This document shows, piece after piece, positions 1-64,000 of a stretch of 64,000 nucleotides of DNA. A program made the translations under genes and the position numbers. Position 1 is the first letter of the stretch, and the number at the start of each line of letters is the position of its first letter. The stretch covers positions 1 through 64,000 of the forward strand of contig JABTUS010000002.1 of the NCBI GenBank assembly GCA_015075305.1, in the 5' to 3' direction. Below the pieces are notes generated by a model that saw nothing but the letters and a program-made list of their open reading frames with translations, was not told the DNA's origin and did no database searches. The DNA comes from Opitutaceae bacterium. GTDB taxonomy: Bacteria; Verrucomicrobiota; Verrucomicrobiia; Opitutales; Opitutaceae.

Positions 1-1
1 C

Positions 2-187
2 CGCCTCGCACCCGGTTCAACACCCGACGTCCGTCACCATTCCGAAAATCACCCGTTTCCGGACGGAGACTACATTCAGAACGTCGAAGCCGGCGACAAC
101 TTTCCCAGCCTGCCAACGCTGGCGCGTCTGCGTGCCGTGCTTCGCTGCGATTGGAACGAACTCTTCGCCGGTTGCGAGAAGGTTTGA
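2..187 (+). CDS. XRE-family HTH regulator, C-terminal end (partial)
   Basis: The reading frame is open from the window edge and stops with TGA at 185-187, giving about 61 residues. The last 40 contain the pattern of the second half of a Cro/C1-type helix-turn-helix: YIQNVEAGD, then PSLPTLARLRAVL and a final WNELF. This matches the XRE consensus, in which an S/N-x-x-E recognition helix is followed by a 'leading to L..LF' tail. The start and the recognition helix lie outside the window. The target is unknown. The gene precedes a small-protein/HNH pair on the same strand, but an 83-bp gap argues against tight coupling. Confidence 0.7.
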   Translation, partial: RLAPGSTPDVRHHSENHPFPDGDYIQNVEAGDNFPSLPTLARLRAVLRCDWNELFAGCEKV

Positions 188-270
188 GGGGAAATTACAT
201 CAGCTGGGCCGCCCGACACCGCCCGATGCGGCGATTGCCAAACAACGGACGCATGTGGTAAAGTCAGACC

Positions 271-534
271 GTGACTGCGACACCAGAAACAGAAGCTTTT
301 GATCGGGGCGTTCGCCCGGTGCTGCAAATCGTCCTGCCGGAGAAAGCCGAGGCCGTGGTGAACTTTCGCGCAGACCCAAAGCTTCAAGCGCGCATTGAGG
401 AATTGGCAGACAAATCCACCGGGGGCCAACTCACCGAAACGGAGAAAGCGGAATACGCGGGTTACGTGCGCGTGAACAAGTTCGTCGCGATTCTTCAGCG
501 GCAGGCACGGCAATTGGTCGGCTCGGAATCCTGA
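271..534 (+). CDS. Small charged protein upstream of HNH nuclease
   Basis: An 87-aa protein beginning with GTG. It is soluble, rich in Glu/Ala/Lys, with no membrane segment and no motif I can name. The segment IEELADKSTGGQLTETEKAEY and the following VRVNKFVAILQRQ look like two amphipathic helices. It ends 3 bp before the ATG that precedes the HNH gene, so the two are probably co-transcribed. From memory, similar small 'LPEKAEAV' proteins sit directly upstream of HNH genes in other bacteria, which suggests a partner or antitoxin-like role; this is inference. Confidence 0.6.
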   Translation: MTATPETEAFDRGVRPVLQIVLPEKAEAVVNFRADPKLQARIEELADKSTGGQLTETEKAEYAGYVRVNKFVAILQRQARQLVGSES

Positions 535-567
535 GCGATGGATGAGTGAACGAAAGCCCGCGTCCGG

Positions 568-912
568 GTGCGCGCCGGCAATCGTTGCGAGTATTGCAAG
601 CTGCGTCAGGACGATTCCCCGCTGGCGGCGCTTCACGTCGAACACGTCCTTCCAAGATTTCACGGCGGCAGCGATGATCTCGACAATCTCGCGCTGGCTT
701 GCATTGACTGTAATCTCCACAAGGGAACGAACCTGACGGGGATTGATCCGCAAACGAATCAAGTCACGGAATTATTCCATCCGCGAGGGCAGCGGTGGGA
801 AGATCACTTCGCGTGGCGCGGGATTTACGTTGTCGGCAGGACGGCTGTGGGCAGGACGACGATACGCGTTCTCAACATGAATTCCGAGGATCAACTCGCG
901 CTCCGTTCGTAA
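568..912 (+). CDS. HNH endonuclease, N-terminus interrupted by TGA
   Basis: A 114-aa HNH-family nuclease. It has the zinc-binding pair CEYC near the N-terminus, the HVEHVLPRFHGG core, and the second half DNLALACIDCNLHKG, which together complete the beta-beta-alpha metal finger. GTG at 568 is the only start in the open frame. However, the frame upstream reads ATG GAT GAG TGA ACG AAA from 538, and homologues normally begin about ten residues earlier with M-D-E-x-T-K-type sequence. The TGA at 547-549 therefore looks like a nonsense change (CGA to TGA would restore Arg). The catalytic core is intact if GTG 568 is used. Confidence 0.75.
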   Translation: MRAGNRCEYCKLRQDDSPLAALHVEHVLPRFHGGSDDLDNLALACIDCNLHKGTNLTGIDPQTNQVTELFHPRGQRWEDHFAWRGIYVVGRTAVGRTTIRVLNMNSEDQLALRS

Positions 913-925
913 TCCACGTTGAGGA

Positions 926-2758
926 TTACTCCTCCACCGGCACGACCAGCTTGTCCATGATGTAGTCTTTGCGCTCGGGCGTGTTCTTGCCCATGTAGAA
1001 ACTGAGCAACTGATCGCTGCTATGGAGCTGCGCCAGGCTCACGGGTTCGGAACGCATGCCTTCCCCGATGAAATCCTTGAATTCGTTCGGAGAGACCTCC
1101 CCAAGCCCCTTGAAGCGCGTGATCTCGGCCGACTGCCCGAGCTTGTGCAGGGCCGCCTGCTTCTCGGCCTCTGAATAGCAATAGTGGATCTCCTTTTTGT
1201 TTCTAACACGAAACAACGGCGTTTCCAGGATATGCAGGTGACCCTGCACGATCAGTTCGGGAAAGAACTGAAGAAAAAACGAAAGCAGCAGGAGGCGAAT
1301 GTGCATGCCGTCGACATCGGCATCGGTAGCTATCACAACACGATTGTAGCGCAGTCCATCGAGGCCTTCCTCGATGTTGAGCGCGCTCTGAAGGAGATGA
1401 AACTCCTCGTTCTCATAGATCACCTTCTTGGTGAGCCCGTACGTGTTGAGCGGTTTTCCCTTCAACGCAAAAACCGCCTGCGTCTGCACATCGCGGCACG
1501 CTGTCAGCGATCCCGCCGCGCTGTCACCCTCCACGATGAAGAGCGTGCTCTCCTCCGCGCGTTTGTCCTTCGAATCGAGATGCACCCGGCAGTCGCGCAG
1601 CTTGCGGTTGTGCAGCGAGGCCTTCTTCGCCCGCTCACGCGCCAGATTGCGGATGCCGGACAGCTCCTTGCGCTCGCGCTCGCTCTCCTCGATCTTCCGC
1701 TTGAACGCTTCGGCGGCCTCCGGATTGCGATGCAGCCAGTTGTCGAGGTGCTGCTGGACGAAATTGCCGACAAACTGGCGGATCGACGGGCCCTTGGGTC
1801 CCATGTCGTTTGAACCCAGCTTGGTTTTTGTCTGCGACTCAAACACCGGCTCGATCACGCGGATGCTGACAGCCGCGACGATCGACTGGCGGATGTCCGC
1901 CGCGTCATAGTCCTTCTTGTAGAAATTGCGCACCGTCTGGACGAGCGACTCGCGAAACGCCGCCAGGTGTGTGCCTCCCATCGTGGTGTGCTGGCCATTC
2001 ACGAAGGAATAGTACTCCTCGCCATAATGCCCGCCGTGAGTCATGGCGACTTCGATGTCGTCCGCCTCGATGTGGACGATGGGATAAAGCGTCTCTCCGG
2101 TGAGCTTGCGGCCCAGCAGATCCTTGAGTCCGTTCTCGGATCGGAATGACTTTCCGTTGAAGTTGAGCGTCAGGCCGCGGTTGAGGAACGCGTAGTTCCA
2201 CAGCATTTCCTCCACAAACTCGGGGCGAAATTTGAAGTCCTTCCCAAAGAGGGCTTCGTCGGGTGTGAACTCAACGATCGTCCCGTTCTTTTCGTCGGTT
2301 TTCGCGAGCCGGTTGTCCTTCCTGAGTTTGCCCTGCTCAAAATCCACCACCTTGGTCTCGCCTTCACGCACAGCCTGCGCGCGGTAGCGGAACGACAATG
2401 CGTTGACCGCCTTCTGGCCGACGCCATTGAGACCGACGGCCTTCTGGAATGTCTCCGAATCGTACTTCGCCCCGGTGTTGATGATCGACACGCAGTCGAT
2501 CAGCTTTCCGAGCGGAATGCCCCGCCCGTAATCCCTCACGCGCACCGTGCGGTCCGATATCTCCACCTCGATGCGCTTGCCGAATCCCATCGTGAATTCG
2601 TCGATGGAATTGTCTATGGTTTCCTTGAGCAGGACATAAATGCCGTCCTCCGCATGAGTCCCGTTTCCGAGCCGCCCGATGTACATTCCGGGGCGCAGGC
2701 GGATGTGCTCCAAGGGAGATAGTGTCTTGATGCTGGCTTCAGTATAGGCAGTGGCCAT
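926..2758 (-). CDS. parE: DNA topoisomerase IV subunit B (GyrB/ParE family)
   Basis: A 610-aa ATPase subunit of a type IIA topoisomerase. The GHKL ATPase domain is seen in [20 protein letters not shown] and [14 protein letters not shown]. The transducer follows, and the Toprim domain carries EGDSAAGSL and [10 protein letters not shown], the acidic metal-binding residues. The C-terminal block [16 protein letters not shown] is typical. The short length and the sequence around [12 protein letters not shown] resemble the Bacteroidetes-type ParE rather than the 800-aa GyrB. It pairs with an A subunit (ParC) that is not in the window. Start ATG at 2758; it is transcribed divergently from rpsR. Confidence 0.88.
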
Positions 2759-2940
2759 GGACGATCAGAGGAAAGCTGTGCGCGCTAAAGTCCGGCCTGC
2801 GCACCCAGGTGCAAGCGCCATTTTGGTAAAATCTAATGCCACCGGCTTTCAGACACAGCCGTCAAGACAGGCCGAACACTTGCGAAATTCGCCCGTTGAC
2901 AGCGCGCCCCTCGATCGGTTCATTACGCGACCTTTTTCCA

Positions 2941-3134
2941 TGAGCACACCTGAACAGACCCAGCGCAGCCTCACTCCTCCGGAGATTCCTTTCATGACTC
3001 CCCAGGCGATGGTGCGTTACGTGACCGACACGGGCAAGATCCTCCCGCGCAAGTACACCGGCTTCTCGGCCAAGCACCAGCGCGCCGTCACCCGCACGAT
3101 CAAGCATTCCCGCAACAACCTGCTCGCGCTCTGA
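2941..3134 (+). CDS. rpsR: 30S ribosomal protein S18, short form
   Basis: A 64-aa protein whose C-terminal part contains the S18 signature: YVTDTGKILPRKYTGFSAKH followed by QRAVTRTIKHSRNNLLAL. This binds 16S rRNA and S6 on the small-subunit platform. The usual N-terminal Cys/Arg-rich segment is absent, so this is a cysteine-free version. An in-frame extension back to 2751 exists but is not S18-like, and ATG 2941 is the natural start. The gene stands alone rather than in an rpsF-rpsR-rplI operon, and is followed at once by a strong terminator. Confidence 0.88.
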
Positions 3135-3161
3135 GCCGAAGCAGCGATTGATCCACTTTCG

Positions 3162-3195
3162 AAGCGCCGCCTGAACCAGGCGGCGCTTTTGTTTT
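3162..3195 (+). terminator. Rho-independent terminator of rpsR
   Basis: A perfect 12-bp stem (3162-3173 with 3177-3188), a 3-nt AAC loop, then TTTTGTTTT. It lies 27 bp after the rpsR stop codon. Confidence 0.9.
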
Positions 3196-3270
3196 CGCCG
3201 GATTCCGTCAGCTTGCGTGCGGAGCTAGGCAGGCTGCCGCAAGAGAAACATCTCCGAGCCCAATCGCAAT

Positions 3271-4425
3271 TCAACGTTCCAGCCCCACCAGCTTCGCCTT
3301 TAGCAGACGCGCGCTTTCAAGCGCCGCATCCGGAGTGTCCGCGGTCACGGTGAAGTGCCCCATCTTCCGCCCGACGCGCGGTTCGTGTTTTCCGTAGAGG
3401 TGAAGCTTCGCGCGCGGATGCTCAAGCAGCACCGGCCAGTTCGGGGCCGTCACCCGGCCGGTCTCCGGGGAAACCCAGGCATCGCCAAGGATGTTCACCA
3501 TCACGGACGCCTCACGCACCGACGGATCGCCAAGCGGCAGCCCGCAGATCGCGCGGACATGCTGTTCGAACTGACTCGTGCGCGCGCCGTCGATCGACCA
3601 GTGACCGCTGTTGTGCGGACGCGGCGCCAGTTCATTCACCAGGAGTTCACCTCGATCGGTGAGAAAAAGCTCCACCGCCAGAAGCCCCGCGAGGTTCAGC
3701 CGCTCGGCAATCGCGACAGCGAGTGACTCCGCCTCGCGCGCCACGGCCGGATTTATGCGCGCCGGCACGATGGTGAAGTCCAGGATGTGCCGCGTGTGTA
3801 TGTTCTCCGCGATCGGAAACACGCGCGTCTCACCCGTGATGCTGCGCGCGACAATCACGGACAGCTCGCACTTGAAGTCCACGAAGCGCTCGATCACCGC
3901 GCGCTGGCCCGCAAAGGCCGTCGCGGCCGCCTCGAGCGAGGCATCGTCCGTGAGCTTCTTCTGCCCCTTGCCGTCATATCCGAAGTCCGCGGTCTTCACC
4001 ACCGCCGGCAATCCCACCCGACGCGCCGCTGCCGGAAGATCCCCGTGGGCCTCAACCTCGGCGAAAGCCACGTGCGGAAATCCGCACTGCCTCAGCCAGG
4101 TTTTCTCGCGCATCCGGTTCTGACAGATCTCCAGCACGCTCGAACTCGGCCGAAGCCGGGTGAGATTCTCGATCTTCCAGAGTGGGGCGACGGGGATGTT
4201 CTCAAACTCGTAGGTCACAACCGCGCAGCTCGACGCAAACGCCGCGAGCTCATCGGTCTTCTCATAGTCCGCGGTGAAGGTGCGGTTCGCGACCGCACTG
4301 GCCGGGCAGTCAGGCGCAGGGTCATAGACATGCACCCGATAGCCAAGCGTCTGCGCCGCCTGCGCAAACATGCGCCCCAGTTGTCCACCGCCAAGGACGC
4401 CAAGTGTGCTGCCAGGTTGAATCAT
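3271..4425 (-). CDS. purK: 5-(carboxyamino)imidazole ribonucleotide synthase
   Basis: A 384-aa ATP-grasp enzyme of purine synthesis that converts AIR, ATP and bicarbonate to N5-CAIR. The N-terminus has TLGVLGGGQLGRMFA, the PurK dinucleotide-like loop. The ATP-grasp centre is seen in VVKTADFGYDGKGQ, and FVDFKCELSVIVAR and ELAPRPHNSGHW complete the family pattern. The start at 4425 (MIQPGSTLG) is preferred over an upstream in-frame Met at 4494, because the extra 23 residues translate a tRNA-like element. purE is not adjacent. It is divergent from the methyltransferase at 4545. Confidence 0.93.
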   Translation of the reverse strand: MIQPGSTLGVLGGGQLGRMFAQAAQTLGYRVHVYDPAPDCPASAVANRTFTADYEKTDELAAFASSCAVVTYEFENIPVAPLWKIENLTRLRPSSSVLEICQNRMREKTWLRQCGFPHVAFAEVEAHGDLPAAARRVGLPAVVKTADFGYDGKGQKKLTDDASLEAAATAFAGQRAVIERFVDFKCELSVIVARSITGETRVFPIAENIHTRHILDFTIVPARINPAVAREAESLAVAIAERLNLAGLLAVELFLTDRGELLVNELAPRPHNSGHWSIDGARTSQFEQHVRAICGLPLGDPSVREASVMVNILGDAWVSPETGRVTAPNWPVLLEHPRAKLHLYGKHEPRVGRKMGHFTVTADTPDAALESARLLKAKLVGLER

Positions 4426-4462
4426 GGGAGAGAACCGGGATTCGAACCCGGGAAACCGACCC
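4426..4462 (-). other. tRNA 3'-end-like fragment
   Basis: On the minus strand this reads as a T-arm (stem CCGGG, loop TTCGAAT, stem CCCGG) followed by a 7-nt acceptor strand TTCTCTC and a C, abutting the purK start codon. No matching 5' acceptor (GAGAGAA) or D-arm is found within 100 nt upstream. It is therefore not a complete tRNA; it could be a remnant left by integration or recombination. Confidence 0.4.
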
Positions 4463-4544
4463 CGGCAAGCACGCCTTGATGCCGGCCTTCGCACGCAGCG
4501 AATTTGCTAGAGTCTGTCGGCACCATGCTGATAGCTGATGGGCC

Positions 4545-6128
4545 ATGTCATTGACCTCCTACGATCAGATCGCCTACACGAGCTCCTCCTTTCCCCAGAG
4601 TCATCCGGTAAAACTGGCGACGATCGCACGGCTCTTTGGCCTGACTCCGACAAATCCCGCACGGTGCAACGTACTCGAACTCGGGGCGGCTGACGGCGCG
4701 AATCTGATTCCACTGGCTCAAGTGTACCCAGAAAGCAACTTCGTCGGCATCGACCTCTCCTCAAGGCAGGTCGCCGAGGGACGGAAACTTATCGACGGTG
4801 CGGGGCTGACGAACGTCACGCTTGAGCACAGGGACATCATGGAATTCGACCGCAAGGGCATGCGGTTCGACTACATCATCGTGCATGGCGTGCTGAGCTG
4901 GGTGCCGCCCGCCGTTCAGGAACGCATCCTCAGTCTCTGCCGGGAGGCGCTCACCCCGGACGGAATCGCCTACATCAGCTACAACGCGCTGCCGGGATGG
5001 CGCCTGCGCGGAATCATGCGCGACATGATGATCTACCACGCCAACCAGTTTCCCGACGAGGCGACCCGCGCGAGCCAGGCGCGCTCGCTCATCAAGTTTC
5101 TCTCCGACAATGTCCCCACCGAGAACAACCCCTACGGCGATTTCCTTCGTTCCGAGCTGGCGCAGATGGAGCAGTGGACCGACTCCTACATCCTTCACGA
5201 ATACCTTGAGGAGACCAACTCTCCGTTCTACTTCCGCGACTTCCACAATCTGGCGCGCCGGCATCAGCTCCAGTACCTGGGCGAGCCCGAACTCAGCTCG
5301 ATCCTCCCGGCCAACTTCGATCAAAAGACCCAGGAGACGCTTCACAAGATCTCGGGCGACATCATCGCGATGGAGCAGTACATGGACTTCCTGCGCAACC
5401 GGACCTTCCGCATGACCCTGCTCGTTCCCAGGGAGAGCGTCATCAACCGGAACATCAATCCGATCCTCCTGCGCGAAATGTGGTTCGGCACAAGGGCTCA
5501 GCCCGTGAGCGAAAAGGTCAACCTGGCGACGGGTGTCACTGAACATTTCAAGGTCGGAAAGGCGACGGTGAATTCCGACAACACGCTGGTGAAGGCCACC
5601 CTTGTCGCGCTGCACAACGCCGTGCCCCAGTATCTACACTTCAACGAACTCCTGGCCGCCCTCCGCAACCTTCTCCTCGGCCGGTCATCAGGCGTCATGG
5701 AAACCGCCCAGGCGATCCAGGAGCATGTCATCCTCTGCGACCAGCTCCTGATTCTCATGAGCCGCGGCATGGTGGAAGGCCTCGCCTGGCCGCACGTGGG
5801 CATCGCCTCCACACTTCCAGAGAAGCCCCGCGTGACGCCGCTCGCGCGGTATCAGGCACTCAACTACCCGCGACACGTCACAAATCTCCGTCACCAGTCG
5901 ATCAAGTTCGACGCCTTTGCACGCCAGGCCATGTCGTTGATGGACGGCACGCGCGACCGGAAGGAGATCATTCGCGGCATGGCCGAAAAGGCCACGCAGG
6001 GAGCAATTACCGTGCAGAACCACGGCAGAACAATCACCGACGTGGACGAGATAGAGACCTTGATCGCACCCCGCGTCACGGCCTGCATCGATCAGTTTCC
6101 AAAACTTGCCATGGTTCTGCCCGAGTAG
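4545..6128 (+). CDS. Class I SAM methyltransferase with methyltransferase-regulatory domain (PKMT-like)
   Basis: A 527-aa cytoplasmic protein. The first 180 residues form a Rossmann SAM-binding domain: motif I VLELGAADGANLIPLA, acidic GIDLS at the end of strand 2, then FDYIIVHGVLSWVP. The segment YISYNALPGWRLRGIMRDMM is characteristic of the family with a methyltransferase-regulatory domain, known from rickettsial outer-membrane-protein lysine methyltransferases. The rest (about 220-527) matches the helical regulatory and C-terminal domains. The substrate is probably protein lysine, by family. Start ATG 4545; no operon partner, with mutT following after 83 bp. Confidence 0.8.
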   Translation: MSLTSYDQIAYTSSSFPQSHPVKLATIARLFGLTPTNPARCNVLELGAADGANLIPLAQVYPESNFVGIDLSSRQVAEGRKLIDGAGLTNVTLEHRDIMEFDRKGMRFDYIIVHGVLSWVPPAVQERILSLCREALTPDGIAYISYNALPGWRLRGIMRDMMIYHANQFPDEATRASQARSLIKFLSDNVPTENNPYGDFLRSELAQMEQWTDSYILHEYLEETNSPFYFRDFHNLARRHQLQYLGEPELSSILPANFDQKTQETLHKISGDIIAMEQYMDFLRNRTFRMTLLVPRESVINRNINPILLREMWFGTRAQPVSEKVNLATGVTEHFKVGKATVNSDNTLVKATLVALHNAVPQYLHFNELLAALRNLLLGRSSGVMETAQAIQEHVILCDQLLILMSRGMVEGLAWPHVGIASTLPEKPRVTPLARYQALNYPRHVTNLRHQSIKFDAFARQAMSLMDGTRDRKEIIRGMAEKATQGAITVQNHGRTITDVDEIETLIAPRVTACIDQFPKLAMVLPE

Positions 6129-6211
6129 AACGCCGGCTCCCAAGTAAGGCCGCGCCAGAATCGTCCCAAACCAGCCTTCGCCAAGGGTTCAGGATCAACG
6201 CAGAAACTGGA

Positions 6212-6646
6212 ATGGCTGAACACGCGGTCCCCGTGCCTGTGGTTTGCGCCCTCATCGAGCGCGACGGCCTCGTGCTCATCGCACAGCGCCCGGCGCACAA
6301 GCACCTCGGCTCCCTGTGGGAATTTCCTGGTGGAAAGGTCGAGGCGGGCGAAGACCACCCATCCGCATTGAAGCGGGAAATCATGGAGGAACTCGGATGC
6401 GACATCGACCTCGTGCACGCCCTTGCAATCCGGACGCACACCTACGGGGCGGTGACTGTAGCAATGATTCCGTTTGTTGCCCGCCTCGCCTCCGGAAGTC
6501 CGGCCCCCCGGTCACTCGAGCATAGCGCAATCGCCTGGGTCGCGCCGCGGGATCTCGCCGCCAGGTCCCTCGCTCCCGCGGATCTTCCCATCGTCGATGA
6601 CTATCTCCAGTGGTTGTCGGCGCGGCCAGGATCACCGCATCGATGA
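6212..6646 (+). CDS. mutT: NUDIX hydrolase, MutT-type (8-oxo-dGTP diphosphatase)
   Basis: A 144-aa protein with a complete Nudix box, G-x5-E-x7-REUxEExGU, seen as GGKVEAGEDHP-SALKREIMEELG at about residues 39-61. The N-terminal VVCALIERDGLVLIAQRP and the tail ALAPADLPIVDDYL fit the MutT subgroup, which removes oxidised dGTP from the nucleotide pool. Length is close to the family norm. Start ATG at 6212. Confidence 0.85.
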   Translation: MAEHAVPVPVVCALIERDGLVLIAQRPAHKHLGSLWEFPGGKVEAGEDHPSALKREIMEELGCDIDLVHALAIRTHTYGAVTVAMIPFVARLASGSPAPRSLEHSAIAWVAPRDLAARSLAPADLPIVDDYLQWLSARPGSPHR

Positions 6647-7081
6647 CCGCCGTCTCCGCATGAAGCGTTCCTGTCTGTTGTCCGGTTCTCTGCATACTGC
6701 CTTCTCTCTCCAGCCCCAACGGGGCGCATCAAGAACAGACCAGGGCATCGCCCTGGTTTCAGTCTCCAAAATCAAGCGCGAGCCCTGAAAGGGCGGCCCA
6801 ACCCCGTCACGCCCACGCCTTGGATCGCCCATTCAGGGCTCGAAGTCCTCATTAACTCCCAGAAACCCATGGCGTTGCCATAGGCTGGCTTGGCCCGCGC
6901 CGATGGCGCTCCGATCTCCGACTTCTGCCACCGTCGCTTCTTGTCACGCCCGGCATCCGGATGCCAACTCGCCGCCAGGATTTCACCCGCTTGCTTTTCT
7001 CGCACTTCCCACCAACCTTGGACCCCTGTTCTTTGAGTCAGCGCCCGAATCGGCACGATTCGAGACTCACCCAAGACTTTT
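6647..7081 (+). repeat. Gene-free stretch with short palindromic repeats
   Basis: No convincing gene. It holds several short palindrome-based units: AGCCCCAACGGGGCGC near 6713, CAGGGCATCGCCCTGG near 6744, AGCCCTGAAAGGGCGG near 6782, and CCATGGCGTTGCCATAGG near 6869. Close relatives of the last two recur at 59.1-59.3 kb. The end of the stretch must contain the ssrA promoter. Confidence 0.55.
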
Positions 7082-7435
7082 GGGGGTGTTCTGGATTCTA
7101 CCCTTGGTTGGAGCGCTTCGCTGCCTGTCGAGAGCCGTGGGACTCTCGTAAATCCCCCCGCGAAAACAATAAATGGCAACATCGAAGAAATGCCCCTGGC
7201 TGCTTAATTGACAGCCACGTGCGCCCGGCGACGCCTGCTGGCCGGATCGCACGTCGACAGCAGGCATAGTTCGCGTGGTCGTCTCTGACGCGCAGACCGT
7301 ATCTTCATCCAGAGCCTTGCCGACGACGCGCGCGCGCCATCACTTGTCGAAGGCGAAATCCAAATGGCGATACACAGGTAGACGCGGATCGTGAAGGCCA
7401 GGGGCACCCGGGTTCAACTCCCGGCACCTCCACCA
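7082..7435 (+). ncRNA. ssrA: Transfer-messenger RNA (tmRNA)
   Basis: The 5' acceptor GGGGGTG followed by TTCTGGATTC is the tmRNA signature, and pairs with CACCTCC at 7425-7431. Discriminator A and encoded CCA follow, and the T-arm reads GGGTTCAACTCCC. Length is 354 nt. The tag frame ends CTG GCT GCT TAA at 7196-7207. Reading backwards, the most likely tag is GNIEEMPLAA with resume codon GGC at 7175-7177, preceded by AATAAAT. The CTCGTAAA element upstream of the tag is conserved in tmRNA. tmRNA rescues stalled ribosomes together with SmpB; ClpP, encoded at 56.9 kb, degrades tagged products by family knowledge. Confidence 0.9.
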
Positions 7436-7438
7436 ATT
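7413..7438 (+). repeat. attL: ssrA 3' end, 26-bp direct repeat
   Basis: Bases 7413-7438 (from TTCAACTCCC through the CCA end to AATT) are repeated perfectly at 9021-9046. A copy of a tmRNA 3' end is the usual footprint of a tyrosine-recombinase integration site. Confidence 0.85.
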
Positions 7439-7440
7439 GA

Positions 7441-7475
7441 AAGCCCGGGTCGAAAGACCCGGGCTTTTTGTTTTG
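7441..7475 (+). terminator. Rho-independent terminator after ssrA
   Basis: A 12-bp perfect stem (7441-7452 with 7457-7468) with a GAAA tetraloop, followed by TTTTTGTTTT. It lies 5 bp past the tmRNA CCA end and just inside the island boundary. Confidence 0.9.
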
Positions 7476-7727
7476 CACGCACATTCTGGCAAGCGACCGC
7501 CTTCCATCCCAGTGACTACCTTGGGATAGTATGGTGATTCAACTACACCCAACCTACCAGAAGTTTGGGTCCCTCGCGCGGTCCAATTTGTGGAAGTTCA
7601 AACTCGGACTCGCCTGATTCATCTGCAGGTTGAAGGCTGTCGTCTTGACGGCGTTCTGCACATCGCCAGTCAGCCGCGCGAGACTGTCGGTGAAGGTGTC
7701 GGCGATGCGGAAGTCCGTCAGCTTTGC

Positions 7728-8288
7728 TCAGGTCGCTTCGCTAAGGTCGCTCAGGACACGTTGAGAAAGTGCAGGCACAAACCGACCAAGTTCGATGAGC
7801 TGGTCCTCCACCGCCCGGCCGCGTTTGCGCGCGATCGCCTCCAATTTGTGAAGGACGATCACGGGATCCATCGAGTAAAGCGTGAGCAGGTAGTCCTGCG
7901 GGTGCAGGACGCGAACATTCCACGGCGCGAGAGCTTCGACAGGGAAATCGCGCAGGTTGAAAGTCACAATCACTTCGGCTTGTGACTGGATTGCTCAGGC
8001 CAGCAGGTGCCGGTCCTTGAGATCGTTTCGGCATGCGTCGATCAGTGCCTCGTGGCCAGTCACCATTGCTTCAGGAAAAGCTGCCCTGACCGCAGTCTGG
8101 TAGCTCTTGGCGAGGTGCGGTGGCCAGCCTAGTTCACTGAGATGGGTGCGTTCGGTTTCCAGCAGGATTTCCTCGCTCCAACGCGGCAGATAAAGCCGCG
8201 GCGTCTCGGCAAGCCGCAACAGGAGGTCGCAGACGCCAAAGTTTGCCAGGACGCACGCGTCCAGCACGACCTTGAAATCAGCCCGCAT
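7728..8288 (-). pseudogene. PIN-domain toxin interrupted by an in-frame TGA
   Basis: Starting at 8288 (ATG), MRADFKVVLDACVLANFGV gives the PIN N-terminal strand with its first catalytic Asp. ...EEILLETERTHL... follows, then ACRNDLKDRHLLA. A TGA at 7997-7995 interrupts, and the same frame continues AIQSQAEVIVTFNLRDFP to a final TAG-type end at 7728. Both halves lie in one reading frame and join into a normal PIN protein of about 186 residues (DxxDRHxLA then VIVTFNxxDFP). The start overlaps the antitoxin gene by 11 bp, as usual in toxin-antitoxin pairs. Loss of the toxin is likely unless the TGA is read through. Confidence 0.8.
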
Positions 8289-8775
8289 CGGTCGGGCCTG
8301 CTTTGGGTTTTGGGAAGGAGTGCCCGGCCTTTTCCACTTCCGCCGCCAAGTTGTCCAATGTCTTCGTCCGATCTGCGTCCCGGCGTTTTTGGAAATCCAA
8401 CAGATCCTTGAAGTAGACTCGCCTATGAGCGCCAACCCGGTGGAACTGAATTTCCCCTCTTTCAAGGAGGTTCACAAAAAACTGCCGCGACATTCCAAGG
8501 AAATTAGCCGCCGCTTGAGTCGTGAACGTCTCGTCCTCAGGCAACATGACGATCGCCCGTCCCTCACTCATCATTCGGGCGATGCGCATCAAGTATGCGC
8601 AGATTGGTTCTGGCAGTTCAGTGCGATTGCCCTGCTTATCAACGAAGGCGACATGACCCGGCTGGGAAAACGCGGCGACCAAACGGTCGAGAACCTTGCG
8701 GTCAACGATCGAGGGATCCAAGCGATTCTGTTGGGTGGTGAGCATGCGCAAAAGATTCGGCACGATGCCTAACAA
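8278..8775 (-). CDS. HTH antitoxin (excisionase-type DNA-binding domain)
   Basis: A 165-aa protein directly upstream of, and overlapping, the PIN gene. The middle part, FTTQAAANFLGMSRQFFVNL followed by ERGEIQFHRVGAHRRVYFKD, is a MerR/excisionase-like winged helix of the type found in antitoxins paired with PIN toxins. A Lys/Pro-rich tail follows, which could bind the toxin. It is expected to repress its own operon. Start ATG at 8775; it could begin a few residues later at an internal Met. Confidence 0.72.
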   Translation of the reverse strand: MLGIVPNLLRMLTTQQNRLDPSIVDRKVLDRLVAAFSQPGHVAFVDKQGNRTELPEPICAYLMRIARMMSEGRAIVMLPEDETFTTQAAANFLGMSRQFFVNLLERGEIQFHRVGAHRRVYFKDLLDFQKRRDADRTKTLDNLAAEVEKAGHSFPKPKAGPTDAG

Positions 8776-9020
8776 ATCAAGTAATCATTCGCTACAAACG
8801 CTACTATCGCTGCAACCGCTAAATACGTATTTCGATAAAAATAGCGATTAGTTCAATAAATAATTGATTTTGAACGTCTTCATCACTTCGTCGCCAAGAA
8901 GGTTGATCACAGACTGCAATGCGGCCTGACTTCGCGAGTTCGTCGCAGAGTTGGATTCCGCCGCTGAAAAGTCGCTCTCTCTCGAAGATCGTCGTGATTG
9001 GAAAATGCTTGGGAATCGAA

Positions 9021-9046
9021 TTCAACTCCCGGCACCTCCACCAATT
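9021..9046 (+). repeat. attR: second copy of ssrA 3' end
   Basis: An identical 26-bp copy of 7413-7438. The bases to its left (GGGAATCGAA) do not match the tmRNA body, so only the crossover segment is duplicated. The tmRNA gene stays complete at the left boundary. Confidence 0.85.
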
Positions 9047-9085
9047 TTTTGACGGGAAGGGCCGCGTTCACAGCCTGAGACGCGT

Positions 9086-10393
9086 TCATGCCTTCGAGGG
9101 CTCCAGGATCCGCGCGGGTCGGACCATCCTTGCCAGTGCGGCACCCAGATTGCCGTACAAACCCGCACCCACCGCCGCGAGCGCAGCGGCGCCAAGGCAA
9201 GCGGGCTCGGGCGATGTCGACATCACCGGCACGCCAAACACATCCGCCATGATTTGAAGCGAAACCGGACTCTTCGCTCCGCCTCCCGTTGCCGCGATCC
9301 GCCGAAACAGTCCGTTCGGTGAAATCCTTCCCAGCAGGAGTTTTTCCGTTTCCGCCATCTCCCTCAGTTGACGACGCAGGTTTCCCGCATGCTGTGCAGC
9401 CAGCACACCGCCCGGCTTCTCCAGGCAAGCCATCAGCTCTCCCATCGGCACTTCCGGTGCAAACCGCTTCTGGTACTCCTCGAGTCTGCCGGCTCCATTG
9501 GGATCATACGCGAGCGCATAGAATCCGGGTTCGCCGGGATGGGGCCCAAAGATGCATTCCGGCATCGGTGCAACGCCTGTCACAAGCACAATGGCCGCCA
9601 GCACCGTGCCGCTCGACAACGATGCCTCCACGTGAAATCCCAATCCTGAACCGATCGCGGCCGCATGATGATCCAGCGCGCCCGCCGCCACCACGGTTCC
9701 GGGTTCGAGTCCGAAGAGACCCGCGGCCGCCGGCGTGAGCACGCCGGCTTTGCTCCCAGGAAGAAGCGGCACCGACATATGCGCAGCCGTCAGCCCAAAT
9801 CTCTCCAGGGCGTCCTCCCACCACACGCGTTGCGTGATGTCGTAGAGGCCCGTGAGCGCCGCCGTGCTTGCGTCTCCCACCCTTTCTCCGGTCAGAAAAA
9901 ATGTGAGGTAGTCGCTCACGGTCATGACGGAACGGCAGCGCCGCCAGGTCCCGGGCGCCTCCCGCTGCAGCCATCGCACTTTCGCCGGCGCGCTCTCCGG
10001 CACGAGCTCCCAAAGGCCCGTGCGCCCTCGCCGTTCATCGGAGACTCCAAATTCGCGCAGTTCTTCCGGCAGGGGGTGCGCCCGAAGATCGTTCCAGAAG
10101 ATCAGCGGAGTCAGCGCGCTGTTTTCGTCGTCGAGGAGGAGAAACGTATTGGCCTGCGATCCGTATGAAATCGCCACAACATCGGACTTGCGCGCACCCG
10201 CCTCGCGGATGGCCAGCGTCACCGCATCCCTCAGGCGGGAAAGAAAAATCGCCGCATCCAGTTCCCGCCGGCCCGGTCGCGGCTCCTCCACCCCCGCCGC
10301 CACGCGCCCAAGGCCGCGAAGATTACCCGCGAGATCAAACACCCCGGCCTTCAGGTAGGAGGTGCCAAGGTCTATGCCGAGGAGCAGTGGCAT
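9086..10393 (-). CDS. FGGY-family carbohydrate kinase
   Basis: A 435-aa sugar kinase, close to the short FGGY forms. N-terminal phosphate-1 motif GIDLGTSYLKAGVFD; adenosine region ATGGGAKSPVSLQIMADVFG near 370; metal/sugar site VAAGALDHHAAAIGSG. The closest subgroup by eye is xylulokinase or ribulokinase, but the sugar cannot be fixed from sequence. It follows the ceramidase-like gene on the same strand with a 15-bp gap, so the two form an operon under the operator at 11803-11856. Confidence 0.8.
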   Translation of the reverse strand: MPLLLGIDLGTSYLKAGVFDLAGNLRGLGRVAAGVEEPRPGRRELDAAIFLSRLRDAVTLAIREAGARKSDVVAISYGSQANTFLLLDDENSALTPLIFWNDLRAHPLPEELREFGVSDERRGRTGLWELVPESAPAKVRWLQREAPGTWRRCRSVMTVSDYLTFFLTGERVGDASTAALTGLYDITQRVWWEDALERFGLTAAHMSVPLLPGSKAGVLTPAAAGLFGLEPGTVVAAGALDHHAAAIGSGLGFHVEASLSSGTVLAAIVLVTGVAPMPECIFGPHPGEPGFYALAYDPNGAGRLEEYQKRFAPEVPMGELMACLEKPGGVLAAQHAGNLRRQLREMAETEKLLLGRISPNGLFRRIAATGGGAKSPVSLQIMADVFGVPVMSTSPEPACLGAAALAAVGAGLYGNLGAALARMVRPARILEPSKA

Positions 10394-10408
10394 GCGGAAA
10401 ATGCGCCA

Positions 10409-11758
10409 TCAACGCGGCGCGGCAATCAGGTCGAGCGTCGCCTCGACAAAGCGCGGGCCGTTCTCCACGGAGAACACCGCATTGGTCGCCTCATAGTAGG
10501 CCTTCTCAACCGCCAGCGGCGTGGCGATGTATCCCTGAAGCTGGCCGTTCGCCAGCGTGATGACGAACGTGTTTCGGGGCGCCCCGGCCTTCAACGCAAG
10601 GGCATGCTCAACAAAAAACTCTCCCGGCCATCCGATGAACCGCCATTCGCCGATCCGGATCAACTGGATCTCCGCCGGTGAGGCGGACCGCACCGCATCG
10701 CCAAGCCTCCCATCCCCAGCCGCCTCGGCAAGTAAAGCCGTCTTCTCAGCGCCAAATACATCGCACTCGGCCGTGCGCACCGTCTGCTTCGGGGCCTGCG
10801 AACTCCGCAGCCGCTCGTATTTTTCCCGGCTGCGCTTCAGCTCCTCACGAGCCTCCCGCACCCCCGGAAACGAGCGCGGTTTCACCTCAAGCCAGCTCCG
10901 GCGGGCGCTGACTTCTCCAGTCGGATGGAGGGAGATTTTCTCCAATGCGGCCGCAATGCACCGGCCCAGGTTCTCTCCGATGCGCTGGGCCTCCGCGAAG
11001 GTGTTGGCCCGGGTGACATGCCGCGGACTCTGATCCCCCGCTGCACCGAGGTGGTAGACCACCGGGCAAGCCTCCGGAAGCACATGCGTCCGCAGCCAGC
11101 GCCGCGTGAACCCCGGGAAATCCGCGCTGATCAGCGTGGAGTCCTCGTGCATCACGGTGGGATGCATGCCGTAAACCACCATGCATGCGATCGCTTTGCC
11201 CGTCGCCCGCGACCGCGCGAGCAGAACCGGCGCATCGGGATCAGTCGGGCCCGCCGGATCATGGCGATTCGTTCCCACCCCCTCCGCCCTCGCGACAACC
11301 AATCCCAGTTCCGCCGGCTCCGCCCGCTCCACCGCCGTCCTCGCAGCCAGGACCATGCGCTCGGTCAGCCACTCCAGATAAACAGCGTCGGCGGGCGGCA
11401 CGATCGAATCAGCCGCATTGCTGAGATTGTCGGCCACCACCGGCCCGGAATGCGTGTGCGTCGCCGAAATCATCACCGCCTCCGGGGGCAGGCCCGTGAC
11501 CGACGCAATGCGGCGTCGCATTGTCGCCACCAGATCCCGGTCGAAAAAAATCAGGTCGTTCGCCAGAAAAAGCGCGCGCCCCCCGCCCGAATCCACAAAG
11601 AGTGCCGCGCACTCCAGCGGGTCATGCACGCCCGTGCTGTTCCGCCGGACATGCGGATAACCATAGAGGAACACGCTTCCGGCCGGCGTGATTTCCACCA
11701 CCGCGGCGCCCGCGCGGAAGGGAGTCGGGAATTCTCTGGCGGAGTCGGAAATCGGCAT
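10409..11758 (-). CDS. Neutral/alkaline ceramidase N-domain hydrolase
   Basis: A 449-aa protein matching the neutral/alkaline non-lysosomal ceramidase N-terminal domain: FRAGAAVVEITPAGSVFLYG at the start, then ISATHTHSGPV (zinc His pair), VYGMHPTVM and LGAAGDQSPRH. Bona fide ceramidases are longer, with a C-terminal immunoglobulin-like domain that is missing here, and no signal peptide is visible. It may therefore be an intracellular amidase acting on another amide. Operon with the FGGY kinase; the shared regulatory site lies 45 bp upstream. Confidence 0.75.
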   Translation of the reverse strand: MPISDSAREFPTPFRAGAAVVEITPAGSVFLYGYPHVRRNSTGVHDPLECAALFVDSGGGRALFLANDLIFFDRDLVATMRRRIASVTGLPPEAVMISATHTHSGPVVADNLSNAADSIVPPADAVYLEWLTERMVLAARTAVERAEPAELGLVVARAEGVGTNRHDPAGPTDPDAPVLLARSRATGKAIACMVVYGMHPTVMHEDSTLISADFPGFTRRWLRTHVLPEACPVVYHLGAAGDQSPRHVTRANTFAEAQRIGENLGRCIAAALEKISLHPTGEVSARRSWLEVKPRSFPGVREAREELKRSREKYERLRSSQAPKQTVRTAECDVFGAEKTALLAEAAGDGRLGDAVRSASPAEIQLIRIGEWRFIGWPGEFFVEHALALKAGAPRNTFVITLANGQLQGYIATPLAVEKAYYEATNAVFSVENGPRFVEATLDLIAAPR

Positions 11759-11802
11759 GGATCGATGGGTGAGAGGCCCGCAATCATGAGCCCGGCAACA
11801 AC

Positions 11803-11856
11803 TGTAGCAAATGTTATTGTATGTTCATATCAGCCGGTGACTCACATTTGCTAACA
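11803..11856 (-). promoter_or_regulatory. DeoR-like operator pair upstream of ceramidase/kinase operon
   Basis: The inverted arms TGTAGCAAATGT (11803-11814) and ACATTTGCTAACA (11844-11856) are separated by 29 bp. A near-identical pair lies at 25667-25711 in front of the DeoR gene with a 19-bp spacer, so the spacers differ by one helical turn. The outer TTGCTAACA resembles the TGTTAGAA/TTCTAACA half-site of E. coli DeoR. Confidence 0.6.
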
Positions 11857-11897
11857 TTCACCTCCTCACCCCGCGGAACGAGCCGCGCAGGTCCGCA

Positions 11898-13157
11898 TCA
11901 ATCCGTCGGGGCGGGGCGGGACACCCCGGCCTTCTTCAGGAGAAGCAGGATTCCGAGCGAAAGCAGCAGGCAGAAGGCCCCGAACTGAAACACCCGCGCC
12001 ACGTCGACCTTCGCATCGCGCAGCAGGCCCCCGGCGTAGATCGTCACCCCTCCCACGACACAGGCGCACAGATTGAGAATGCCGTATCCAGTCGCCCGAT
12101 ACCGCTGATCGGCGACCAGCGTGAGGATGGGCATCATGTTGGCGTCGGCGAAGGATTTTGTCAGCCCCACCAGCAGCAGTCCGGCGACCGCGATCCAGAG
12201 GGAGCTGGAGATCGAGATCAGAAAGACACACGGCGCCGAGACCGCCACGCCGACAATGACCACGTAGATCGGGCCGAGCTCGTGCGACCGGCTCCATCGA
12301 TCCGCCCAGGCTCCGCCAAGGATGACACCAAGCAGGGCGGCCACCTGAAAATAGATTGTCGCCGTCAATCCCGCCTCGCCCTGCCCAAGTGAGAAGCGTT
12401 CGCCAAGGAAGGTCGGCATCCAGCCGACCACCGCCCAGCCGGTCACGCCCATCAGGCTCCAGTAGCCGAGCGACAGCAGGAAGGACCGATTGCTCATCAG
12501 ACTCGAAACGGCCTCACCCAGCCGCACGGAGCCGGCTCCCGAAGGCTTCGCTGCACCGCTCGCTCCGGACTCCACGGCAGGGGCCGGACGATCCCGGAGG
12601 ACAATAACAAGGACCACCGCATAGGCTATTCCAATCTGGCCAAAAATCATGAAGGCGTGACTCCATCCGTGCCTCTCGGCAATCCATCCGCCCAGTCCGC
12701 CCAGCCCGCTTCCCACCATCACTCCGCTCAAATGAATGCCGTTCGCCAGCGAACGTGTCGTCGTCCTGTGGTAATCCGCAATCAAAGCCAGCGCCGCGGG
12801 AATGTAGCAGGCCTCGCTGAGACCCATCAGAGCCCGGGTGAGCAGCAGCTGGTCGAACGTCTTCGCGTGCGCGGTCATCCAGGTCACGACCGACCACGCG
12901 ACAAAACTGAGGAGAATCACGCGGCTGCGGCTGAACCGATCCGCAACAAACCCCGCGAATGGACTGCACACCGCATAGACGATCAGAAACACCGACGTGA
13001 GCAGGCCGAACTGGGCGTCGCTCATCGGAATCTCCGCGAGGATCGAGGTGCGCATCGTCGTGATCATCACGCGATCCAGATAGTTGAGGCAGCCGACGAC
13101 CCACAGTGTGGCGACAATCAACCAGGCTCGGGGCGGCAGTGCATTGCTTTGATTCAT
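11898..13157 (-). CDS. Major facilitator superfamily transporter
   Basis: A 419-aa inner-membrane protein with 12 predicted hydrophobic helices. MFS loop 2-3 motif: GFVADRFSRSRVIL. The first helix region, WLIVATLWVVGCLNYLDRVM, is typical of the anion:cation symporter (ACS) and hexuronate-type transporters (N-Y-x-D-R). It probably imports an acidic sugar or sugar acid for this cluster; the substrate is inferred. ATG 13157 is chosen because the upstream in-frame 125 residues have no domain and would put a long soluble stretch before helix 1. Confidence 0.85.
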   Translation of the reverse strand: MNQSNALPPRAWLIVATLWVVGCLNYLDRVMITTMRTSILAEIPMSDAQFGLLTSVFLIVYAVCSPFAGFVADRFSRSRVILLSFVAWSVVTWMTAHAKTFDQLLLTRALMGLSEACYIPAALALIADYHRTTTRSLANGIHLSGVMVGSGLGGLGGWIAERHGWSHAFMIFGQIGIAYAVVLVIVLRDRPAPAVESGASGAAKPSGAGSVRLGEAVSSLMSNRSFLLSLGYWSLMGVTGWAVVGWMPTFLGERFSLGQGEAGLTATIYFQVAALLGVILGGAWADRWSRSHELGPIYVVIVGVAVSAPCVFLISISSSLWIAVAGLLLVGLTKSFADANMMPILTLVADQRYRATGYGILNLCACVVGGVTIYAGGLLRDAKVDVARVFQFGAFCLLLSLGILLLLKKAGVSRPAPTD

Positions 13158-13535
13158 GAGTGATGATCCCGCCCGTTTGAAAAATCTCAGCGCCGGCCTT
13201 CGGCGATCAAGGTGCCAGCGCCATCCTCCAGTTGAAGGCCGACCGCCGTCGTCCGGAAGCCGGGTTGCGGGGTCATCGAATGAATTGCCTTCCGGCGCAG
13301 GGATGTCACGCGGACGCCTACCAAGCAGACATCCTTCGCCTGCGCCAAGCACAAAGATCTCTCTTTCATCGGGGAAAATCGATGCGTGCACCGTCACCGC
13401 CGGTCCACGCTCCCCCGTCTCCGACTCCGTCTCAAGCCACTCCAACTGGTCATTGTGCCTGTCCACCACTTGGTGGTTTGCCGCCGGGCGAAATCGGGTC
13501 GAGACTCCGGCCTTCCCACAAAATCCAGTCACTCG
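13158..13535. other. Intergenic region between divergent MFS and aldolase genes
   Basis: 378 bp between the MFS start (minus) and the aldolase start (plus). Both strands are open by chance over parts of it, but no frame shows a domain, and I see no terminator or clear palindrome. It presumably carries both promoters. Confidence 0.4.
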
Positions 13536-14351
13536 ATGCGCCCTTCACTCATCCGTTCGCGTCTGCGACAGAACCTCGTCGCCCGCTTCACCTGCATGTA
13601 CTATCCCTCGGCCATGATGCCGCTGCACGCGGCCAGGGCCGGCTTCGACGCCATCTGGCTCGACACGGAGCACAACACCTGGGATCGACGCGAACTTCAG
13701 CGGATCATCGCGCTGCACCATCTGGCCAACATCGACTGCATTGTCCGCACGGGCAGCCGCAACAAGTCCGAGCTCTACCACCTTCTGGAAAACGGCGCCA
13801 CCGGACTCATGGCGCCCCTGGTCGACACCCCCGAGGACGCCGCCGCACTCGTTCAAGCCGTGAAGTTTCCTCCCCTGGGCGGACGCGGACTCGACGGCGC
13901 GGGCCTCGACAACGATTTCTACCTCAAGGGAACGACCAACTATCCCGCCGAGGCCAACCAGGAGACCTTCCTCATCCTGCAGATAGAGTCACCGCTCGCC
14001 CTCGCAAACGTTGACGCCATTGCCGCCATCAAGGGAGTTGACGGGCTTTTTCTCGGCCCGGGAGATCTGTCACTGCGGCTCAATGTCCCGATGGACTGGA
14101 ACAATCCCGAGATGTGCGCCGCGGAGGACGCCGTCGCCGCCGCTGCGGCCCGGCACGGCATCGCCTGGGGTCGCCCCGCCGGCAACGCCGAGCAGGTCGC
14201 CCGAATCGCCGCCAAAGGCGCGCGGCTCATCAATCACGGAAGCGACTTCGGCGCCATTCTCACCATGCTCCCCGCCTACGGCAAGGTGATGAGAGAGGCG
14301 CTCGATTCCTCATCGACACAGCCATCTTCAGCCAAGAGCGGCCCGTACTGA
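13536..14351 (+). CDS. HpcH/HpaI family aldolase
   Basis: A 271-aa class II (metal-dependent) aldolase/citrate-lyase-beta-type TIM barrel. FDAIWLDTEHNTWDRRELQR holds the active-site region; RTGSRNKSELYHLLENGATG and MAPLVDTPEDAAALVQAV follow. LILQIESPLALANVDAIAAI carries the metal-binding Glu, and VDGLFLGPGDLSLRL the Asp. These enzymes cleave 2-keto-3-deoxy acids to pyruvate plus an aldehyde. In this cluster it may act on a keto-deoxy sugar acid. ATG at 13536 is preferred over the in-frame ORF start at 13386. It is a lone gene, divergent from the MFS transporter. Confidence 0.83.
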   Translation: MRPSLIRSRLRQNLVARFTCMYYPSAMMPLHAARAGFDAIWLDTEHNTWDRRELQRIIALHHLANIDCIVRTGSRNKSELYHLLENGATGLMAPLVDTPEDAAALVQAVKFPPLGGRGLDGAGLDNDFYLKGTTNYPAEANQETFLILQIESPLALANVDAIAAIKGVDGLFLGPGDLSLRLNVPMDWNNPEMCAAEDAVAAAAARHGIAWGRPAGNAEQVARIAAKGARLINHGSDFGAILTMLPAYGKVMREALDSSSTQPSSAKSGPY

Positions 14352-14414
14352 GAACGCACGCAGGAGGAAGGTGACGGCCCTCAACAGTTCACCGGCCTTG
14401 GCAGAGCGCAAACC

Positions 14415-15566
14415 TCAGTCGCGCAGCAGGTGCTGCGGAAAATCCGCGACCTTGGCGCAGCCGACCTGCTCCATCACCTGCTGGAGCTGGCGCTTGAGCA
14501 TGTGAATCGTGTGGGGGCCGCCCCTGCGTCCGAGCGCGCCGACACCGTACATGAACGTGCGGCCAAGAAACACGAAGTCCGCGCCGCTCGCGAGCGCGGC
14601 CGCGATGTCCGGCCCCTCGCGAAAGCCGCTGTCCGCCATCAGCTTCGTCTTCCCGTGGAATTTCTCCGCGAGCTCCGCCAGCGGACGAATGGTCGAGGTG
14701 CCCGCATCCAGCTGCCGCCCGCCGTGATTGGAAACGATCATGCCATCTACTCCGAGATCGATCGCCCGCTGCGCGTCCTCCGAATTCACCACGCCCTTGA
14801 TGACGAGTTTGCCCTTCCAGAGACTGCGCAGCGCGCGGATCTTCTTCTCGGTGAGGCGACCCGAAAACGTCCGGTTCATGAACAACCCCAGGTGGCGCAT
14901 GTTCAGCCCCTTGGGAATATACGGCTTCATCGTCTTGAACGCCGGCACACCCGCACCGAGCTGAGAAAAGGACCAGGTGGGGTGCAGGCACATCTGCACG
15001 ACATTGCGCAGATTCATCTGCGGCGGGATCGAAAGCCCGTTCCGAATCTCCTTGGGGCGGTAGGCAAACGTGGGCGTGTCCGCCAGGATCACCAGCACCT
15101 TGCAGCCCGCGGCCGCCGCGCGCTCCAGCAGCTTGTCACGCAATTCATCCTGCGCGGGATGGTAAAGCTGAAACCAGAAGCGACCCTTGGTGAGCTGCGC
15201 GATCTCCTCGATGCCCGCGGTGCTCACCGTGCTCAGGATGAAGGGGATGTTCCCCTCCACTGCGGCCTCCGCGAGATACTCCGCCGAGCGCGGCCAGATC
15301 AGCCCCTGCAGCCCGATGGGCGCAACGCCAAAAGGCGCCGCATAGGTCTCGCCGAAAAGCTCCGTCTCCATCGTCGCACCGGGAAAATCCCGCAGGTAGT
15401 AGGGCCGCAGCCTCACCTCCCGGATCTCATCCGTGTTCCGGCGCAGATTGATCTCCGAGAAACAGCCTCCATCAAGATATTCAAACGCGAAACGCGGAAT
15501 GCGGCGGCGAGCCTTCTCGCGCAGCAATTCGGTGGAGGGAACCTCGGAGTCAAATATCTCGGCCAT
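14415..15566 (-). CDS. FMN-dependent alpha-hydroxy-acid dehydrogenase
   Basis: A 383-aa member of the L-lactate dehydrogenase/glycolate oxidase family. FEYLDGGCFSEINLRRN opens the barrel, FWFQLYHPAQDE and LVILADTPT follow, and the active-site His/Arg lie in IVSNHGGRQLDAGTST. The FMN phosphate site is seen in MADSGFREGPDIAAALASGA and FVFLGRTFMYGVG. It oxidises a small 2-hydroxy acid to a 2-keto acid with FMN. No signal peptide, so cytoplasmic or membrane-associated. ATG 15566 (MAEIFDSEVP) is used; the longer in-frame ORF adds unconserved residues. It lies 58 bp downstream of the mutarotase on the same strand. Confidence 0.85.
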   Translation of the reverse strand: MAEIFDSEVPSTELLREKARRRIPRFAFEYLDGGCFSEINLRRNTDEIREVRLRPYYLRDFPGATMETELFGETYAAPFGVAPIGLQGLIWPRSAEYLAEAAVEGNIPFILSTVSTAGIEEIAQLTKGRFWFQLYHPAQDELRDKLLERAAAAGCKVLVILADTPTFAYRPKEIRNGLSIPPQMNLRNVVQMCLHPTWSFSQLGAGVPAFKTMKPYIPKGLNMRHLGLFMNRTFSGRLTEKKIRALRSLWKGKLVIKGVVNSEDAQRAIDLGVDGMIVSNHGGRQLDAGTSTIRPLAELAEKFHGKTKLMADSGFREGPDIAAALASGADFVFLGRTFMYGVGALGRRGGPHTIHMLKRQLQQVMEQVGCAKVADFPQHLLRD

Positions 15567-15624
15567 CGCGCTCCGAGCCAAGCACCTGCGCACCGCGACT
15601 GCAAGCCGCGGAATCACGGTGGGA

Positions 15625-16788
15625 TCATTGCCCCATACCCTGCTCCGGAGTCTTCCAGCGCCAGACATGCGGCGTGCGCACACCGGCCATGATTTCGCCG
15701 GAGACAAAAACCCAATGGTCGCCTGACTTCACCGCCGGCGTCGTCACGACCGGGTCCGGCCACTGTTCCGCGGACTCGTGCCAGGAGCCGGTTGTCACAT
15801 CGAAGACCAGAATGCCGTCCGGCACGCGGGTGTCGCGCGGCTGTTTGCCCGCGAGCCGGTTGTCGACACCCCCAAGCAGGAAGATCCGTTTTCCGTCGAC
15901 CGACACAGGCGCCGGAGACGGCGAAGCCAGGGTGGAATGCGGCAAGTCCGCAAGTCTCTCCCAGCCGGAGTCCGCCCGGTAGCGATAGGCGTCCAGCAGA
16001 TACGTGAGCCGTGACTTGCCGTCATCGGCGATTGCGAGTTCTCCACCCGAAAACAAATGGAGACTCCCTCCCGAAACCGCCATGACCGCCATCGCTCGTG
16101 AAGGACCTGGCCATGGTGCAAGTTCAACCCACCCGTCCGAAGGATGGCGCGGATCCCAACGCCAGAATCCCTTGCGGCTCAATCGTGGCGCGCCGTCCGC
16201 GTTGCCGGCCGCCAGATAGACCGATCCATCAAGAACCGCAGCCGCAGCACTGGTCGTCGCCGCCGGCAGGCGCGGTCCGGGAGTCACCTCCACACGATCC
16301 CCGAGCCAGCGCAACCAGAGCGAATCTGCATACACCTGGTCCGCATTCTCCCCTCCAAGCAGCAGCACACCATCCGGCAATGACACCGCAGCGGAATATC
16401 CACGCGCCTCCGGCAGACGCCCGGCGGCACGCCACTCCTTCTCCCCTGGCAGCAGCACGTGAATGTCGTCGTAGTAGGCCTTCTTTCCGCCCTCCCACGG
16501 GGGCAGGTCCGGAAAGTTGGCTCCGCCCGCGGCAATCAAGACGCCGCGATGTACCCCCGCGAGGATTCCCGCAACGCCACGCGTCCGAGGATAGGAGGGC
16601 AACTGCTGCCAGGAAGGCGTCACCGCATTCTGAGAAAAAGGTACTGAAGTCTGAGATGTTCTGGAGATAGGCATGATTGTGGTGGAATACTCCAAGGATT
16701 TTCCCCCTATGGGCAGGGCACCGAACATCATCGCTGCGGCAGCGGCGAAATCCAAAAGAGTTCGAAAACGGCGAAAAGGATGGCGCAT
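15625..16788 (-). CDS. NanM-like cyclically permuted mutarotase (Kelch propeller)
   Basis: A 387-aa secreted protein with an N-terminal hydrophobic signal (about residues 9-29, AAAAAMMFGALPIGG) and repeated Kelch blades: GGANFPDLPPWEGGKKAYYD, LLLGGENADQVYA, YLAAGNADGAP, LFSGGELAIADDGKSR, IFLLGGVDNRLAG. GGANFPD and GGKKxxxD are hallmarks of the cyclically-permuted mutarotase family that includes N-acetylneuraminate epimerase NanM. NanM converts alpha-sialic acid released by sialidases to the beta anomer, which fits the neighbouring sialidase. ATG 16788 is preferred to GTG 16797. Confidence 0.83.
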   Translation of the reverse strand: MRHPFRRFRTLLDFAAAAAMMFGALPIGGKSLEYSTTIMPISRTSQTSVPFSQNAVTPSWQQLPSYPRTRGVAGILAGVHRGVLIAAGGANFPDLPPWEGGKKAYYDDIHVLLPGEKEWRAAGRLPEARGYSAAVSLPDGVLLLGGENADQVYADSLWLRWLGDRVEVTPGPRLPAATTSAAAAVLDGSVYLAAGNADGAPRLSRKGFWRWDPRHPSDGWVELAPWPGPSRAMAVMAVSGGSLHLFSGGELAIADDGKSRLTYLLDAYRYRADSGWERLADLPHSTLASPSPAPVSVDGKRIFLLGGVDNRLAGKQPRDTRVPDGILVFDVTTGSWHESAEQWPDPVVTTPAVKSGDHWVFVSGEIMAGVRTPHVWRWKTPEQGMGQ

Positions 16789-16826
16789 GGAGCTCACTGC
16801 AGCTTTAGGAAATCACAGGCTAGGAC

Positions 16827-17003
16827 TTACGGCCTGAGCAGATCCGCCTCCCTGATTCTGGTCCGAAGACTGCCCTGCATGGACGTGATCCAAAGTTCCC
16901 CAGGATGTCGCTCGAGCAAGTAAGGATACGAGACCCGCGCTCCCTTCGCGATCTCGCGCGGCTGGGTCCAGGTCCTCCCATCATCCTCGGAAATCGCCAT
17001 GTC
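16827..17003 (-). pseudogene. Sialidase C-terminal remnant
   Basis: In one frame the minus strand reads DMAISEDDGRTWTQPREIA, one Asp-box (S-x-D-x-G-x-T-W). Then RVSYPYLLERHPGELWITSM and a final RIREADLL follow. This is how many exo-alpha-sialidases end (SYPxxxQ...G.xHxxY...A). Upstream the frame dissolves into unrelated sequence within 35 codons, and no propeller remains. It is probably the 3' stump of a deleted sialidase that once followed or preceded the mutarotase. Confidence 0.6.
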
Positions 17004-17208
17004 GCGATGCGGCGGAACCGCGCCAGGCGGGGCTTGGGTGCTGCGAATGTCCCGTGCGGCTTGATTTCTTGATGGGGAGGCGCCGGATTCATGATGGAGC
17101 AATCGCAAATGTCACAAGGACGAACGGGCTTCTCCGGTCTTCAAAGCCAAATCACTGGTCTTGGATATTGTCCAGTTCACCGAATTTCTCACAATCGGCA
17201 ATGCGCCC

Positions 17209-18321
17209 ATGAGCAGCCCCCCTCCCTCTTTCATGATTCCAAAGCGGCTTTCTCTGTCCGCACAGACCGCCGCGGCCATGCGCACCGCCATTGCCGACGG
17301 CGCATGGGAAGGCTGGCTCCCTGGCGAGCGCCGCCTGTGCGAAACCTTTCAGATCAGTCGCCCCACCATCCGCGCCGCCCTCCATTTGCTGGCCAAGGAG
17401 GGCCTGATCGAGATCCACCAGGGACGGCGCAACCGCGTGCTTGTTCGACCCCACCAGAAAGCATCCCGGCAAAGCCGGCTCGTGCTTCTGGTCACCCCCG
17501 AGCCGGTAAGCCGCGTCGGTCAGACCGCCTACCAGGGAATCGGCGAAATGCTCACGCACCTGGCTGAGCATGGATTTGCCACCGAAGTCCTCGTCTGCCA
17601 GTCCCGCAGCCCGCGCACCCAGCAGCGAAAACTGGAAACGTTCATGCGCGAAAACAATGTCTTCTGCTGCGTCCTGCTCTCCCTCGGCAGGGAGCTCCAG
17701 TTGTGGTGCTCAAGGCAACCCGTGCCAACGCTGGTCCTCGGCTCGTGTCATCCGGACGTCCGCCTGCCCTCGCTCGATGTCGACTATGGAGCCGTCTGCC
17801 GGCATGCCGCCGGTTTCCTGCTGCGCAAAGGCCACCGTCGCGTCGCGTTCGTCGTTCCCAACTCCGGCGCGGCCGGCGACCTCGCAAGCGAAAGAGGCTT
17901 TCTGGAAGCCATGGCGCCGCGCGTCGCTCGCGGCGAAGCCCAGGCCACCGTGGTCCACCACAATGGCAGCGCCCACAACATCTCCGCCAAGCTCGACCTT
18001 CTCTTCAAATCGGCCGCCCCACCCACCGCATTGCTCGTCGCAAAGCCCTTCCACACCTTTGCGGTCATCATCTACCTGCTGAAACGCGGCATTTCCGTGC
18101 CCGACACGGTTTCCCTGATCGCGCGCGATCATGAGTACGTGTTTGAAACCGCCCACCCCGCGATCACGCACTACGAGTTCTCCGGCGACGCCTACGGTCA
18201 ACGGCTGTCCCGCCTGATGATCCGGTTCGTGAACCAAGGCGCGCTGCCACCTGTGCCCAACCTGTTCGTTCCAAAGTTCTTCGAGGGAAACACCGTTCGC
18301 ACGCTCTCCATTCCACGTTGA
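17209..18321 (+). CDS. GntR-type winged-helix regulator with LacI-like sensor domain
   Basis: A 370-aa regulator. Residues about 15-80 form a GntR winged helix (GEWLPGERRLCETFQISRPT-type: LPGERRLCETFQISRPTIRA, then LHLLAKEGLIEIHQGRRNRV). Residues about 95-370 resemble the periplasmic-binding fold of LacI/GalR (LVLLVTP..., HRRVAFVVPNSGAAGDLASE, VPDTVSLIARDHEYVF). This domain order is common in Verrucomicrobiota and Lentisphaerae sugar regulons. It is expected to sense a sugar from the surrounding cluster. ATG 17209 is chosen; TTG 17161 and ATG 17233 are alternatives. It is divergent from the mutarotase operon and convergent with the next genes. Confidence 0.82.
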   Translation: MSSPPPSFMIPKRLSLSAQTAAAMRTAIADGAWEGWLPGERRLCETFQISRPTIRAALHLLAKEGLIEIHQGRRNRVLVRPHQKASRQSRLVLLVTPEPVSRVGQTAYQGIGEMLTHLAEHGFATEVLVCQSRSPRTQQRKLETFMRENNVFCCVLLSLGRELQLWCSRQPVPTLVLGSCHPDVRLPSLDVDYGAVCRHAAGFLLRKGHRRVAFVVPNSGAAGDLASERGFLEAMAPRVARGEAQATVVHHNGSAHNISAKLDLLFKSAAPPTALLVAKPFHTFAVIIYLLKRGISVPDTVSLIARDHEYVFETAHPAITHYEFSGDAYGQRLSRLMIRFVNQGALPPVPNLFVPKFFEGNTVRTLSIPR

Positions 18322-18335
18322 TTGAATGCGGAGGG

Positions 18336-20072
18336 TCAGCGCTCCCGACTGGAGGCGTTCAACGGAGTCGGCTGCCGCCGCCACAATGCATCCAGGTCGT
18401 TGTAGTACGCGTAGCGCAATTCGCAGTCGGTCAGGGCTGCGACACTTGAGGCCCCGCGCATTGCCACGGTGATCGCATTCTCCCCTTTCCGGACCAGGTA
18501 AGGACCGTCCAGCGGCACATGCACATAGCGCTCTGCCGCATCCTTCTGCGTGGGCGCCACACCGAGAATTTCGACGGTTGACCAGGAATTCTCCCGCGAC
18601 AATGGGCCGGAGAAGACTTCCTTTCCGTTCAGTGTCACCACCAAGGCGGCATTCGCGGGAACACCTCGCAGCCCCAGCCTCAGTTCGCACTGCCTCAGGG
18701 GAAACGCCGTGTCAGCCGGATTCTCCGCGACCGGAAGCGTCAGCAGCAACGGCACCGAGCGCGCGAGACCGGCCGGCAGCTGCTTGCCGTAGGCGTAGGA
18801 GCCCGGACCATCGCTGTAGTACGACTTGGTCACCACATACACCTTCGGCTGCCCGCGGAGATTCTCCGGTCGCGCCAGGTCGCGGAAGACGCGATAAAGT
18901 GACTCGCTCTGCGGACGCAGCGATCCAAACGCATTGTAGAAATTGAACAGGTAGAACCCGTCCACCCGCATCGCGAAGTAATTGGCTGCGGCAGCCCGAA
19001 TTTCATCCAGAGTCGCCTCCCGGCTGACTTGAGCACCTTGATAGCGATCCCCTGCACTCGTCTCCGGAAAAGGAAGTCGCCAACTCGTGCGCGGATAAAG
19101 CGACGGACATATCTTCACCGCGTGTTTCCTGCCAAGTTCCAGAAGATCTTGAATCGGCATGTCTCCGGCGAGGGTCATGATCTGCGCCGGTGACACGACA
19201 TCCACCAGCTTTTCGGTGATCCACTTCTCAACCTCCAGACCGGCGAACCGGGAATCTGCCAGCGACGGGGGAATCCGGACAAAGAGGTAAAGCGGCCGGC
19301 GCTGCTGGCGCGCCACTTGGTCCAGCCTCGCCCGCACCTGCCGAACCATCTCGGTGATTTTCGGCGCACCTTCGCTGGCTCTTCCCTTTGGAAAGAACAC
19401 CTGGAACCGGTTGAAATCGAGTTCGAATCCGTCGATCAGATCCCGATTGCGTTCGATGGCTTCGAATGCCGTATCGAGACGATGCTGCCGCACCTCCGCA
19501 TGGGAGTAGTCGAGCAGATTTCCGTAGGCGGGCTGAAAAGGAAGGGGCGACTCCTTGATGGTGTAGGCATTCCGATGCTTGAACCAGAACTCGCCGGTCA
19601 TTGCGTGCTCGTCTGGATGAGCCATGAAATGCGCGTCATTCATCCGCAGGCTCGGTATAAAGAACAGCCCCAGTCTCTTGGCCTCTTCGCCGGCAGTGCG
19701 CACCGCGTCGGCTCCCTGCGCGATGCAGACACGCGCATTCTCCATCCGAATCGCCATGAAGGCATCCTTCACCTCGTCCGGTGAGTGGCGCCAGCCAACC
19801 GGACTCGCGACCTTGGTGGCGTAGATCATCAGGTCCCCCCCCATGCCGAGACAGTATACCAGGGTTTTCACCGGCGTGTCCGCCAAGGCGGCGATGTTTT
19901 CGCACAGGAGGGCTTCCGATCGCGCCCGATCCGGAACCACATAGGAGAGATCCGCGTCGTCGTTGTAGATGATCCCGAAGTCAGGGATCGTGCGGCTCGG
20001 GTCGTGCGCACCCGACGCGGCGGCCTGCAGGACGAGGGCAAGAGGAATCACCCGATGGAGGAAGCTTTTCAT
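18336..20072 (-). CDS. Secreted glycoside-hydrolase-like protein of unknown activity
   Basis: A 578-aa protein with a signal peptide (MKSFLHRVIPLALVLQAAAS, cleavage near GAH). The core looks like a TIM barrel of the family-10-like glycosylhydrolase (GHL10/DUF) type: RLGLFFIPSLRMNDAHF, then DGFELDFNRFQVFF (a strand-4 acidic cluster), VVSPAQIMTLAGDMPIQDLL and VDGFYLFNFYNAFG. The C-terminal about 170 residues form a beta domain with LRQCELRLGLRGVPANAALV. The catalytic activity is unknown to me. It follows the sialidase by 92 bp and is presumably co-transcribed, so the substrate is probably host- or mucin-type glycans. ATG 20072 is chosen over 20168 because of the signal peptide. Confidence 0.6.
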   Translation of the reverse strand: MKSFLHRVIPLALVLQAAASGAHDPSRTIPDFGIIYNDDADLSYVVPDRARSEALLCENIAALADTPVKTLVYCLGMGGDLMIYATKVASPVGWRHSPDEVKDAFMAIRMENARVCIAQGADAVRTAGEEAKRLGLFFIPSLRMNDAHFMAHPDEHAMTGEFWFKHRNAYTIKESPLPFQPAYGNLLDYSHAEVRQHRLDTAFEAIERNRDLIDGFELDFNRFQVFFPKGRASEGAPKITEMVRQVRARLDQVARQQRRPLYLFVRIPPSLADSRFAGLEVEKWITEKLVDVVSPAQIMTLAGDMPIQDLLELGRKHAVKICPSLYPRTSWRLPFPETSAGDRYQGAQVSREATLDEIRAAAANYFAMRVDGFYLFNFYNAFGSLRPQSESLYRVFRDLARPENLRGQPKVYVVTKSYYSDGPGSYAYGKQLPAGLARSVPLLLTLPVAENPADTAFPLRQCELRLGLRGVPANAALVVTLNGKEVFSGPLSRENSWSTVEILGVAPTQKDAAERYVHVPLDGPYLVRKGENAITVAMRGASSVAALTDCELRYAYYNDLDALWRRQPTPLNASSRER

Positions 20073-20164
20073 TGCTGAAGGTTGGTCATTCGACAGTGGG
20101 CAGACAATACGGGCCGGGAGACTGCGTTGCGTGGGATGATCCGCGAGGCACAGCCAAAATGCCT

Positions 20165-22411
20165 TCAATCACGGCTGGCTGTTTCCAGTGTCCTCGCTGC
20201 GGTATCGGCAATCAACACTTCGCCTGCATCCACGCTGCCAGTGAATTCAACGCGCAGGTAGTTCACTCCGAAAACGGCGGAGCGCTTTGCCTCAAGCGAA
20301 GTCTGCTGACCTCCGGACATTGTCGCCGAAAGCCCAGTCCCTTGATCCGCATTCCACCAGTTCAGTTTGATCTCCGTCCAGGTCGCGTCCGCGGACTTTT
20401 CCAACGGCAAGACCCAAGTATAGACCGCATGGGCTGCCGCCTGCGCGTCATCAATTCGGGTGAAATGATCGTTCAAACTGAGTTTCAGCGAAGTGATTCC
20501 CGCCGGAACGCGAAGCTTCAGACCCACCTCTCCGCTCGCGGCCATCGGGAAATTCCAAGAGGCGCCACAGAGCCCGGAAGCCTTGACGGGAATAGCCAGT
20601 GCGCGGGTCCCGCCCTCCAGGACACTCACCCGAAGATGCTCGTCCCCATACTGGGTCCAGCCGGTCGGTCCGTCCGTCAAGTCGTCCTTCACCGCATCCT
20701 CCTCCAGCCAGTCGGGATCAAAGAGGAACACAGCGTGCTTGCTGTGCCCCTGTCCGCTCACCACCGCGACCTTGCCATCGGGAGTCTCCGCTGCCGAGGG
20801 GTAGGCAGTTCCACGGTCGCCACCTGCAGCAAGATTGGTTTCATGCAGAACTTCGCGAAACCCCCTCCAAGTTTTCCCGTCATCGGAACTGATCGCAGCG
20901 TGCAACACCTCGCGGCCTCCTGCAGCATAACTGACGGGATCGCCCCAGTTCTGACACGCGTTGAGCAGCAGCACCATCCGGCCGTCGTGCAGCCGCAGCA
21001 ATTCCGCCGGGGAATCCGACGAGATGAAGCGTGTCGGCTGCAATGTCGACCAGCGTGAGCCGTCCGCCGATCGTGATTCCCACAGCCAGCCACCCCGATC
21101 CCGCACAAGCATCCACACGCTGCCGTTCAACTTTTCAATCATGACCGGCTCGATCGCGCCATAGCGGGTTGGAAACTTCTTCCTGAGTTCCAACTTGAGC
21201 GCGTCAGGAGAGCGCTGCCAGGTTGTCCCTCCGTCATCCGTGAAGTACACCAAAGTTTCATGCCAGCCGAAATCCGGGCCGCTGGCCGGAGCCTTTTCCC
21301 GTCCTGGCACAGCCCTGCCCACACCCAGCAGCAAGCGACCGCTTTTCAGCGCCGTCAGTCCACGAATGGATCCCACGTAACCCGGAACTACTTTTTGCGC
21401 CGGCGTCCAGTCTTCCCGACCGTGCTTCTGGGTCGTGTGATAAACCTCGTAGAGCCTGCCGTTGTACCCACCCTCGCCCTGGCCATGAAGATGATAGACC
21501 ACCTGCAGGTCATGATTGCGGTCCTCCACCGCCTTGACCGCATAGTAGGCCTTTCCGGGAATGGAGAATGCAACCCGCGGCTCACTCCAGGTCAACCCGC
21601 CATCGAGCGAGGCTGTCACCGAAACGGAATCGCTGGCAGGTTTCGTCACATGGTAGATCTCCATCGTGCCATCTTGCCGCTCGACCATGGAACACTCGTT
21701 CGTGGGAGCCTCGCGCACGATGACCGGGGCGAAAACCTCGCGAGCGCCGGCTGGCTTGGGCCGCAATTGCATCCCAAAGGGATTGTCAAACAACCTCCCC
21801 GTGTCTTCGGAAATATTCCCCGAGGACGTGAAGGTGTTGAGACGCACCACTCCCGTTCCAGGATCAAGCCCGACGCTTGAAAGCGCCTCGGTGCCGCATG
21901 CCCCGGAAAAAATCTCCTTCCCGTCCACCACCACACGCACCCGGCCTGCAGTCCGCTCGACCGAGAGGGCAAACTCGTTTCCCGGCTTGAATCGCGGCGC
22001 GTTGATTCGGATCGGTTTTTCGCCGGCACGGAAAAAGCGACCCCGCAGTTCCCAGGCCCCGGTTTCGCCGTGCAAGACAATCTCGCTCACCGAGTCGATG
22101 ACGACCGAGCTTTCTCGTCCCCCTCGGGGCAGCCCAAGATTGAAACTCACGACAAAGTCCCCTTCGCCTGGCGCGGGCTGCCCGAGAAGGCGATGTCCCC
22201 TGCCTGTCCCTTCGAGGTAGCCCGACTGGCTGACGATCCAGGGTCTGCCGGTATAGCGCACCTGCGGAGCGGTGTAGTTTTCCGCATTGGCCACGTAAAC
22301 GACTGTGGTCGGATTCGCATTCGAAAGGCTGGAGCCAAACGTCAGGATTGCGCCCGCGAACAAAGCTCGGACGCCTTCTGGAACCCTTGGGACATTCAGG
22401 AGACTCACCAT
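20165..22411 (-). CDS. Secreted exo-alpha-sialidase (BNR/Asp-box) with lectin-like ends
   Basis: A 748-aa secreted protein with an N-terminal hydrophobic leader (VRALFAGAILTFGSSLSNA). Residues about 35-210 are a LamG/concanavalin-like beta domain. The sialidase propeller (about 225-560) carries four Asp-boxes: SLDGGLTWSEP, FTDDGGTTWQRS, SADGSRWSTL and SSDDGKTWRGF. An Arg-containing strand near the propeller start (FAPVIVREAPTNECSMV) and RDRGGWLWESRS could supply arginine-triad residues. The last about 150 residues form another beta domain. It is expected to release sialic acid outside the cell. Located between the TonB receptor gene (upstream) and the GH-like gene (downstream) on one strand. 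Confidence 0.85.
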   Translation of the reverse strand: MVSLLNVPRVPEGVRALFAGAILTFGSSLSNANPTTVVYVANAENYTAPQVRYTGRPWIVSQSGYLEGTGRGHRLLGQPAPGEGDFVVSFNLGLPRGGRESSVVIDSVSEIVLHGETGAWELRGRFFRAGEKPIRINAPRFKPGNEFALSVERTAGRVRVVVDGKEIFSGACGTEALSSVGLDPGTGVVRLNTFTSSGNISEDTGRLFDNPFGMQLRPKPAGAREVFAPVIVREAPTNECSMVERQDGTMEIYHVTKPASDSVSVTASLDGGLTWSEPRVAFSIPGKAYYAVKAVEDRNHDLQVVYHLHGQGEGGYNGRLYEVYHTTQKHGREDWTPAQKVVPGYVGSIRGLTALKSGRLLLGVGRAVPGREKAPASGPDFGWHETLVYFTDDGGTTWQRSPDALKLELRKKFPTRYGAIEPVMIEKLNGSVWMLVRDRGGWLWESRSADGSRWSTLQPTRFISSDSPAELLRLHDGRMVLLLNACQNWGDPVSYAAGGREVLHAAISSDDGKTWRGFREVLHETNLAAGGDRGTAYPSAAETPDGKVAVVSGQGHSKHAVFLFDPDWLEEDAVKDDLTDGPTGWTQYGDEHLRVSVLEGGTRALAIPVKASGLCGASWNFPMAASGEVGLKLRVPAGITSLKLSLNDHFTRIDDAQAAAHAVYTWVLPLEKSADATWTEIKLNWWNADQGTGLSATMSGGQQTSLEAKRSAVFGVNYLRVEFTGSVDAGEVLIADTAARTLETASRD

Positions 22412-22430
22412 GAGCAGGGAAGCAATCGAT

Positions 22431-25400
22431 TCAAAACACGCCCTTTACCCCCAGAGTCACCAGGCTGCCTGCGCGCTGGGACACGCTGATGCGGGCGAAC
22501 TCGGGGGTAAAATCTCCCATAAGCAGGGTGTGCTTGTCGCTCTGCAGGGCGTTTCGCACGCTGGCGTAGAGGGAGATCCTCTTGGAGAACTGGTACTCGA
22601 ACGACAGATCAACCAGGGTTTGCGGCGCCACGTAGCGGAACATGTCGGGCAGCACATTGGCGCTGACCGCGACGCGGTTGATCCGCACCTCCTCGGCCAT
22701 GGCGACGTTGACTTTCGCCTGAAATCTGGGGCGGACAAAACTGACACCCCAGTTGATGTTCTGGCGCGAAAACCCCTCAAAGTCATCCTGGTTCGGCCCA
22801 CTGATCCTCAGATGCGTGCCGTTGACAAAGAGACTCAATCCCCGGCTCCATGACGGCAGGAAAGTGAGTTGATGGCGGATGCTCCACTCGAAACCTGTGA
22901 TGTTGGCCGCTCCGAAATTCGAATAGGTGCGGATGTCCGAATTGATGAACTCGGAGGGCAGGCCGTACTCGGCGAGCAGCTCTGGCGTCGCCTCGGAGGT
23001 GGTCAGAGCATAGAAGTCACGGATGTTCTTCCGAAATACGGCGGCTGTGAGCGTCGTTCCTTTTCGCTGATAGTATTCCAGCGTCAGGTCAAAGCTGTTC
23101 GAATCCCACGGACGCAGCCCGGGATTGCCGACCGTCACTGTGGAGTTCGGCGTGGGATTTCCGGATTCAAAAGTCGGCGCCGCAACGGTGATGCCGGGCG
23201 CAATGATCGAGACCGGCGGGCGACTGATGGTGCGGGCATACGAAAAGCGTGTGATCAGATTCGGTGTGATGTTGTAGGATGCATTCAGGCTAGGATAATA
23301 ACCTTCATACGATCGTTTGGCGTGCGAGCCGCGCTCCTTGTACTGCAACTGGGCCAGTGTGAGTGCGGACCCCACGATCCGCACCGGCATGTTTGCGGCG
23401 TTGCGTATGATGTTGCCATTGGCATCACGCTGGTAGGTGGCCACGATGTCGTTCAACGGCCCGGCTCCGTCATCCCCGGTGTGCTCGTAGCGAACACCGG
23501 TGGTGATGCGGAGACGATTGTCAATGAAGCGTCCGTCCAGGCGCAGGTAGGCGGCGACAATGGTTTCAGTCAGCTCCTTCGAACCGTTCACGCGCGTCGT
23601 GTAATTGGCCGCTTCGTTGAGCGTGAACCACTCCGGATTCCGCCGGTAGAGGTCGTGGAGGCGCGAGGCGCTGTTGCGGAACACCGGCGCCGCGCTGCCG
23701 TCGTCGTAAAAGTGATAGGTCGTGTTGGCGGAGTATGCCTCGTTGACCAGGCCCAGATTGCGGGCCAGGTTGCCTCCTGCTGACGCGGGCACTGCCAGAG
23801 TGTATGCGCGGGTTTCCGTTTTCGAATCGATCGCATTCTCCAGATAGCTCCCGCCGAACTTCAGCTCCAGCGGAAACCGGGTGTTGAGCGAGCGTCCTGC
23901 ATTGAGACGAAATGCCGTGAGGTTGGTGTCGACATCCAAGGTGGTCGATGTGGCTCCGGTGACGGGCACGGCACCGGCATCGTAGGGATTTATCACCGCT
24001 CCGCCCTTGGTCGCCACGATTCGCGGCAACAGACCGTCGTGAATTCTGCTGATGCCGGTCGCCTGCATGGCCACGGCGGTGTTGCTTTGCGTGATCGTGT
24101 TGAAGAACCCGTCCTCCATGTCGCGACGCTCACGGCCGCTCCGTGAATGGGAGGCGCTGGCGTCAAAATTCCACACGTCACCTTTGTGGGCGTAGGTGAT
24201 CGAGGAATTGACTGTTGTACGGTAGAAGTCGAAATTGGCGGCACCCGGAGTGACAACGCCTGTGGCGCCGTTGGTTCGAATCGCATCGGCGTCGCCGGTG
24301 ACACCGGTGCTGAAGTTCATCGTAAAGGGATTCTGCGTGGTGAAGGAGTCCTCGGATGAATACTGCACCTTTGCGCGAAGCGTGTCGCTCTTCGACACTT
24401 TCCAGTCGGCCGCGAGCGAGAGCAGCTTCTTGTCGTAGAGCTGAATCGTGTTGTTTTTCACGTAGCTGACCGCCACCAGCTTGGTGTGATTCCACGTCGT
24501 GGTGTCGTAGTCCATGTCATAGTACCGCTTGCTGGCCGACGCACTGACCGTGAGGGCGAAAGATTGATTGACCGGCAGTTTGTAGGTCAGATCAAGGCCG
24601 GGCTGTATGGGACGCGCCGAGGCCTGGGAGGTGTTGGTGATCCTCCGCCGAAACGTCAGCGTGTCGGTGTTCGGATTGTCGCGCAGGGTGTTCACCGTGT
24701 AGAATGCGCTGTATGTCAGTTGCGGCCGGCGACTCGAGAACCCGCTCTTGCCGATGATGTTCATCGATCCGCCGATGGCGTTGGCGGGCATGTCGGGAGT
24801 CGGGGACTTCGTGATCTCAATGCGCTCGATGTTGCCGGTGGCCGCGCCGGTGAGTTCAAAGCTTCGATCGCCGGTCGATGACGCAATCTCATTGCCTTCC
24901 TCGAGGACAAGGGTGCCGTTGGCTGGCATGCCTCGAATTGCAATCTCCGTCGCAATTGCCGGTCCAAAGGTGATGGAGACACCGGGCACATACTTCAGGA
25001 ACTCGCCGGGATTGCCTTCCCCCATGTTGCCGAACTCCTCGAAGGCCACGACATTCTTGATGTTGTCCGCCACGCGCTGCTCGTTGATCGCAAGTGCTTC
25101 CGCAGTCAATGCCTGCTCCGTGACGGTGAACTTCTCCAAGTGGATCGTTTCCCCGGCGCCCGAATCCACCAGACGCATAGAATAGTCCAGCATGACTGTC
25201 CGGCCCGCAACAACCTCCGTGGAGCGCGTCGCCGGTTCAAACCCGCTGTAGCTCGCCGTCACATTCGCGGTGCCAGGCGCAACATTGGCGAATCGATATT
25301 CGCCGGCTTCGTTGGAGAGTGTCTCAAGACTTGTGCCCTGGATTCTCACCTGCGCCCTGGCCAGTGCATCGCCGCTGGCCAAGTTGATGATGCGGCCTTC

Positions 25401-25502
25401 AATCACACCCGTGCTCTGGGCGGTGACAGGGAGGATCCAGCCAAGGAGGCCCCACGTCAGGGCGCTCACGGAGCGGGCAAGTGTTGTGGAAAACAGTTTC
25501 AT
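22431..25502 (-). CDS. TonB-dependent outer-membrane receptor with carboxypeptidase-like N-domain
   Basis: A 1023-aa outer-membrane receptor. Signal peptide MKLFSTTLARSVSALTWGLL; a CarboxypepD_reg-like domain (VIEGRIINLASGDALARAQV, about 30-110); plug domain with FLKYVPGVSITF, TEIAIRGMPANGTLVLEEGN and IERIEITKSPTPDMPANAIGG; then a long 22-strand barrel ending SLVTLGVKGVF with the terminal Phe. It should import an oligosaccharide or glycan fragment with TonB energy. It is the first gene of the minus-strand sialidase operon. ATG 25502 is chosen; an in-frame Met at 25667 gives an implausible leader. Confidence 0.9.
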   Translation of the reverse strand: MKLFSTTLARSVSALTWGLLGWILPVTAQSTGVIEGRIINLASGDALARAQVRIQGTSLETLSNEAGEYRFANVAPGTANVTASYSGFEPATRSTEVVAGRTVMLDYSMRLVDSGAGETIHLEKFTVTEQALTAEALAINEQRVADNIKNVVAFEEFGNMGEGNPGEFLKYVPGVSITFGPAIATEIAIRGMPANGTLVLEEGNEIASSTGDRSFELTGAATGNIERIEITKSPTPDMPANAIGGSMNIIGKSGFSSRRPQLTYSAFYTVNTLRDNPNTDTLTFRRRITNTSQASARPIQPGLDLTYKLPVNQSFALTVSASASKRYYDMDYDTTTWNHTKLVAVSYVKNNTIQLYDKKLLSLAADWKVSKSDTLRAKVQYSSEDSFTTQNPFTMNFSTGVTGDADAIRTNGATGVVTPGAANFDFYRTTVNSSITYAHKGDVWNFDASASHSRSGRERRDMEDGFFNTITQSNTAVAMQATGISRIHDGLLPRIVATKGGAVINPYDAGAVPVTGATSTTLDVDTNLTAFRLNAGRSLNTRFPLELKFGGSYLENAIDSKTETRAYTLAVPASAGGNLARNLGLVNEAYSANTTYHFYDDGSAAPVFRNSASRLHDLYRRNPEWFTLNEAANYTTRVNGSKELTETIVAAYLRLDGRFIDNRLRITTGVRYEHTGDDGAGPLNDIVATYQRDANGNIIRNAANMPVRIVGSALTLAQLQYKERGSHAKRSYEGYYPSLNASYNITPNLITRFSYARTISRPPVSIIAPGITVAAPTFESGNPTPNSTVTVGNPGLRPWDSNSFDLTLEYYQRKGTTLTAAVFRKNIRDFYALTTSEATPELLAEYGLPSEFINSDIRTYSNFGAANITGFEWSIRHQLTFLPSWSRGLSLFVNGTHLRISGPNQDDFEGFSRQNINWGVSFVRPRFQAKVNVAMAEEVRINRVAVSANVLPDMFRYVAPQTLVDLSFEYQFSKRISLYASVRNALQSDKHTLLMGDFTPEFARISVSQRAGSLVTLGVKGVF

Positions 25503-25666
25503 GCGATGATTCAGGGTTTGCGGTTGACTGATGGGACAACAACCGGCGCAGCGCGGCCACCAATGACTGTGCAATGAATCTCCCTCCATGAAAAACCACT
25601 GGACAAAAAAAACGTCCAGCTGGTTCTTTTCAGACGCCGTGCGTCCAATGAGCGTCGGCAATGCCA

Positions 25667-25711
25667 TGTTAGGAAATGTTCGTTTCTACTTTCGATTGAC
25701 ATTTTCTAACA
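25667..25711. promoter_or_regulatory. DeoR-like operator pair between TonB receptor and deoR gene
   Basis: The inverted arms TGTTAGGAAATGT (25667-25679) and ACATTTTCTAACA (25699-25711) are one mismatch from perfect, with a 19-bp spacer. The outer 8 bases (TGTTAGGA / TTCTAACA) match the E. coli DeoR half-site almost exactly. The site is 23 bp before the regulator's start, so autoregulation and control of the divergent receptor are both plausible. Confidence 0.7.
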
Positions 25712-25733
25712 TTCTCACGGAATCTGGCTGCTC

Positions 25734-26504
25734 ATGAAGAAGCTGCCCTCCGCCGCACGTCTGGCCCGCATCCGCGAACGGTTCGCGAGCGAGGCGGGCG
25801 TGTCCGTCGCGGAGCTGGCCGCCGAGTTCTCCGTCAGCGAGATGACCATCCGGCGCGACCTCGCGCAGCTGGAGGGGCAGTCGCACATCCAGCGCACCCA
25901 CGGCGGCGCCGTGCTCACGGAGCGCATGCTGCTGGAGTTCGACTACCGGGACAGGCGCCAGGCCAACCGGAGCGCCAAGCAGGCCATCGCCCGCGAGGCC
26001 CGCAGGCTGGTCAGACCCGGGCAGCGGCTCATCCTCGACAACGGCACCACCACGCTGGAACTCGCCTGCCTGCTGCGGGACGGCGAGAACCTCACTGTCA
26101 TCACACCCAGCCTCGCCGTGGCCTCCGAACTGCTCGACGCCCCCGGGGTGGAGGTCATCCTCCTCGGCGGCGTGATCCGCCGCGGCAGTCCGGATCTCAC
26201 CGGCCCCGTCACCGAGCACTGCCTGGAGCTGTTTTCCGCGGACCTCGCGTTCCAGGGAACGGACGGCATCGGGCTCGACGGCAAACTGTACAACGCCGAT
26301 CTGCGTCTCGCGCGCGTGGAGAAACACATGCGCCGCATTGCGAAGCAGTCCGTCGTCCTCGCCGACCACACCAAGATCGGCCGCACCGCCCTCGCCTTTT
26401 CCGGCAGCCTTTCCGGCATCGACATCCTGATCACCAACCGCAGCGCCCCCGCCGGCGCGCTGCGCCGGTTCTCCAAACTCGGGGTACGCATCCTCTCCGT
26501 CTGA
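25734..26504 (+). CDS. DeoR/GlpR-family transcriptional regulator
   Basis: A 256-aa repressor. Winged HTH at 8-60: RIRERFASEAGVSVAELAAE, then FSVSEMTIRRDLAQLE and HIQRTHGGAVL. Sensor domain: RLILDNGTTTLELACLL (the ribose/phosphosugar loop), VEVILLGGVIRRGSPDLTGP, FQGTDGIGLDGKLYNAD and VVLADHTKIGRTALAF. DeoR proteins bind sugar phosphates. It heads an operon with aminotransferase, aldolase, nagA and the deaminase-like gene, so an amino-sugar phosphate is the likely effector. The half-sites at 25667 and 11803 are its probable operators. Confidence 0.9.
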   Translation: MKKLPSAARLARIRERFASEAGVSVAELAAEFSVSEMTIRRDLAQLEGQSHIQRTHGGAVLTERMLLEFDYRDRRQANRSAKQAIAREARRLVRPGQRLILDNGTTTLELACLLRDGENLTVITPSLAVASELLDAPGVEVILLGGVIRRGSPDLTGPVTEHCLELFSADLAFQGTDGIGLDGKLYNADLRLARVEKHMRRIAKQSVVLADHTKIGRTALAFSGSLSGIDILITNRSAPAGALRRFSKLGVRILSV

Positions 26505-26513
26505 TTTTCCATC

Positions 26514-27896
26514 ATGAGCACATCCTCCGCCTTCAAGACTCTCGATTGGGGCCGCGTCGACCTCTCGCGCGTGCCGCACCTTCCCGTGCCGCCCCCCGGC
26601 CCGCAGTCCAAACACTGGCACGACCGGTGCACCAGGCACTTCAAGGGTCTGAGCGGACAGGTGAAGCTCTTCCCGGTCAGCTTCGAATCCGGCCGAGGCT
26701 GCGTGCTGCGCGACGTCGATGGCAACGAGTACATCGATTTCTCCTCGGGCATCTACGTCACCACGCTGGGACACTGCCACCCGAAGATCAGCGAGGGCAT
26801 CGCGCGCGCCGCGGGCCAGTTGATGAACGCCCACGACTTCACCACGCCGATCAAGACCGAGCTGATGGAGAAGCTGGCATCGGTGCTTCCGGGCGACCTC
26901 AACGGCTTCCAGCTCTACGACTGCGGCACCGCGGCCGTCGAGGCGGGCATCCGCGTGCTGCGCGCCGCAACCGGGAAACACGAGACGGTGAGCTGCTTCT
27001 ACGACTTTCACGGCAAGACCTACGGCGCGGTCTCACTCGGACACATCCGCTCGCATGTCTACGGGGCGGTCCGCGCTCCCGGCGCCCACATGGTGCCGCG
27101 CCCGGACACCTATCGGCCGGTGTGGACGAAACCCGATGGCACGATCGACACCGATGCCTACCTCCGTTTCTACGCCGAATACCTCGACAAGGCCACCGTC
27201 GGAGCAGTCGCCGGCTTTGTCCTGGAGCCCATCCAGGGCTGGGGCGGATCTGTCATGCCGCCGGATGACTTCTTCCCCAAGCTGCGCAAATTCTGCGACG
27301 ACCGGCACATCCTGCTCATGGCCGACGAGGTTCTCACCAGTTGGGGCCGCACCGGCAAATGGCTCGCCATGGAACACTGGGGCGTCGTTCCCGATGTCGT
27401 GACCATCGGCAAGGGTTTCGGCAATGGCTTCCCGGTCACCTGCGTCGCCGTGCGCGAAAAATTCAAGGAGAGCTTTGAAAGCATCTCCGCCTCATCGAGC
27501 TACGGCGGCAACCCCATGGCCTGCGCCGCAGCGCTCATCTCAACGCAGGTCATTGAGTCGGAGAACCTCCTCGGGCACGCCACCCACCTCGGCAACGTCG
27601 CGCTGAAGCGCATGCAGCGCATGAAGGAACAGCACAGGATCGTGGGCGACGTCCGCGCCAAGGGCTGCCTCATGGGCATCGAGCTGGTAAAGGACAAGGC
27701 ATCCAAGGAACCCTTCGACAAGGCCGGCACGCTCGTCTACCAAAAGGCCTTCCGAAAGGGTCTGGCCTGGATTCCCGCCGGTCACATTCTCCGCATGAGC
27801 CCGCCGATCGTCATGGACGAGGCCACCCTGCTCAAGGGCCTCGACATCATCGACGAGGCCATCGGCGAAACCGCAAAGGAACTCGGCTTCGCCTGA
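26514..27896 (+). CDS. Class III PLP-dependent aminotransferase
   Basis: A 460-aa fold-type I aminotransferase of the GABA/ornithine/acetylornithine group. DGNEYIDFSSGIYVTTLGHC at the N-domain; FYDFHGKTYGAVSLG binds the cofactor ring; LMADEVLTSWGRTGKWLAMEH carries the PLP Asp; VVTIGKGFGNGFPVTCV contains the Schiff-base Lys. The gene starts 10 bp after deoR. In an operon with amino-sugar genes it may transaminate a keto sugar or a sugar-derived aldehyde; the exact substrate is not predictable. Confidence 0.85.
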   Translation: MSTSSAFKTLDWGRVDLSRVPHLPVPPPGPQSKHWHDRCTRHFKGLSGQVKLFPVSFESGRGCVLRDVDGNEYIDFSSGIYVTTLGHCHPKISEGIARAAGQLMNAHDFTTPIKTELMEKLASVLPGDLNGFQLYDCGTAAVEAGIRVLRAATGKHETVSCFYDFHGKTYGAVSLGHIRSHVYGAVRAPGAHMVPRPDTYRPVWTKPDGTIDTDAYLRFYAEYLDKATVGAVAGFVLEPIQGWGGSVMPPDDFFPKLRKFCDDRHILLMADEVLTSWGRTGKWLAMEHWGVVPDVVTIGKGFGNGFPVTCVAVREKFKESFESISASSSYGGNPMACAAALISTQVIESENLLGHATHLGNVALKRMQRMKEQHRIVGDVRAKGCLMGIELVKDKASKEPFDKAGTLVYQKAFRKGLAWIPAGHILRMSPPIVMDEATLLKGLDIIDEAIGETAKELGFA

Positions 27897-27927
27897 TCTC
27901 CACTCCTTCACTCTCACCGCAACTCCC

Positions 27928-28764
27928 ATGACCTCCTACAGACTCAACCGTCTCTTCAATCCCAAGTCGCGCCGCTGCTTCGACGTCGCCATCGACCACG
28001 GCTTCTTCAACGACTTCAGTTTCCTCGCCGGCATCGAGAATATCGACCACGCCGTGGCGACCGTCGTCGGCGCAGCCCCCGACGCCGTGCAGCTCAGCGT
28101 CGGCCAGGCGCGCCATCTCCAGAAGATCGCGGGGCGCTTCAAGCCGTCGCTCGTCCTCCGCATCGATGTGGCCAATGTCTACGGCAAACAGCTCCCGCGC
28201 CGGCTCTACAGCCGCACCATCGACACGCCCGTCGAGCAGGCGCTGCGTCTGGACGCCGCGTGCATGTGCGTGAATCTCTTTCAGATTCCCAACGAGCCCG
28301 AGGTCGGCGAGCAGTGCATCGAGAACATCGTGCGCCTCAAGCCGCAGTGCGAGCGCTACGGCATGCCGATGATGATCGAGCCGCTCGTTTTCCAGTCCAA
28401 TGAAAAGGCCGGCGGCTACATGGTCGACGGCGACGAAAAGAAGATCATCCCTCTCGTGCGCCAGGCGGCGGAACTCGGCGCGGACGTCATCAAGGCCGAC
28501 CCCACCGACAACGTGTCGCTCTACCACAAGGTCATCGAGGCCGCCTCGGGCATCCCGGTCCTCGTCCGCGGTGGCGGCAAGGTGGGCGACCGCGAAATCC
28601 TCCAGCGCACCCACGACCTGCTCGCGCAGGGCGCCTCTGGCATCGTGTATGGTCGAAACATCATCCAGCACGCAAAACCCGCCGCCATCACACGCGCGCT
28701 GATGGGACTCGTCCACGACGGCCTCACGGTCGACGCCGCGTTCGACATCGTTTCCAAGGCCTGA
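27928..28764 (+). CDS. DeoC/FbaB-type (LsrF-like) class I aldolase
   Basis: A 278-aa Schiff-base TIM-barrel aldolase related to DhnA-type fructose-bisphosphate aldolase and LsrF. FDVAIDHGFFNDFSFLAGIE opens the barrel; MPMMIEPLVF; the Lys site lies in LGADVIKADPTDNVSLYHKV; the phosphate site is in GIPVLVRGGGKVGDREILQR and QGASGIVYGRNIIQ. It probably cleaves or transfers on a phosphorylated ketose. Start ATG 27928, 31 bp after the aminotransferase. Confidence 0.83.
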   Translation: MTSYRLNRLFNPKSRRCFDVAIDHGFFNDFSFLAGIENIDHAVATVVGAAPDAVQLSVGQARHLQKIAGRFKPSLVLRIDVANVYGKQLPRRLYSRTIDTPVEQALRLDAACMCVNLFQIPNEPEVGEQCIENIVRLKPQCERYGMPMMIEPLVFQSNEKAGGYMVDGDEKKIIPLVRQAAELGADVIKADPTDNVSLYHKVIEAASGIPVLVRGGGKVGDREILQRTHDLLAQGASGIVYGRNIIQHAKPAAITRALMGLVHDGLTVDAAFDIVSKA

Positions 28765-28784
28765 GCACCCGGCTTCCTCCCGCC

Positions 28785-29963
28785 ATGAGCGATCTGGCAA
28801 TCCGCAACGCCCGGCTCGTTGCACCCGGCAGAGGCATCTCTACGGGCGATGCATGGATTCGCTCGGGACGGATTGCCGCGCTCGGCAGGATCGACGCCGC
28901 CGTGCCTCCTGACGCAAGAGTGATCGAGGCCCGCGGCCGGCTGCTGACGCCAGGGCTCATCGACATCCACACGCACGGCATCAAGGACAACCTCTACGAG
29001 GACGGCGTCGCCGGCGTGCGCCGGGGCGCGCGATGCCTGGGCGAGTTCGGTGTCACCACGGTTCTGCCGACGCTGATTCCGAAACTCACCGACACCTGGC
29101 TTGGGGATGTTCGGCGGACCTGCGAGGCTTTGCCCGGCATCACGGACGCGAACATTCCCGGTCTGCACATTGAGGGTCCCTTCATGGCCGTGGGAGGCGC
29201 GGCCTGCCCCACCCTTCCCGGCGATCTCGCGCTACTGGAGCGCATCCTCGACGCCACCGGCGGCCGCCTCGCCGCGATGTCGCTCAGCCCGGACGCACCC
29301 AACATCCTTCCGGTGATCCGCCGCCTGCGGGAAAAGGGGATTCCCGTTTTTCTCACACACACGCGCGCGAATGCGGAGCAGACGGAGGCCGCGCTGGAGG
29401 CGGGAGCCTCGCACGCGACGCATTTCTACGATGTGTTCTATCCGCCCGCCGAGACGGACCCCGGCGTGCGGCCGGTCGGCGCGGTGGAATCGATTCTCGC
29501 CGATGCCCGCGCCTCCGTGGACTTTATTGCCGACGGCGTGCACGTCCACCCCACCGCCATCCGCGCCGCTCTTGCAGCGAAGGGCTGGCAGGGTGTCATC
29601 CTGATCACCGACTCCAACATCGGCGCGGGCCTTCCTCCGGGGCTCTACGACACGCCCTGGGGATACCGGATTCGCGTCGCGCCCGAGACCGCCGCGCGCC
29701 ATGCGGAAAAGGGTTTTCTGGCCGGCAGCGCGCTCACCATGAATCGCGGCATCGCCAATCTCCTCCGCTGGCTCAAACTGCCGCCCGAACAGGTCTGGGC
29801 GATGGGCACGCTGAATCCCGCGCGCCTGCTCGGACTCGAGAAAAAAGGCCGACTCGAAGTCGGTGCCGACGCCGATCTCGTGCTCTGGAACGACTCCCTC
29901 ACGCCGGCGCAGACATGGGTCAATGGAATCTCAGTCTATGAAGAAAAAATCCACAGCGTTTGA
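28785..29963 (+). CDS. nagA: N-acetylglucosamine-6-phosphate deacetylase-type amidohydrolase
   Basis: A 392-aa amidohydrolase. LLTPGLIDIHTHGIKDNLYE carries the metal-binding H-x-H; FGVTTVLPTLIP; NIPGLHIEGPFMAVGG carries the catalytic-metal Glu; HTRANAEQTEAALEAGASHA; FIADGVHVHPTAIRAAL; VILITDSNIGAGLPPG carries the catalytic Asp. The C-terminal composite beta domain (GRLEVGADADLVLW) is typical. The reaction is GlcNAc-6-P to GlcN-6-P and acetate. The familiar 'THLFNAM' is replaced by THFYDVF, so another N-acyl amino sugar phosphate is possible. It overlaps the next gene by 26 bp. Confidence 0.83.
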   Translation: MSDLAIRNARLVAPGRGISTGDAWIRSGRIAALGRIDAAVPPDARVIEARGRLLTPGLIDIHTHGIKDNLYEDGVAGVRRGARCLGEFGVTTVLPTLIPKLTDTWLGDVRRTCEALPGITDANIPGLHIEGPFMAVGGAACPTLPGDLALLERILDATGGRLAAMSLSPDAPNILPVIRRLREKGIPVFLTHTRANAEQTEAALEAGASHATHFYDVFYPPAETDPGVRPVGAVESILADARASVDFIADGVHVHPTAIRAALAAKGWQGVILITDSNIGAGLPPGLYDTPWGYRIRVAPETAARHAEKGFLAGSALTMNRGIANLLRWLKLPPEQVWAMGTLNPARLLGLEKKGRLEVGADADLVLWNDSLTPAQTWVNGISVYEEKIHSV

Positions 29964-30882
29964 TTTTGAACCCGCGGCGTTCGTCCCGTTTCGGGACAAG
30001 CGGGTAGTCGCCCGCGTCCGCGCCATCACGCGCGACAAGATCACCCGGCACCGGAATCCGGATTTCCGGATCAGCGTCGTGCCCGACAGCGAGGTCGAGT
30101 TCCTGTGGATCACGGACATGTTTTTCCGCATCAAGGAGGCGATGGATGCCGGCCGCTCCTTTGTCGCCATCATGCCGAATCCTTGGCCCGGCTATGTGAA
30201 ACTCGCGGCAATGCTGAACCGCGCGAAGGTCGACTGTCGCAAGCTGCACACGTTCAACATGGACGAGTATGCGGACCAGGATGGCCGCATCGCGCCCGAG
30301 ACGTGGGAGTTTGGATTCGGCCATGCCTTCAAGAAGTACTTCTGGAGCCAGTTGCATCCCAAACTTCGCCCGGAGGAGAAGAACATCCGCATTTTCACGA
30401 ACAGGAATCTCAAGGACTACGGGCGCATGCTCGCGGATCTTGGTGGGGCGGACATCTGTTACAGCGGACCCGGCTGGACGGGACACCTGGCCTTCATTGA
30501 ACCCGATGCGCCGGAGTTTGCGGGCTCGCTGGCGGAGTGGAAACAAATGGGCCCGCGCGTCTGCACGCTCAGCCCCTTTACGATCGCGCAGAATTCGCTG
30601 CACGGCTGCTTCGGCTCCAGCGGCGACCTCACCGCGGTGCCGCCCAAAGCCGCGACAATCGGACCCGCGGAAGTCATAGGCGCGAAGCACCGCATCGACA
30701 TGCATGCGATCACGGTGGACGGCTCCTTCGCCTCTTGGCAGCGCCTCACGACCCGCCTCGTACTTCACGGCCCCGTCACCCCGCGAATCCCCGAATCGAT
30801 CCTCCAGACCCTTCGCACCGACGTCTGGGTGTCCGAATCCCTCGCCGCCAACATCGAGACCCGCTGGGACAAAGGCTACTAG
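29938..30882 (+). CDS. Glucosamine-6-phosphate deaminase-like (NagB/RpiA fold)
   Basis: A 314-aa protein. The motif KLHTFNMDEYADQDG matches the NagB active-site block (F-x-M-D-E-Y, with the catalytic Asp), and DICYSGPGWTGHLAFIEPD matches the G-x-G-x-x-G-H-x-A-F-x-E-P block. NGLH-type residues are replaced by AQNSLHGCFGSSGDLTAVP. GlcN-6-P to Fru-6-P plus ammonia is the reference reaction. It is longer than E. coli NagB (266 aa) and divergent, so it may handle a related amino-sugar phosphate. Start ATG 29938 (MKKKSTAFDFE) overlaps nagA, indicating translational coupling. Confidence 0.8.
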   Translation: MKKKSTAFDFEPAAFVPFRDKRVVARVRAITRDKITRHRNPDFRISVVPDSEVEFLWITDMFFRIKEAMDAGRSFVAIMPNPWPGYVKLAAMLNRAKVDCRKLHTFNMDEYADQDGRIAPETWEFGFGHAFKKYFWSQLHPKLRPEEKNIRIFTNRNLKDYGRMLADLGGADICYSGPGWTGHLAFIEPDAPEFAGSLAEWKQMGPRVCTLSPFTIAQNSLHGCFGSSGDLTAVPPKAATIGPAEVIGAKHRIDMHAITVDGSFASWQRLTTRLVLHGPVTPRIPESILQTLRTDVWVSESLAANIETRWDKGY

Positions 30883-30902
30883 CCGGCGTGCATGCGGCAA
30901 CG

Positions 30903-30962
30903 TGTCACAGACATTTCTGTCTGCGAGCCACCGATGGCGCAGACAGGAAGGTCCGCGCCACA
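30903..30962. repeat. REP pair (degenerate)
   Basis: Two diverged copies of the palindrome GGCAGACATTCCTGTCTGCC, in opposite orientation with a 10-bp spacer: CACAGACATTTCTGTCTGCG and GCGCAGACAGGAAGGTCCGC. They lie just after the amino-sugar operon and may act as its 3' boundary. Confidence 0.7.
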
Positions 30963-31003
30963 CTTTCTTGGCTGATGCCCATGTTCATCCGCCCACGAGC
31001 CAA

Positions 31004-31444
31004 TCATTCCAGAATTTCCTGCCCTGTCCAACCGTCACGTCTGGGCCGACCAGAACTATCGTCGCGGGCGGACGGAGGAACGTGTTTCTTCAAGTGACGC
31101 AATATCACGTTCGCCAAACCACGGGTGATTCTCTCGACAATTTCAGCATGTGCAGGATTCCATGCCTCGGGTTTCGGCTCCACAGTCAACTTGGTCGGCG
31201 TTGTGTACCCTAGGCCGATCTGGTGCAGATGTCCCACGTTGATCTCTGCGATCATCTCCAGTCGCCTCTCTGGAGGATCTTCGACGTGATCACGAAACAT
31301 GGCCCAGTGTTCGCTCAATGGGATAAGGCTCAGACGGCTGACTGAAAGCCCCTCACCGACAAACAGACTAGGGGAAAGCCGCTCGCCGTCCCACTTGTCG
31401 GTGCAGACCGCTCGCACTATGTCCTCACCGTGAATAAGCGGCAT
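31004..31444 (-). CDS. Conserved hypothetical, third gene of TIGR04255 operon
   Basis: A 146-aa soluble protein of unknown function. MPLIHGEDIVRAVCTDKWDG at the start and VEDPPERRLEMIAEINVGHL in the middle resemble nothing I can name. The C-terminal third is basic (HLKKHVPPSARDD). The gene starts 4 bp after the preceding one ends, so it is surely co-transcribed with the two upstream genes. Confidence 0.6.
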   Translation of the reverse strand: MPLIHGEDIVRAVCTDKWDGERLSPSLFVGEGLSVSRLSLIPLSEHWAMFRDHVEDPPERRLEMIAEINVGHLHQIGLGYTTPTKLTVEPKPEAWNPAHAEIVERITRGLANVILRHLKKHVPPSARDDSSGRPRRDGWTGQEILE

Positions 31445-31448
31445 GGAA

Positions 31449-31925
31449 TCAGATAGAAAGAATCTGTTTCAATTGCTTGAAGTCGGACAACGGCAATTCG
31501 CCTTCAGCTCCTGTTGCCTCATTGAAATACTCCACACGATCACGAGTGAACTCCACCTGTACAGCCTTGCCGCTGGAGGTTTCCCAACACAGCTCGAGCC
31601 CTCCGCGATCCGTTAGAAAAACGCTGGGCTTCTTGTCATTCGAAGGAGGCATCCCATCAGACAGAAACTGAATTGTTGCCTCGAATGCCCGTGGTGAAAG
31701 AGGTTGCGTGCGGTGGTTGCCCCATCCCCTTCGATAGTACTGGCGAAAATGGAGCAGCCTTCCCCAGCCATGATTTCCAAGCCTGGAAATGGCCACATCT
31801 TCCCACGGTGCATCATTCATTCTTTGGCGACGCACTGCCAGAAGAGCAGTCGGTTCGTTCAACTCATCGACGAGTCTGCAAGTCGCGTACGATGTGGCAT
31901 GCAAGGGTGGCAGGGAAGCGATCAT
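31449..31925 (-). CDS. Conserved hypothetical, second gene of TIGR04255 operon
   Basis: A 158-aa protein, soluble, with a Trp/Arg-rich centre (NHGWGRLLHFRQYYRRGWGN) and a C-terminal beta-rich portion (VFLTDRGGLELCWETSSGKA). Its start codon overlaps the stop of the TIGR04255 gene by 4 bp. No catalytic motif recognised. Family members around TIGR04255 proteins often come as such small partners, by memory; function unknown. Confidence 0.6.
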   Translation of the reverse strand: MIASLPPLHATSYATCRLVDELNEPTALLAVRRQRMNDAPWEDVAISRLGNHGWGRLLHFRQYYRRGWGNHRTQPLSPRAFEATIQFLSDGMPPSNDKKPSVFLTDRGGLELCWETSSGKAVQVEFTRDRVEYFNEATGAEGELPLSDFKQLKQILSI

Positions 31926-32677
31926 TCGTACAACGGATTGAGGCTATTTAGAAAATCATCCTTCAGCAAGCCGAAGAAAAGAGACTTGATCGCCTGGTGT
32001 GCCTCCGAGAAGCGGTTGAGCCCATTGTCAAATAGTTCCACACCCAAGGCCCCGTACCACGCGTCCAGATCCAGCACGCTGCCTGACTTGGCGCTTTCTC
32101 CGACGCCCACGATGGCGCCATTGCTCGCCGCCAGGCGAATCGTCAATGGCCCGTCCTTGAGGATTGTCGTGACTTCCGTATGAGCATCTGTGACCGGCTC
32201 GCCAGCCAGCTGGAGAGCCAGCTTGAGCTTATCAAACACGTTGCCCTCGATAAAATCCACATAGCGTACCCCCAATCGTTCCGTCTCTTCAATAAAGTCA
32301 CCCGCCATGAGCCTGTCCATCAGCCACCTCAACTCCTCATGGATGCGGTTCCAGCCGGGATAGCCATGCGACTTCGTTATAAGTGCAACCATGCAGGGTC
32401 CAAGGTGAATCGAGAAATCATTTCCGAAAAAACGAATCAGCGGTTGGTACTTCAGGTCTGCCTGTTGCCGACGAAATTCTTCAGGAATCTGATAGAGCGG
32501 CAGCGTAGCCTGCTCAGGATAGTGTCCCTTGATCTGGGCATGCAGCAGCCCCGGCAGGTTCTCCCATGGTTGGCGAGGAACAAAACGGATCTCGAAGATC
32601 GCCTCCACGATCGGGCACGGAGTAATCCTCGCGGGAAGACGCTGAGGCGTTGGGATTCTGTAGTCAGAGGAAATCAC
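31922..32677 (-). CDS. TIGR04255 family protein
   Basis: A 251-aa protein. CPIVEAIFEIRFVPRQPWEN at residues 21-40 is the signature beginning of TIGR04255 proteins, a sporadically distributed family of unknown biochemical role. The mid-portion DRLMAGDFIEETERLGVRYV and the C-terminal WYGALGVELFDNGL also fit. The patchy occurrence and the setting among toxin-antitoxin and defence genes suggest an accessory, possibly defensive, role; this is inference. First gene of a three-gene minus-strand operon. Confidence 0.75.
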   Translation of the reverse strand: MISSDYRIPTPQRLPARITPCPIVEAIFEIRFVPRQPWENLPGLLHAQIKGHYPEQATLPLYQIPEEFRRQQADLKYQPLIRFFGNDFSIHLGPCMVALITKSHGYPGWNRIHEELRWLMDRLMAGDFIEETERLGVRYVDFIEGNVFDKLKLALQLAGEPVTDAHTEVTTILKDGPLTIRLAASNGAIVGVGESAKSGSVLDLDAWYGALGVELFDNGLNRFSEAHQAIKSLFFGLLKDDFLNSLNPLYE

Positions 32678-33079
32678 GGGAGCGGAAATCCAAGGAAAGG
32701 CTGCATGCCTGAGGCTCCGATTGCAGAGACTCGAGTTTCATCGGCAACCCTCCCGCTTGACGATGCCGGAAGGCTCGCGCTTTTCGCTGTGATGCAGTAG
32801 CCAAGGTTGTATATAGTGGCATCGTGGTCTGTGCATGGTTGAAGACGTGCAAGCTTCATTTCATCTTACAGCTCATGAGTGCGGTGTCGAGAGTCTGAAT
32901 ACTGTTGCCGAGCCATCGGGATGGCTTCCTTCAACACTGGCGAGGGAGGGAAAGTGATCCTGCAAAGGCCTCAGCTTTTCAGCCTGCGTTCACGTTGTCA
33001 GCAAGAGCCTCATGAATGTGAATTCAGCGGTGGTGGAGCCATTGAAGATGAGGGCTATGCGGCCCCTTGCAGTCTCACA
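32678..33079. other. Gene-free stretch
   Basis: 402 bp between the TIGR04255 operon and the C4 zinc-finger gene. Short open frames exist on both strands but show no domain, codon-pattern support or neighbour overlap. I see no structured repeat. Confidence 0.35.
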
Positions 33080-33346
33080 CTACGAATTCCTTACACCCCG
33101 GCACGTTGGGTACTTGGAGCATCCCCAGAATGAATGGCCGACATTCGATCCGCGCCTGGCCGTGCGTTTGACCATGCCTGCCCCGCAGTTGGGACACAGC
33201 ACCTCGTCAGGGCTCGGTGAAATATCTGAATCAGCTAGGGACGATTCTGTCTCTGCTCCAGCTACAGGTTTGGGCGGTGCTTGCACCGATCGCACCAAAG
33301 GCAGGATGACAAGCATCTCGGCTGGTGAAGGATTGCTTCGGGGCAT
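33080..33346 (-). CDS. Small protein with topoisomerase-type C4 zinc finger
   Basis: An 88-aa protein. The C-terminal 40 residues, LCPNCGAGMVKRTARRGSNV then GHSFWGCSKYPTCRG, form a zf-C4_Topoisom finger (C-x2-C...C-x4-C), as in topoisomerase I tails and many restriction-type nucleases. The N-terminal half is low-complexity and may be the remnant of a larger nuclease. It starts 7 bp after the HTH gene upstream, so the two are an operon. Confidence 0.65.
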   Translation of the reverse strand: MPRSNPSPAEMLVILPLVRSVQAPPKPVAGAETESSLADSDISPSPDEVLCPNCGAGMVKRTARRGSNVGHSFWGCSKYPTCRGVRNS

Positions 33347-33352
33347 GAACGA

Positions 33353-33610
33353 TCAGGTCAAATCGGGATTCTCGCGGACAAACGCCAGCAGATCCTGGCC
33401 GCTGATCTTCCATTTTGTGCGGGAGAACTGCCGGCCCTTGAGCGCGCCGCTTTCCAGCCAGCCCAGGACTTTCCTGGGAGCGACGCGAAGGCGTTTCGCC
33501 GCTTCGACATGAGTCATGCACGGCATCGATTTGAACTCGGCAGCCAGCCTGCGCTTTTCCTGTTTTGGAGTTTCAGCGGGCGGGGGCGCGCAGTGTGGAG
33601 CCATCGTCAC
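33353..33610 (-). CDS. Small HTH DNA-binding protein
   Basis: An 85-aa protein. MTHVEAAKRLRVAPRKVLGW then LESGALKGRQFSRTKWKIS is an excisionase/MerR-like helix-turn-helix with a wing. K-x-K-I-S-x-x-D-L-L-A-F is the usual end of this domain. It may be an antitoxin or the regulator of the zinc-finger gene that follows. Confidence 0.65.
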   Translation of the reverse strand: MTMAPHCAPPPAETPKQEKRRLAAEFKSMPCMTHVEAAKRLRVAPRKVLGWLESGALKGRQFSRTKWKISGQDLLAFVRENPDLT

Positions 33611-33654
33611 ATTCTCAATTCAACTCGATCATTGTTTCCCGCCAGCGTTTTTGC

Positions 33655-33756
33655 ATCGATCCGTTCACCTGTCTGAAGGACCTGCTCACGCGCCTGCCCC
33701 GGATGACCAATCAGGACGATCTGGCCGCGCTCACCCGGCTCGCTGGAAAGCGGCTG
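33655..33756 (+). pseudogene. IS66-family transposase C-terminal scrap
   Basis: One frame reads IDPFTCLKDLLTRLPRMTNQ followed by DDLAALTR. IS66 TnpC proteins end with a very similar block (I-N-P-x-x-Y-L-x-D-L-L-x-R-L-P, then LTP). No other part of an IS66 element is visible nearby. This is a relic that documents transposon activity in the accessory region. Confidence 0.5.
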
Positions 33757-33919
33757 TCTGACGCCGCGCTGCCCGCCGAAGGTCGGCGACTTTCCATCTC
33801 ATTCCGGTCGGTCAAGGTCAATCCGAGTGAACGATCGTCGGATGCTTACGATTTTTCTCAGTCGGTATGATTCGGACATGGATGACACGGAACAACTGTC
33901 TTTGCGGAACGAGGCAATC

Positions 33920-34408
33920 CTAGGCCTCGTTGGCCAGGGCAATCGCACGATCAATTAACTCGTCGCTGACATAGGCTCCCGCCCCGCGAAGCCTATCCAG
34001 CGCCGGGCGCGCCAATGGGATCAAGCCACGCTCCTTTGCCTTGACGATGACACGCAGCGATCCGAGGACGGGAACGCCGTGGAGCGTCGCCATCCGGCGG
34101 GCTGCTCGATCGTCAAGCACAGCCAGAAATCCGGGATGGGCCAACGCCCACGAAATCACCTCCGCCTCACCGGGCCCTCCATTCCACAACGCAAGCGCAG
34201 CATGCAGCGGAGGAGCTGGCCGAACAAAGTCTCTGCCGAGGCCCGCAAGCCAAGCCCTACCAGCATCGGCGAGGCGTCCCTGCTGCACTTCGGCAACCAC
34301 GCCAGCGGGAATCACCAATTCATCTCACAGCAGCGGCAGCAGATGAATGATGTCCGCTTTACCGAGCAGGATGACGGGGGAGGCGTTGACAACCCATAGG
34401 TCAGCCAT
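33920..34408 (-). pseudogene. DUF3368/PIN-like toxin interrupted by TGA
   Basis: From ATG 34408 the frame reads MADLWVVNASPVILLGKADI then IHLLPLL, followed by TGA at 34327-34325. The same frame continues DELVIPAGVVAEVQQGRL, AEVISWALAHPGFLAVLDDR, AARRMATLHGVPVLGSLRVI to 33920. Joined, this is a complete DUF3368 protein, the PIN-fold toxin partner of UPF0175 antitoxins; N-A-S-P is the first active-site Asn/Ser block and LDDRAARR the acidic block. One base (TCA to TGA) would restore Ser. Its start overlaps the antitoxin gene by 8 bp. Confidence 0.82.
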
Positions 34409-34655
34409 GCCGGAAATCCTCGTCCAAATCAGCCACCGTCATTTGGACAGACGAAACCCGATGGGTGCTCAACAGGTCGAAAAACTCACCGCGCGTGACT
34501 CCAAGCAGGGCAGCTGCCTGTCCTTGCGAAAGGCGGCCCTCCTCGAACCAGCGCAAGACCGCAGCCTCCCGCAATTCCTGTGGCAGCTGTTCCGGTCGAA
34601 CACGAAGCACCTGCATGGCCTCTTCCGGGAGTTCGACTGTAACTTGCCGCGTCAT
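34401..34655 (-). CDS. UPF0175 antitoxin
   Basis: An 84-aa protein. VTVELPEEAMQVLRVRPEQL, then LREAAVLRWFEEGRLSQGQA and LLGVTRGEFFDLLSTHRVS match UPF0175, a small ribbon/helix-type antitoxin family that pairs with DUF3368 toxins. The stop overlaps the toxin start, as usual. The antitoxin frame is intact while the toxin is broken. Confidence 0.82.
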   Translation of the reverse strand: MTRQVTVELPEEAMQVLRVRPEQLPQELREAAVLRWFEEGRLSQGQAAALLGVTRGEFFDLLSTHRVSSVQMTVADLDEDFRHG

Positions 34656-35013
34656 GGCGGAAAACTAGTTTGCATTAGCTTTCGGTCAAACGAATTGGCC
34701 GAAGCTGCCGGCTCACCGTCAAATCCGCAGCAGAGTTCGAATCTCAGAGGGATCGGCAAATCGATGCGCGGAGCCGCAAGCCTGTTGGCGATCTAACCAT
34801 GCAATGCGTCTCCTCTTGTCGGTTACTTGGATCGTCACCTTGAGAAACGCTTGGAGCGCTCTTTCTTCATCTCCAGTCAGGAGTCGGTGAACTGGGCTAT
34901 CGATGCGAACCAATCGGAAACCGTGCGTAATTTTTCGAACGTGCGCCGCCCGACCGCGTAGATCATCTTGTCATTGGAAAAACCATGGAGACAACCTGGG
35001 AACCACAGGCTCG
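34656..35013. other. Gene-poor stretch, possible degraded small ORF
   Basis: 358 bp. A minus-strand frame at 34719-34913 (TTG start, 64 aa, LLTGDEERALQAFLKVTIQV) is open. Another frame upstream reads KMIYAVGRRTFEKLRTVSDW. Neither has a recognisable domain. It may be a decayed gene. Confidence 0.3.
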
Positions 35014-35832
35014 TCAGTTGCCGTTAAGTCCGAATTTGCGACTGAGGAGCTTTTCCTTCCAGCGACTTTCCAGCGTCAAAAGTTCCTCGGTGCTTACGGA
35101 CGACGCAGAAACTTCAAGCACACTGACTTGGTAGTCGGTAACTGATTTCCTCTTCATGCGGCGATTGCCGCCGTGTCCGGATGAAACATAGTTCTCCCAT
35201 CGTCCCCAGAACCCCCGCTCCCCGCCCGCCGATCCGACATAGCATCGACCGGTGGTTGGGCAGGTGAGGAGATAGATTCCGCAGACGGAAGAAAGCGCTT
35301 CACGCCATGCGACGGGGACCGTTGCGAGTCGGCTGAGATGCTCACGGAAGTCGAGAAACCCAGGGAAAGGAGGATCACTGATGGAGCGCCGGATCTCGAC
35401 GATGGTCTTGTCCTTGGAGTCTGCCCGCTGGACCCACGCTCGGAAGCCCGGACCCCAATCAATCACGATTCTTCCATTGTAGGCCGCAAGGCTGTCGCAG
35501 AGCACCAGGTCATAGTAGTTGAAGCCTCCAACCTTTCTGCCGGAAACCGGATCGATGAGCCCCTTGGGTGCACGGCCGACGCCCTTGATTTCGTATAGTC
35601 CAGCAAACAGGTCTCATCAGGTGGTGTGCCTGGGAAGGCAGCGAGGTATCGTGCGATCGAAGATGCCGTCCCGAATTTGCGTCCGTTGATACAGTTCAAA
35701 GCGCCCGTCGCCCGCGCGCCAGAGTTGGTACGGAGTCGGGCGACCCGGATACCGGGTATCCTGATGGCGGGCGAGTTTTACGTCAGACGGATCTATCTGT
35801 GCCGAGCGAAGCAGGGAGTTGAACGTGATCAT
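35014..35832 (-). pseudogene. GIY-YIG nuclease gene with two frameshifts
   Basis: The N-terminal part from 35832 reads MITFNSLLRSAQIDPSDVKL, ARHQDTRYPGRPTPYQLWRA, and stops at two TGA codons. The expected continuation SSIARYLAAFPGTPPDETCL lies in a second frame. The original frame resumes with LFAGLYEIKGVGRAPKGLI and runs to 35014 through VVIDWGPGFRAWVQ-type sequence and the nuclease core CGIYLLTCPTTGRCYVGSAG, then GFWGRWENYVSSGHGGNRRM. Two compensating indels in about 120 bp therefore split an otherwise complete 270-aa GIY-YIG protein. The catalytic domain itself is intact and open from GTG 35505, so a truncated nuclease might still be made. Confidence 0.72.
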
Positions 35833-36178
35833 ATTTGAAAAGTGCACACGGAACTTTCGCAGAGAACGAACTGGCGCGGGTCCGACTATTCCGTTTGGAC
35901 AAACCCGCCGCGATGAAGGCTATGTTCCCAATCGGACGTCACGGGAGTTCAGGCAAGTCGTAGGCTGAGCCAATATTCCACCACACGGATATATCGGCCG
36001 CTTTGTGGTTCTGGATAGTCAACTCGCCTGGAACAAACTCGTTGTCCGGCATTTCTCCCCGTGAGCGCAATCACTTCATCCGTTCCCACGGGCTCGTCCC
36101 GTGCCGGCACGTCGGGCGAATCGCCAGACCGTCCGGTGCATGATCCACACTCCTCTGCCAGAATAGCGCCGTGCAGGA
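35833..36178. other. Gene-poor stretch with a 37-codon ORF
   Basis: 346 bp. On the minus strand, 36052-35939 encodes MPDNEFVPGELTIQNHKAAD then ISVWWNIGSAYDLPELP. Its composition looks protein-like, but I recognise no family. Nothing else is visible. Confidence 0.3.
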
Positions 36179-36496
36179 CTACGGATGTGGGGTAATGGCA
36201 ACGATCGTGAGAACCGCCACCCGCTTCCCGCCCGAAAGCTCATCCGGGCCGTAGTGGAAAAAGACCCGATAGGCGCCGGGCGTCTTGTCTTGGGCGTAGG
36301 CTTCCCACAAGCGCTCGCCGTTCACCCCGACCAACGATCGGTATTCGTGGGTGTTCAAGCCGGGATGCCGCGCATTCGTTTCGAGGAAACCGAGCGTCTT
36401 CAGGACTTGCTTGTGCAGACCACGTTTCGCCGGGTCGGAAGCAAGCGCGTGCAACTGACCGGCGGCCTCATCCGTAAATCGCAACTGACGTTGCAC
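36179..36496 (-). CDS. RelE/ParE-like toxin
   Basis: A 105-aa basic protein. MQRQLRFTDEAAGQLHALAS opens like RelE-fold toxins. LNTHEYRSLVGVNGERLWEA, then YRVFFHYGPDE and RVAVLTIVAITPHP gives the core beta-sheet with Tyr/Arg residues typical of mRNA-cleaving toxins. It starts 5 bp after the probable antitoxin stops. The antitoxin-first order agrees with most RelBE-type pairs. Confidence 0.68.
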   Translation of the reverse strand: MQRQLRFTDEAAGQLHALASDPAKRGLHKQVLKTLGFLETNARHPGLNTHEYRSLVGVNGERLWEAYAQDKTPGAYRVFFHYGPDELSGGKRVAVLTIVAITPHP

Positions 36497-36501
36497 AAGA
36501 T

Positions 36502-36873
36502 TCAGACCTCGTCAGCGTGTGCGGCAAATGAGCCGAGGTGCTTGATCCGGCCCGCGGCGGAGTCCGCCAGGCCGCGCTTCACCGAAGCCAGCGCCTCCTT
36601 GTTCTCGAAGAGCCATGTTTCGTGGACGGGCACGGCCTTCACAGGATCGAGCACGATCTGGCCGAGGCGATTGCAGTAAATGTTGTAGGCTACGCCGGGC
36701 TGTCCAATGGCCTGGCCCAGCGACAGACGCTTCTTGGCATCGGGTTTCTGGATTTCGGTCACCAGCCGGAAATGGGAGTCTTTGATCACGCTTTCCATAT
36801 CCAGAATACTGTGGACATCCCACCCGGCATCAAGTGGGAAATCCCCACCCTCTTCCAGCTCCATATCAATCAC
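36502..36873 (-). CDS. Probable antitoxin of the RelE-like toxin
   Basis: A 123-aa acidic protein. VAYNIYCNRLGQIVLDPVKA, then VPVHETWLFENKEALASVKR is a pattern I associate with antitoxins adjoining RelE-like toxins (N-I-Y-x-N-x-x-G-Q-I-x-L-D-P...WLFEN..AL..V.RGL). The N-terminal 60 residues may hold the toxin-binding or DNA-binding part. Same strand, 5-bp gap to the toxin. Confidence 0.6.
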   Translation of the reverse strand: MIDMELEEGGDFPLDAGWDVHSILDMESVIKDSHFRLVTEIQKPDAKKRLSLGQAIGQPGVAYNIYCNRLGQIVLDPVKAVPVHETWLFENKEALASVKRGLADSAAGRIKHLGSFAAHADEV

Positions 36874-36967
36874 TCATTTTCTCTTTGGGTGAGCGATGAT
36901 GCTGACAAGCGCCGTGCAGGGCAGACTTTTCCAAACCTCGAACGTTGAATCAAAAGCGAGCCATATA

Positions 36968-37273
36968 GGGTCAGTCCTTACTCCAAGACCCAGTTGAGAG
37001 AAAGAATGCTGAAATGAAGCATTGTGCAGCAACTGCCTCCTTGCCCGCAGACTGCGGACTCTCGCTCGCATCTCCATCACCAAGTGACACCGATTTCCAT
37101 GGTCGGCCAACCATGGTCATGGCACCAGCGCTTCTTCGCAGCACAGGTCCAACGCTGTTTCCTTCCGCTTCTCCGATCGCATACTCGCGCAATCGACCAC
37201 GTGACAGACCCCGCCAACACTTCCTCTCTTTTAGCTCTCTTCAACGTTTTATGTCATAAGTAAGGACTGCCCC
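36968..37273. mobile_element. MITE-like element with 15-bp inverted ends
   Basis: GGGTCAGTCCTTACT (36968-36982) and AGTAAGGACTGCCCC (37259-37273) are inverted copies with one mismatch, enclosing 276 bp without a credible gene. The CAGTCCTTACTTATGAC-type end resembles ends seen next to Y1-transposase elements. A non-autonomous mobile element is the simplest reading. It sits 100 bp before the tRNA. Confidence 0.55.
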
Positions 37274-37373
37274 TTTTATTGGCTACTTGAAGTTACCCGT
37301 TTGATCCGATGATAGGTGACAAACCTCTCCGGTTGGCGAAGTCGGGTTAGCGGTGCAGGGCGCTTCTCGCACC

Positions 37374-37449
37374 GGGCCTGTAGCTCAACGGTTAGAGCAG
37401 AGGACTCATAATCCTTTGGTTCTGGGTTCGAATCCCAGCGGGCCCACCA
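37374..37449 (+). tRNA. tRNA-Ile2 (anticodon CAU), or tRNA-Met
   Basis: A 76-nt cloverleaf: acceptor GGGCCTG/CGGGCCC, D-arm TAGCTCAACGGTTAGAGCA, anticodon loop CTCATAA with CAU, T-arm CTGGGTTCGAATCCCAG, encoded CCA. The body resembles tRNA-Ile2, whose C34 is modified to lysidine to read AUA. Elongator Met cannot be excluded without a class-specific search. Confidence 0.92.
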
Positions 37450-37622
37450 ACTGCCTGCCTCACCGGTTGCTTGGGATCCATGGAGCCGGGGTAACGACGC
37501 GGGGTTGACAGGTGGTGTATGCTGTGGGCCGGGTAAGCGCAGGAAATGTAGAGGCCGCTCTCACGAGTGGCAGCCTGTCAAGGGTGGGATCCTCGGTTCT
37601 TGGGGCCCTGAGTTTCATTAGC

Positions 37623-37652
37623 CCTCGAGGTTAAAAGCCTCGGGGACTTTTG
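37623..37652 (+). terminator. Possible terminator downstream of the tRNA
   Basis: An 8-bp stem with one G-T pair (37623-37630 with 38-45 of the same block), a 7-nt loop, followed by ACTTTTGCTTT. The T-run is weak and 170 bp after the tRNA. Confidence 0.4.
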
Positions 37653-37685
37653 CTTTCACCGTGGCGAAATCCTCGGACCACAGCG

Positions 37686-37922
37686 TCAGGCCGACGCCAG
37701 TTCACGAGCGTGCGGCACATCGTTGGCGCGCAGCGAACGCACTTGTGCGCGCTCCAGCGTCACCAATGCCACGGTGTGTCCATCGTAGCCGACGAATTCC
37801 ACCTCGAAGGCGTCGCCGTTCCCATGCACGAGCACGGCCGTGCCGACGTCACCGCGTTTCAGGTTATAGGCGGGCAGATCGCCCGTGAGGGCGACAGCGT
37901 CGAGTTCGTGAATCGGGTTCAT
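37686..37922 (-). CDS. DUF4926 protein
   Basis: A 78-aa small beta protein. IHELDAVALTGDLPAYNLKR then GDVGTAVLVHGNGDAFEVEF and VALVTLERAQVRSL match DUF4926 (SH3-like barrel). These small proteins commonly follow DUF6883 genes, as here with a 4-bp overlap. That arrangement looks like a toxin/immunity or toxin-antitoxin pair, although no activity is established that I know of. Last gene of the defence-type operon. Confidence 0.75.
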   Translation of the reverse strand: MNPIHELDAVALTGDLPAYNLKRGDVGTAVLVHGNGDAFEVEFVGYDGHTVALVTLERAQVRSLRANDVPHARELASA

Positions 37923-38260
37923 GATTTCGGGATCGGATGGGCGGTGACAAAGCGCGGAGCGTCACCGGCAGAATCGATAAACCATGCGGTGCGCACATTC
38001 AAGCTCGCGCCCCCGGGCGCACTCAACGGACCGTCGACGACGTAGCGCGTGCCGTGCGGCGTTGGCTCGGTTACGACCACTTCGTTCTCTCTGGCGTGGC
38101 GGAGCAGCGCATGGGCCAATTGCGACCACTCCGGCGCGGTGAAACCAAAACGCAGGAAAAACGCCGCCTTGCTGCCGCCGGCCGGATGCGCCGGGTTGAG
38201 GAGATAGTGCGTGATTTTCTTCTCTGGCACGACGGCCAGATCTACGCCTGGAAGTTTCAT
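37919..38260 (-). CDS. DUF6883 protein
   Basis: A 113-aa protein. KITHYLLNPAHPAGGSKAAF then FLRFGFTAPEWSQLAHALLR fits the DUF6883 pattern (K-x-x-x-Y-L-L-x-x-x-H-P-x-G-x-x-K-A-x-F-F-x-x-x-G-F). TRYVVDGPLSAPGGASLNVR, then W-F-I-D and RFVTAHP complete it. It lies 67 bp after the restriction gene and overlaps DUF4926 by 4 bp. Confidence 0.75.
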   Translation of the reverse strand: MKLPGVDLAVVPEKKITHYLLNPAHPAGGSKAAFFLRFGFTAPEWSQLAHALLRHARENEVVVTEPTPHGTRYVVDGPLSAPGGASLNVRTAWFIDSAGDAPRFVTAHPIPKS

Positions 38261-38447
38261 TTCCAGGATTCCTCGATGAGTTGCAGACCGTTGGGGATCA
38301 TGGGTTCGGCGGGGGTGGACATGGCGGCTACTCCTTGCCTTCGATGCTGCGGACGGTTTCGAGGGTCTGGAGTTTCTGGAGGGCGACTTTGAGGGGGTGA
38401 CTGGCGTCGTGGAGTTCCTCGAACTTCGTGCGGAGGGTTTTCAGGAA

Positions 38448-38510
38448 GGTGGCGCAGACATTCCTGTCTGCGTCTTTGGGCGGAAGGGCAGACAGGAATG
38501 TCTGCCCCAC
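38448..38510. repeat. REP pair inside restriction gene (C-terminal end)
   Basis: Two inverted copies of GGCAGACATTCCTGTCTGCC-type palindrome with a 12-bp spacer, flanked by GGTGG/CCCCAC. Translated in the host frame as VGQTFLSALPPKDADRNVCA. Confidence 0.85.
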
Positions 38511-39870
38511 ACTCTGCTCCACCAGATCGAAGAGTCGAAGCCCGGCGGCGTGCAGCTCCTCCGGGAAATACAGTTCATACACCAGCCCGGTCAGGATCTG
38601 CTCCCAATACGCCAGCATCAATGGGTCGCGCGTGCTCGCCGCCTCGGGGTGGTCGGCGAAGTGGCGGTTTAGGAAAAGAAGGTAATCGACGAGCTGTTCT
38701 ATGGCTCGCTGCTGCGTATCGCTCGCAGAGGGGATCGGCCATTGGGATGAATAGCGGGGTTCGAAATCGAAAAACCCACCCTGCTTGGTAGCGAAGACCT
38801 GCTGTGTGAACCAGAAAGCGACTGGTGAGTTTACGACTCCGGCCAAAAACCGGGCGCGCTCGCTGACAAAGATGCTCGCCTTGTTGTTGGCGAAGTAGCC
38901 GTCGAGATCGACGGCGACATTCACCGTGCCGGAGATTGCGGGCACGATGATCTTGGACTGAGCGAACGCGTCGAGGAATGACTGCTTGGGATTGTTGTCG
39001 AGTTCGAGCCAGTGGTGCTGTCCTTCGGCTTTGCCATCGCGCGAGGAAGTGCATTGCCCGCGCTGGCGCAGCTCATCCTCGAATTGCCTCAGATGCTTCA
39101 GGATGGCCGGATAACGTTTGAGTTCGGCGTGAAAGCCGAACGGGAAAACAATGATATAGAGTCCAGCCCAATCGAGACGCCACCGTTTGATGTCGCGACC
39201 GCGCAACAGGGGTCGAATCAGTTCAGCCGACTTCGGATCTTGCGCGATGAGCGAGGCCCGACGATCGGTGTCAATGATGAAGGCTTCGTTTAGTCCGGTG
39301 ATCACTCCACGATACCACGCTCCGTTAACGTAGTCGCCAAGGGAGGTGCAGGTTTCACGCAGACGCTGGAGGATTTCGCGCTTCGAGTCGCCTTCGAGTC
39401 GCCAGCCGTCAGCGGCGAGCGCGGATTGCGGCATGGTGAAGCTCTTGCGGGCAAACACGTCGGCGAAAGTTTCGACCGGCGGACCCTCTTCCCAATTGAA
39501 GGCGCGCAGGTTCGCACTTTCTGATACCGGTTTCCCAACGCGCTGAAGAATCGCGATGCTGGGATAAGCGATCGCGGTGAAGACGGGCGCATCGCCAAAA
39601 TCGATCAATTGTAGGACGCGGGTATTCCGGTTGAGCCACACCCGAAGTTTCTCGCCGTAGCCAGCGCGAAACCACTTGTTGGACGTAATGAAACTAAAAG
39701 TGCCTCCCTCGCGAAGGAGGCGAATGCCGGCTTCGAAGAAATAGACGAACAGGTCGGCACGCGGATTGAAGCAGGCGTAGCTGGCGCTGAACTCGTCCTT
39801 GTAGTGCTTGATCTGCTCCATCCGCACATAGGGCGGGTTGCCGATGACAATGTCGAATGGGCCCTCAGAA

Positions 39871-39932
39871 GGTGGGGCAGACACTCTTGTCTGCCGTTGA
39901 GGCGAATCGCAGACAGGAATGTCTGCGCCACC
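39871..39932. repeat. REP pair inside restriction gene
   Basis: Inverted pair, slightly diverged (ACTCTTGT in one arm). Translated as GGADIPVCDSPQRQTRVSAP just before the NPPY block, without breaking the frame. Confidence 0.85.
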
Positions 39933-40291
39933 TTGAATCCCACCTTTGATGCCGAACATCCATTCAGCATCGAAGAAGGGCGCGTGGGTGTTCTGATCGT
40001 AAGGATCCCAGGCCGCGAGCTTGCGCGAAGTTTCCTTGGACAGCGCGTGGCTGTCCTCCAGCATGGCGGAGATTTCGCGGCGCTTGGCTTCGTCGGCCTC
40101 GCGCCACTTGCGTTTCGCAGCCGGGCTTCGGGCGTTGAAATGTCCGTGGCGGATTTCGGCGAGCTCGCTCCGGAGGCGGTCCAGGTCCTTGGAAAACAGA
40201 TCGCTCTCCGATTTTTCGATGGGGATGAGGGTGTCGGCGGCGACGAATCGGGTTTCCAGATTCGGGAGGGGGCGGATGCCCATGTTCCAAG

Positions 40292-40352
40292 GTGGGGCAG
40301 ACATTCCTGTCTGCCATTTTCCATCCTGGCAGACAGGAATGTCTGCCCCACC
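40292..40352. repeat. REP pair inside restriction gene
   Basis: A near-perfect inverted pair with an 11-bp spacer. Translated as GGADIPVCQDGKWQTGMSAP. The flanking AGGTGGGG/CCCCACCTT extends the complementarity to about 28 bp per side. Confidence 0.87.
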
Positions 40353-40560
40353 TTCAGGGCCTCCTTCCACCTTCTGGTCCACGACGAGGGAGATGAAGAA
40401 GCGGAGCTTGGCGATCTGCGTGGCGATGGGCTGGATGTCCACGCCGTAGATCGAGTTCTCGATGAGGTAGAGTTTTCTCGCGAAATCGAGGGCGTGGTAG
40501 CGGGTGTCGAAGGATTTTTCGATGTCGGCGATCCGAGCATCGCAGGCGGCGAGCTCGGAG

Positions 40561-40623
40561 AGTGAGGCAGACATTCCTGTCTGCCTTGCTGCCCCTGAAC
40601 CACAGACAGGAATGTCTGTGCCA
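40561..40623. repeat. REP pair inside restriction gene
   Basis: Inverted pair translated as GTDIPVCGSGAARQTGMSAS. It sits 150-200 bp downstream of SAM motif I in the gene. Confidence 0.85.
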
Positions 40624-40876
40624 CTTTGTTCGAGCAGGGCGCGGTAGCGGCGGGCCTCGGCGAGGCGGTCGCGTTTCCAGGATTCGTTGTTGGGGTCGAG
40701 TTTCTGAAGGAGGTCAACGAGACGGTGGAGTGCGCCCATGGGGAAGGCGCCGGAGCCGCAGGCGGGGTCGAGAATCTTGACGCGGCCGATGGCGGCGATG
40801 AGGGCGTCGCGCTCGGCGGGGGTGAATTGTGGGGGCTAGGCCTTGCTGGCGAAGAGAGCGTCGAGGCGCTTGGAGA

Positions 40877-40976
40877 GTGAGGCAGACATTCCTGTCTGCG
40901 ATCCTTTAGCCGACAGGCAGACAGAAATGTCTACCTCACCTTCCAGCAGGTGGCAGACAGGAATGTCTGCGCCACC
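40877..40976. repeat. REP cluster at the 3' side of the RAYT
   Basis: Three palindromes: a pair (40877-40940) plus a single copy (40949-40976). Such a BIME-like cluster next to a RAYT is the expected layout of the parent element. Confidence 0.85.
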
Positions 40977-41570
40977 TTCATAGAGCCAATACTGATCGGC
41001 GTGCAGCTCTGCCTTTTTCGGATTTTCGGCGATGTAGCGGAGAAAGTGGCGGTATTGCTCCTCGCTGCGGACAATGTGGTCGTAGGATTCATCGAGCCAG
41101 AAGGTCCCGGAGGTGCCGAGGAGCTTGTTGGCCTCGCGGGCGCTGGCCCCTTTGATGCCCTTGAGGAGCGTGGAGAGATCATGCCCTTGCAACGGCTCGA
41201 TGAGCGCGTGAACGTGGTTGGGCATGATGACGGCGGAGTGGACTTGCAGACGCTCGCCATCGAATCGCAGGAGGCAGTTCTTGACGGCGTCACGCACTTC
41301 GGGCCGTGCCAGGGCGTGGGAGCCCATACCGGCGTCGAGCCACTCGTCGAGTTTGCGGCCGAAGCGTTCGTCGTATTCCGCCCAGTCCTGCTCACTCCAC
41401 GGCTCGGGATGATGGGATTTCCAGATTTCACGCTGCTCCCGCCATGCGTGAAGCTTTTCCTGGGGAAGTGAGTCCGCGAGCCGGAAGGTGATCCAGTAGA
41501 TGGCTCCGTCTTTCTTCCAGTGGGGGAGGCGGCGTTGCGTGGTGGCCAGGGCTGATGGTGGCACGGAGGA

Positions 41571-41595
41571 GGCAGACAGGAATGTCTGCCCCACC
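41571..41595. repeat. REP at the 5' side of the RAYT
   Basis: A single palindrome copy with the GGTGGGG flank, marking the insertion point after ...SYLQTQM of the restriction protein. Confidence 0.85.
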
Positions 41596-43296
41596 ATTTG
41601 GGTCTGGAGGTAGGACTTGAGGGCCTCGTCCACCATGTAGCTGACGATCTCGCGCGGGGTGTAGAAGGCGCCGAGGGCCTTGCGGGCGGTGGTGCGGGTG
41701 TCCTCGTTGTAGGAGGCGAGGAGGTTTTCAAAAACCTTGCCAAGCAACTCGGGGTCGAGGGCGATTTCCTCCTCCAGCGGGGTGTTCTCCTCGATGGTGA
41801 ACTTGTAACGGGAGAGGATCTCGATCAGGCCGCGGACGCGGGCCCGCTTGGAGCGGGCGGTGCGTTTGTCCTCCTCGCCATAGTCGCGGGAGAGGTCCAC
41901 GGTGCGCTCGGGGCCGAAGAAGAGGTCGTTGGGCAGGTGGCAGGCGAGCTTCGGGTTGTCGGAGAAGCCATCGAGGATGAAGTTGTCCTGCTTTTTGCCG
42001 GACTTGTCGTCGAGGCAGTCGAAGAGGCCGCCGTTGAGGAAGGGGACGCGGGCGGCGAGCCTGGTCCAGTCGGCGGGATTGCGGAAATTGGCCTCATGGC
42101 GCCAGAGGTTGGTGACGCCAAAGTTCTGGTCGCGGCCGCCGGACTCGCTGCGTTTGCGGAAGCCGCGCTGGTCAGCCGGCATGTTGAGGGTGCCGAAGAA
42201 AAGATTCTGGAGGATGGCGTGATAGTAGGTGGGCGCGGAGTCGGGCGCTGACGGGTCGCGGGAAGGGTTGAAGTCCTTCAGCAGGGCCTTGAGGCGGTGT
42301 TCGCGGAAGAGGTCGGTGGGGATGAGGCGTTTCTCGACGAGGAACCAGGAAAAGATGACGCGGGTGAGCAGGCGGATGAGAAAGAGGGATTTCTCCTGCT
42401 CGGTGTCGCAATGCTGCGGGAGGCGGATGGCGCCGTCGTCCACGAGGTGGCGCGCCCAAAAATACCAGTCGGCGATCTCGCGGTAGAAGCTGTTGGAGAG
42501 GGCGTAGGAGCCGAGGCGCTTCTGCCAGGCGGCGTGGAGGGCGACGAAATTGGCGACGCCGTAGTCGGTGAGGAGCTGCGGCAGGGCGAAGTCGTGGAGG
42601 ATCTCGACGTGGGCGCGGATGGGGTCGGCGAAGGCGATGTCCTTGATGAGGGTGACCTTTTCGAGGACATCCTTGGATGAGTCGCGCTTGGAGAGCCGAC
42701 GGTGGATGATGCCGAGGGAGACGGTGCCGCCGTGCTTGAAAACGAGCAGCACTGGCATGTCGAAGAGCCGGTTGACGGCGCGGGTGACGCCGGCCAGCTC
42801 GGTGCGTGTGTAGGGCTGGCCCTTGCGTTCACCCTCGCGTGCGGCGGCTGGGCGCAGCCCGATGGCGAGGAAGAGAAAGCTGTTGATCTCCGCGCCGTCG
42901 AACCGGCCCGTGCTGCCGAAAGCCAGTTCCTCGATACCGGTGGTGGCGGATTGCACCTCGGCGTCGGTGAGCTGGAAGAGGAACTCAACGGCCTGCCAGT
43001 CGGCGAGGAGGGCGCGCTCACGGTTGAGGGTCTGGCCGCGATCAAAAGTGCCGAGGAACCCCGGCGCATCCGCGGAACGGAGCTTCATGCGTCGTTCGCT
43101 CCGGTAACCGAGCGTGGCAAAGAGGCCGAGAGACGCGTCAAACAACGGGCGGTCGTCGAACGCGGCGAGGGCGGTCTCGATTTGCTTCAGGAGCTCGGGG
43201 TTGGAGGGCATGGGCGGGGCGGCGGAGCCGCCAGTTTAAGACGGTAGATTAAGTTTAAAAAAGGAATGCGGACGGAAGAAGGGCTGAAACGTGGGA

Positions 43297-44835
43297 TCAG
43301 GAGGACGTGGCTTTGGCTTGATCGAGCCACGCCCGGCCCTTGGGGGTGAGGCGGTAGCGCTGGCGGGGGCTGGTGGGCTTGTTGGGGAGGGTCGGTTCGA
43401 TGATGCCCTCGGCCAAGGCCGGATCAATGTAGTGCTCGCGCAGGTGCGTGCGATCCTTGAGTCCCAAGCGGGAGCGGACCTCGGCATTGCCCAGATCGCC
43501 GGCTTGCTCGAGCAGGCGGGCAAGCACCTCGACTGGTGGGGTGACTGGTGGGGTGACTGGTGGGGTGACTGGTGGGGTGACTAACCGATCGCCAGTTTCT
43601 TGCGTCCCGCCGACCTGCTGGAAGGCGTGCTCGGGTTTGCGCCGGAGGGTGATGACAAAGCCGTCGGTGAGGGCGAATTCCGGCTCAGGGAGGCCGGCGG
43701 CACGGCAACGTTCGATCATGTCGGCCGTGCCCGTGCCCATGCGCTCAATGTATTTGGTGAGATAAAGCGATTCGGCGAGCAAGGGGTTGCCCGGCACCGA
43801 GCCGTGAGGATGGCGCAGTTTTTCCAGAGTGAGCGAGGGAGGCAGCGCACCAGGATTCCAGACCTCCAAGCGGTCGGCAAACAACATGACCTGCACACTG
43901 CCGTTGCTCGTGTAGTCGCGGTGGGCCACGGCGTTAACGATGGCCTCGCGCACCACCTCGGGCGGCATCTCGTAGGCGACCGGCGCCTGCGTGCTTTCCG
44001 CGCGGGTGCCGACCGCGAGGTTGATCTTGGAAAGGACGAAATCCACCGCCTGATCCACGAGTTCGAAGGCCGTGCCCTTGTAGACTTGGTAGAAGGGAAT
44101 CGGCTTGGACACCGTGGAGCCGTGGAACCGGGCGCATTTGATCTCCGAGGAAAGGAGGAAGCGCTGCGGCTCGCCGCCGAAAAGCAGGATGGCGGCATGG
44201 GTGGGCCGGCCCTCCCGCAGCAGATGCAGATGAGCCAGAACGTCGGCGACTGGCGTATCCTCGGCCAGAGGAAAGCCGCGGGATCGCCGGGCGACGCTCA
44301 CGAAATGCCGCACTTTGCCTGTAGAAATGTCGGCGAGGGTGGCTCCGGTGCAGGTGGCCGCATCGAAGGGACCGTGGCGGATCAGCTCCTTGTCCTCGAG
44401 GTAGCGCACCAGCGCGGCATAGACCCCGGCAATCAGCTCGGCGATGGTGCCGAACCGGCGGCGAATCAACTCGCCGCCGACCTGCCGGATGAGGGCCTGC
44501 ATTTTGGGCTGCTTGTCGTGGTCGTCTGCACCTTGGACGAAGATCAGCCGTGGCTTGTGCCCCCGGCCGGCCTCATCGAATTCGCGGTGGGTCGGGGAAA
44601 GGCCGGCCGCATCCTCGCGGCCATACTCCCGGCCAAAGAGGCCGACATAGACATCGCAACGCGCCACCTCGTCGAGATAGACCTCATCGGCCCGGCGGTC
44701 TGCCGCCGGCATGTCCTCGAAGAGGAACGGTTCGAAGAACCGCCGGAGCAGCGGGTCGCCGCGCAGATAGTCGCGCAGGGCCGCGCGTTCCGCGACGAAT
44801 TCCTTTTGGACGCTGCTGAGAAAAAGGCGGAGCAT
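43297..44835 (-). CDS. DUF4062 + Schlafen/HATPase-type regulator-like protein
   Basis: A 512-aa protein. Residues 1-85 are DUF4062: LRLFLSSVQKEFVAERAALR, then EVARCDVYVGLFGREYG. This is a TIR/SEFIR-related fold found in defence and signalling proteins. Residues about 140-400 are an ATP-binding transcriptional-regulator-like module with the HATPase_c_4 segment MPPEVVREAIVNAVAHRDYT, then EVWNPGALPPSLTLEKL and KYIERMGTGTADMIERC. A TPPV tandem linker follows (420-436), then a winged-helix tail. It lies 3 bp after the helicase gene. The role may be effector or sensor of the operon; inference. Confidence 0.78.
   Translation of the reverse strand: MLRLFLSSVQKEFVAERAALRDYLRGDPLLRRFFEPFLFEDMPAADRRADEVYLDEVARCDVYVGLFGREYGREDAAGLSPTHREFDEAGRGHKPRLIFVQGADDHDKQPKMQALIRQVGGELIRRRFGTIAELIAGVYAALVRYLEDKELIRHGPFDAATCTGATLADISTGKVRHFVSVARRSRGFPLAEDTPVADVLAHLHLLREGRPTHAAILLFGGEPQRFLLSSEIKCARFHGSTVSKPIPFYQVYKGTAFELVDQAVDFVLSKINLAVGTRAESTQAPVAYEMPPEVVREAIVNAVAHRDYTSNGSVQVMLFADRLEVWNPGALPPSLTLEKLRHPHGSVPGNPLLAESLYLTKYIERMGTGTADMIERCRAAGLPEPEFALTDGFVITLRRKPEHAFQQVGGTQETGDRLVTPPVTPPVTPPVTPPVEVLARLLEQAGDLGNAEVRSRLGLKDRTHLREHYIDPALAEGIIEPTLPNKPTSPRQRYRLTPKGRAWLDQAKATSS
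43535..43582. repeat. 12-bp tandem repeat x4 coding for TPPV units
   Basis: GGTGGGGTGACT repeated four times without mismatch, in frame, giving (TPPV)4 in the linker of the DUF4062 protein. Being a multiple of three, copy-number change would not break the frame. Confidence 0.9.
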
Positions 44836-44838
44836 GGC

Positions 44839-47800
44839 TCAGGAAGTGGAGTCGGGCGGCAAAATCACCAACCAAGTGACGAGTTCGAAGGCCGCATCAT
44901 TGGCCTGCGGCTGCTCTTTCACGGTGGGCAAAATAAACGAGCGGTTGCCCTGCAGGTTGTCCGCCAGCCGCTCCTGGTAAGAAGAGGTGATGGATGAAAC
45001 CGCCTTCTGAATCAGCTCAGAATAGGCGCTCATGTCCGCTCCTTGTTGCGTCTGCCGGTCGAACAGACGGCAGAGTTCGACGTAGGGTTCGGTTTTCCCC
45101 GCCGCGAGTCCGCGGAAGAGGTTGAGGACGGTCTTGGCCTGCACAAAGGCCAGGCGGACGTCGCCCGTGTGCTGAACATAGACGAGGTAATGCGGCGCGA
45201 GGGGATTGATGCGTTCGCTGGCGGGGGAATCGGCACCGGCTTTCTGCCGCAGGCAGTAGATGACGCCCGGCCGGGCCAGCGGAATATCCGCTGCGGGGGG
45301 CACGACGGCATACAGGCCGAGGGGCGCGCGCTCCAGCTCGTCTTTGTGGGCTTGGAGGAAGTTGAGCAAATCCTGCCGGAATTCATCGAGGGAGAAGTCG
45401 CCGAGGGAGACCGAGTCGTCGAGGTCTTCGAGATCGAGCACCTCGTCCTTGAGGCGTTTGAGCTGGCGGTCGCGGAAGAGCAGGTCGTCCTTGATGAGGT
45501 CTGCGAGTTGCGTCGTATCCAGCAGGTTGTCCGTCTGCGTGGCGGTGAGGTCCACCAGGGCCATGCGCGCCTCGACGCGGTGCTTGACGCCGAGGTAGCG
45601 GTCGAGATCTGCGACGGGCCAGAAGTTGACGAGCTGCACGGCCTCGTTGCGCGAGCCGATGCGATCAATCCGCCCAAAGCGCTGGATGATGCGGACGGGG
45701 TTCCAGTGGATGTCGTAATTCACCAGCAGGTCGCAGTCCTGGAGGTTCTGGCCCTCGGAGATGCAATCGGTGGCGATGAGCAGGTCGATTTCCTCGCGCT
45801 GATTGGGGAACGCCTCGGCCTGATCGGCCCGGCGTTTGGCGACCGGCGAAAAGTTGGTCAGAATGTCGTCGAAATCCGTGCGGCCGAGGGAAGCGGCGTT
45901 GCCGCCGTCGCCGCAGACGAGGCCGACATGAATCTTCAATTCCTGGCGCGCCCACAGGCCGAGATTTTCGTGGAGGTAGCGGGCGGTGTCGGCAAAGGCG
46001 GTGAAAACGAGGACTTTTCGATTTAGCCGGCGGTCGCGGTTCGTCGTGGGCCGCCGGGCTTTGGCGGCGATGAGGGCTTTCAGCTCCGCCAGTTTGCCGT
46101 CGCGGCGAGGCGTGACGGACAGGGTTTCTTTCCAGAGATCTTGAAGCTGGCTGCGGTCGCCGCGGACGGCCTCGAGCCACTTGGGAAGCTCCAGATGCCC
46201 GAGGTGGATGCGGCGGCGTCCGCCGATGGTAAAGTCTTCCCCGTCAAAATCCGGATCTTCAAACTCGTCGGGCGTCAGCGAATCAAAATCCAACTCGGGG
46301 TTCTCGTTCAGGTGCTGCTCGAAATCCGTGATCCGTTTTTCCAGGACGTTGATTTTCGCGATGGTGCGCTCGAGGGTTAGGCGAAACGAGTCCACCGAGC
46401 TCTCCAAGCGCTTGAGAAAGTTCACCTTCATCATGCCGATGAGGATTTTTTCACGACCCTCCTGGGTGAAGCCGCCGAGGATTTTGGCCTGGTAGGCGTC
46501 CTTGATCGCGGCGGGCAGGTCCGGGCGGAGAAAGCTCGTCGGGTGATAGAGCGCCAGGCGCAGCGCGCTGATTTCGCCGTCGAGTTGCTCGAACGAGAGG
46601 TAATTTTTCTCCGTGGCGATGGGCGCGTGGATGGCCTTGGGGGGCGGGCGCTGCGGGAATCCGCCCAGCCGCTTCATCTCGCCGGCATAATGGCCGGCAA
46701 TCTGGCGGCGGGAGCGGGCGAGGCTGAGGCCGTCGAGCAGCTTGAAAAAGTCCCCGCCGATGGCGGCGATGAGGTCACGGGTCTTGCGCTGGCTGGCGGG
46801 CTTGGCCGGGTCGGCCCAGCGGGTGAAATGAGTTTGGGCCTGCCGGGTGGTTTCGCGCACCGACGGGATGCCGAGGGTTTCCGCAAACGCGCGGTCGGCG
46901 GTTTCTTCGCGCGCGACATCGCCGCCCGCGATGAAGGAAATCTGGTTGCGCAGATCGGCGAGCTGGTTGTTCACCGGCGTGGCGGACAGCAGGAGAACCT
47001 TGGTGCGGATGCCGGTGCTGATGATGTCCTGCATCAGGCGCTCGTAGCGGGTGCGGCGCGGCTCCTCGTCCTCCGGCCGCTGGGTGGCGGGCTTGTTGTT
47101 CCGAAAATTGTGGGATTCATCAATGACGACGAGATCGTAGTTGCCCCAGTTGAGGGCCGCGAGGTCGAGGCCGTTCGAGTCGCCGTGGGTGCGGGACAGG
47201 TCGGTATGGTGGAGGACATCGTAGCGGAAGCGGTCCGCCTCAAACGGATTCAACGTGCTGGGCTGGCGATAGACCGTCCAGTTGCGGCGCAGTTTCTTCG
47301 GGCAGAGCACGAGCACCTTTTCGTTGCGCAGCTCGAAATACTTGATGACCGCGAGCGCGGTGTAGGTTTTGCCCAGACCAACGCTGTCGGCGAGGATGCA
47401 GCCGTTGTATTGCTTGATCTTGTTGATCGCGGAACGGGCGCCATCGCGCTGGAAGGTGTAGAGCGCCCGCCAAATCCCCGTGTCCGGCAGTCGCATCTGC
47501 CGCAGGTTTTCGTCCATGATCTGCCCCGCCTCGATGAAACGGCGAAACAGTTCGTAGAGGGTTTTGTAATAGATGAACTGGGGCGACTGGTCGGCGTAAA
47601 CCTGCAACAGGTAATCCAGCACTTGCGGCTTCACGTCCTCGACACGCGAGGTGTCGTTCCAGAGTTCCTCAAACCAGGCGTGCAGGTCGGCGCGGTCGCG
47701 GTTGCCGTCGACGATCAGATTCAGCTCCACATTGTTGCCAGTGGCGGCCAGCCCGAGCCCGCGCGTGGTGAAGTTGGAGCTGCCCACGATGGCCGCAGTC

Positions 47801-48204
47801 ACCTCGCCGCGCCGGATGTGCGACATCTTGCCGTGGAGGAATCCGGTGCGCGTCACGGAGCGGACATCGACCTTGTCCCGCATCCATCCCGCGCAGGCCC
47901 GCGCCAGATGCCGCTGGCTCAGTCCGCCGGCGAGATTCAAGCCGTCATCCCGCAGAACAAAGGCCGCGCCTTCCTTGTGTTCAGGATCGAGGGTCTGGAT
48001 GAAGGCGGGTTCGCCGAACAGCAGCCGGATGCGGCCGAGGCTGTCGAGCTGCGCGCGCAGCCTGTCATAGGCAAAAACCGTGAAATAGGCCGTGACGAGA
48101 TCGAGGTCGGCTCCGGCGCGCAGATTCTCGCGAAGGAAATCGCCCACGGTGCCACGATGATGGTTGTCGCGAAGGTTGCTCTGGGGGGACGGCGTCGGCG
48201 GCAT
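44839..48204 (-). CDS. PLD-SNF2 helicase (defence-type)
   Basis: A 1,121-aa protein. Residues about 15-200 are a phospholipase-D-like domain: the HxK block FLHGKMSHIRRGEVTAAIVG continuing to SSNFTTRGLG. Residues about 240-480 are helicase lobe 1: Walker A ILADSVGLGKTYTALAVIKY, DEAH-like LVVIDESHNFRNN, motif III LLLSATPVNNQLADLRN. Lobe 2 (about 720-880): KVLVFTAFADTARYLHENLG, LLIATDCISEGQNLQDCDLL, RIIQRFGRIDRIGS. SNF2-type helicases with PLD domains accompany restriction-modification and DISARM-like systems. First gene of the minus-strand operon. Confidence 0.88.
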   Translation of the reverse strand: MPPTPSPQSNLRDNHHRGTVGDFLRENLRAGADLDLVTAYFTVFAYDRLRAQLDSLGRIRLLFGEPAFIQTLDPEHKEGAAFVLRDDGLNLAGGLSQRHLARACAGWMRDKVDVRSVTRTGFLHGKMSHIRRGEVTAAIVGSSNFTTRGLGLAATGNNVELNLIVDGNRDRADLHAWFEELWNDTSRVEDVKPQVLDYLLQVYADQSPQFIYYKTLYELFRRFIEAGQIMDENLRQMRLPDTGIWRALYTFQRDGARSAINKIKQYNGCILADSVGLGKTYTALAVIKYFELRNEKVLVLCPKKLRRNWTVYRQPSTLNPFEADRFRYDVLHHTDLSRTHGDSNGLDLAALNWGNYDLVVIDESHNFRNNKPATQRPEDEEPRRTRYERLMQDIISTGIRTKVLLLSATPVNNQLADLRNQISFIAGGDVAREETADRAFAETLGIPSVRETTRQAQTHFTRWADPAKPASQRKTRDLIAAIGGDFFKLLDGLSLARSRRQIAGHYAGEMKRLGGFPQRPPPKAIHAPIATEKNYLSFEQLDGEISALRLALYHPTSFLRPDLPAAIKDAYQAKILGGFTQEGREKILIGMMKVNFLKRLESSVDSFRLTLERTIAKINVLEKRITDFEQHLNENPELDFDSLTPDEFEDPDFDGEDFTIGGRRRIHLGHLELPKWLEAVRGDRSQLQDLWKETLSVTPRRDGKLAELKALIAAKARRPTTNRDRRLNRKVLVFTAFADTARYLHENLGLWARQELKIHVGLVCGDGGNAASLGRTDFDDILTNFSPVAKRRADQAEAFPNQREEIDLLIATDCISEGQNLQDCDLLVNYDIHWNPVRIIQRFGRIDRIGSRNEAVQLVNFWPVADLDRYLGVKHRVEARMALVDLTATQTDNLLDTTQLADLIKDDLLFRDRQLKRLKDEVLDLEDLDDSVSLGDFSLDEFRQDLLNFLQAHKDELERAPLGLYAVVPPAADIPLARPGVIYCLRQKAGADSPASERINPLAPHYLVYVQHTGDVRLAFVQAKTVLNLFRGLAAGKTEPYVELCRLFDRQTQQGADMSAYSELIQKAVSSITSSYQERLADNLQGNRSFILPTVKEQPQANDAAFELVTWLVILPPDSTS

Positions 48205-48352
48205 CTCTTGCCTTCAAGCATTGGCCGCGCGCCCGGTCACCCGCAAACCCAATAAAACCGCAGTTGATGGCTCGCATCCGGGCCTGGGGATTCGATTGCG
48301 TTTTTCGTTCGCCGGAACTTTCTCCCAGTGCACCCGCCCGCCTGAAATTTCC

Positions 48353-49312
48353 ATGCCTCGCATTCTTGTCACTCCACGGTCCGTAACCACACAGGGGCAT
48401 CCCGCCCTGGATCGCCTGCGCGCGTGCGGGTTTGAGATTGTTCTCGGTCCGGCGGGACGGCAGCCGACAGAGGATGAACTGCTGGCGCTTCTGCCGGGCT
48501 GCGTGGGTTTTCTCGCCGGGGTCGAACCGATCAGCGCGCGGGTGCTGGCAGCCGCCGCGCCCACCCTGCGCGTCATCAGTCGCAATGGCACCGGCACCGA
48601 CGCCATCGACCTGCCAGCGGCCCGCACGCTGGGCATCGAGATTCTGACCGCCTCCGGCGCCAACGCCCGTGGCGTGGCCGAGCTCACCATCGGCCTGCTG
48701 CTTGCACTCGCGCGCGGGATCGTCGCAGGCAATGCCAGCGTGAAGGCGGGAGGATGGGCGCGTCCGCCGGGATTCGAGATCGCCGGCCGCACGCTCGGCG
48801 TGCTCGGTTACGGCAATGTCGGCCGCCAGGTCTCCACGCTCGCCCGCGCGCTTGGCATGCGGGTCGTCGTCCACGATCCCGTCCTGCCGCCGTCGTTTGC
48901 CGACTCCCCATCCGCACTGAGCGATGCTGCAAACAGAGTCCACTTCGCCACGTTTGCCGAAGTCATCTGTGAGGCCGATGTCCTGACGCTGCACTGCCCT
49001 CCCCTGCCCGGCGGCCGGGCGCTGCTCGACCGTGCCACGCTGGGATCGACGCGACGCGGTGGTTGCATCATCAATACAGCGCGTTTTGATCTGCTTGATG
49101 CCACGGCCGTGCTGGACGCCCTGAAGAGCGGACAGGTCGCCGGGCTGGCGCTTGATGTCTATTCGCAGGAACCGCCCGCAAGATCTGCGCTGCTGGACCA
49201 TCCCCGCGTGATCACCACGCCGCACATCGGCGGGTTCACGCGGGAGAGCGTCGACCGCGCGATGGACGGCGCCGTCGGCAACCTGATCGCGGCGCTCGGC
49301 CCGCATCCCTGA
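48353..49312 (+). CDS. D-isomer-specific 2-hydroxyacid dehydrogenase
   Basis: A 319-aa NAD-dependent enzyme resembling phosphoglycerate dehydrogenase. Substrate domain with SRNGTGTDAIDLPAARTLGI; NAD Rossmann loop LGVLGYGNVGRQVSTLARAL; catalytic Arg region GCIINTARFDLLDATAVLDA; Glu in GLALDVYSQEPP; His in TTPHIGGFT. The typical N-T-A-R-G is N-T-A-R-F here. ATG 48353 is chosen because the 63 extra residues of the longer frame overlap the helicase promoter region and are unconserved. The substrate could be 3-phosphoglycerate or another 2-hydroxy acid. Confidence 0.82.
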   Translation: MPRILVTPRSVTTQGHPALDRLRACGFEIVLGPAGRQPTEDELLALLPGCVGFLAGVEPISARVLAAAAPTLRVISRNGTGTDAIDLPAARTLGIEILTASGANARGVAELTIGLLLALARGIVAGNASVKAGGWARPPGFEIAGRTLGVLGYGNVGRQVSTLARALGMRVVVHDPVLPPSFADSPSALSDAANRVHFATFAEVICEADVLTLHCPPLPGGRALLDRATLGSTRRGGCIINTARFDLLDATAVLDALKSGQVAGLALDVYSQEPPARSALLDHPRVITTPHIGGFTRESVDRAMDGAVGNLIAALGPHP

Positions 49313-49331
49313 GGAGCGGGCGCGGGAGCCA

Positions 49332-50102
49332 TCACTTCACGCTTGCCGCCGCGTTGACGAGATCGAGGAAACTGCGCGCCTCCAGGCTCGCCCCGCCGAT
49401 CAGCCCGCCATCGATGTCCCTCTGCGCAAGCAGCTCGGGAGCATTCTGCGGCTTCATCGAACCACCGTAAAGGATGCGGATCTTCTGGGCGATCGTCTCG
49501 CCGAAGAGTTTGCCGAGAAGCGTGCGGATGAAGGCGTGCACTTCCTGCGCCTGCTCGGTCGTCGCCACCTTGCCGGTGCCGATGGCCCACACGGGCTCGT
49601 AGGCGATGACGACGCTCGTGGCGAGGTCCTTGCCTACTCCCTCGAGCCCGCCTTCGATCTGCGTCTGAACCACGCGAAGGGTCGATCCCGCCTCGCGTTC
49701 ACCGAGTGTCTCGCCCACGCAGAGAATCGGCCTGAGCTGGCCCTTGAGCGACGCGATCACCTTCTGGTTTATGAAGGTGTCGCTCTCCTTGAAATACGTG
49801 CGGCGCTCGCTGTGTCCAAGGATCACGGAGCTCGCAAAGAACGCACGCAGCATGGCGACCGATATCTCGCCCGTATAGGCGCCGCTCGGCTCCGGGTGCA
49901 CGTTCTGCGCCCCCAGCTTGACAGTTGATCCGTCCAACACCTTGCCGACCGATTCGAGCGAGGTGTACGGCGGGCACACCACGACATCGACGTCGGTCTG
50001 CTTGCCGACGGCGGAGACGATCTCCTGCGCGAGCGCCACGGCGTCCGCGGAGGTCTTGTTCATCTTCCAGTTTCCCGCGATCAGTTTCTTTCGAGGAGAC
50101 AT
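49332..50102 (-). CDS. tpiA: Triose-phosphate isomerase
   Basis: A 256-aa glycolytic enzyme (DHAP to glyceraldehyde-3-P). KLIAGNWKMNKTSADAVALA carries the Asn/Lys pair, VILGHSERRTYF the catalytic His, VIAYEPVWAIGTGKVAT the catalytic Glu and loop 6, and ILYGGSMKPQNA and GGLIGGASL the phosphate loops. Third gene of a gap-pgk-tpiA operon; the start is 11 bp upstream of the pgk stop. Confidence 0.95.
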   Translation of the reverse strand: MSPRKKLIAGNWKMNKTSADAVALAQEIVSAVGKQTDVDVVVCPPYTSLESVGKVLDGSTVKLGAQNVHPEPSGAYTGEISVAMLRAFFASSVILGHSERRTYFKESDTFINQKVIASLKGQLRPILCVGETLGEREAGSTLRVVQTQIEGGLEGVGKDLATSVVIAYEPVWAIGTGKVATTEQAQEVHAFIRTLLGKLFGETIAQKIRILYGGSMKPQNAPELLAQRDIDGGLIGGASLEARSFLDLVNAAASVK

Positions 50103-50113
50103 AGGTGGTCCTT

Positions 50114-51358
50114 TCAACTTTCCAGGAACTGCACGCCCGGAAGGACTTTGCCTTCCAGATATTCCAGGCTGGCGCCGCCGCCCGTGGAGCAGTGCGTGAC
50201 CTTGTCGGCCACTTTGAACTTCTTGGCAGCCGTGGCGGTGTCGCCGCCGCCCACAACCGTCGTCGCCCCATTGGCAGTGGCTTCGGCGAGAGCCTCGGCC
50301 ATCGCCTTCGTGGCCGTGGCAAACTTCTCAAATTCGAAGACGCCGGGCGGGCCGTTCCAGATTATGGTCTTTGCGGACAGAATCGCCTTGCGGTAAAGCT
50401 CGATCGACCTTGGCCCCGCATCGAGTCCCTCCCATCCATCGGGAATGCCGCTCGCAAGATCCGCGGGCTGGGTGTTGGCGTCGGCGGAAAACTTGTCGGC
50501 TGCGATGAAATCCACCGGGAATATCAGCTCCACGCGGCGCGCCTGCGCCTTGATGAGAATCTCGCCGACGATCTTCGCGCCCTCGGCGTCATAAAGGCTG
50601 CCGCCGATTCTCATCCCGCGAAGCACCTTGTGGAAGGTGTACGCCATGCCTCCGCCGATGATGATCCTGTCCGCTTTGCCGATGAGATTGTTGATCAGCG
50701 GAATCTTGTCGGCGATCTTCGCTCCGCCAAGGATGGCAAGCAGCGGGCGCTTCGGATTCTCAAGCACGGACGAGAAGGCCTTGAGCTCCGCCTCCATGAG
50801 AAATCCAGCGGCCTTCTGCGGCAGGTTGACGCCCACGATCGAGGAGTGCGCGCGGTGGGCGGTGCCGAAGGCGTCGTTCACATAGACATCACCCAGTTTC
50901 ATGAGGGCGGCGCGAAAGGCCTCCACCGTCTCCGGCTTCGGTTTCAGGGTCGAACCATCGTCGAGCTTGACCTTGCCCTCCTCCTCGATGTGGAACCGGA
51001 GATTCTCGAGCAGAAGGACATCGCCCGGCTTGAGCGCCGCCGCAGCCTTTTCGGCCTCCGGTCCGACGCAGGTGCCGACGAACGCGACGGGTTTTCCGAG
51101 CAGTTTCTGGAGCTCCGCGGCCACCGGTCTGAGCGAGAACTTCTCCACCACCCGCCCGTCCGGCCGGCCCAGATGGCTGGCAAGAACGACCGACGCGCCC
51201 TTCTCCAGGGCGTACCGGATCGTTGGCAGTGCGGCGACGATGCGCTGATTGTTGGTGATGGCTCCGGTGACCTTGTCCTGGGGGACGTTGAAGTCGACGC
51301 GCATGAACACGCGTTTGCCGGCGAGATCGAGGTCGCGTATGGTTTTGAACTTGGGCAT
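50114..51358 (-). CDS. pgk: Phosphoglycerate kinase
   Basis: A 414-aa protein. [20 protein letters not shown] holds the substrate-binding block, [20 protein letters not shown] the Arg/His region, [49 protein letters not shown]; and the nucleotide end [20 protein letters not shown]. It transfers phosphate from 1,3-bisphosphoglycerate to ADP. ATG 51358 ([10 protein letters not shown]) is used in place of the longer frame. Between gap and tpiA on one strand. Confidence 0.95.
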
Positions 51359-51459
51359 GGGAAACCGCTGAAATGACTGGCCCACGGCCGCAGGTACGGC
51401 ACGGAGGTGAATCCTGCAGTGCCTCCTTGCGGAACCGTGGGCGCGATGGGTTCTGGGTT

Positions 51460-52704
<1,245 letters not shown>

Positions 52705-55161
52705 TCACTCGCTCACCCAGAGGCCGCAGCCAAGCGCCGGGACAAACAGGTTTCGCTCGAGAGGCTGGGTCATGCACCGCTGATCGCCGTCGTGGAAGCT
52801 CTCCGTGTCAGCGAGCGCGCTCCAGGGTGCACCGGCCAGCACGGATTCGCCGAGCTCGATGCTGACGTCCGCAGCAGTTGGATTCACGGCAAACAGGAGG
52901 CGCGTCGATCCCTGGGAGAAATCGGCATTGTACACGGTCGCCGCCGCCAGCGAGTCGCGCGCAAACCAGAACTGGAAAAACCCTTCGCTCACGCGCGAAA
53001 AGTGTCGCAACAACCGGCCGCGTTTGCCGCGGCGGAAGGCCACCCACGCCGCAAAATAGCCGTGCGTGCCGGAAAACCGCCAGGCCTGCCGGTAGTCGAG
53101 CGCATTGATGTCGCCCCGCAGGTACGTGTTCGTCAACCCGCGCTTCGAACGAAGGAAATCCTGGCCTTGCGACACCATGGGGATGCCGACCGACATCATC
53201 AGGACGGCAATCATGAGGTGGGTGCGGCGCCTGTCATTGGCGGTTGGCTGGGACCCGTCGAAGCCGGAGTTCTCCGTGATGACATCGATCCAGACGCGGT
53301 CGTCGTGGGACTCCGTGTAATTCACCGTCTGCGCCGGCCAGTGCGCAAAATGCCAGGGGGAGCCCTTCAGGAAATACTCGTAGCTTCCCCGGCTGCCTCC
53401 CCCCCGGACAAACTCGCGGATGAAATCCCTGTATCCATCATTCCATGACGCCCAGCCGGTGTCGCGAAGCTGGGCCGCGATGTGCCCGCGATAGCTCCAG
53501 GGCTCCGCGATGAGGATGACATCCGGCTTCACGGCCTTCAGCGCAGCCTCGACCTCGCGGAGCAGCGGAATGCCGAGCAGCTCGGCCAGGTCGAAGCGGA
53601 ACCCATCGACGCCGTAGGCCTGGATCAGGTGAACGCAACTGTCGATGACGAGCCGCCGGACCATGGCGGACTCCGGACGGACGTCGTTTCCGCACCCGCT
53701 CCAGTTCGCGAGGTGGCCGTCATAGTTCTGGTCGAAGTAGTAGAGCTTGTCGACGTACAGCAGGTGCGCCGGCTCGCCGACGTGATTGAAAACGACGTCA
53801 AGCAGGACGGCCATGCCGCGTTCATGGAACGCGGCAATCAGGTCCTGAAGCTCCCGCACGCCCGAGGCGGTTTCCGGCGAGGTCGAATAGCCGAATGCCG
53901 GCGCAAAAAAATTCACCGTCATGTAGCCCCAGTGATACTCCGCGTGGGTCTTCGCGTCGGCCGCCTGCACCGGCTGGAGTTCCACGCAGTTGACGCCAAG
54001 CCTGTCGAGATAGAAGCCCGGGCTCCTCACCCAGCCCGCAAGCTCCGAAAACCCCGGCGGATGCGCGCGCGCACCATCGCCCGGCGCAAGTTCGACCAGA
54101 TCCCGCACGTGCGCCTCCGCGATGACCAGATCCTGCCACGCCGGCGTGCGGAAACGTCCGCGATCCGCCTTTCCAATCCATTCCCGCGAAAGCACGATGC
54201 CGGGACCATCCCTTGAAACCGTCGCCATCGCATACGGATCCAGGATCCTGTGGTTGGGATCAAAGTGTCCGAAGGCGTCCCGCGGACCATCGACATTATA
54301 CCAGTAATACCAGCCATGCAGGTCCTGGTCGAGCGTGAGCTCCCAGATGCCGTCGCCTCCCTGATGGAGGTCGTAACGCATCGGCTGATCCTTCTGCGCG
54401 AGCGAGTCACACACGCACAGCTGCACGAACTTTGCACGCGGGGCAAAAAGACGAAACACGCTCGTCTCGGCCTCCACGGTCACTCCGAGCGGCAGCGCCG
54501 ACTGCGTTTGAAAAAAGAATGCCCCCGGCATCAGCGGGACCTGCTGCGACTCCGCCTGCTCGTCCGCCCAGCCGACCCGCCAGACTTTCGACAGGTCAAG
54601 GGGGTGTTCGAGGGTGAACTGGAAAAGGTGCTGCCCGGTTCGGTCCGGATCGACAAGGCGATTCAGGTTTCCGGAGCCGTCGTGGGCGGCGTTGGGCGCT
54701 TGCAGGGGCACCTCCAGCCAGTGCGCGTCGCCGGTGACGAACTTGAATCGAACGGGAGGGTCGGCAAAAAAGCGCCGTGACTCCCCGCGCCAGATGTAGA
54801 CCGCCTCGCCTGCAAGCGTGGCACGGACCATTTCCCAGTGCGGATCGCCAATCGCCTCCGCCCAGCTGTTGAAATCGCCGGCAAGATAGAGCGACACGTT
54901 CTTCGATGACGCAGCCTCCGGAAAATCGCCCACTCGAAGAAAGAAATAGATCTCCTCCTTCCGGTTCACGAAATACCCGCTCTCGCAACCGAAGACATAG
55001 TCGGCCACGCGCGAAACAGAGGCCCATTTGGGCGCCCCGTCGCCAACCAGGACCAGCGGCGGATTGTAGCGGGCCCGCCAGTCGTGCGCGAGTTCAACCC
55101 GGCCCTGCGTGGGAGTCTCGAGCCAGGCCGTGGAGATTTTCCTGGTGCGCGGAGGTGACAT
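52705..55161 (-). CDS. GH13 pullulanase/debranching-type enzyme with CBM48
   Basis: An 818-aa protein with no signal peptide. Two N-terminal beta domains: VSLYLAGDFNSWAEAIGDPH (CBM48/AMPK-like) and VFRLFAPRAKFVQLCVCDS. The GH13 barrel has region I VLLDVVFNHVGEP, region II GFRFDLAELLG (nucleophile Asp), region III VILIAEPWSY (acid/base Glu) and region IV VNYTESHDDRVW. It resembles pullulanase type I and GlgX-like debranching enzymes that cut alpha-1,6 links in glycogen or limit dextrins. ATG 55161 is chosen. Confidence 0.85.
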   Translation of the reverse strand: MSPPRTRKISTAWLETPTQGRVELAHDWRARYNPPLVLVGDGAPKWASVSRVADYVFGCESGYFVNRKEEIYFFLRVGDFPEAASSKNVSLYLAGDFNSWAEAIGDPHWEMVRATLAGEAVYIWRGESRRFFADPPVRFKFVTGDAHWLEVPLQAPNAAHDGSGNLNRLVDPDRTGQHLFQFTLEHPLDLSKVWRVGWADEQAESQQVPLMPGAFFFQTQSALPLGVTVEAETSVFRLFAPRAKFVQLCVCDSLAQKDQPMRYDLHQGGDGIWELTLDQDLHGWYYWYNVDGPRDAFGHFDPNHRILDPYAMATVSRDGPGIVLSREWIGKADRGRFRTPAWQDLVIAEAHVRDLVELAPGDGARAHPPGFSELAGWVRSPGFYLDRLGVNCVELQPVQAADAKTHAEYHWGYMTVNFFAPAFGYSTSPETASGVRELQDLIAAFHERGMAVLLDVVFNHVGEPAHLLYVDKLYYFDQNYDGHLANWSGCGNDVRPESAMVRRLVIDSCVHLIQAYGVDGFRFDLAELLGIPLLREVEAALKAVKPDVILIAEPWSYRGHIAAQLRDTGWASWNDGYRDFIREFVRGGGSRGSYEYFLKGSPWHFAHWPAQTVNYTESHDDRVWIDVITENSGFDGSQPTANDRRRTHLMIAVLMMSVGIPMVSQGQDFLRSKRGLTNTYLRGDINALDYRQAWRFSGTHGYFAAWVAFRRGKRGRLLRHFSRVSEGFFQFWFARDSLAAATVYNADFSQGSTRLLFAVNPTAADVSIELGESVLAGAPWSALADTESFHDGDQRCMTQPLERNLFVPALGCGLWVSE

Positions 55162-55177
55162 GATGCAGGCGCTCCAC

Positions 55178-55633
55178 TCAGAGGAGCTGATGCTTTCGGG
55201 ACGAATTCTTGAACAGATCATCCACGATCGCCTGCACCATCTCGCTGGTATTCTTGCCAAAGACAGCCCCCCGGCGCAGCACCGAACCGGCCAGGAGCTC
55301 ATTGGTGCGGGGATTTCTCAACTGCACCCGAAGCTCAACCATGTGATTTCCAAAATTCCACTCCCAGTAATCCTCATAAACCAGAACAACATCGACGCCC
55401 TTCTCCGGCATGAGCGTGAGCGGACCCGCCTCCGCGGTGAATCCCCGGGCTCGCAGGGCGTCAACAAAGCGGTCGCGGACATTGTTGTTGTCCGCGAGCC
55501 TGCGCTCGACGAATACGAACTTCACCTTCGTTCGATCAAATTGCGGCGCAAACGCGGCGTTGGATCCATTGGTCGAACAACCGGATGCCAGGCCCAGTGC
55601 GAGGAACAGGAGAAGTACTGCCGTTTTTGTCAT
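55178..55633 (-). CDS. Putative lipoprotein
   Basis: A 151-aa protein. Lipoprotein signal MTKTAVLLLFLALGLASGC with a lipobox L-A-S-G-C, so membrane-anchored. The mature part is one compact domain (VKFVFVERRLADNNNVRDRF, VDVVLVYEDYWEWNFGNHMV, LRVQLRNPRTNELLAGSVLR), which resembles small outer-membrane-associated proteins of unknown function. It lies 16 bp upstream of the GH13 gene on the same strand. Confidence 0.72.
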   Translation of the reverse strand: MTKTAVLLLFLALGLASGCSTNGSNAAFAPQFDRTKVKFVFVERRLADNNNVRDRFVDALRARGFTAEAGPLTLMPEKGVDVVLVYEDYWEWNFGNHMVELRVQLRNPRTNELLAGSVLRRGAVFGKNTSEMVQAIVDDLFKNSSRKHQLL

Positions 55634-55735
55634 GAGATTGCGAACTCCCTGACATACGCACGGCTTCCGCGGGTTTCAAACGCTTTGTGCGCATGGACGA
55701 AGCATTGCGTTGAGGCAGCGGCTCCAAGCGACCGG

Positions 55736-56617
55736 CTACGAGTCAATTTTCAAGAGCTGATCGAGTTCCTGTCTGCGTCCCTTCAATTCAACGGAAATTT
55801 TTTCCAGACGCGCGAGATCGAGTTTGATCCGCTTCAACCACAGTTCATCAGGCGTCGGCAACACCGTGCCCTCGACCGACCACAGGGACTCGCAAAGCCA
55901 TTTCGCAGCATAGATCAGAGTCGCCATCGACGCGCCGGTCCCCGCCGCGGGAGGAGAGTACTGGTATCGAACCGCGGAAACCACATCGGCGGGAAAATCC
56001 CATCGTTTCAGCAAAATTCCGCCGACATCCGCATGCGTGAATCCCAGCAAAGCACGCTCGCTCTGCGTGTACTCCTTCGGAAATCCCTTGGCCATCATCG
56101 CCAGGCTCGGATTGTTAACCAGCGCCCATGAGTCGATCGCGATCATGCCGATCGCATGGAGCAGCCCCAGGGTGTACGCCGTCTCACGATCCTGACCGCA
56201 CTGGTCGGCAAGGAGTTCACCGGCCATGCCACAGGTCACCGAGCGTTTCCAGAGATCGTCGGCCTCAAGCTGGTAGGTCGTCAACGGGCGCAGCAGGATC
56301 TGCGAGGTCACCGCATGCATCACCATGGCGTACACTTGATCGAAACCCACGCGCCCAATGCCTTCAGCCACCGATGTGCACCGGGAGCCGCCCTTGGAGT
56401 AATAGGCGCTGTTGGACACCTGCAACACGCGCGCCGCAATGCTGGGCTCGATTCGAATCAGCGCCACCACGTCGCTGAGGGAAGAGTTTCCATCGCCAAG
56501 GATGTCCTTGAGCCTGGGCAGCACGCGGGGTGCGGATGGAATTTCGCTCGTTTCCTGAACGATGCGCTCTGCCGTCACGGCAGCGGCTGGTTGGGTGCCG
56601 GGATTACTGGAGACCAT
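55736..56617 (-). CDS. HDOD-domain signalling protein
   Basis: A 293-aa cytoplasmic protein. IPSAPRVLPRLKDILGDGNS, then LIRIEPSIAARVLQVSNSAY and EGIGRVGFDQVYAMVMHAVT is the HDOD start. CGMAGELLADQCGQDRETAY, then LLHAIGMIAID and VGGILLKRWDFPADVVSAVR finish it. HDOD proteins are non-catalytic HD relatives used in regulation and chemotaxis-like signalling. The C-terminal helix (LARLEKISVELKGRRQELDQ) may form a coiled coil. Confidence 0.85.
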   Translation of the reverse strand: MVSSNPGTQPAAAVTAERIVQETSEIPSAPRVLPRLKDILGDGNSSLSDVVALIRIEPSIAARVLQVSNSAYYSKGGSRCTSVAEGIGRVGFDQVYAMVMHAVTSQILLRPLTTYQLEADDLWKRSVTCGMAGELLADQCGQDRETAYTLGLLHAIGMIAIDSWALVNNPSLAMMAKGFPKEYTQSERALLGFTHADVGGILLKRWDFPADVVSAVRYQYSPPAAGTGASMATLIYAAKWLCESLWSVEGTVLPTPDELWLKRIKLDLARLEKISVELKGRRQELDQLLKIDS

Positions 56618-56878
56618 GTGAGGTTGTCACCCTACATCGGCCCTCCCTCAAACGGCTTGAGATGGTTTTTCGGCCGAAATCAGACGCCACAGCAGCCCGA
56701 AAAGCAATCCCACGGGCGGACTTGCCAAGGCTCGCATCGCCCGCAACGTTCGAGGCCTATGCATTTCCACAATTTCCACCCGGCACCCACCGCCCCCGCT
56801 CCGCGTCTGGATGATGACGAGGACGATGACGACAAGTAGTCGGAAGACGGCGAAAAGAAGTCCGGCGGCTCCGTCGGC

Positions 56879-57415
56879 ATGCTGATCGCTCGGAAATTCA
56901 TCGAGCAGCGAAAGATTTTCCTTTGGGGTGCCGTGACCGACGCCACGGCCAAGCAGATCACGGAATCGCTCCTGTACCTTGAAGCCATCGACCCGGGCAA
57001 GGACATCACGTTCTACCTGAACAGCCCCGGCGGCTCGATCACCGCCGGCATGGCCATCTACGACACGATGAAACTCATCACCTCACCCGTTACGGTTGTC
57101 GTAACAGGGATGGCCGCCTCCATGGGATCGATCCTCCTGAGCGCCGCTCCCAAGGGCCGGCGCCTGCTCTATCCGCACTCGCGCGTCCTGATCCACCAGC
57201 CGCTGATCAGCGGACGCTTCAGCGGGCCGGCGACCGACATCAATATCCAGGCCCAGGAAATGGAAAAACTGCGCATCGAGCTCAACCAGATCCTCGCCGA
57301 TGCGTCGGGTCAGCCTTTGGAGAAAATCAATCAGGACACAGATCGCGATTTCTACCTGAACGCGAAGGAGGCGATCGCCTACGGACTCGCCGATCGCATC
57401 GTCGACAAGATCTGA
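56879..57415 (+). CDS. clpP: ATP-dependent Clp protease proteolytic subunit
   Basis: A 178-aa serine protease. Catalytic Ser in VTGMAASMGSILLSAAPKGR, His in YPHSRVLIHQPLISG, Asp in NQDTDRDFYLNAKEAIAYGL. It forms a tetradecamer that degrades unfolded or ssrA-tagged proteins with ClpX/ClpA. ATG 56879 has no clear ribosome-binding site. The same frame extends upstream through TAG (56837-56839) to ATG 56759, coding for an acidic stretch (RLDDDEDDDDK) and SEDGEKKSGGSVG. A readthrough or mutated extension is possible. Confidence 0.92.
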   Translation: MLIARKFIEQRKIFLWGAVTDATAKQITESLLYLEAIDPGKDITFYLNSPGGSITAGMAIYDTMKLITSPVTVVVTGMAASMGSILLSAAPKGRRLLYPHSRVLIHQPLISGRFSGPATDINIQAQEMEKLRIELNQILADASGQPLEKINQDTDRDFYLNAKEAIAYGLADRIVDKI

Positions 57416-57457
57416 CGGCACCCGGAAAACCTGAAGCTTAGCCGCCAAACAAATTGA

Positions 57458-57487
57458 CGCCCGTGCCCAAAGCGCGGGCGTTTTTTT
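57458..57487 (+). terminator. Rho-independent terminator of clpP
   Basis: A 9-bp stem with one G-T pair (57458-57466 with 57472-57480), a 5-nt loop, then seven T. It starts 43 bp after the clpP stop. Confidence 0.88.
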
Positions 57488-57524
57488 CGCCCCGGTTTTC
57501 CTCACTTGGAAATTCGCCGCCGAC

Positions 57525-58250
57525 TCAGATTTGAAAGTCCGCCCGCGCGCCCGGCTCGTGAAGGCCGCACTCTCTCGTCAAGCCTCCGAATCGCGTCTGC
57601 TCCTCGGTCATTCCCGGTTCCAACCGCGAGGTGCTGTGCGTATCGCCCACGGAAACATACCCCTGCTCCCAAAGCGGATGATACGGCAGGTCATGTTCGG
57701 TCAGATAGCGGTGCACGCGCCGGTTGTCCCAATCGACGATCGGGTGGATCTTCGTCACGCGATTCTGCGTCTGCACGACCTTGAGTCGCTCGCGGGTTGA
57801 CCCCTGCGTGCGCCGCAATCCGGCCAGCCAAGCCGTTGCTCCCAGTTCGCGCATCGCACGATCCATCGGCTCGACCTTGTTGATCAGGTGGTAGCGCTTG
57901 AGTCCATCGATGCCCATCTCCCACTGACGCCCAAACAGCGCCTCCTGTCGCGCCGCAGTCATCGCCGGATTGTACGTCTTGAGATTGAGCGACAACCTTT
58001 CCGTCAGTTGTTGGGCAAACCGGTACGTCTCCGGGAAAAGGTATCCTGTATCGATGAAAATGACCGGCAGCGCAGGCGCAATCCGCGTGACCAGGTGAAG
58101 CATCACCGCCGACTGGATGCCAAAGCTGGTGGTCATTACCAAACGATCCGGAAACTCCCGCAGCGCCCACCGAACCCGCTCCTCCGCCCCCGCTGTTTCA
58201 AGTTCTTCAACAGCTTCCGCCAGCGCAGGTGCTTCAAGAGTGCCGTTCAT
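57525..58250 (-). CDS. cysH: Phosphoadenylyl-sulfate (PAPS) reductase
   Basis: A 241-aa enzyme. [20 protein letters not shown] is the PP-loop, [20 protein letters not shown] follows, and the catalytic Cys lies in ECGLH near the C-terminus. The CC pairs that hold a 4Fe-4S cluster in APS reductases are absent ([13 protein letters not shown] where CCxxRKVEP would be), so it is a thioredoxin-dependent PAPS-type enzyme of assimilatory sulfate reduction. ATG 58250 is used; an in-frame ATG at 58307 is possible. Confidence 0.88.
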
Positions 58251-58275
58251 TGCCCTTAAAACATGAGTTGGTTTG

Positions 58276-58310
58276 GTTATGTAGTAAACTAAAAAATCAA
58301 CATACAACCA
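58276..58310 (-). promoter_or_regulatory. Possible cysH control region
   Basis: An AT-rich block upstream of cysH with the short inverted repeat TAGTAAACTA (58282-58291) inside a wider TATGT...ACATA frame. It resembles Rrf2-family type half-sites, but the evidence is only shape and position. Confidence 0.25.
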
Positions 58311-58452
58311 ATGTCTGGATCAATTCGGCAAAAATACGCGTCAAGGTAATGCTGTCCCTTACGCCACTCTCTTCCCCCCAACCCCCGCCACGCTCCAAAC
58401 CCGATCCGTCAGTCCACTGTCGCTCCCGCCCTGACCAAATCCACTCCCGTCT

Positions 58453-58840
58453 TCAGGAAACTCCGTGACGCGGGACACTCAAACCGTGACGCCGCAGGAT
58501 CGCTGCTATGGTGCTGCATGCCGGCGGCCGCCGGATGCCGTGGCCGCGGCGCAACAATTTGCGCAGCTTCTTCGGCCCCCCACGTCCGGTGCCTGCGGCG
58601 CAATCGCACGATCAGCCCCTGGATCTGCCCAGCGGTCTGGTGGGAGCATCCTTGCGGACGGCGGCTGCGCTCGCGCAATCCCTCCGTGCCTTCCCGACGG
58701 TAACGCTTCCACCACTTGTGGCCGGTCTTCCGGCTGACGTGAAAGTCCGCGCACAATTCCGTAAACGTGAAGCGGCCCGTGGCCGCGAGACTGACAAACC
58801 GATGCTTCCGTTCCATGAGGGTTTCTTCGTTCCAAGCCAT
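58453..58840 (-). pseudogene. IS481-family transposase, N-terminal part with frameshift
   Basis: From ATG 58840: MAWNEETLMERKHRFVSLAA, FTFTELCADFHVSRKTGHKW, WKRYRREGTEGLRERSRRPQ. This is the HTH part of IS481 transposases. After RRRHRTWG an extra G in a G-run shifts the frame; the expected KKLRKLLRRGHGIRRPPACS, then TIAAILRRHGL follows in the other frame and soon ends in TGA. The DDE catalytic part is missing. Directly upstream (58860-58895) two copies of ATGTCCCCGGA match an IS481 end. Confidence 0.75.
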
Positions 58841-58855
58841 AGTCTGAAAGTGCAA

Positions 58856-59445
58856 CCCATGTCCCCGGACAGTTTGTTACCTATGTCCCCGGATCATTCC
58901 CGCGCTGACGCCGGTGCTGTTGGACCACTGCCGGTTGCCGATGGAATCGTAAGCGTATTCATGGCCACTTGGGATTGAACAATGCGCAAGGTGAAGTTTG
59001 CCCCCTGTGGCTGAGCCGGAGCCCTGGAGCATTCATGGCTATCTCAAAGACCACAAACGTTAGGGGCTGACCCCGTGGAAATGGCTCCAACAGGGCGATA
59101 CATCCCCTGCAGATGGCGAAGCGATGGGTTCGAGGTGAGCGACTGAGTCGGAATTGGGAGCCCTGAAAGGGTGCCATATCCCCAGCCCATGGCAACGCCA
59201 TGGGTTCACGGGTGAGCCGAAAACAGAGAGCCCTGAAGGGGCGGTACAATTCTCTCGAATTTCCTTCGTCACGCAGCCAGCCGACACCGCTGCTGTTGGA
59301 CCACTGCCGGTACTTGGCGTCGCCATAGTCGATATGTGCGGAACCCTGCCGGAGTATTCATGGCCATCTCGGTCACCACAAACGTTAGGGGCTGACCCCG
59401 TGAGAATGATTGTTGTTCATCGCAGCATACCGCACCGGAATCCAA
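58856..59445. other. Repeat-rich remnant region (RHS-like scraps, REP-like palindromes)
   Basis: 590 bp without an intact gene. The minus strand near 58966-58885 reads GHEYAYDSIGNRQWSNSTGV, an RHS/YD-repeat-like scrap. Its core is echoed at 59292-59311 (a 20-bp identical stretch with 58916-58935). A 28-bp direct repeat is at 59050-59077 and 59375-59402. Palindromic units GAGCCCTGAAAGGG and CCCATGGCAACGCCATGGG match those at 6.7-6.9 kb. Confidence 0.55.
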
Positions 59446-60636
59446 TCACTCGATCTCAAGTATCGTACCCGCGATGTGCTGAATGCCGCTGCCAACGTTG
59501 AAGTAGTACGTGACCAGCACGCGCCTATCGTCGAGTTGCACCGACCAGGGATACCCGAGATCCTTGGTGCCGCCATCGTCGCGCAGGATGATCTCCGGCG
59601 CGGTGGCGAAGTCCGTGCACTCCGCATTGAGGACGCGCGCACGAATTCCGAGCGGAGCATGGCGATAGCCGTAGGTCAGCAGCACGCGATTGTCCGGCAG
59701 ACGAAGCGCATGCAGCGGATGGCCTTGGAATCCCATGCCCTTCCAGGGATGGAAGCTCCGGCCGCCATCCGTCGAGCGGGCGATCGCGGCCTCGTCATTC
59801 ATGTCCTCGGAGCGAAGAAAGGCCACAATGTCGCCTTCCGGCGTCTCGAGGACAGAGGTCTCATTGAAGGAGACTTTCGCGTCGGCCGCGATTGGCGCGG
59901 AATATTTCCAGGAACGCCCCTGGTCACTGGAAATCATGAGATGGACAGAGACCTTCCGTGGATTCAACTGGTCTGTCGACGCCACAGCCCACAGGATCCG
60001 CCCATCCCGCGATTCAGCAAGCGCACCCCGATTGTAGGCTGGCAGGATGCCTCCTCCAACCGGTGAACGAAGCAGTTCGACCGGCGTGGAAGGTGGATAA
60101 AGCGGGCCATCCCAGTGAGCGCCGCCGTCGGTGGAGCGGAGGTAGTAACCGCCGTTGAAGATGGAGCCGGGAAAATTTTCGAGATGCGGCTGAGGCAGAT
60201 TCGGAATCCCGCTCGGACGCACGAAGGTCCACCCGTACGACGCGCAAATCAGCGTGCCATCCCGCAACTGAAGCAGACACGGATCCTGCGAGCCGCCGAA
60301 CGCATGGGCGTAGAGCAGCTCCGGCGTGCGTTCCCAATGCACGCCATCCCTTGAGCGTGTGAACATGAGGTAGCTGTTGGCGTCGACGTGGTAATTCTTC
60401 TCCTCGCCAAGCATCCTGCGGTTCGGCGCGCGACGGAAGGCGACCCAGATCTCGCCATCGGGCCGTTTGATGACCGACGGAAAAGCCGAATGGAATCTCG
60501 CATCCTCGTAGATGACGACATCGCGGACCTTGCGAACCCCGGTCGCATCAGCGGCCGCGCGAGGAGAAAGCAGCACGCCGAAAATCGACAGGGCTGCGAG
60601 GACGACGTGACGGACCGGGGCTGCGGTAATGCTCAT
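59446..60636 (-). CDS. Secreted sialidase-family (BNR) protein
   Basis: A 396-aa protein with a signal peptide (VVLAALSIFGVLLSPRAAA). Single six-bladed propeller with Asp-boxes RSRDGVHWER, RSTDGGAHWDG, SSDQGRSWKY and RSTDGGRSFHP. FHSAFPSVIKRPDGEIWVAF at the first blade. Typical of small Verrucomicrobiota/Planctomycetota sialidase-family proteins that lack accessory domains. A true sialidase activity is not certain, since the arginine triad cannot be confirmed. ATG 60636 is chosen for the signal peptide. Confidence 0.78.
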   Translation of the reverse strand: MSITAAPVRHVVLAALSIFGVLLSPRAAADATGVRKVRDVVIYEDARFHSAFPSVIKRPDGEIWVAFRRAPNRRMLGEEKNYHVDANSYLMFTRSRDGVHWERTPELLYAHAFGGSQDPCLLQLRDGTLICASYGWTFVRPSGIPNLPQPHLENFPGSIFNGGYYLRSTDGGAHWDGPLYPPSTPVELLRSPVGGGILPAYNRGALAESRDGRILWAVASTDQLNPRKVSVHLMISSDQGRSWKYSAPIAADAKVSFNETSVLETPEGDIVAFLRSEDMNDEAAIARSTDGGRSFHPWKGMGFQGHPLHALRLPDNRVLLTYGYRHAPLGIRARVLNAECTDFATAPEIILRDDGGTKDLGYPWSVQLDDRRVLVTYYFNVGSGIQHIAGTILEIE

Positions 60637-60707
60637 ATGACAGGGGTTCTCAAGGCTGGACAACAGAAAGACGGACGCAACCCAGCCGAACACCGCATCC
60701 GCAGAAC

Positions 60708-60736
60708 AAAAAGCGGGCGCGGCAAACCGCGCCCGC
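60708..60736 (-). terminator. Terminator of the downstream (right-hand) TonB receptor gene, now separated by IS630
   Basis: On the minus strand, a perfect 10-bp GC stem (60736-60727 with 60722-60713), a 4-nt loop, then TTTTT. Without the IS630 element it would lie 9 bp after the receptor stop codon. Confidence 0.85.
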
Positions 60737-60746
60737 CGGAGGACTA

Positions 60747-61930
60747 GTGTTCTGTCGCGGAAATGACTATACATATATCATGCGGCCTTCTTGCGCGGCT
60801 TTCGCCAGGTGCAACCGGGCTGGATGGCCTCGAGCCGGCGACGACAGCGTTCGATCGGCAAGGATGTCTCTCCGCCAGCGGTCAAACAAATGGCGTGGGC
60901 TCACGGTTCCATTGCTCGATGAGCGGGTGATCAGGTTGATCAGATCAGGAACACTGGAGAAGCTGCCGCGACGCACCGCCTTGCCGGTGAGTTCGGCAAA
61001 CCAGCGCTCCACCAGATTGAGCCAACTCGAACTGGTGGGAATGAAGTGCAGTTTGAAGCGTGGACGCCGGGCGAGCCAGCGCTGCACCCGCTCGTGTTTG
61101 TGGGTGCCGTAATTGTCGACGATAAGATGGGCTCGTCCGCCTCGGCATATTCCGCGTCGATTTGTCGCCAGGAACTTCAGGGAACTCGATGTGCCGGTGG
61201 CGCGGGAAGCAGTGGCCGCTGATCTTGCCGGCGGCCGTTCAATGCGACAAACAGCGTGGTCGTGCCATGGCGCACGTAGTCGTGCGTCCAGGTGCCGCAG
61301 CGACCGCGCTTCAGCGGCAGGCTGTTGCGTGCGATCCAGCGCCTGAATCTGGCTTTTCTCGTCCACGCAGAGCACCACCGCGTTTTGCGGTGGGTTGATC
61401 GTAAACGCCCACCACATCGAGCAGTTTGGGCTGCAAACTGTGGATCGCAGGAGTTTGAACGTCTCCTGTCGGTGCGGCTGCAACCCATGCTCCTGCCAGA
61501 TACGCGCGACTGTGCTCGCATGCACGCCCTGCGCCTTCGCCGGTTCGCGCTCCAGTGCGTCCGCCCGGCGGCTTCGTGTGCAGCGTCGCTCGACGATCCT
61601 TTTCGCCAGCCCTCGGCGCGGCTTGCGCCCGCGCCATTCGCCACGTCCCACAATCCTTGCGGACCTGCGGACACAAGCGCTGGCGCCACAGCCGGCAGGT
61701 GTGCCGGTTCACCTCCAGCTCCTCCGCAATCGTGGCATCGTCCAGCCCTTCGGCCTTGCGCAAATGATCCGGCAGCGCTTCACCACCTGCTGGGGCGTAC
61801 CGTGCGCGCCCACCAGCGCTCAAAACGCCACGTTGGTCTGCCGTGACCGTCAGAATCGTCGGTTTCCTGCTCATGCTTGCAGGTTGAACGATAACGACTT
61901 TTAAGTCTAGTCATTTCAGCAACAGAACAC
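60747..61930 (-). mobile_element. IS630-family insertion sequence
   Basis: 1,184 bp with terminal inverted repeats GTGTTCTGTCGCGGAAATGA (left) and GTGTTCTGTTGCTGAAATGA (right, complement). TA target duplications at 60745-60746 and 61931-61932 are as expected for IS630. The transposase frame is broken (next entry). Confidence 0.85.
60767..61874 (-). pseudogene. IS630 transposase with several frameshifts
   Basis: The N-terminus from 61874 reads MSRKPTILTVTADQ and an [23 protein letters not shown]. The next parts lie in other frames: [20 protein letters not shown]; the DDE strands [38 protein letters not shown] and FIPTSSSWLNLVERWFAELT. At least three frame changes are needed to join them, so the copy is inactive even though its ends are well preserved. 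Confidence 0.75.
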
Positions 61931-64000
61931 TAGAACCTATAGGTCGCTGATGCGGAGAAACTCCGCGGCAGGCTCGGATCGACGAAGTAGGCGTTCTGCG
62001 CGCCGAGAACGTACTCCTGGTCCAGCGCATTGTCGACGTTGAGCCGGAACATCCAGTTCCTGTTCAGCTTGTACGACGCAAAGAGCGTGAGTTCATTGCT
62101 CGGCTCAACCTCGATGAGCCGGACGCCCGTCAGCCCGGTGACGTAGGCGCCGACGCTCAGCAGGCGGCCTGAGAGCCGCGCGAAGCCCGCACCCACGCTA
62201 AGGCCCTTGAGGCCTTCACTCTGAAACTCGTATCGACCGACCAACGAATACTGCTCGGAATAGGAGTTGGCCACCTTCGCACCCGTCTGGTCGGTCACCT
62301 TGCCGTGATAGTAGGTGCCCATGAACTGGAGCCCGGGCGACGGCATGTAGGTGAAATCAAAGTCAAAGCCTTCCTGCGTGGTCGTGCCTATCGGCGCGAA
62401 ATAGCTGATGCCATCGGGGCGGACGCCCGCAAAAAAAGACTGATTGGTCAGTTCGAGTTTGAACACGGCAAACGTGGAGGAAAATTTTCCGTCCTTGAAA
62501 CTGGTCTTGAATCCCCCCTCGTGAGCCTTGCCCTCAACGCTTGGGAGAAGGTTGAGATTGATGTCGCGGGAGCCGGTTGGCGCGAACGTGGTCGACTCCA
62601 TCGCATACAAGGCAAGCTCCTTGGTGAGATTGAAAACAATGCCGTAACGGTGCAGCGTCTCCTCTCCCATCGTCGGGACTCCGCTCGCACCGGTGTTGAG
62701 GTTGCTGATGCTGTTGTTCTTGATCTTCGAACGGGTCAATCCGACAACCAAAGTCAGGCGATCCCTGATGACGTCGGCGGTCTGCTGGAAGTAATAGTTT
62801 CCGGTATAGGAGTTGCCTCCAGTCGGCGTGCCCGCCACAGGAGAGCTCGGATCAGGCGCCACGATGGAGTCAAGGTTCGGCTTGCTGATTGAAACGGTCC
62901 GCGACGGAAACACTCCGGCTTGAAACCCGAGAATGCGGTTCTTGCTGTTGGAATGGCTGTAACTCGCGCCCAGTGTGCTCTGCGTGCTGATGGAACCGAT
63001 GTGGTACCTTCCATTGACGTCGATCTGTCCCACCGTGAAGTCGAACTTCTGATCATTCTTCCGCGAATTTAATGTCATCGTCTGCGCCGGCCAGTTGATG
63101 CCGCCGGATGGAAACACAACCGCGCCATAGCGGGAGAACCACCACCGCGTACCCGCAACTTTCAGGTCCCAGTTGTCCGCAAGCTTCTGGATGATCGCGC
63201 CACGCACGCCACGACGGTGAAAACTCTCCATGGTTCCGGGCACATAGTAGGCCTCGTCCCGACCCGCGCCGGTGTACAGCTCACCCGTCGGGGTGACGAA
63301 ACTGTTGCCGTTCGGCACGTGGTCCAACTGCTGATAGTCATACGCCAGGCGGACGACCGTGTTCTTGTATTTCAGCTGGACCGTCGGGTGGATCACCTTG
63401 CGATGGTCGTCCACGTTCTTGAAATAGCTCTCGCCCTCCTGAAGGGCCGTCGTCACCCGGTAGCTGAACTTGGCGTCCCCAACCGCAAAAAGCGGCCCTG
63501 TGAAATCACCCTCCAGACGATAGGTGCCGAAATCGGTCACCTTGCCCGTGATCGTCCAAGTCTCATTCGGCAAGGGAACCTTGGAGGTTGTCAGGATCGT
63601 GCCGCCAAGCGCCGCGTTGAGATAGAGCGTTGCGGCGGGTCCGCGCAGCACCGTGTAGGAATCGAGATTGATGTTGTCCTCGTAGGGAGCTCCGTCCGGC
63701 ATCTCATCGAGCAGCGGGTAATTGATCCGCGTGCCGCGCAAGGCGAAGGACTCGCCTGCGAAAAAGTTCGAGACGCCCGCAAAGCGCAGAATGTTCGAGC
63801 CATCAACGGCGCCGATGTCGTTGATCAAGTCCCGCGTCACAAGCGTGACCGCCTGCGGTATGCGCATCAGTTCCTCGTTGGTCTTGAAGCCTGTCGCCGC
63901 GTTGTTGGACGTGTATCCCCTGCCCTGGGTCGAGGTGACCTCGAACTTGGATAGGAGCAGCGGTTCATCCTTCCTCGCCGCCTTTTCATCTGCGGAGGCT
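61930..64000 (-). CDS. TonB-dependent receptor (partial, runs off window)
   Basis: At least 690 residues; the frame stays open to the right edge. Plug: RIPQAVTLVTRDLINDIGAV, then FAGVSNFFAGESFALRGTRI and SYTVLRGPAATLYLNAALGG. A 22-strand barrel follows, ending SFSASATYRF with the C-terminal Phe. The plug is of the siderophore-receptor-like type often seen in Verrucomicrobiota. The stop codon TAG is formed by the TA target plus the first base of the IS630 element. Confidence 0.88.
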   Translation of the reverse strand, partial: ASADEKAARKDEPLLLSKFEVTSTQGRGYTSNNAATGFKTNEELMRIPQAVTLVTRDLINDIGAVDGSNILRFAGVSNFFAGESFALRGTRINYPLLDEMPDGAPYEDNINLDSYTVLRGPAATLYLNAALGGTILTTSKVPLPNETWTITGKVTDFGTYRLEGDFTGPLFAVGDAKFSYRVTTALQEGESYFKNVDDHRKVIHPTVQLKYKNTVVRLAYDYQQLDHVPNGNSFVTPTGELYTGAGRDEAYYVPGTMESFHRRGVRGAIIQKLADNWDLKVAGTRWWFSRYGAVVFPSGGINWPAQTMTLNSRKNDQKFDFTVGQIDVNGRYHIGSISTQSTLGASYSHSNSKNRILGFQAGVFPSRTVSISKPNLDSIVAPDPSSPVAGTPTGGNSYTGNYYFQQTADVIRDRLTLVVGLTRSKIKNNSISNLNTGASGVPTMGEETLHRYGIVFNLTKELALYAMESTTFAPTGSRDINLNLLPSVEGKAHEGGFKTSFKDGKFSSTFAVFKLELTNQSFFAGVRPDGISYFAPIGTTTQEGFDFDFTYMPSPGLQFMGTYYHGKVTDQTGAKVANSYSEQYSLVGRYEFQSEGLKGLSVGAGFARLSGRLLSVGAYVTGLTGVRLIEVEPSNELTLFASYKLNRNWMFRLNVDNALDQEYVLGAQNAYFVDPSLPRSFSASATYRF

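Follow-up and report, generated by a model that had tools for sequence, protein, structure and literature searches.

The window analysed here, a stretch of 64,000 nucleotides of an Opitutaceae bacterium, carries on its minus strand, from 43211 to 38328, a Type IIG restriction-methylation gene with a RAYT (REP-associated tyrosine transposase) lying in frame between inverted REP hairpins (Table 1). The first open reading frame (ORF) of the gene (43211-40836, minus strand, 791 aa) reads, in order, through FYTPREIVSYMVDEALKSYLQTQM, the REP-encoded VGQTFLSAS, the RAYT, a REP-encoded peptide and SLSKRLDALFASKA to a TAG, and the second ORF (40739-38328, minus strand, 803 aa) starts past methylase motif I. 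The PADLOC best match of both ORFs is REase_MTase_IIG, and Pfam recognizes Eco57I and TaqI_C in the second, the gene thus being assigned to Type IIG by families found over both of its halves. Homologues of the N-terminal part (E<=1e-20) occur in 22 of the 384 genomes of the class.

The insert covers 41594 to about 40877, its outer limits being the left and right REPs, which have the heads GTGG and GTGA, respectively. Its RAYT possesses the HxH motif and the Tyr of the Y1/HUH enzymes (MPNHVHALIEP and YIAENP; Y1_Tnp, PF01797, at 27.2 bits versus a cut-off of 23 in the first ORF), the conserved Tyr being presumably the catalytic one, and two inverted REPs mark its ends. It is not a separate gene: host gene sequence continues on both sides and the RAYT has no stop of its own. 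The TnpA_REP fold is predicted for its counterpart in G005, a relative of the same genus (best PDB match 4er8, E 1.3e-4; pLDDT mostly 85-97 in the RAYT part, the only part well predicted in a fragment model with a pTM of 0.43); a structure model of a fused LeuRS (mean pLDDT 62) was left unused. Four REP-only dimers lie within the second half of the gene.

Table 1. Features of the interrupted IIG gene (window coordinates)
Feature	Positions	Strand	Basis
IIG gene, N-terminal part, ending ...VDEALKSYLQTQ	41598..43211	-	ORF reading, PADLOC
Left REP hairpin GTGGGGCAGACATTCCTGTCTGCC, in-frame translation VGQTFLSA	41571..41594	-	hairpin and inverted-repeat analysis
RAYT (HUH/Y1) domain without own stop, in host frame	40989..41534	-	ORF reading, Pfam
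REP hairpin directly 3' of RAYT, GTGGCGCAGACATTCCTGTCTGCC	40952..40975	-	hairpin reading
Second REP-like hairpin, altered, GTGAGGTAGACATTTCTGTCTGCC	40916..40939	-	hairpin reading
Right-end REP, inverted relative to left REP, GCAGACAGGAATGTCTGCCTCAC	40877..40899	-	hairpin reading
In-frame TAG, not in G005	40836..40838	-	ORF reading, comparison with relatives
Methylase motif I DPACGSGAFP, 5' of first ATG after TAG	40740..40769	-	sequence reading
IIG gene, C-terminal half: Eco57I methylase and TaqI_C specificity domain	38328..40739	-	Pfam, PADLOC
REP-only dimer TDIPVCGSGAARQTGMSAS, in frame, not in G005	40558..40627		comparison with G005
REP-only dimer ADIPVCQDGKWQTGMSAPP, in frame, not in G005	40289..40355		comparison with G005
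REP-only dimer, in frame; ends unplaceable, flanks too unlike G005	39868..39935		comparison with G005
REP-only dimer, in frame, C-terminal tail	38446..38512		comparison with G005

A preliminary description of the locus had claimed that a RAYT is translated in frame inside a restriction-methylation gene; the reading of ORF 43211-40836, the inverted REPs and G005 all bear out the in-frame position, and translation as one chain would follow from it. It had also placed the TAG ahead of motif I, where we find it (40838-40836), and held that this amber codon cuts the motif off from any usable start; indeed, the in-frame codons from the TAG to DPACGSGAFP include no ATG, GTG, TTG or CTG, only ATC and ATT. 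A single uninterrupted chain including motif I is encoded in G005, but in the window gene it is broken by the TAG.

Relatives at the IIG linker

The same fusion, which the preliminary description had proposed to seek in related genomes, is indeed found there. In G005, the frame remains open over 1,606 codons, with a RAYT at the same linker and no TAG, and REPs with GTAG heads bound this RAYT at both ends; in-frame RAYTs also occupy this site in G099, G390 and G088. Five named records with such an insert are filed under Verrucomicrobia, Chloroflexales, Flavobacterium, Bacteroidota and Ignavibacteriales, and the IIG genes with a RAYT in frame at this linker are filed under four phyla. The in-frame arrangement exceeds chance, because inverted REP hairpins flank the RAYT and because G005 possesses a RAYT at the same linker without the TAG. 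Decayed flanking frames around the same insert, named in advance as an observation that would refute the proposal, are absent from the nearest relative, G005, but in the more distant G204 the host frame and the RAYT no longer form a single open frame. At least two IIG copies (those of the window and G204) are broken, and decay thus does affect some copies in this gene family.

Thr (ACC or ACG) stands opposite the TAG in L190, L191, L192 and G005, the four sequences nearest to that of the window gene; other IIG members, which the window residues following the TAG (PPQFTPAE) resemble more, have other residues there. The TAG probably inactivates the methylase half of the window gene, which is a defence gene, dispensable to the genome.

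The linker is variable in length at the insertion site, close IIG relatives without the insert occur, and both the IIG site and a site in LeuRS are represented by three kinds of alleles: empty, bearing nothing but REP-like sequence, or bearing a RAYT. In a host tree of 25 IIG genes, RAYT presence takes 9 changes, at least 5 of them forced by well-supported branches, a scattered presence at a fixed site such as is expected of inteins; whole-gene transfer can also scatter an insert among restriction genes. The exact window REP was found only inside the window IIG gene, which had suggested a recent import of this gene alone. However, gene order at the window locus matches that of G005 over several genes, and an older shared defence locus is just as likely.

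RAYTs inside other host genes

RAYTs are found in frame inside a range of other genes, encoding LeuRS, CarB, ValRS, ClpB, MetH, DnaE, PriA, IspG, HsdR, MmeI, a glycosyltransferase, helicases and others. Host sequence flanks the RAYT on both sides in 16 of the 26 fusions scanned with Pfam (judged by reading), and NCBIfam models recognize LeuRS and CarB sequence on either side of it; host labels outside these scans come from reading the flanks and from similarity within groups. The genomes are drafts almost throughout, and those with a name are mostly MAGs; among the drafts, the interrupted LeuRS is the sole copy over the cut-off in 8/8 genomes and the interrupted CarB in 6/6, all without internal stops. 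The 60 selected loci, chosen mainly for long frames, favour embedded RAYTs, as does one search for relatives whose query was built from long-frame RAYTs. At 71 RAYT loci not close to a contig end, an open frame runs through in sense in 33 cases, in antisense in one and in neither direction in 37. Among stand-alone RAYTs, the nearest relative has the make-up of an ordinary REPtron, its REPs headed by GTAG and its stop being TAA.

Inverted repeats scoring >=14 at both ends were found for 44 of 54 RAYTs, the window included, versus 3 of 54 mismatched pairings, a clear pair being absent in the remaining 10. The HxH motif and the conserved Tyr are present in all 56 long-frame RAYTs (L132 and L158, of 58 rows, left out), including, by eye, four rows with A-x-NHVH, which keep HxH, and five with atypical Tyr motifs, which keep the Tyr. 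Among 77 same-site pairs, which are not independent and many of which have pS near saturation, RAYT pN is lower than pS in all 77, and in 67 the flanks are more similar to each other than the RAYTs are, a difference for part of which faster evolution could account. As to the earlier alternative of a neutral relic or a true fusion, the open frames of the relatives speak for an in-frame fusion, and the universal HxH and Tyr, with pN below pS throughout, speak against a neutral relic.

Synonymous divergence of insert and flanks agrees in some pairs and not in others. In the window and G005, pS is 0.29 for the flank and 0.61 for the RAYT; with this discordance, and with near relatives being empty, a single insertion in their common ancestor followed by inheritance was set aside. 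In two LeuRS genes of one genus, flank dS is 0.48 and 0.45 and RAYT dS 0.10, the only pair in which the RAYT appears younger than the flanks, a pattern that synonymous-site constraint could mimic. For ValRS (L124 and L125), pS values of 0.48 and 0.48 fit plain joint descent. In a tree of 128 RAYTs, labelled with 17 host sites plus 'alone' and 'other' (L120 entering as MmeI, its host by Pfam), the labels take 40 changes versus a mean of 80.5 when shuffled, with none of 200 shuffles as low. Loyalty to sites has its exceptions: the 12 IIG rows take 7 changes, and neither PriA nor MmeI forms a cluster. As for vehicles, no match was found in a phage collection at E<=1e-5, and only four weak ones (29-37% identity) in a plasmid collection at the same threshold, and spread by phages or plasmids was set aside on these grounds.

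Origin and maintenance of the embedded units

REPs are mostly extragenic, and RAYTs are known as separate genes. The described RAYT/TnpA_REP systems and REPtrons (PMC2817692, PMC3733652, PMC6006769; structure 4er8), in the parts of these sources available, likewise consist of an HUH/Y1 transposase between two inverted REPs, but are separate genes, whereas here a stop-less unit is read through within another protein. REPs within ORFs, often dimers encoding 20-30 aa, are described for O. terrae and R. conorii in the available part of PMC3733652; as described there, these intragenic REPs and the Rickettsia palindromic elements place REPs, not a whole transposase, in genes. Our searches of the open-licence PMC literature turned up no description of an in-frame RAYT within a different gene.

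We consider it likely that REP-RAYT units reside as internal domains of host proteins and have repeatedly reached recurring sites. The insert would be a REPtron without its own stop, housed within the host protein; in the window it would sit in a length-variable Type IIG linker and be translated as part of the enzyme, and related units would hold recurring sites in numerous large genes, some of them essential. Such units would be repeatedly gained and lost at these sites, the nuclease apparently remaining active and presumably nicking at the REPs, and they would resemble homing elements in behaviour but could do without splicing, since the host protein would work with the domain in place. The window host would then be a losable defence gene that has acquired a TAG, probably killing its methylase half.

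A less probable reading, still a serious one, is that the RAYTs are tolerated passengers, inserted at random and surviving only where they fall in frame in tolerant stretches of long proteins, spreading by descent and host-gene transfer, with no homing, so that recurrent sites would reflect tolerance alone. The IIG and LeuRS sites, when compared with the empty alleles, do lie in stretches of variable length, joint descent fits some same-site pairs, and restriction genes pass from species to species, with several genes in the same order at the window and G005 loci. However, RAYTs cluster by site, at some sites across phyla, their synonymous divergence differs from that of the flanks in both directions, and core genes such as LeuRS and CarB are also interrupted.

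Removal of the insert from RNA or protein, as by an intron or intein, leaving a normal host enzyme, seems improbable. Inteins with homing endonucleases are in-frame, site-faithful, scattered and often found in essential genes, and embedded RAYTs resemble them in all these respects; the scattered IIG presence and the clustering by site, with no splicing domain found, may thus be called an intein-like pattern. But the end peptides are variable REP translations, RNA splicing needs no open frame, Pfam detected no intein family in the window gene or in the 26 fusions, and Rfam at gathering thresholds gave no matches in 13 loci and in window positions 38000-43500, which argues against an intron or IStron. 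Inteins are also reported in conserved parts of proteins (PMC2814812, part available), unlike the length-variable IIG and LeuRS sites. Another parallel is the ShiLan domain of phage methylases, for which the available part of PMC11855218 describes a stop-free in-frame insertion, as in the window also in a DNA methylase gene, with intein-like evolution and no splicing domain detected. Its nuclease, however, is an HNH endonuclease out of the host frame in phages, whereas the embedded RAYT nuclease is of the HUH type, in the host frame, in bacterial genomes and in many unrelated genes.

We give equally little credence to domestication of the RAYT into a functional DNA nickase within the restriction enzyme, although many hosts act on DNA (IIG, HsdR, MmeI, PriA, DnaE, helicases), and although HxH and Tyr are kept and the RAYT is retained with pN<pS in pairs fitting joint descent. 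The idea of a purpose-built nick-and-methylate enzyme was abandoned once RAYT relatives surfaced in LeuRS, CarB, MetH and other unrelated hosts, including IspG and a glycosyltransferase; the insert is also missing from close IIG relatives, its presence being scattered. Least credible is a dead relic or a misassembly in one genome, to which the window TAG and the broken frame in G204 might point but which is contradicted as a general account, many genomes sharing the arrangement in unbroken frames with HxH and Tyr intact, among them two carriers whose records do not have MAG in the title (Flavobacterium branchiophilum NBRC 15030 and Chloroflexales bacterium ZM16-3).

Going beyond the reading of REP-RAYT units as internal domains, the chances seem to us about even that stop-less units constitute a class of homing elements that stay in frame without splicing: as permanent internal domains of proteins, these HUH transposases would have colonised the same few sites in core and defence genes across several phyla and would leave in-frame REP scars when lost. 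They would be protected against decay by frameshift or nonsense mutation, since damage to the RAYT would also damage an essential host protein. Whether RAYTs still move becomes testable, because close relatives hold empty, REP-only and filled alleles at recurring sites. Surveys may throw out such fusion proteins as annotation errors; in the available part of PMC6006769, a few unexpectedly long RAYT members were dropped as gene fusions or annotation errors. The interrupted genes also offer natural cases of core enzymes bearing large domain insertions. A transposase persisting as a domain of LeuRS, CarB or DnaE would represent a new survival route for a selfish gene, which the host would translate and the essentiality of the host protein would protect.

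The interrupted IIG gene and the same linker in other genomes

The Type IIG restriction-methylation gene, on the minus strand of the window, is split into two open reading frames, the first of which contains Y1_Tnp and the second Eco57I and TaqI_C (Pfam), with REase_MTase_IIG as the best PADLOC match of both. The reading of the frames bears out the preliminary description, of a REP-associated tyrosine transposase (RAYT) read in frame and followed by a TAG before methylase motif I (DPACGSGAFP). As this motif precedes the first ATG after the TAG, it is indeed cut off from any usual start, and methylase activity has therefore probably been lost in this copy. In alignment, the residue at the TAG is threonine in the four closest relatives and, since the second half of the gene is otherwise open, the TAG may be a recent change or a sequencing error; it informs on the window copy alone, not on the fusion of IIG and RAYT.

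Parts of the interrupted IIG gene in the window
Feature	Position	Strand	Description
First ORF	43211-40836	minus	791 aa; IIG N-terminal part, REP peptide, RAYT, REP peptide, SLSKRLDALFASKA
In-frame TAG ending first ORF	40838-40836	minus	after the SLSKRLDALFASKA stretch
Methylase motif I	40769-40740	minus	downstream of the TAG, ahead of the first ATG
Second ORF	40739-38328	minus	803 aa; methylase core and specificity domain

The insertion site is bracketed, in alignment, by three uninterrupted homologues (L190, L191, L192) that read KSYLATQVPRCKGALDDLF or nearly so. The same fusion is found in a same-genus relative, G005, with the RAYT at the corresponding linker of the homologous gene in a single open frame of 1,606 codons, and, also in open frame, in G099, G390, and G088 of the class; in G197 a RAYT occupies the linker in open frame as well, with masked letters reached before motif I. 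The decayed flanks that would have spoken against the preliminary observation are absent from the nearest carrier, G005, but no single open frame any longer covers host gene and RAYT in G204. A scan of named genomes (best 80 of 458) added L219 (Verrucomicrobia), L234 (Chloroflexales bacterium ZM16-3), L293 (Flavobacterium branchiophilum NBRC 15030), L294 (another Bacteroidota), and L298 (Ignavibacteriales), each having, in a single open frame, its RAYT downstream of the FYTP region and upstream of motif I; for L219, L294, and L298, which are labelled as MAGs, the phylum rests on binning. Two genomes of the class are identical to named records over the loci fetched, G390 to a Verrucomicrobiota MAG and G365 to a Chthoniobacter flavus MAG, so that the window very likely derives from Verrucomicrobiota.

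Some further observations concern IIG genes and their surroundings. Three IIG genes share a contig (G099:C377; L099, L190, L211); one of them has a RAYT and another lacks it. The IIG gene of G288 (L194) has a longer REP-like linker at the insertion site without a RAYT, possibly a scar. The C-terminal tail of IIG also occurs as detached copies close to other IIG genes (G005:C5:126907-127227, in L056; G007:C128; G008:C132), a pattern that would fit replacement of the specificity half with the former tails staying in place. In the window, a DUF4062/HATPase_c_4/Fic-like_C gene (43297-44835, minus) contains the 12-nt unit GACTGGTGGGGT head to tail at 43531-43578, encoding repeated VTPP and possibly variable in length. 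The adjoining 44839-48204, encoding PLD and SNF2 helicase (PADLOC match C3a139, HKD+Snf2) and matched by a stretch in G005, is likely, with the neighbouring genes, a defence locus.

Other host genes

Relatives of the window RAYT, used as the query, are present in 183 of the 384 genomes of the class. Of the 150 matches listed, which are part of a larger total, open frames of 700 codons or more hold 54, frames of 400-699 hold 16, and frames below 400 hold 80; 53 long-frame places besides the window (52 stretches, one with two) and 8 others were fetched. Recurrent hosts, interrupted at recurrent places, are (fetched, among the matches listed) LeuRS (8), CarB (6), MetH (4), ValRS (3), ClpB (3), a DinG-like helicase (3), IIG, and HsdR types, most labels being assigned by reading the flanks. 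By our reading of the Pfam tables for 26 fusions, host domains occur on both sides of the RAYT in 16 (DnaE, PriA, IspG, MmeI, SNF2, and a glycosyltransferase among them), on one side or weakly in 8, and in neither position in 2; at L106 and L150, Y1_Tnp was not called and RAYT identity comes from blastp. One locus, L132 (G286:C330), has two equal-scoring RAYTs in tandem in one open frame, its host family not recognised.

For the essential hosts LeuRS and CarB, the interrupted gene is stop-free and the sole gene over the family cut-off in all carrier genomes (8/8 and 6/6, respectively), and the other genomes of these searches (6 and 8, respectively) possess genes without a RAYT-sized insert. 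As the carrier genomes are drafts, 89-98% complete, a second copy may exist. In fifteen relatives of the same genus, LeuRS comes as a single match that lacks a RAYT; two of these relatives (L166, L173) contain short in-frame REP-like inserts where the RAYT sits in LeuRS.

State, hairpins, and descent of the embedded RAYT

The HxH motif and the conserved Tyr are kept in all 56 long-frame RAYTs (58 rows minus the tandem pair L132 and the truncated L158; motif count, finished by eye). In all 77 same-site pairs, which overlap and many of which have pS close to saturation, RAYT pN is below pS, with a mean pN/pS of 0.44 versus 0.33 for the flanks; part of this selection may be older than the embedding. 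In an AlphaFold2 model of a G005 fragment the RAYT part is well predicted, with a RAYT-REP complex (4er8) as the best PDB match. An ordinary REPtron (a RAYT with inverted REPs) is seen in the nearest stand-alone relative (G011), which has a TAA stop codon and REPs headed by GTAG; the embedded form thus looks derived through stop loss.

Inverted repeats (score at least 14) flank the RAYT in 44 of 54 cases (53 rows plus the window, five rows excluded beforehand), versus 3 of 54 in pairings of the left end of one locus with the right end of another. The hairpin GCAGACAGGAATGTCTGC has nine copies in the 4.87-Mb genome (at most one mismatch), every one within the IIG gene, as are all six sites from a palindrome search with free loop. 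Apart from the REPs at the RAYT ends, the second half of the gene contains four REP dimers in frame, two of them clean insertions compared with G005; REPs inside ORFs are already known, O. terrae being among the sources named in PMC3733652. At the LeuRS site (L126, L127, L135, L137) the hairpin head, judged by eye, seems GGAGC-like instead of GTAG, which suggests that this lineage of RAYTs has another class of REP.

In a tree of 25 IIG genes (10 with RAYT, 15 without; G197 and G204, both incomplete, left aside and L193 not found; 9 of 22 inner branches weak), RAYT presence takes 9 changes, at least 5 of them forced by well-supported branches, versus a shuffled mean of 8.1, and appears scattered as if at random. 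On the RAYT tree (n=128), labels for 17 host sites, together with 'alone' and 'other', take 40 changes, the shuffled mean being 80.5 and none of 200 shuffles reaching so low a count; an earlier tree (n=67) gave 25 versus 47.0. Loyalty to sites, as these trees depict it, is strong, not strict: IIG takes 7 changes over 12 rows, no clusters are formed by PriA or by MmeI, and one IspG RAYT falls among MetH RAYTs. Synonymous divergence of RAYT and flanks disagrees in both directions, the flanks being closer in window/G005 (pS 0.29, RAYT 0.61) and CarB L129/L139 (pS 0.57, RAYT 0.87), and the RAYT closer in LeuRS L134/L136 (dS 0.10, flanks 0.48 and 0.45), where difference density shifts near the element ends; ValRS L124/L125 (0.48 and 0.48), like other pairs, is compatible with joint descent. 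In 67 of 77 same-site pairs, similarity is lower for the RAYT than for its flanks, which could in part be due to faster evolution.

Splicing, precedents, and meaning

In the named scan (best 80 of 458), 9 loci lie near contig ends; in the 71 others the RAYT frame is open at least 80 codons past both ends in 33, a share biased upward by a query built from long-frame RAYTs and by the restriction to the best 80, with an open antisense frame instead in 1, another sense frame in 0, and neither in 37. No intron was found in an Rfam search of 13 loci and window positions 38000-43500, and no intein in a Pfam search of the window gene and 26 fusions. The IIG and LeuRS sites, when set against empty alleles, lie in stretches of variable length.

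RAYTs and REPtrons have been described before, as have REPs within genes; a search of open-licence PMC literature found no report of a RAYT as an in-frame internal domain. One analogue is the ShiLan element of phages, whose nuclease is an HNH enzyme encoded out of frame (PMC11855218), unlike the embedded RAYT. Whether stop-less REP-RAYT units as a whole make up a class of non-splicing in-frame homing elements, permanent internal domains of their host proteins, is in our judgement evenly balanced.
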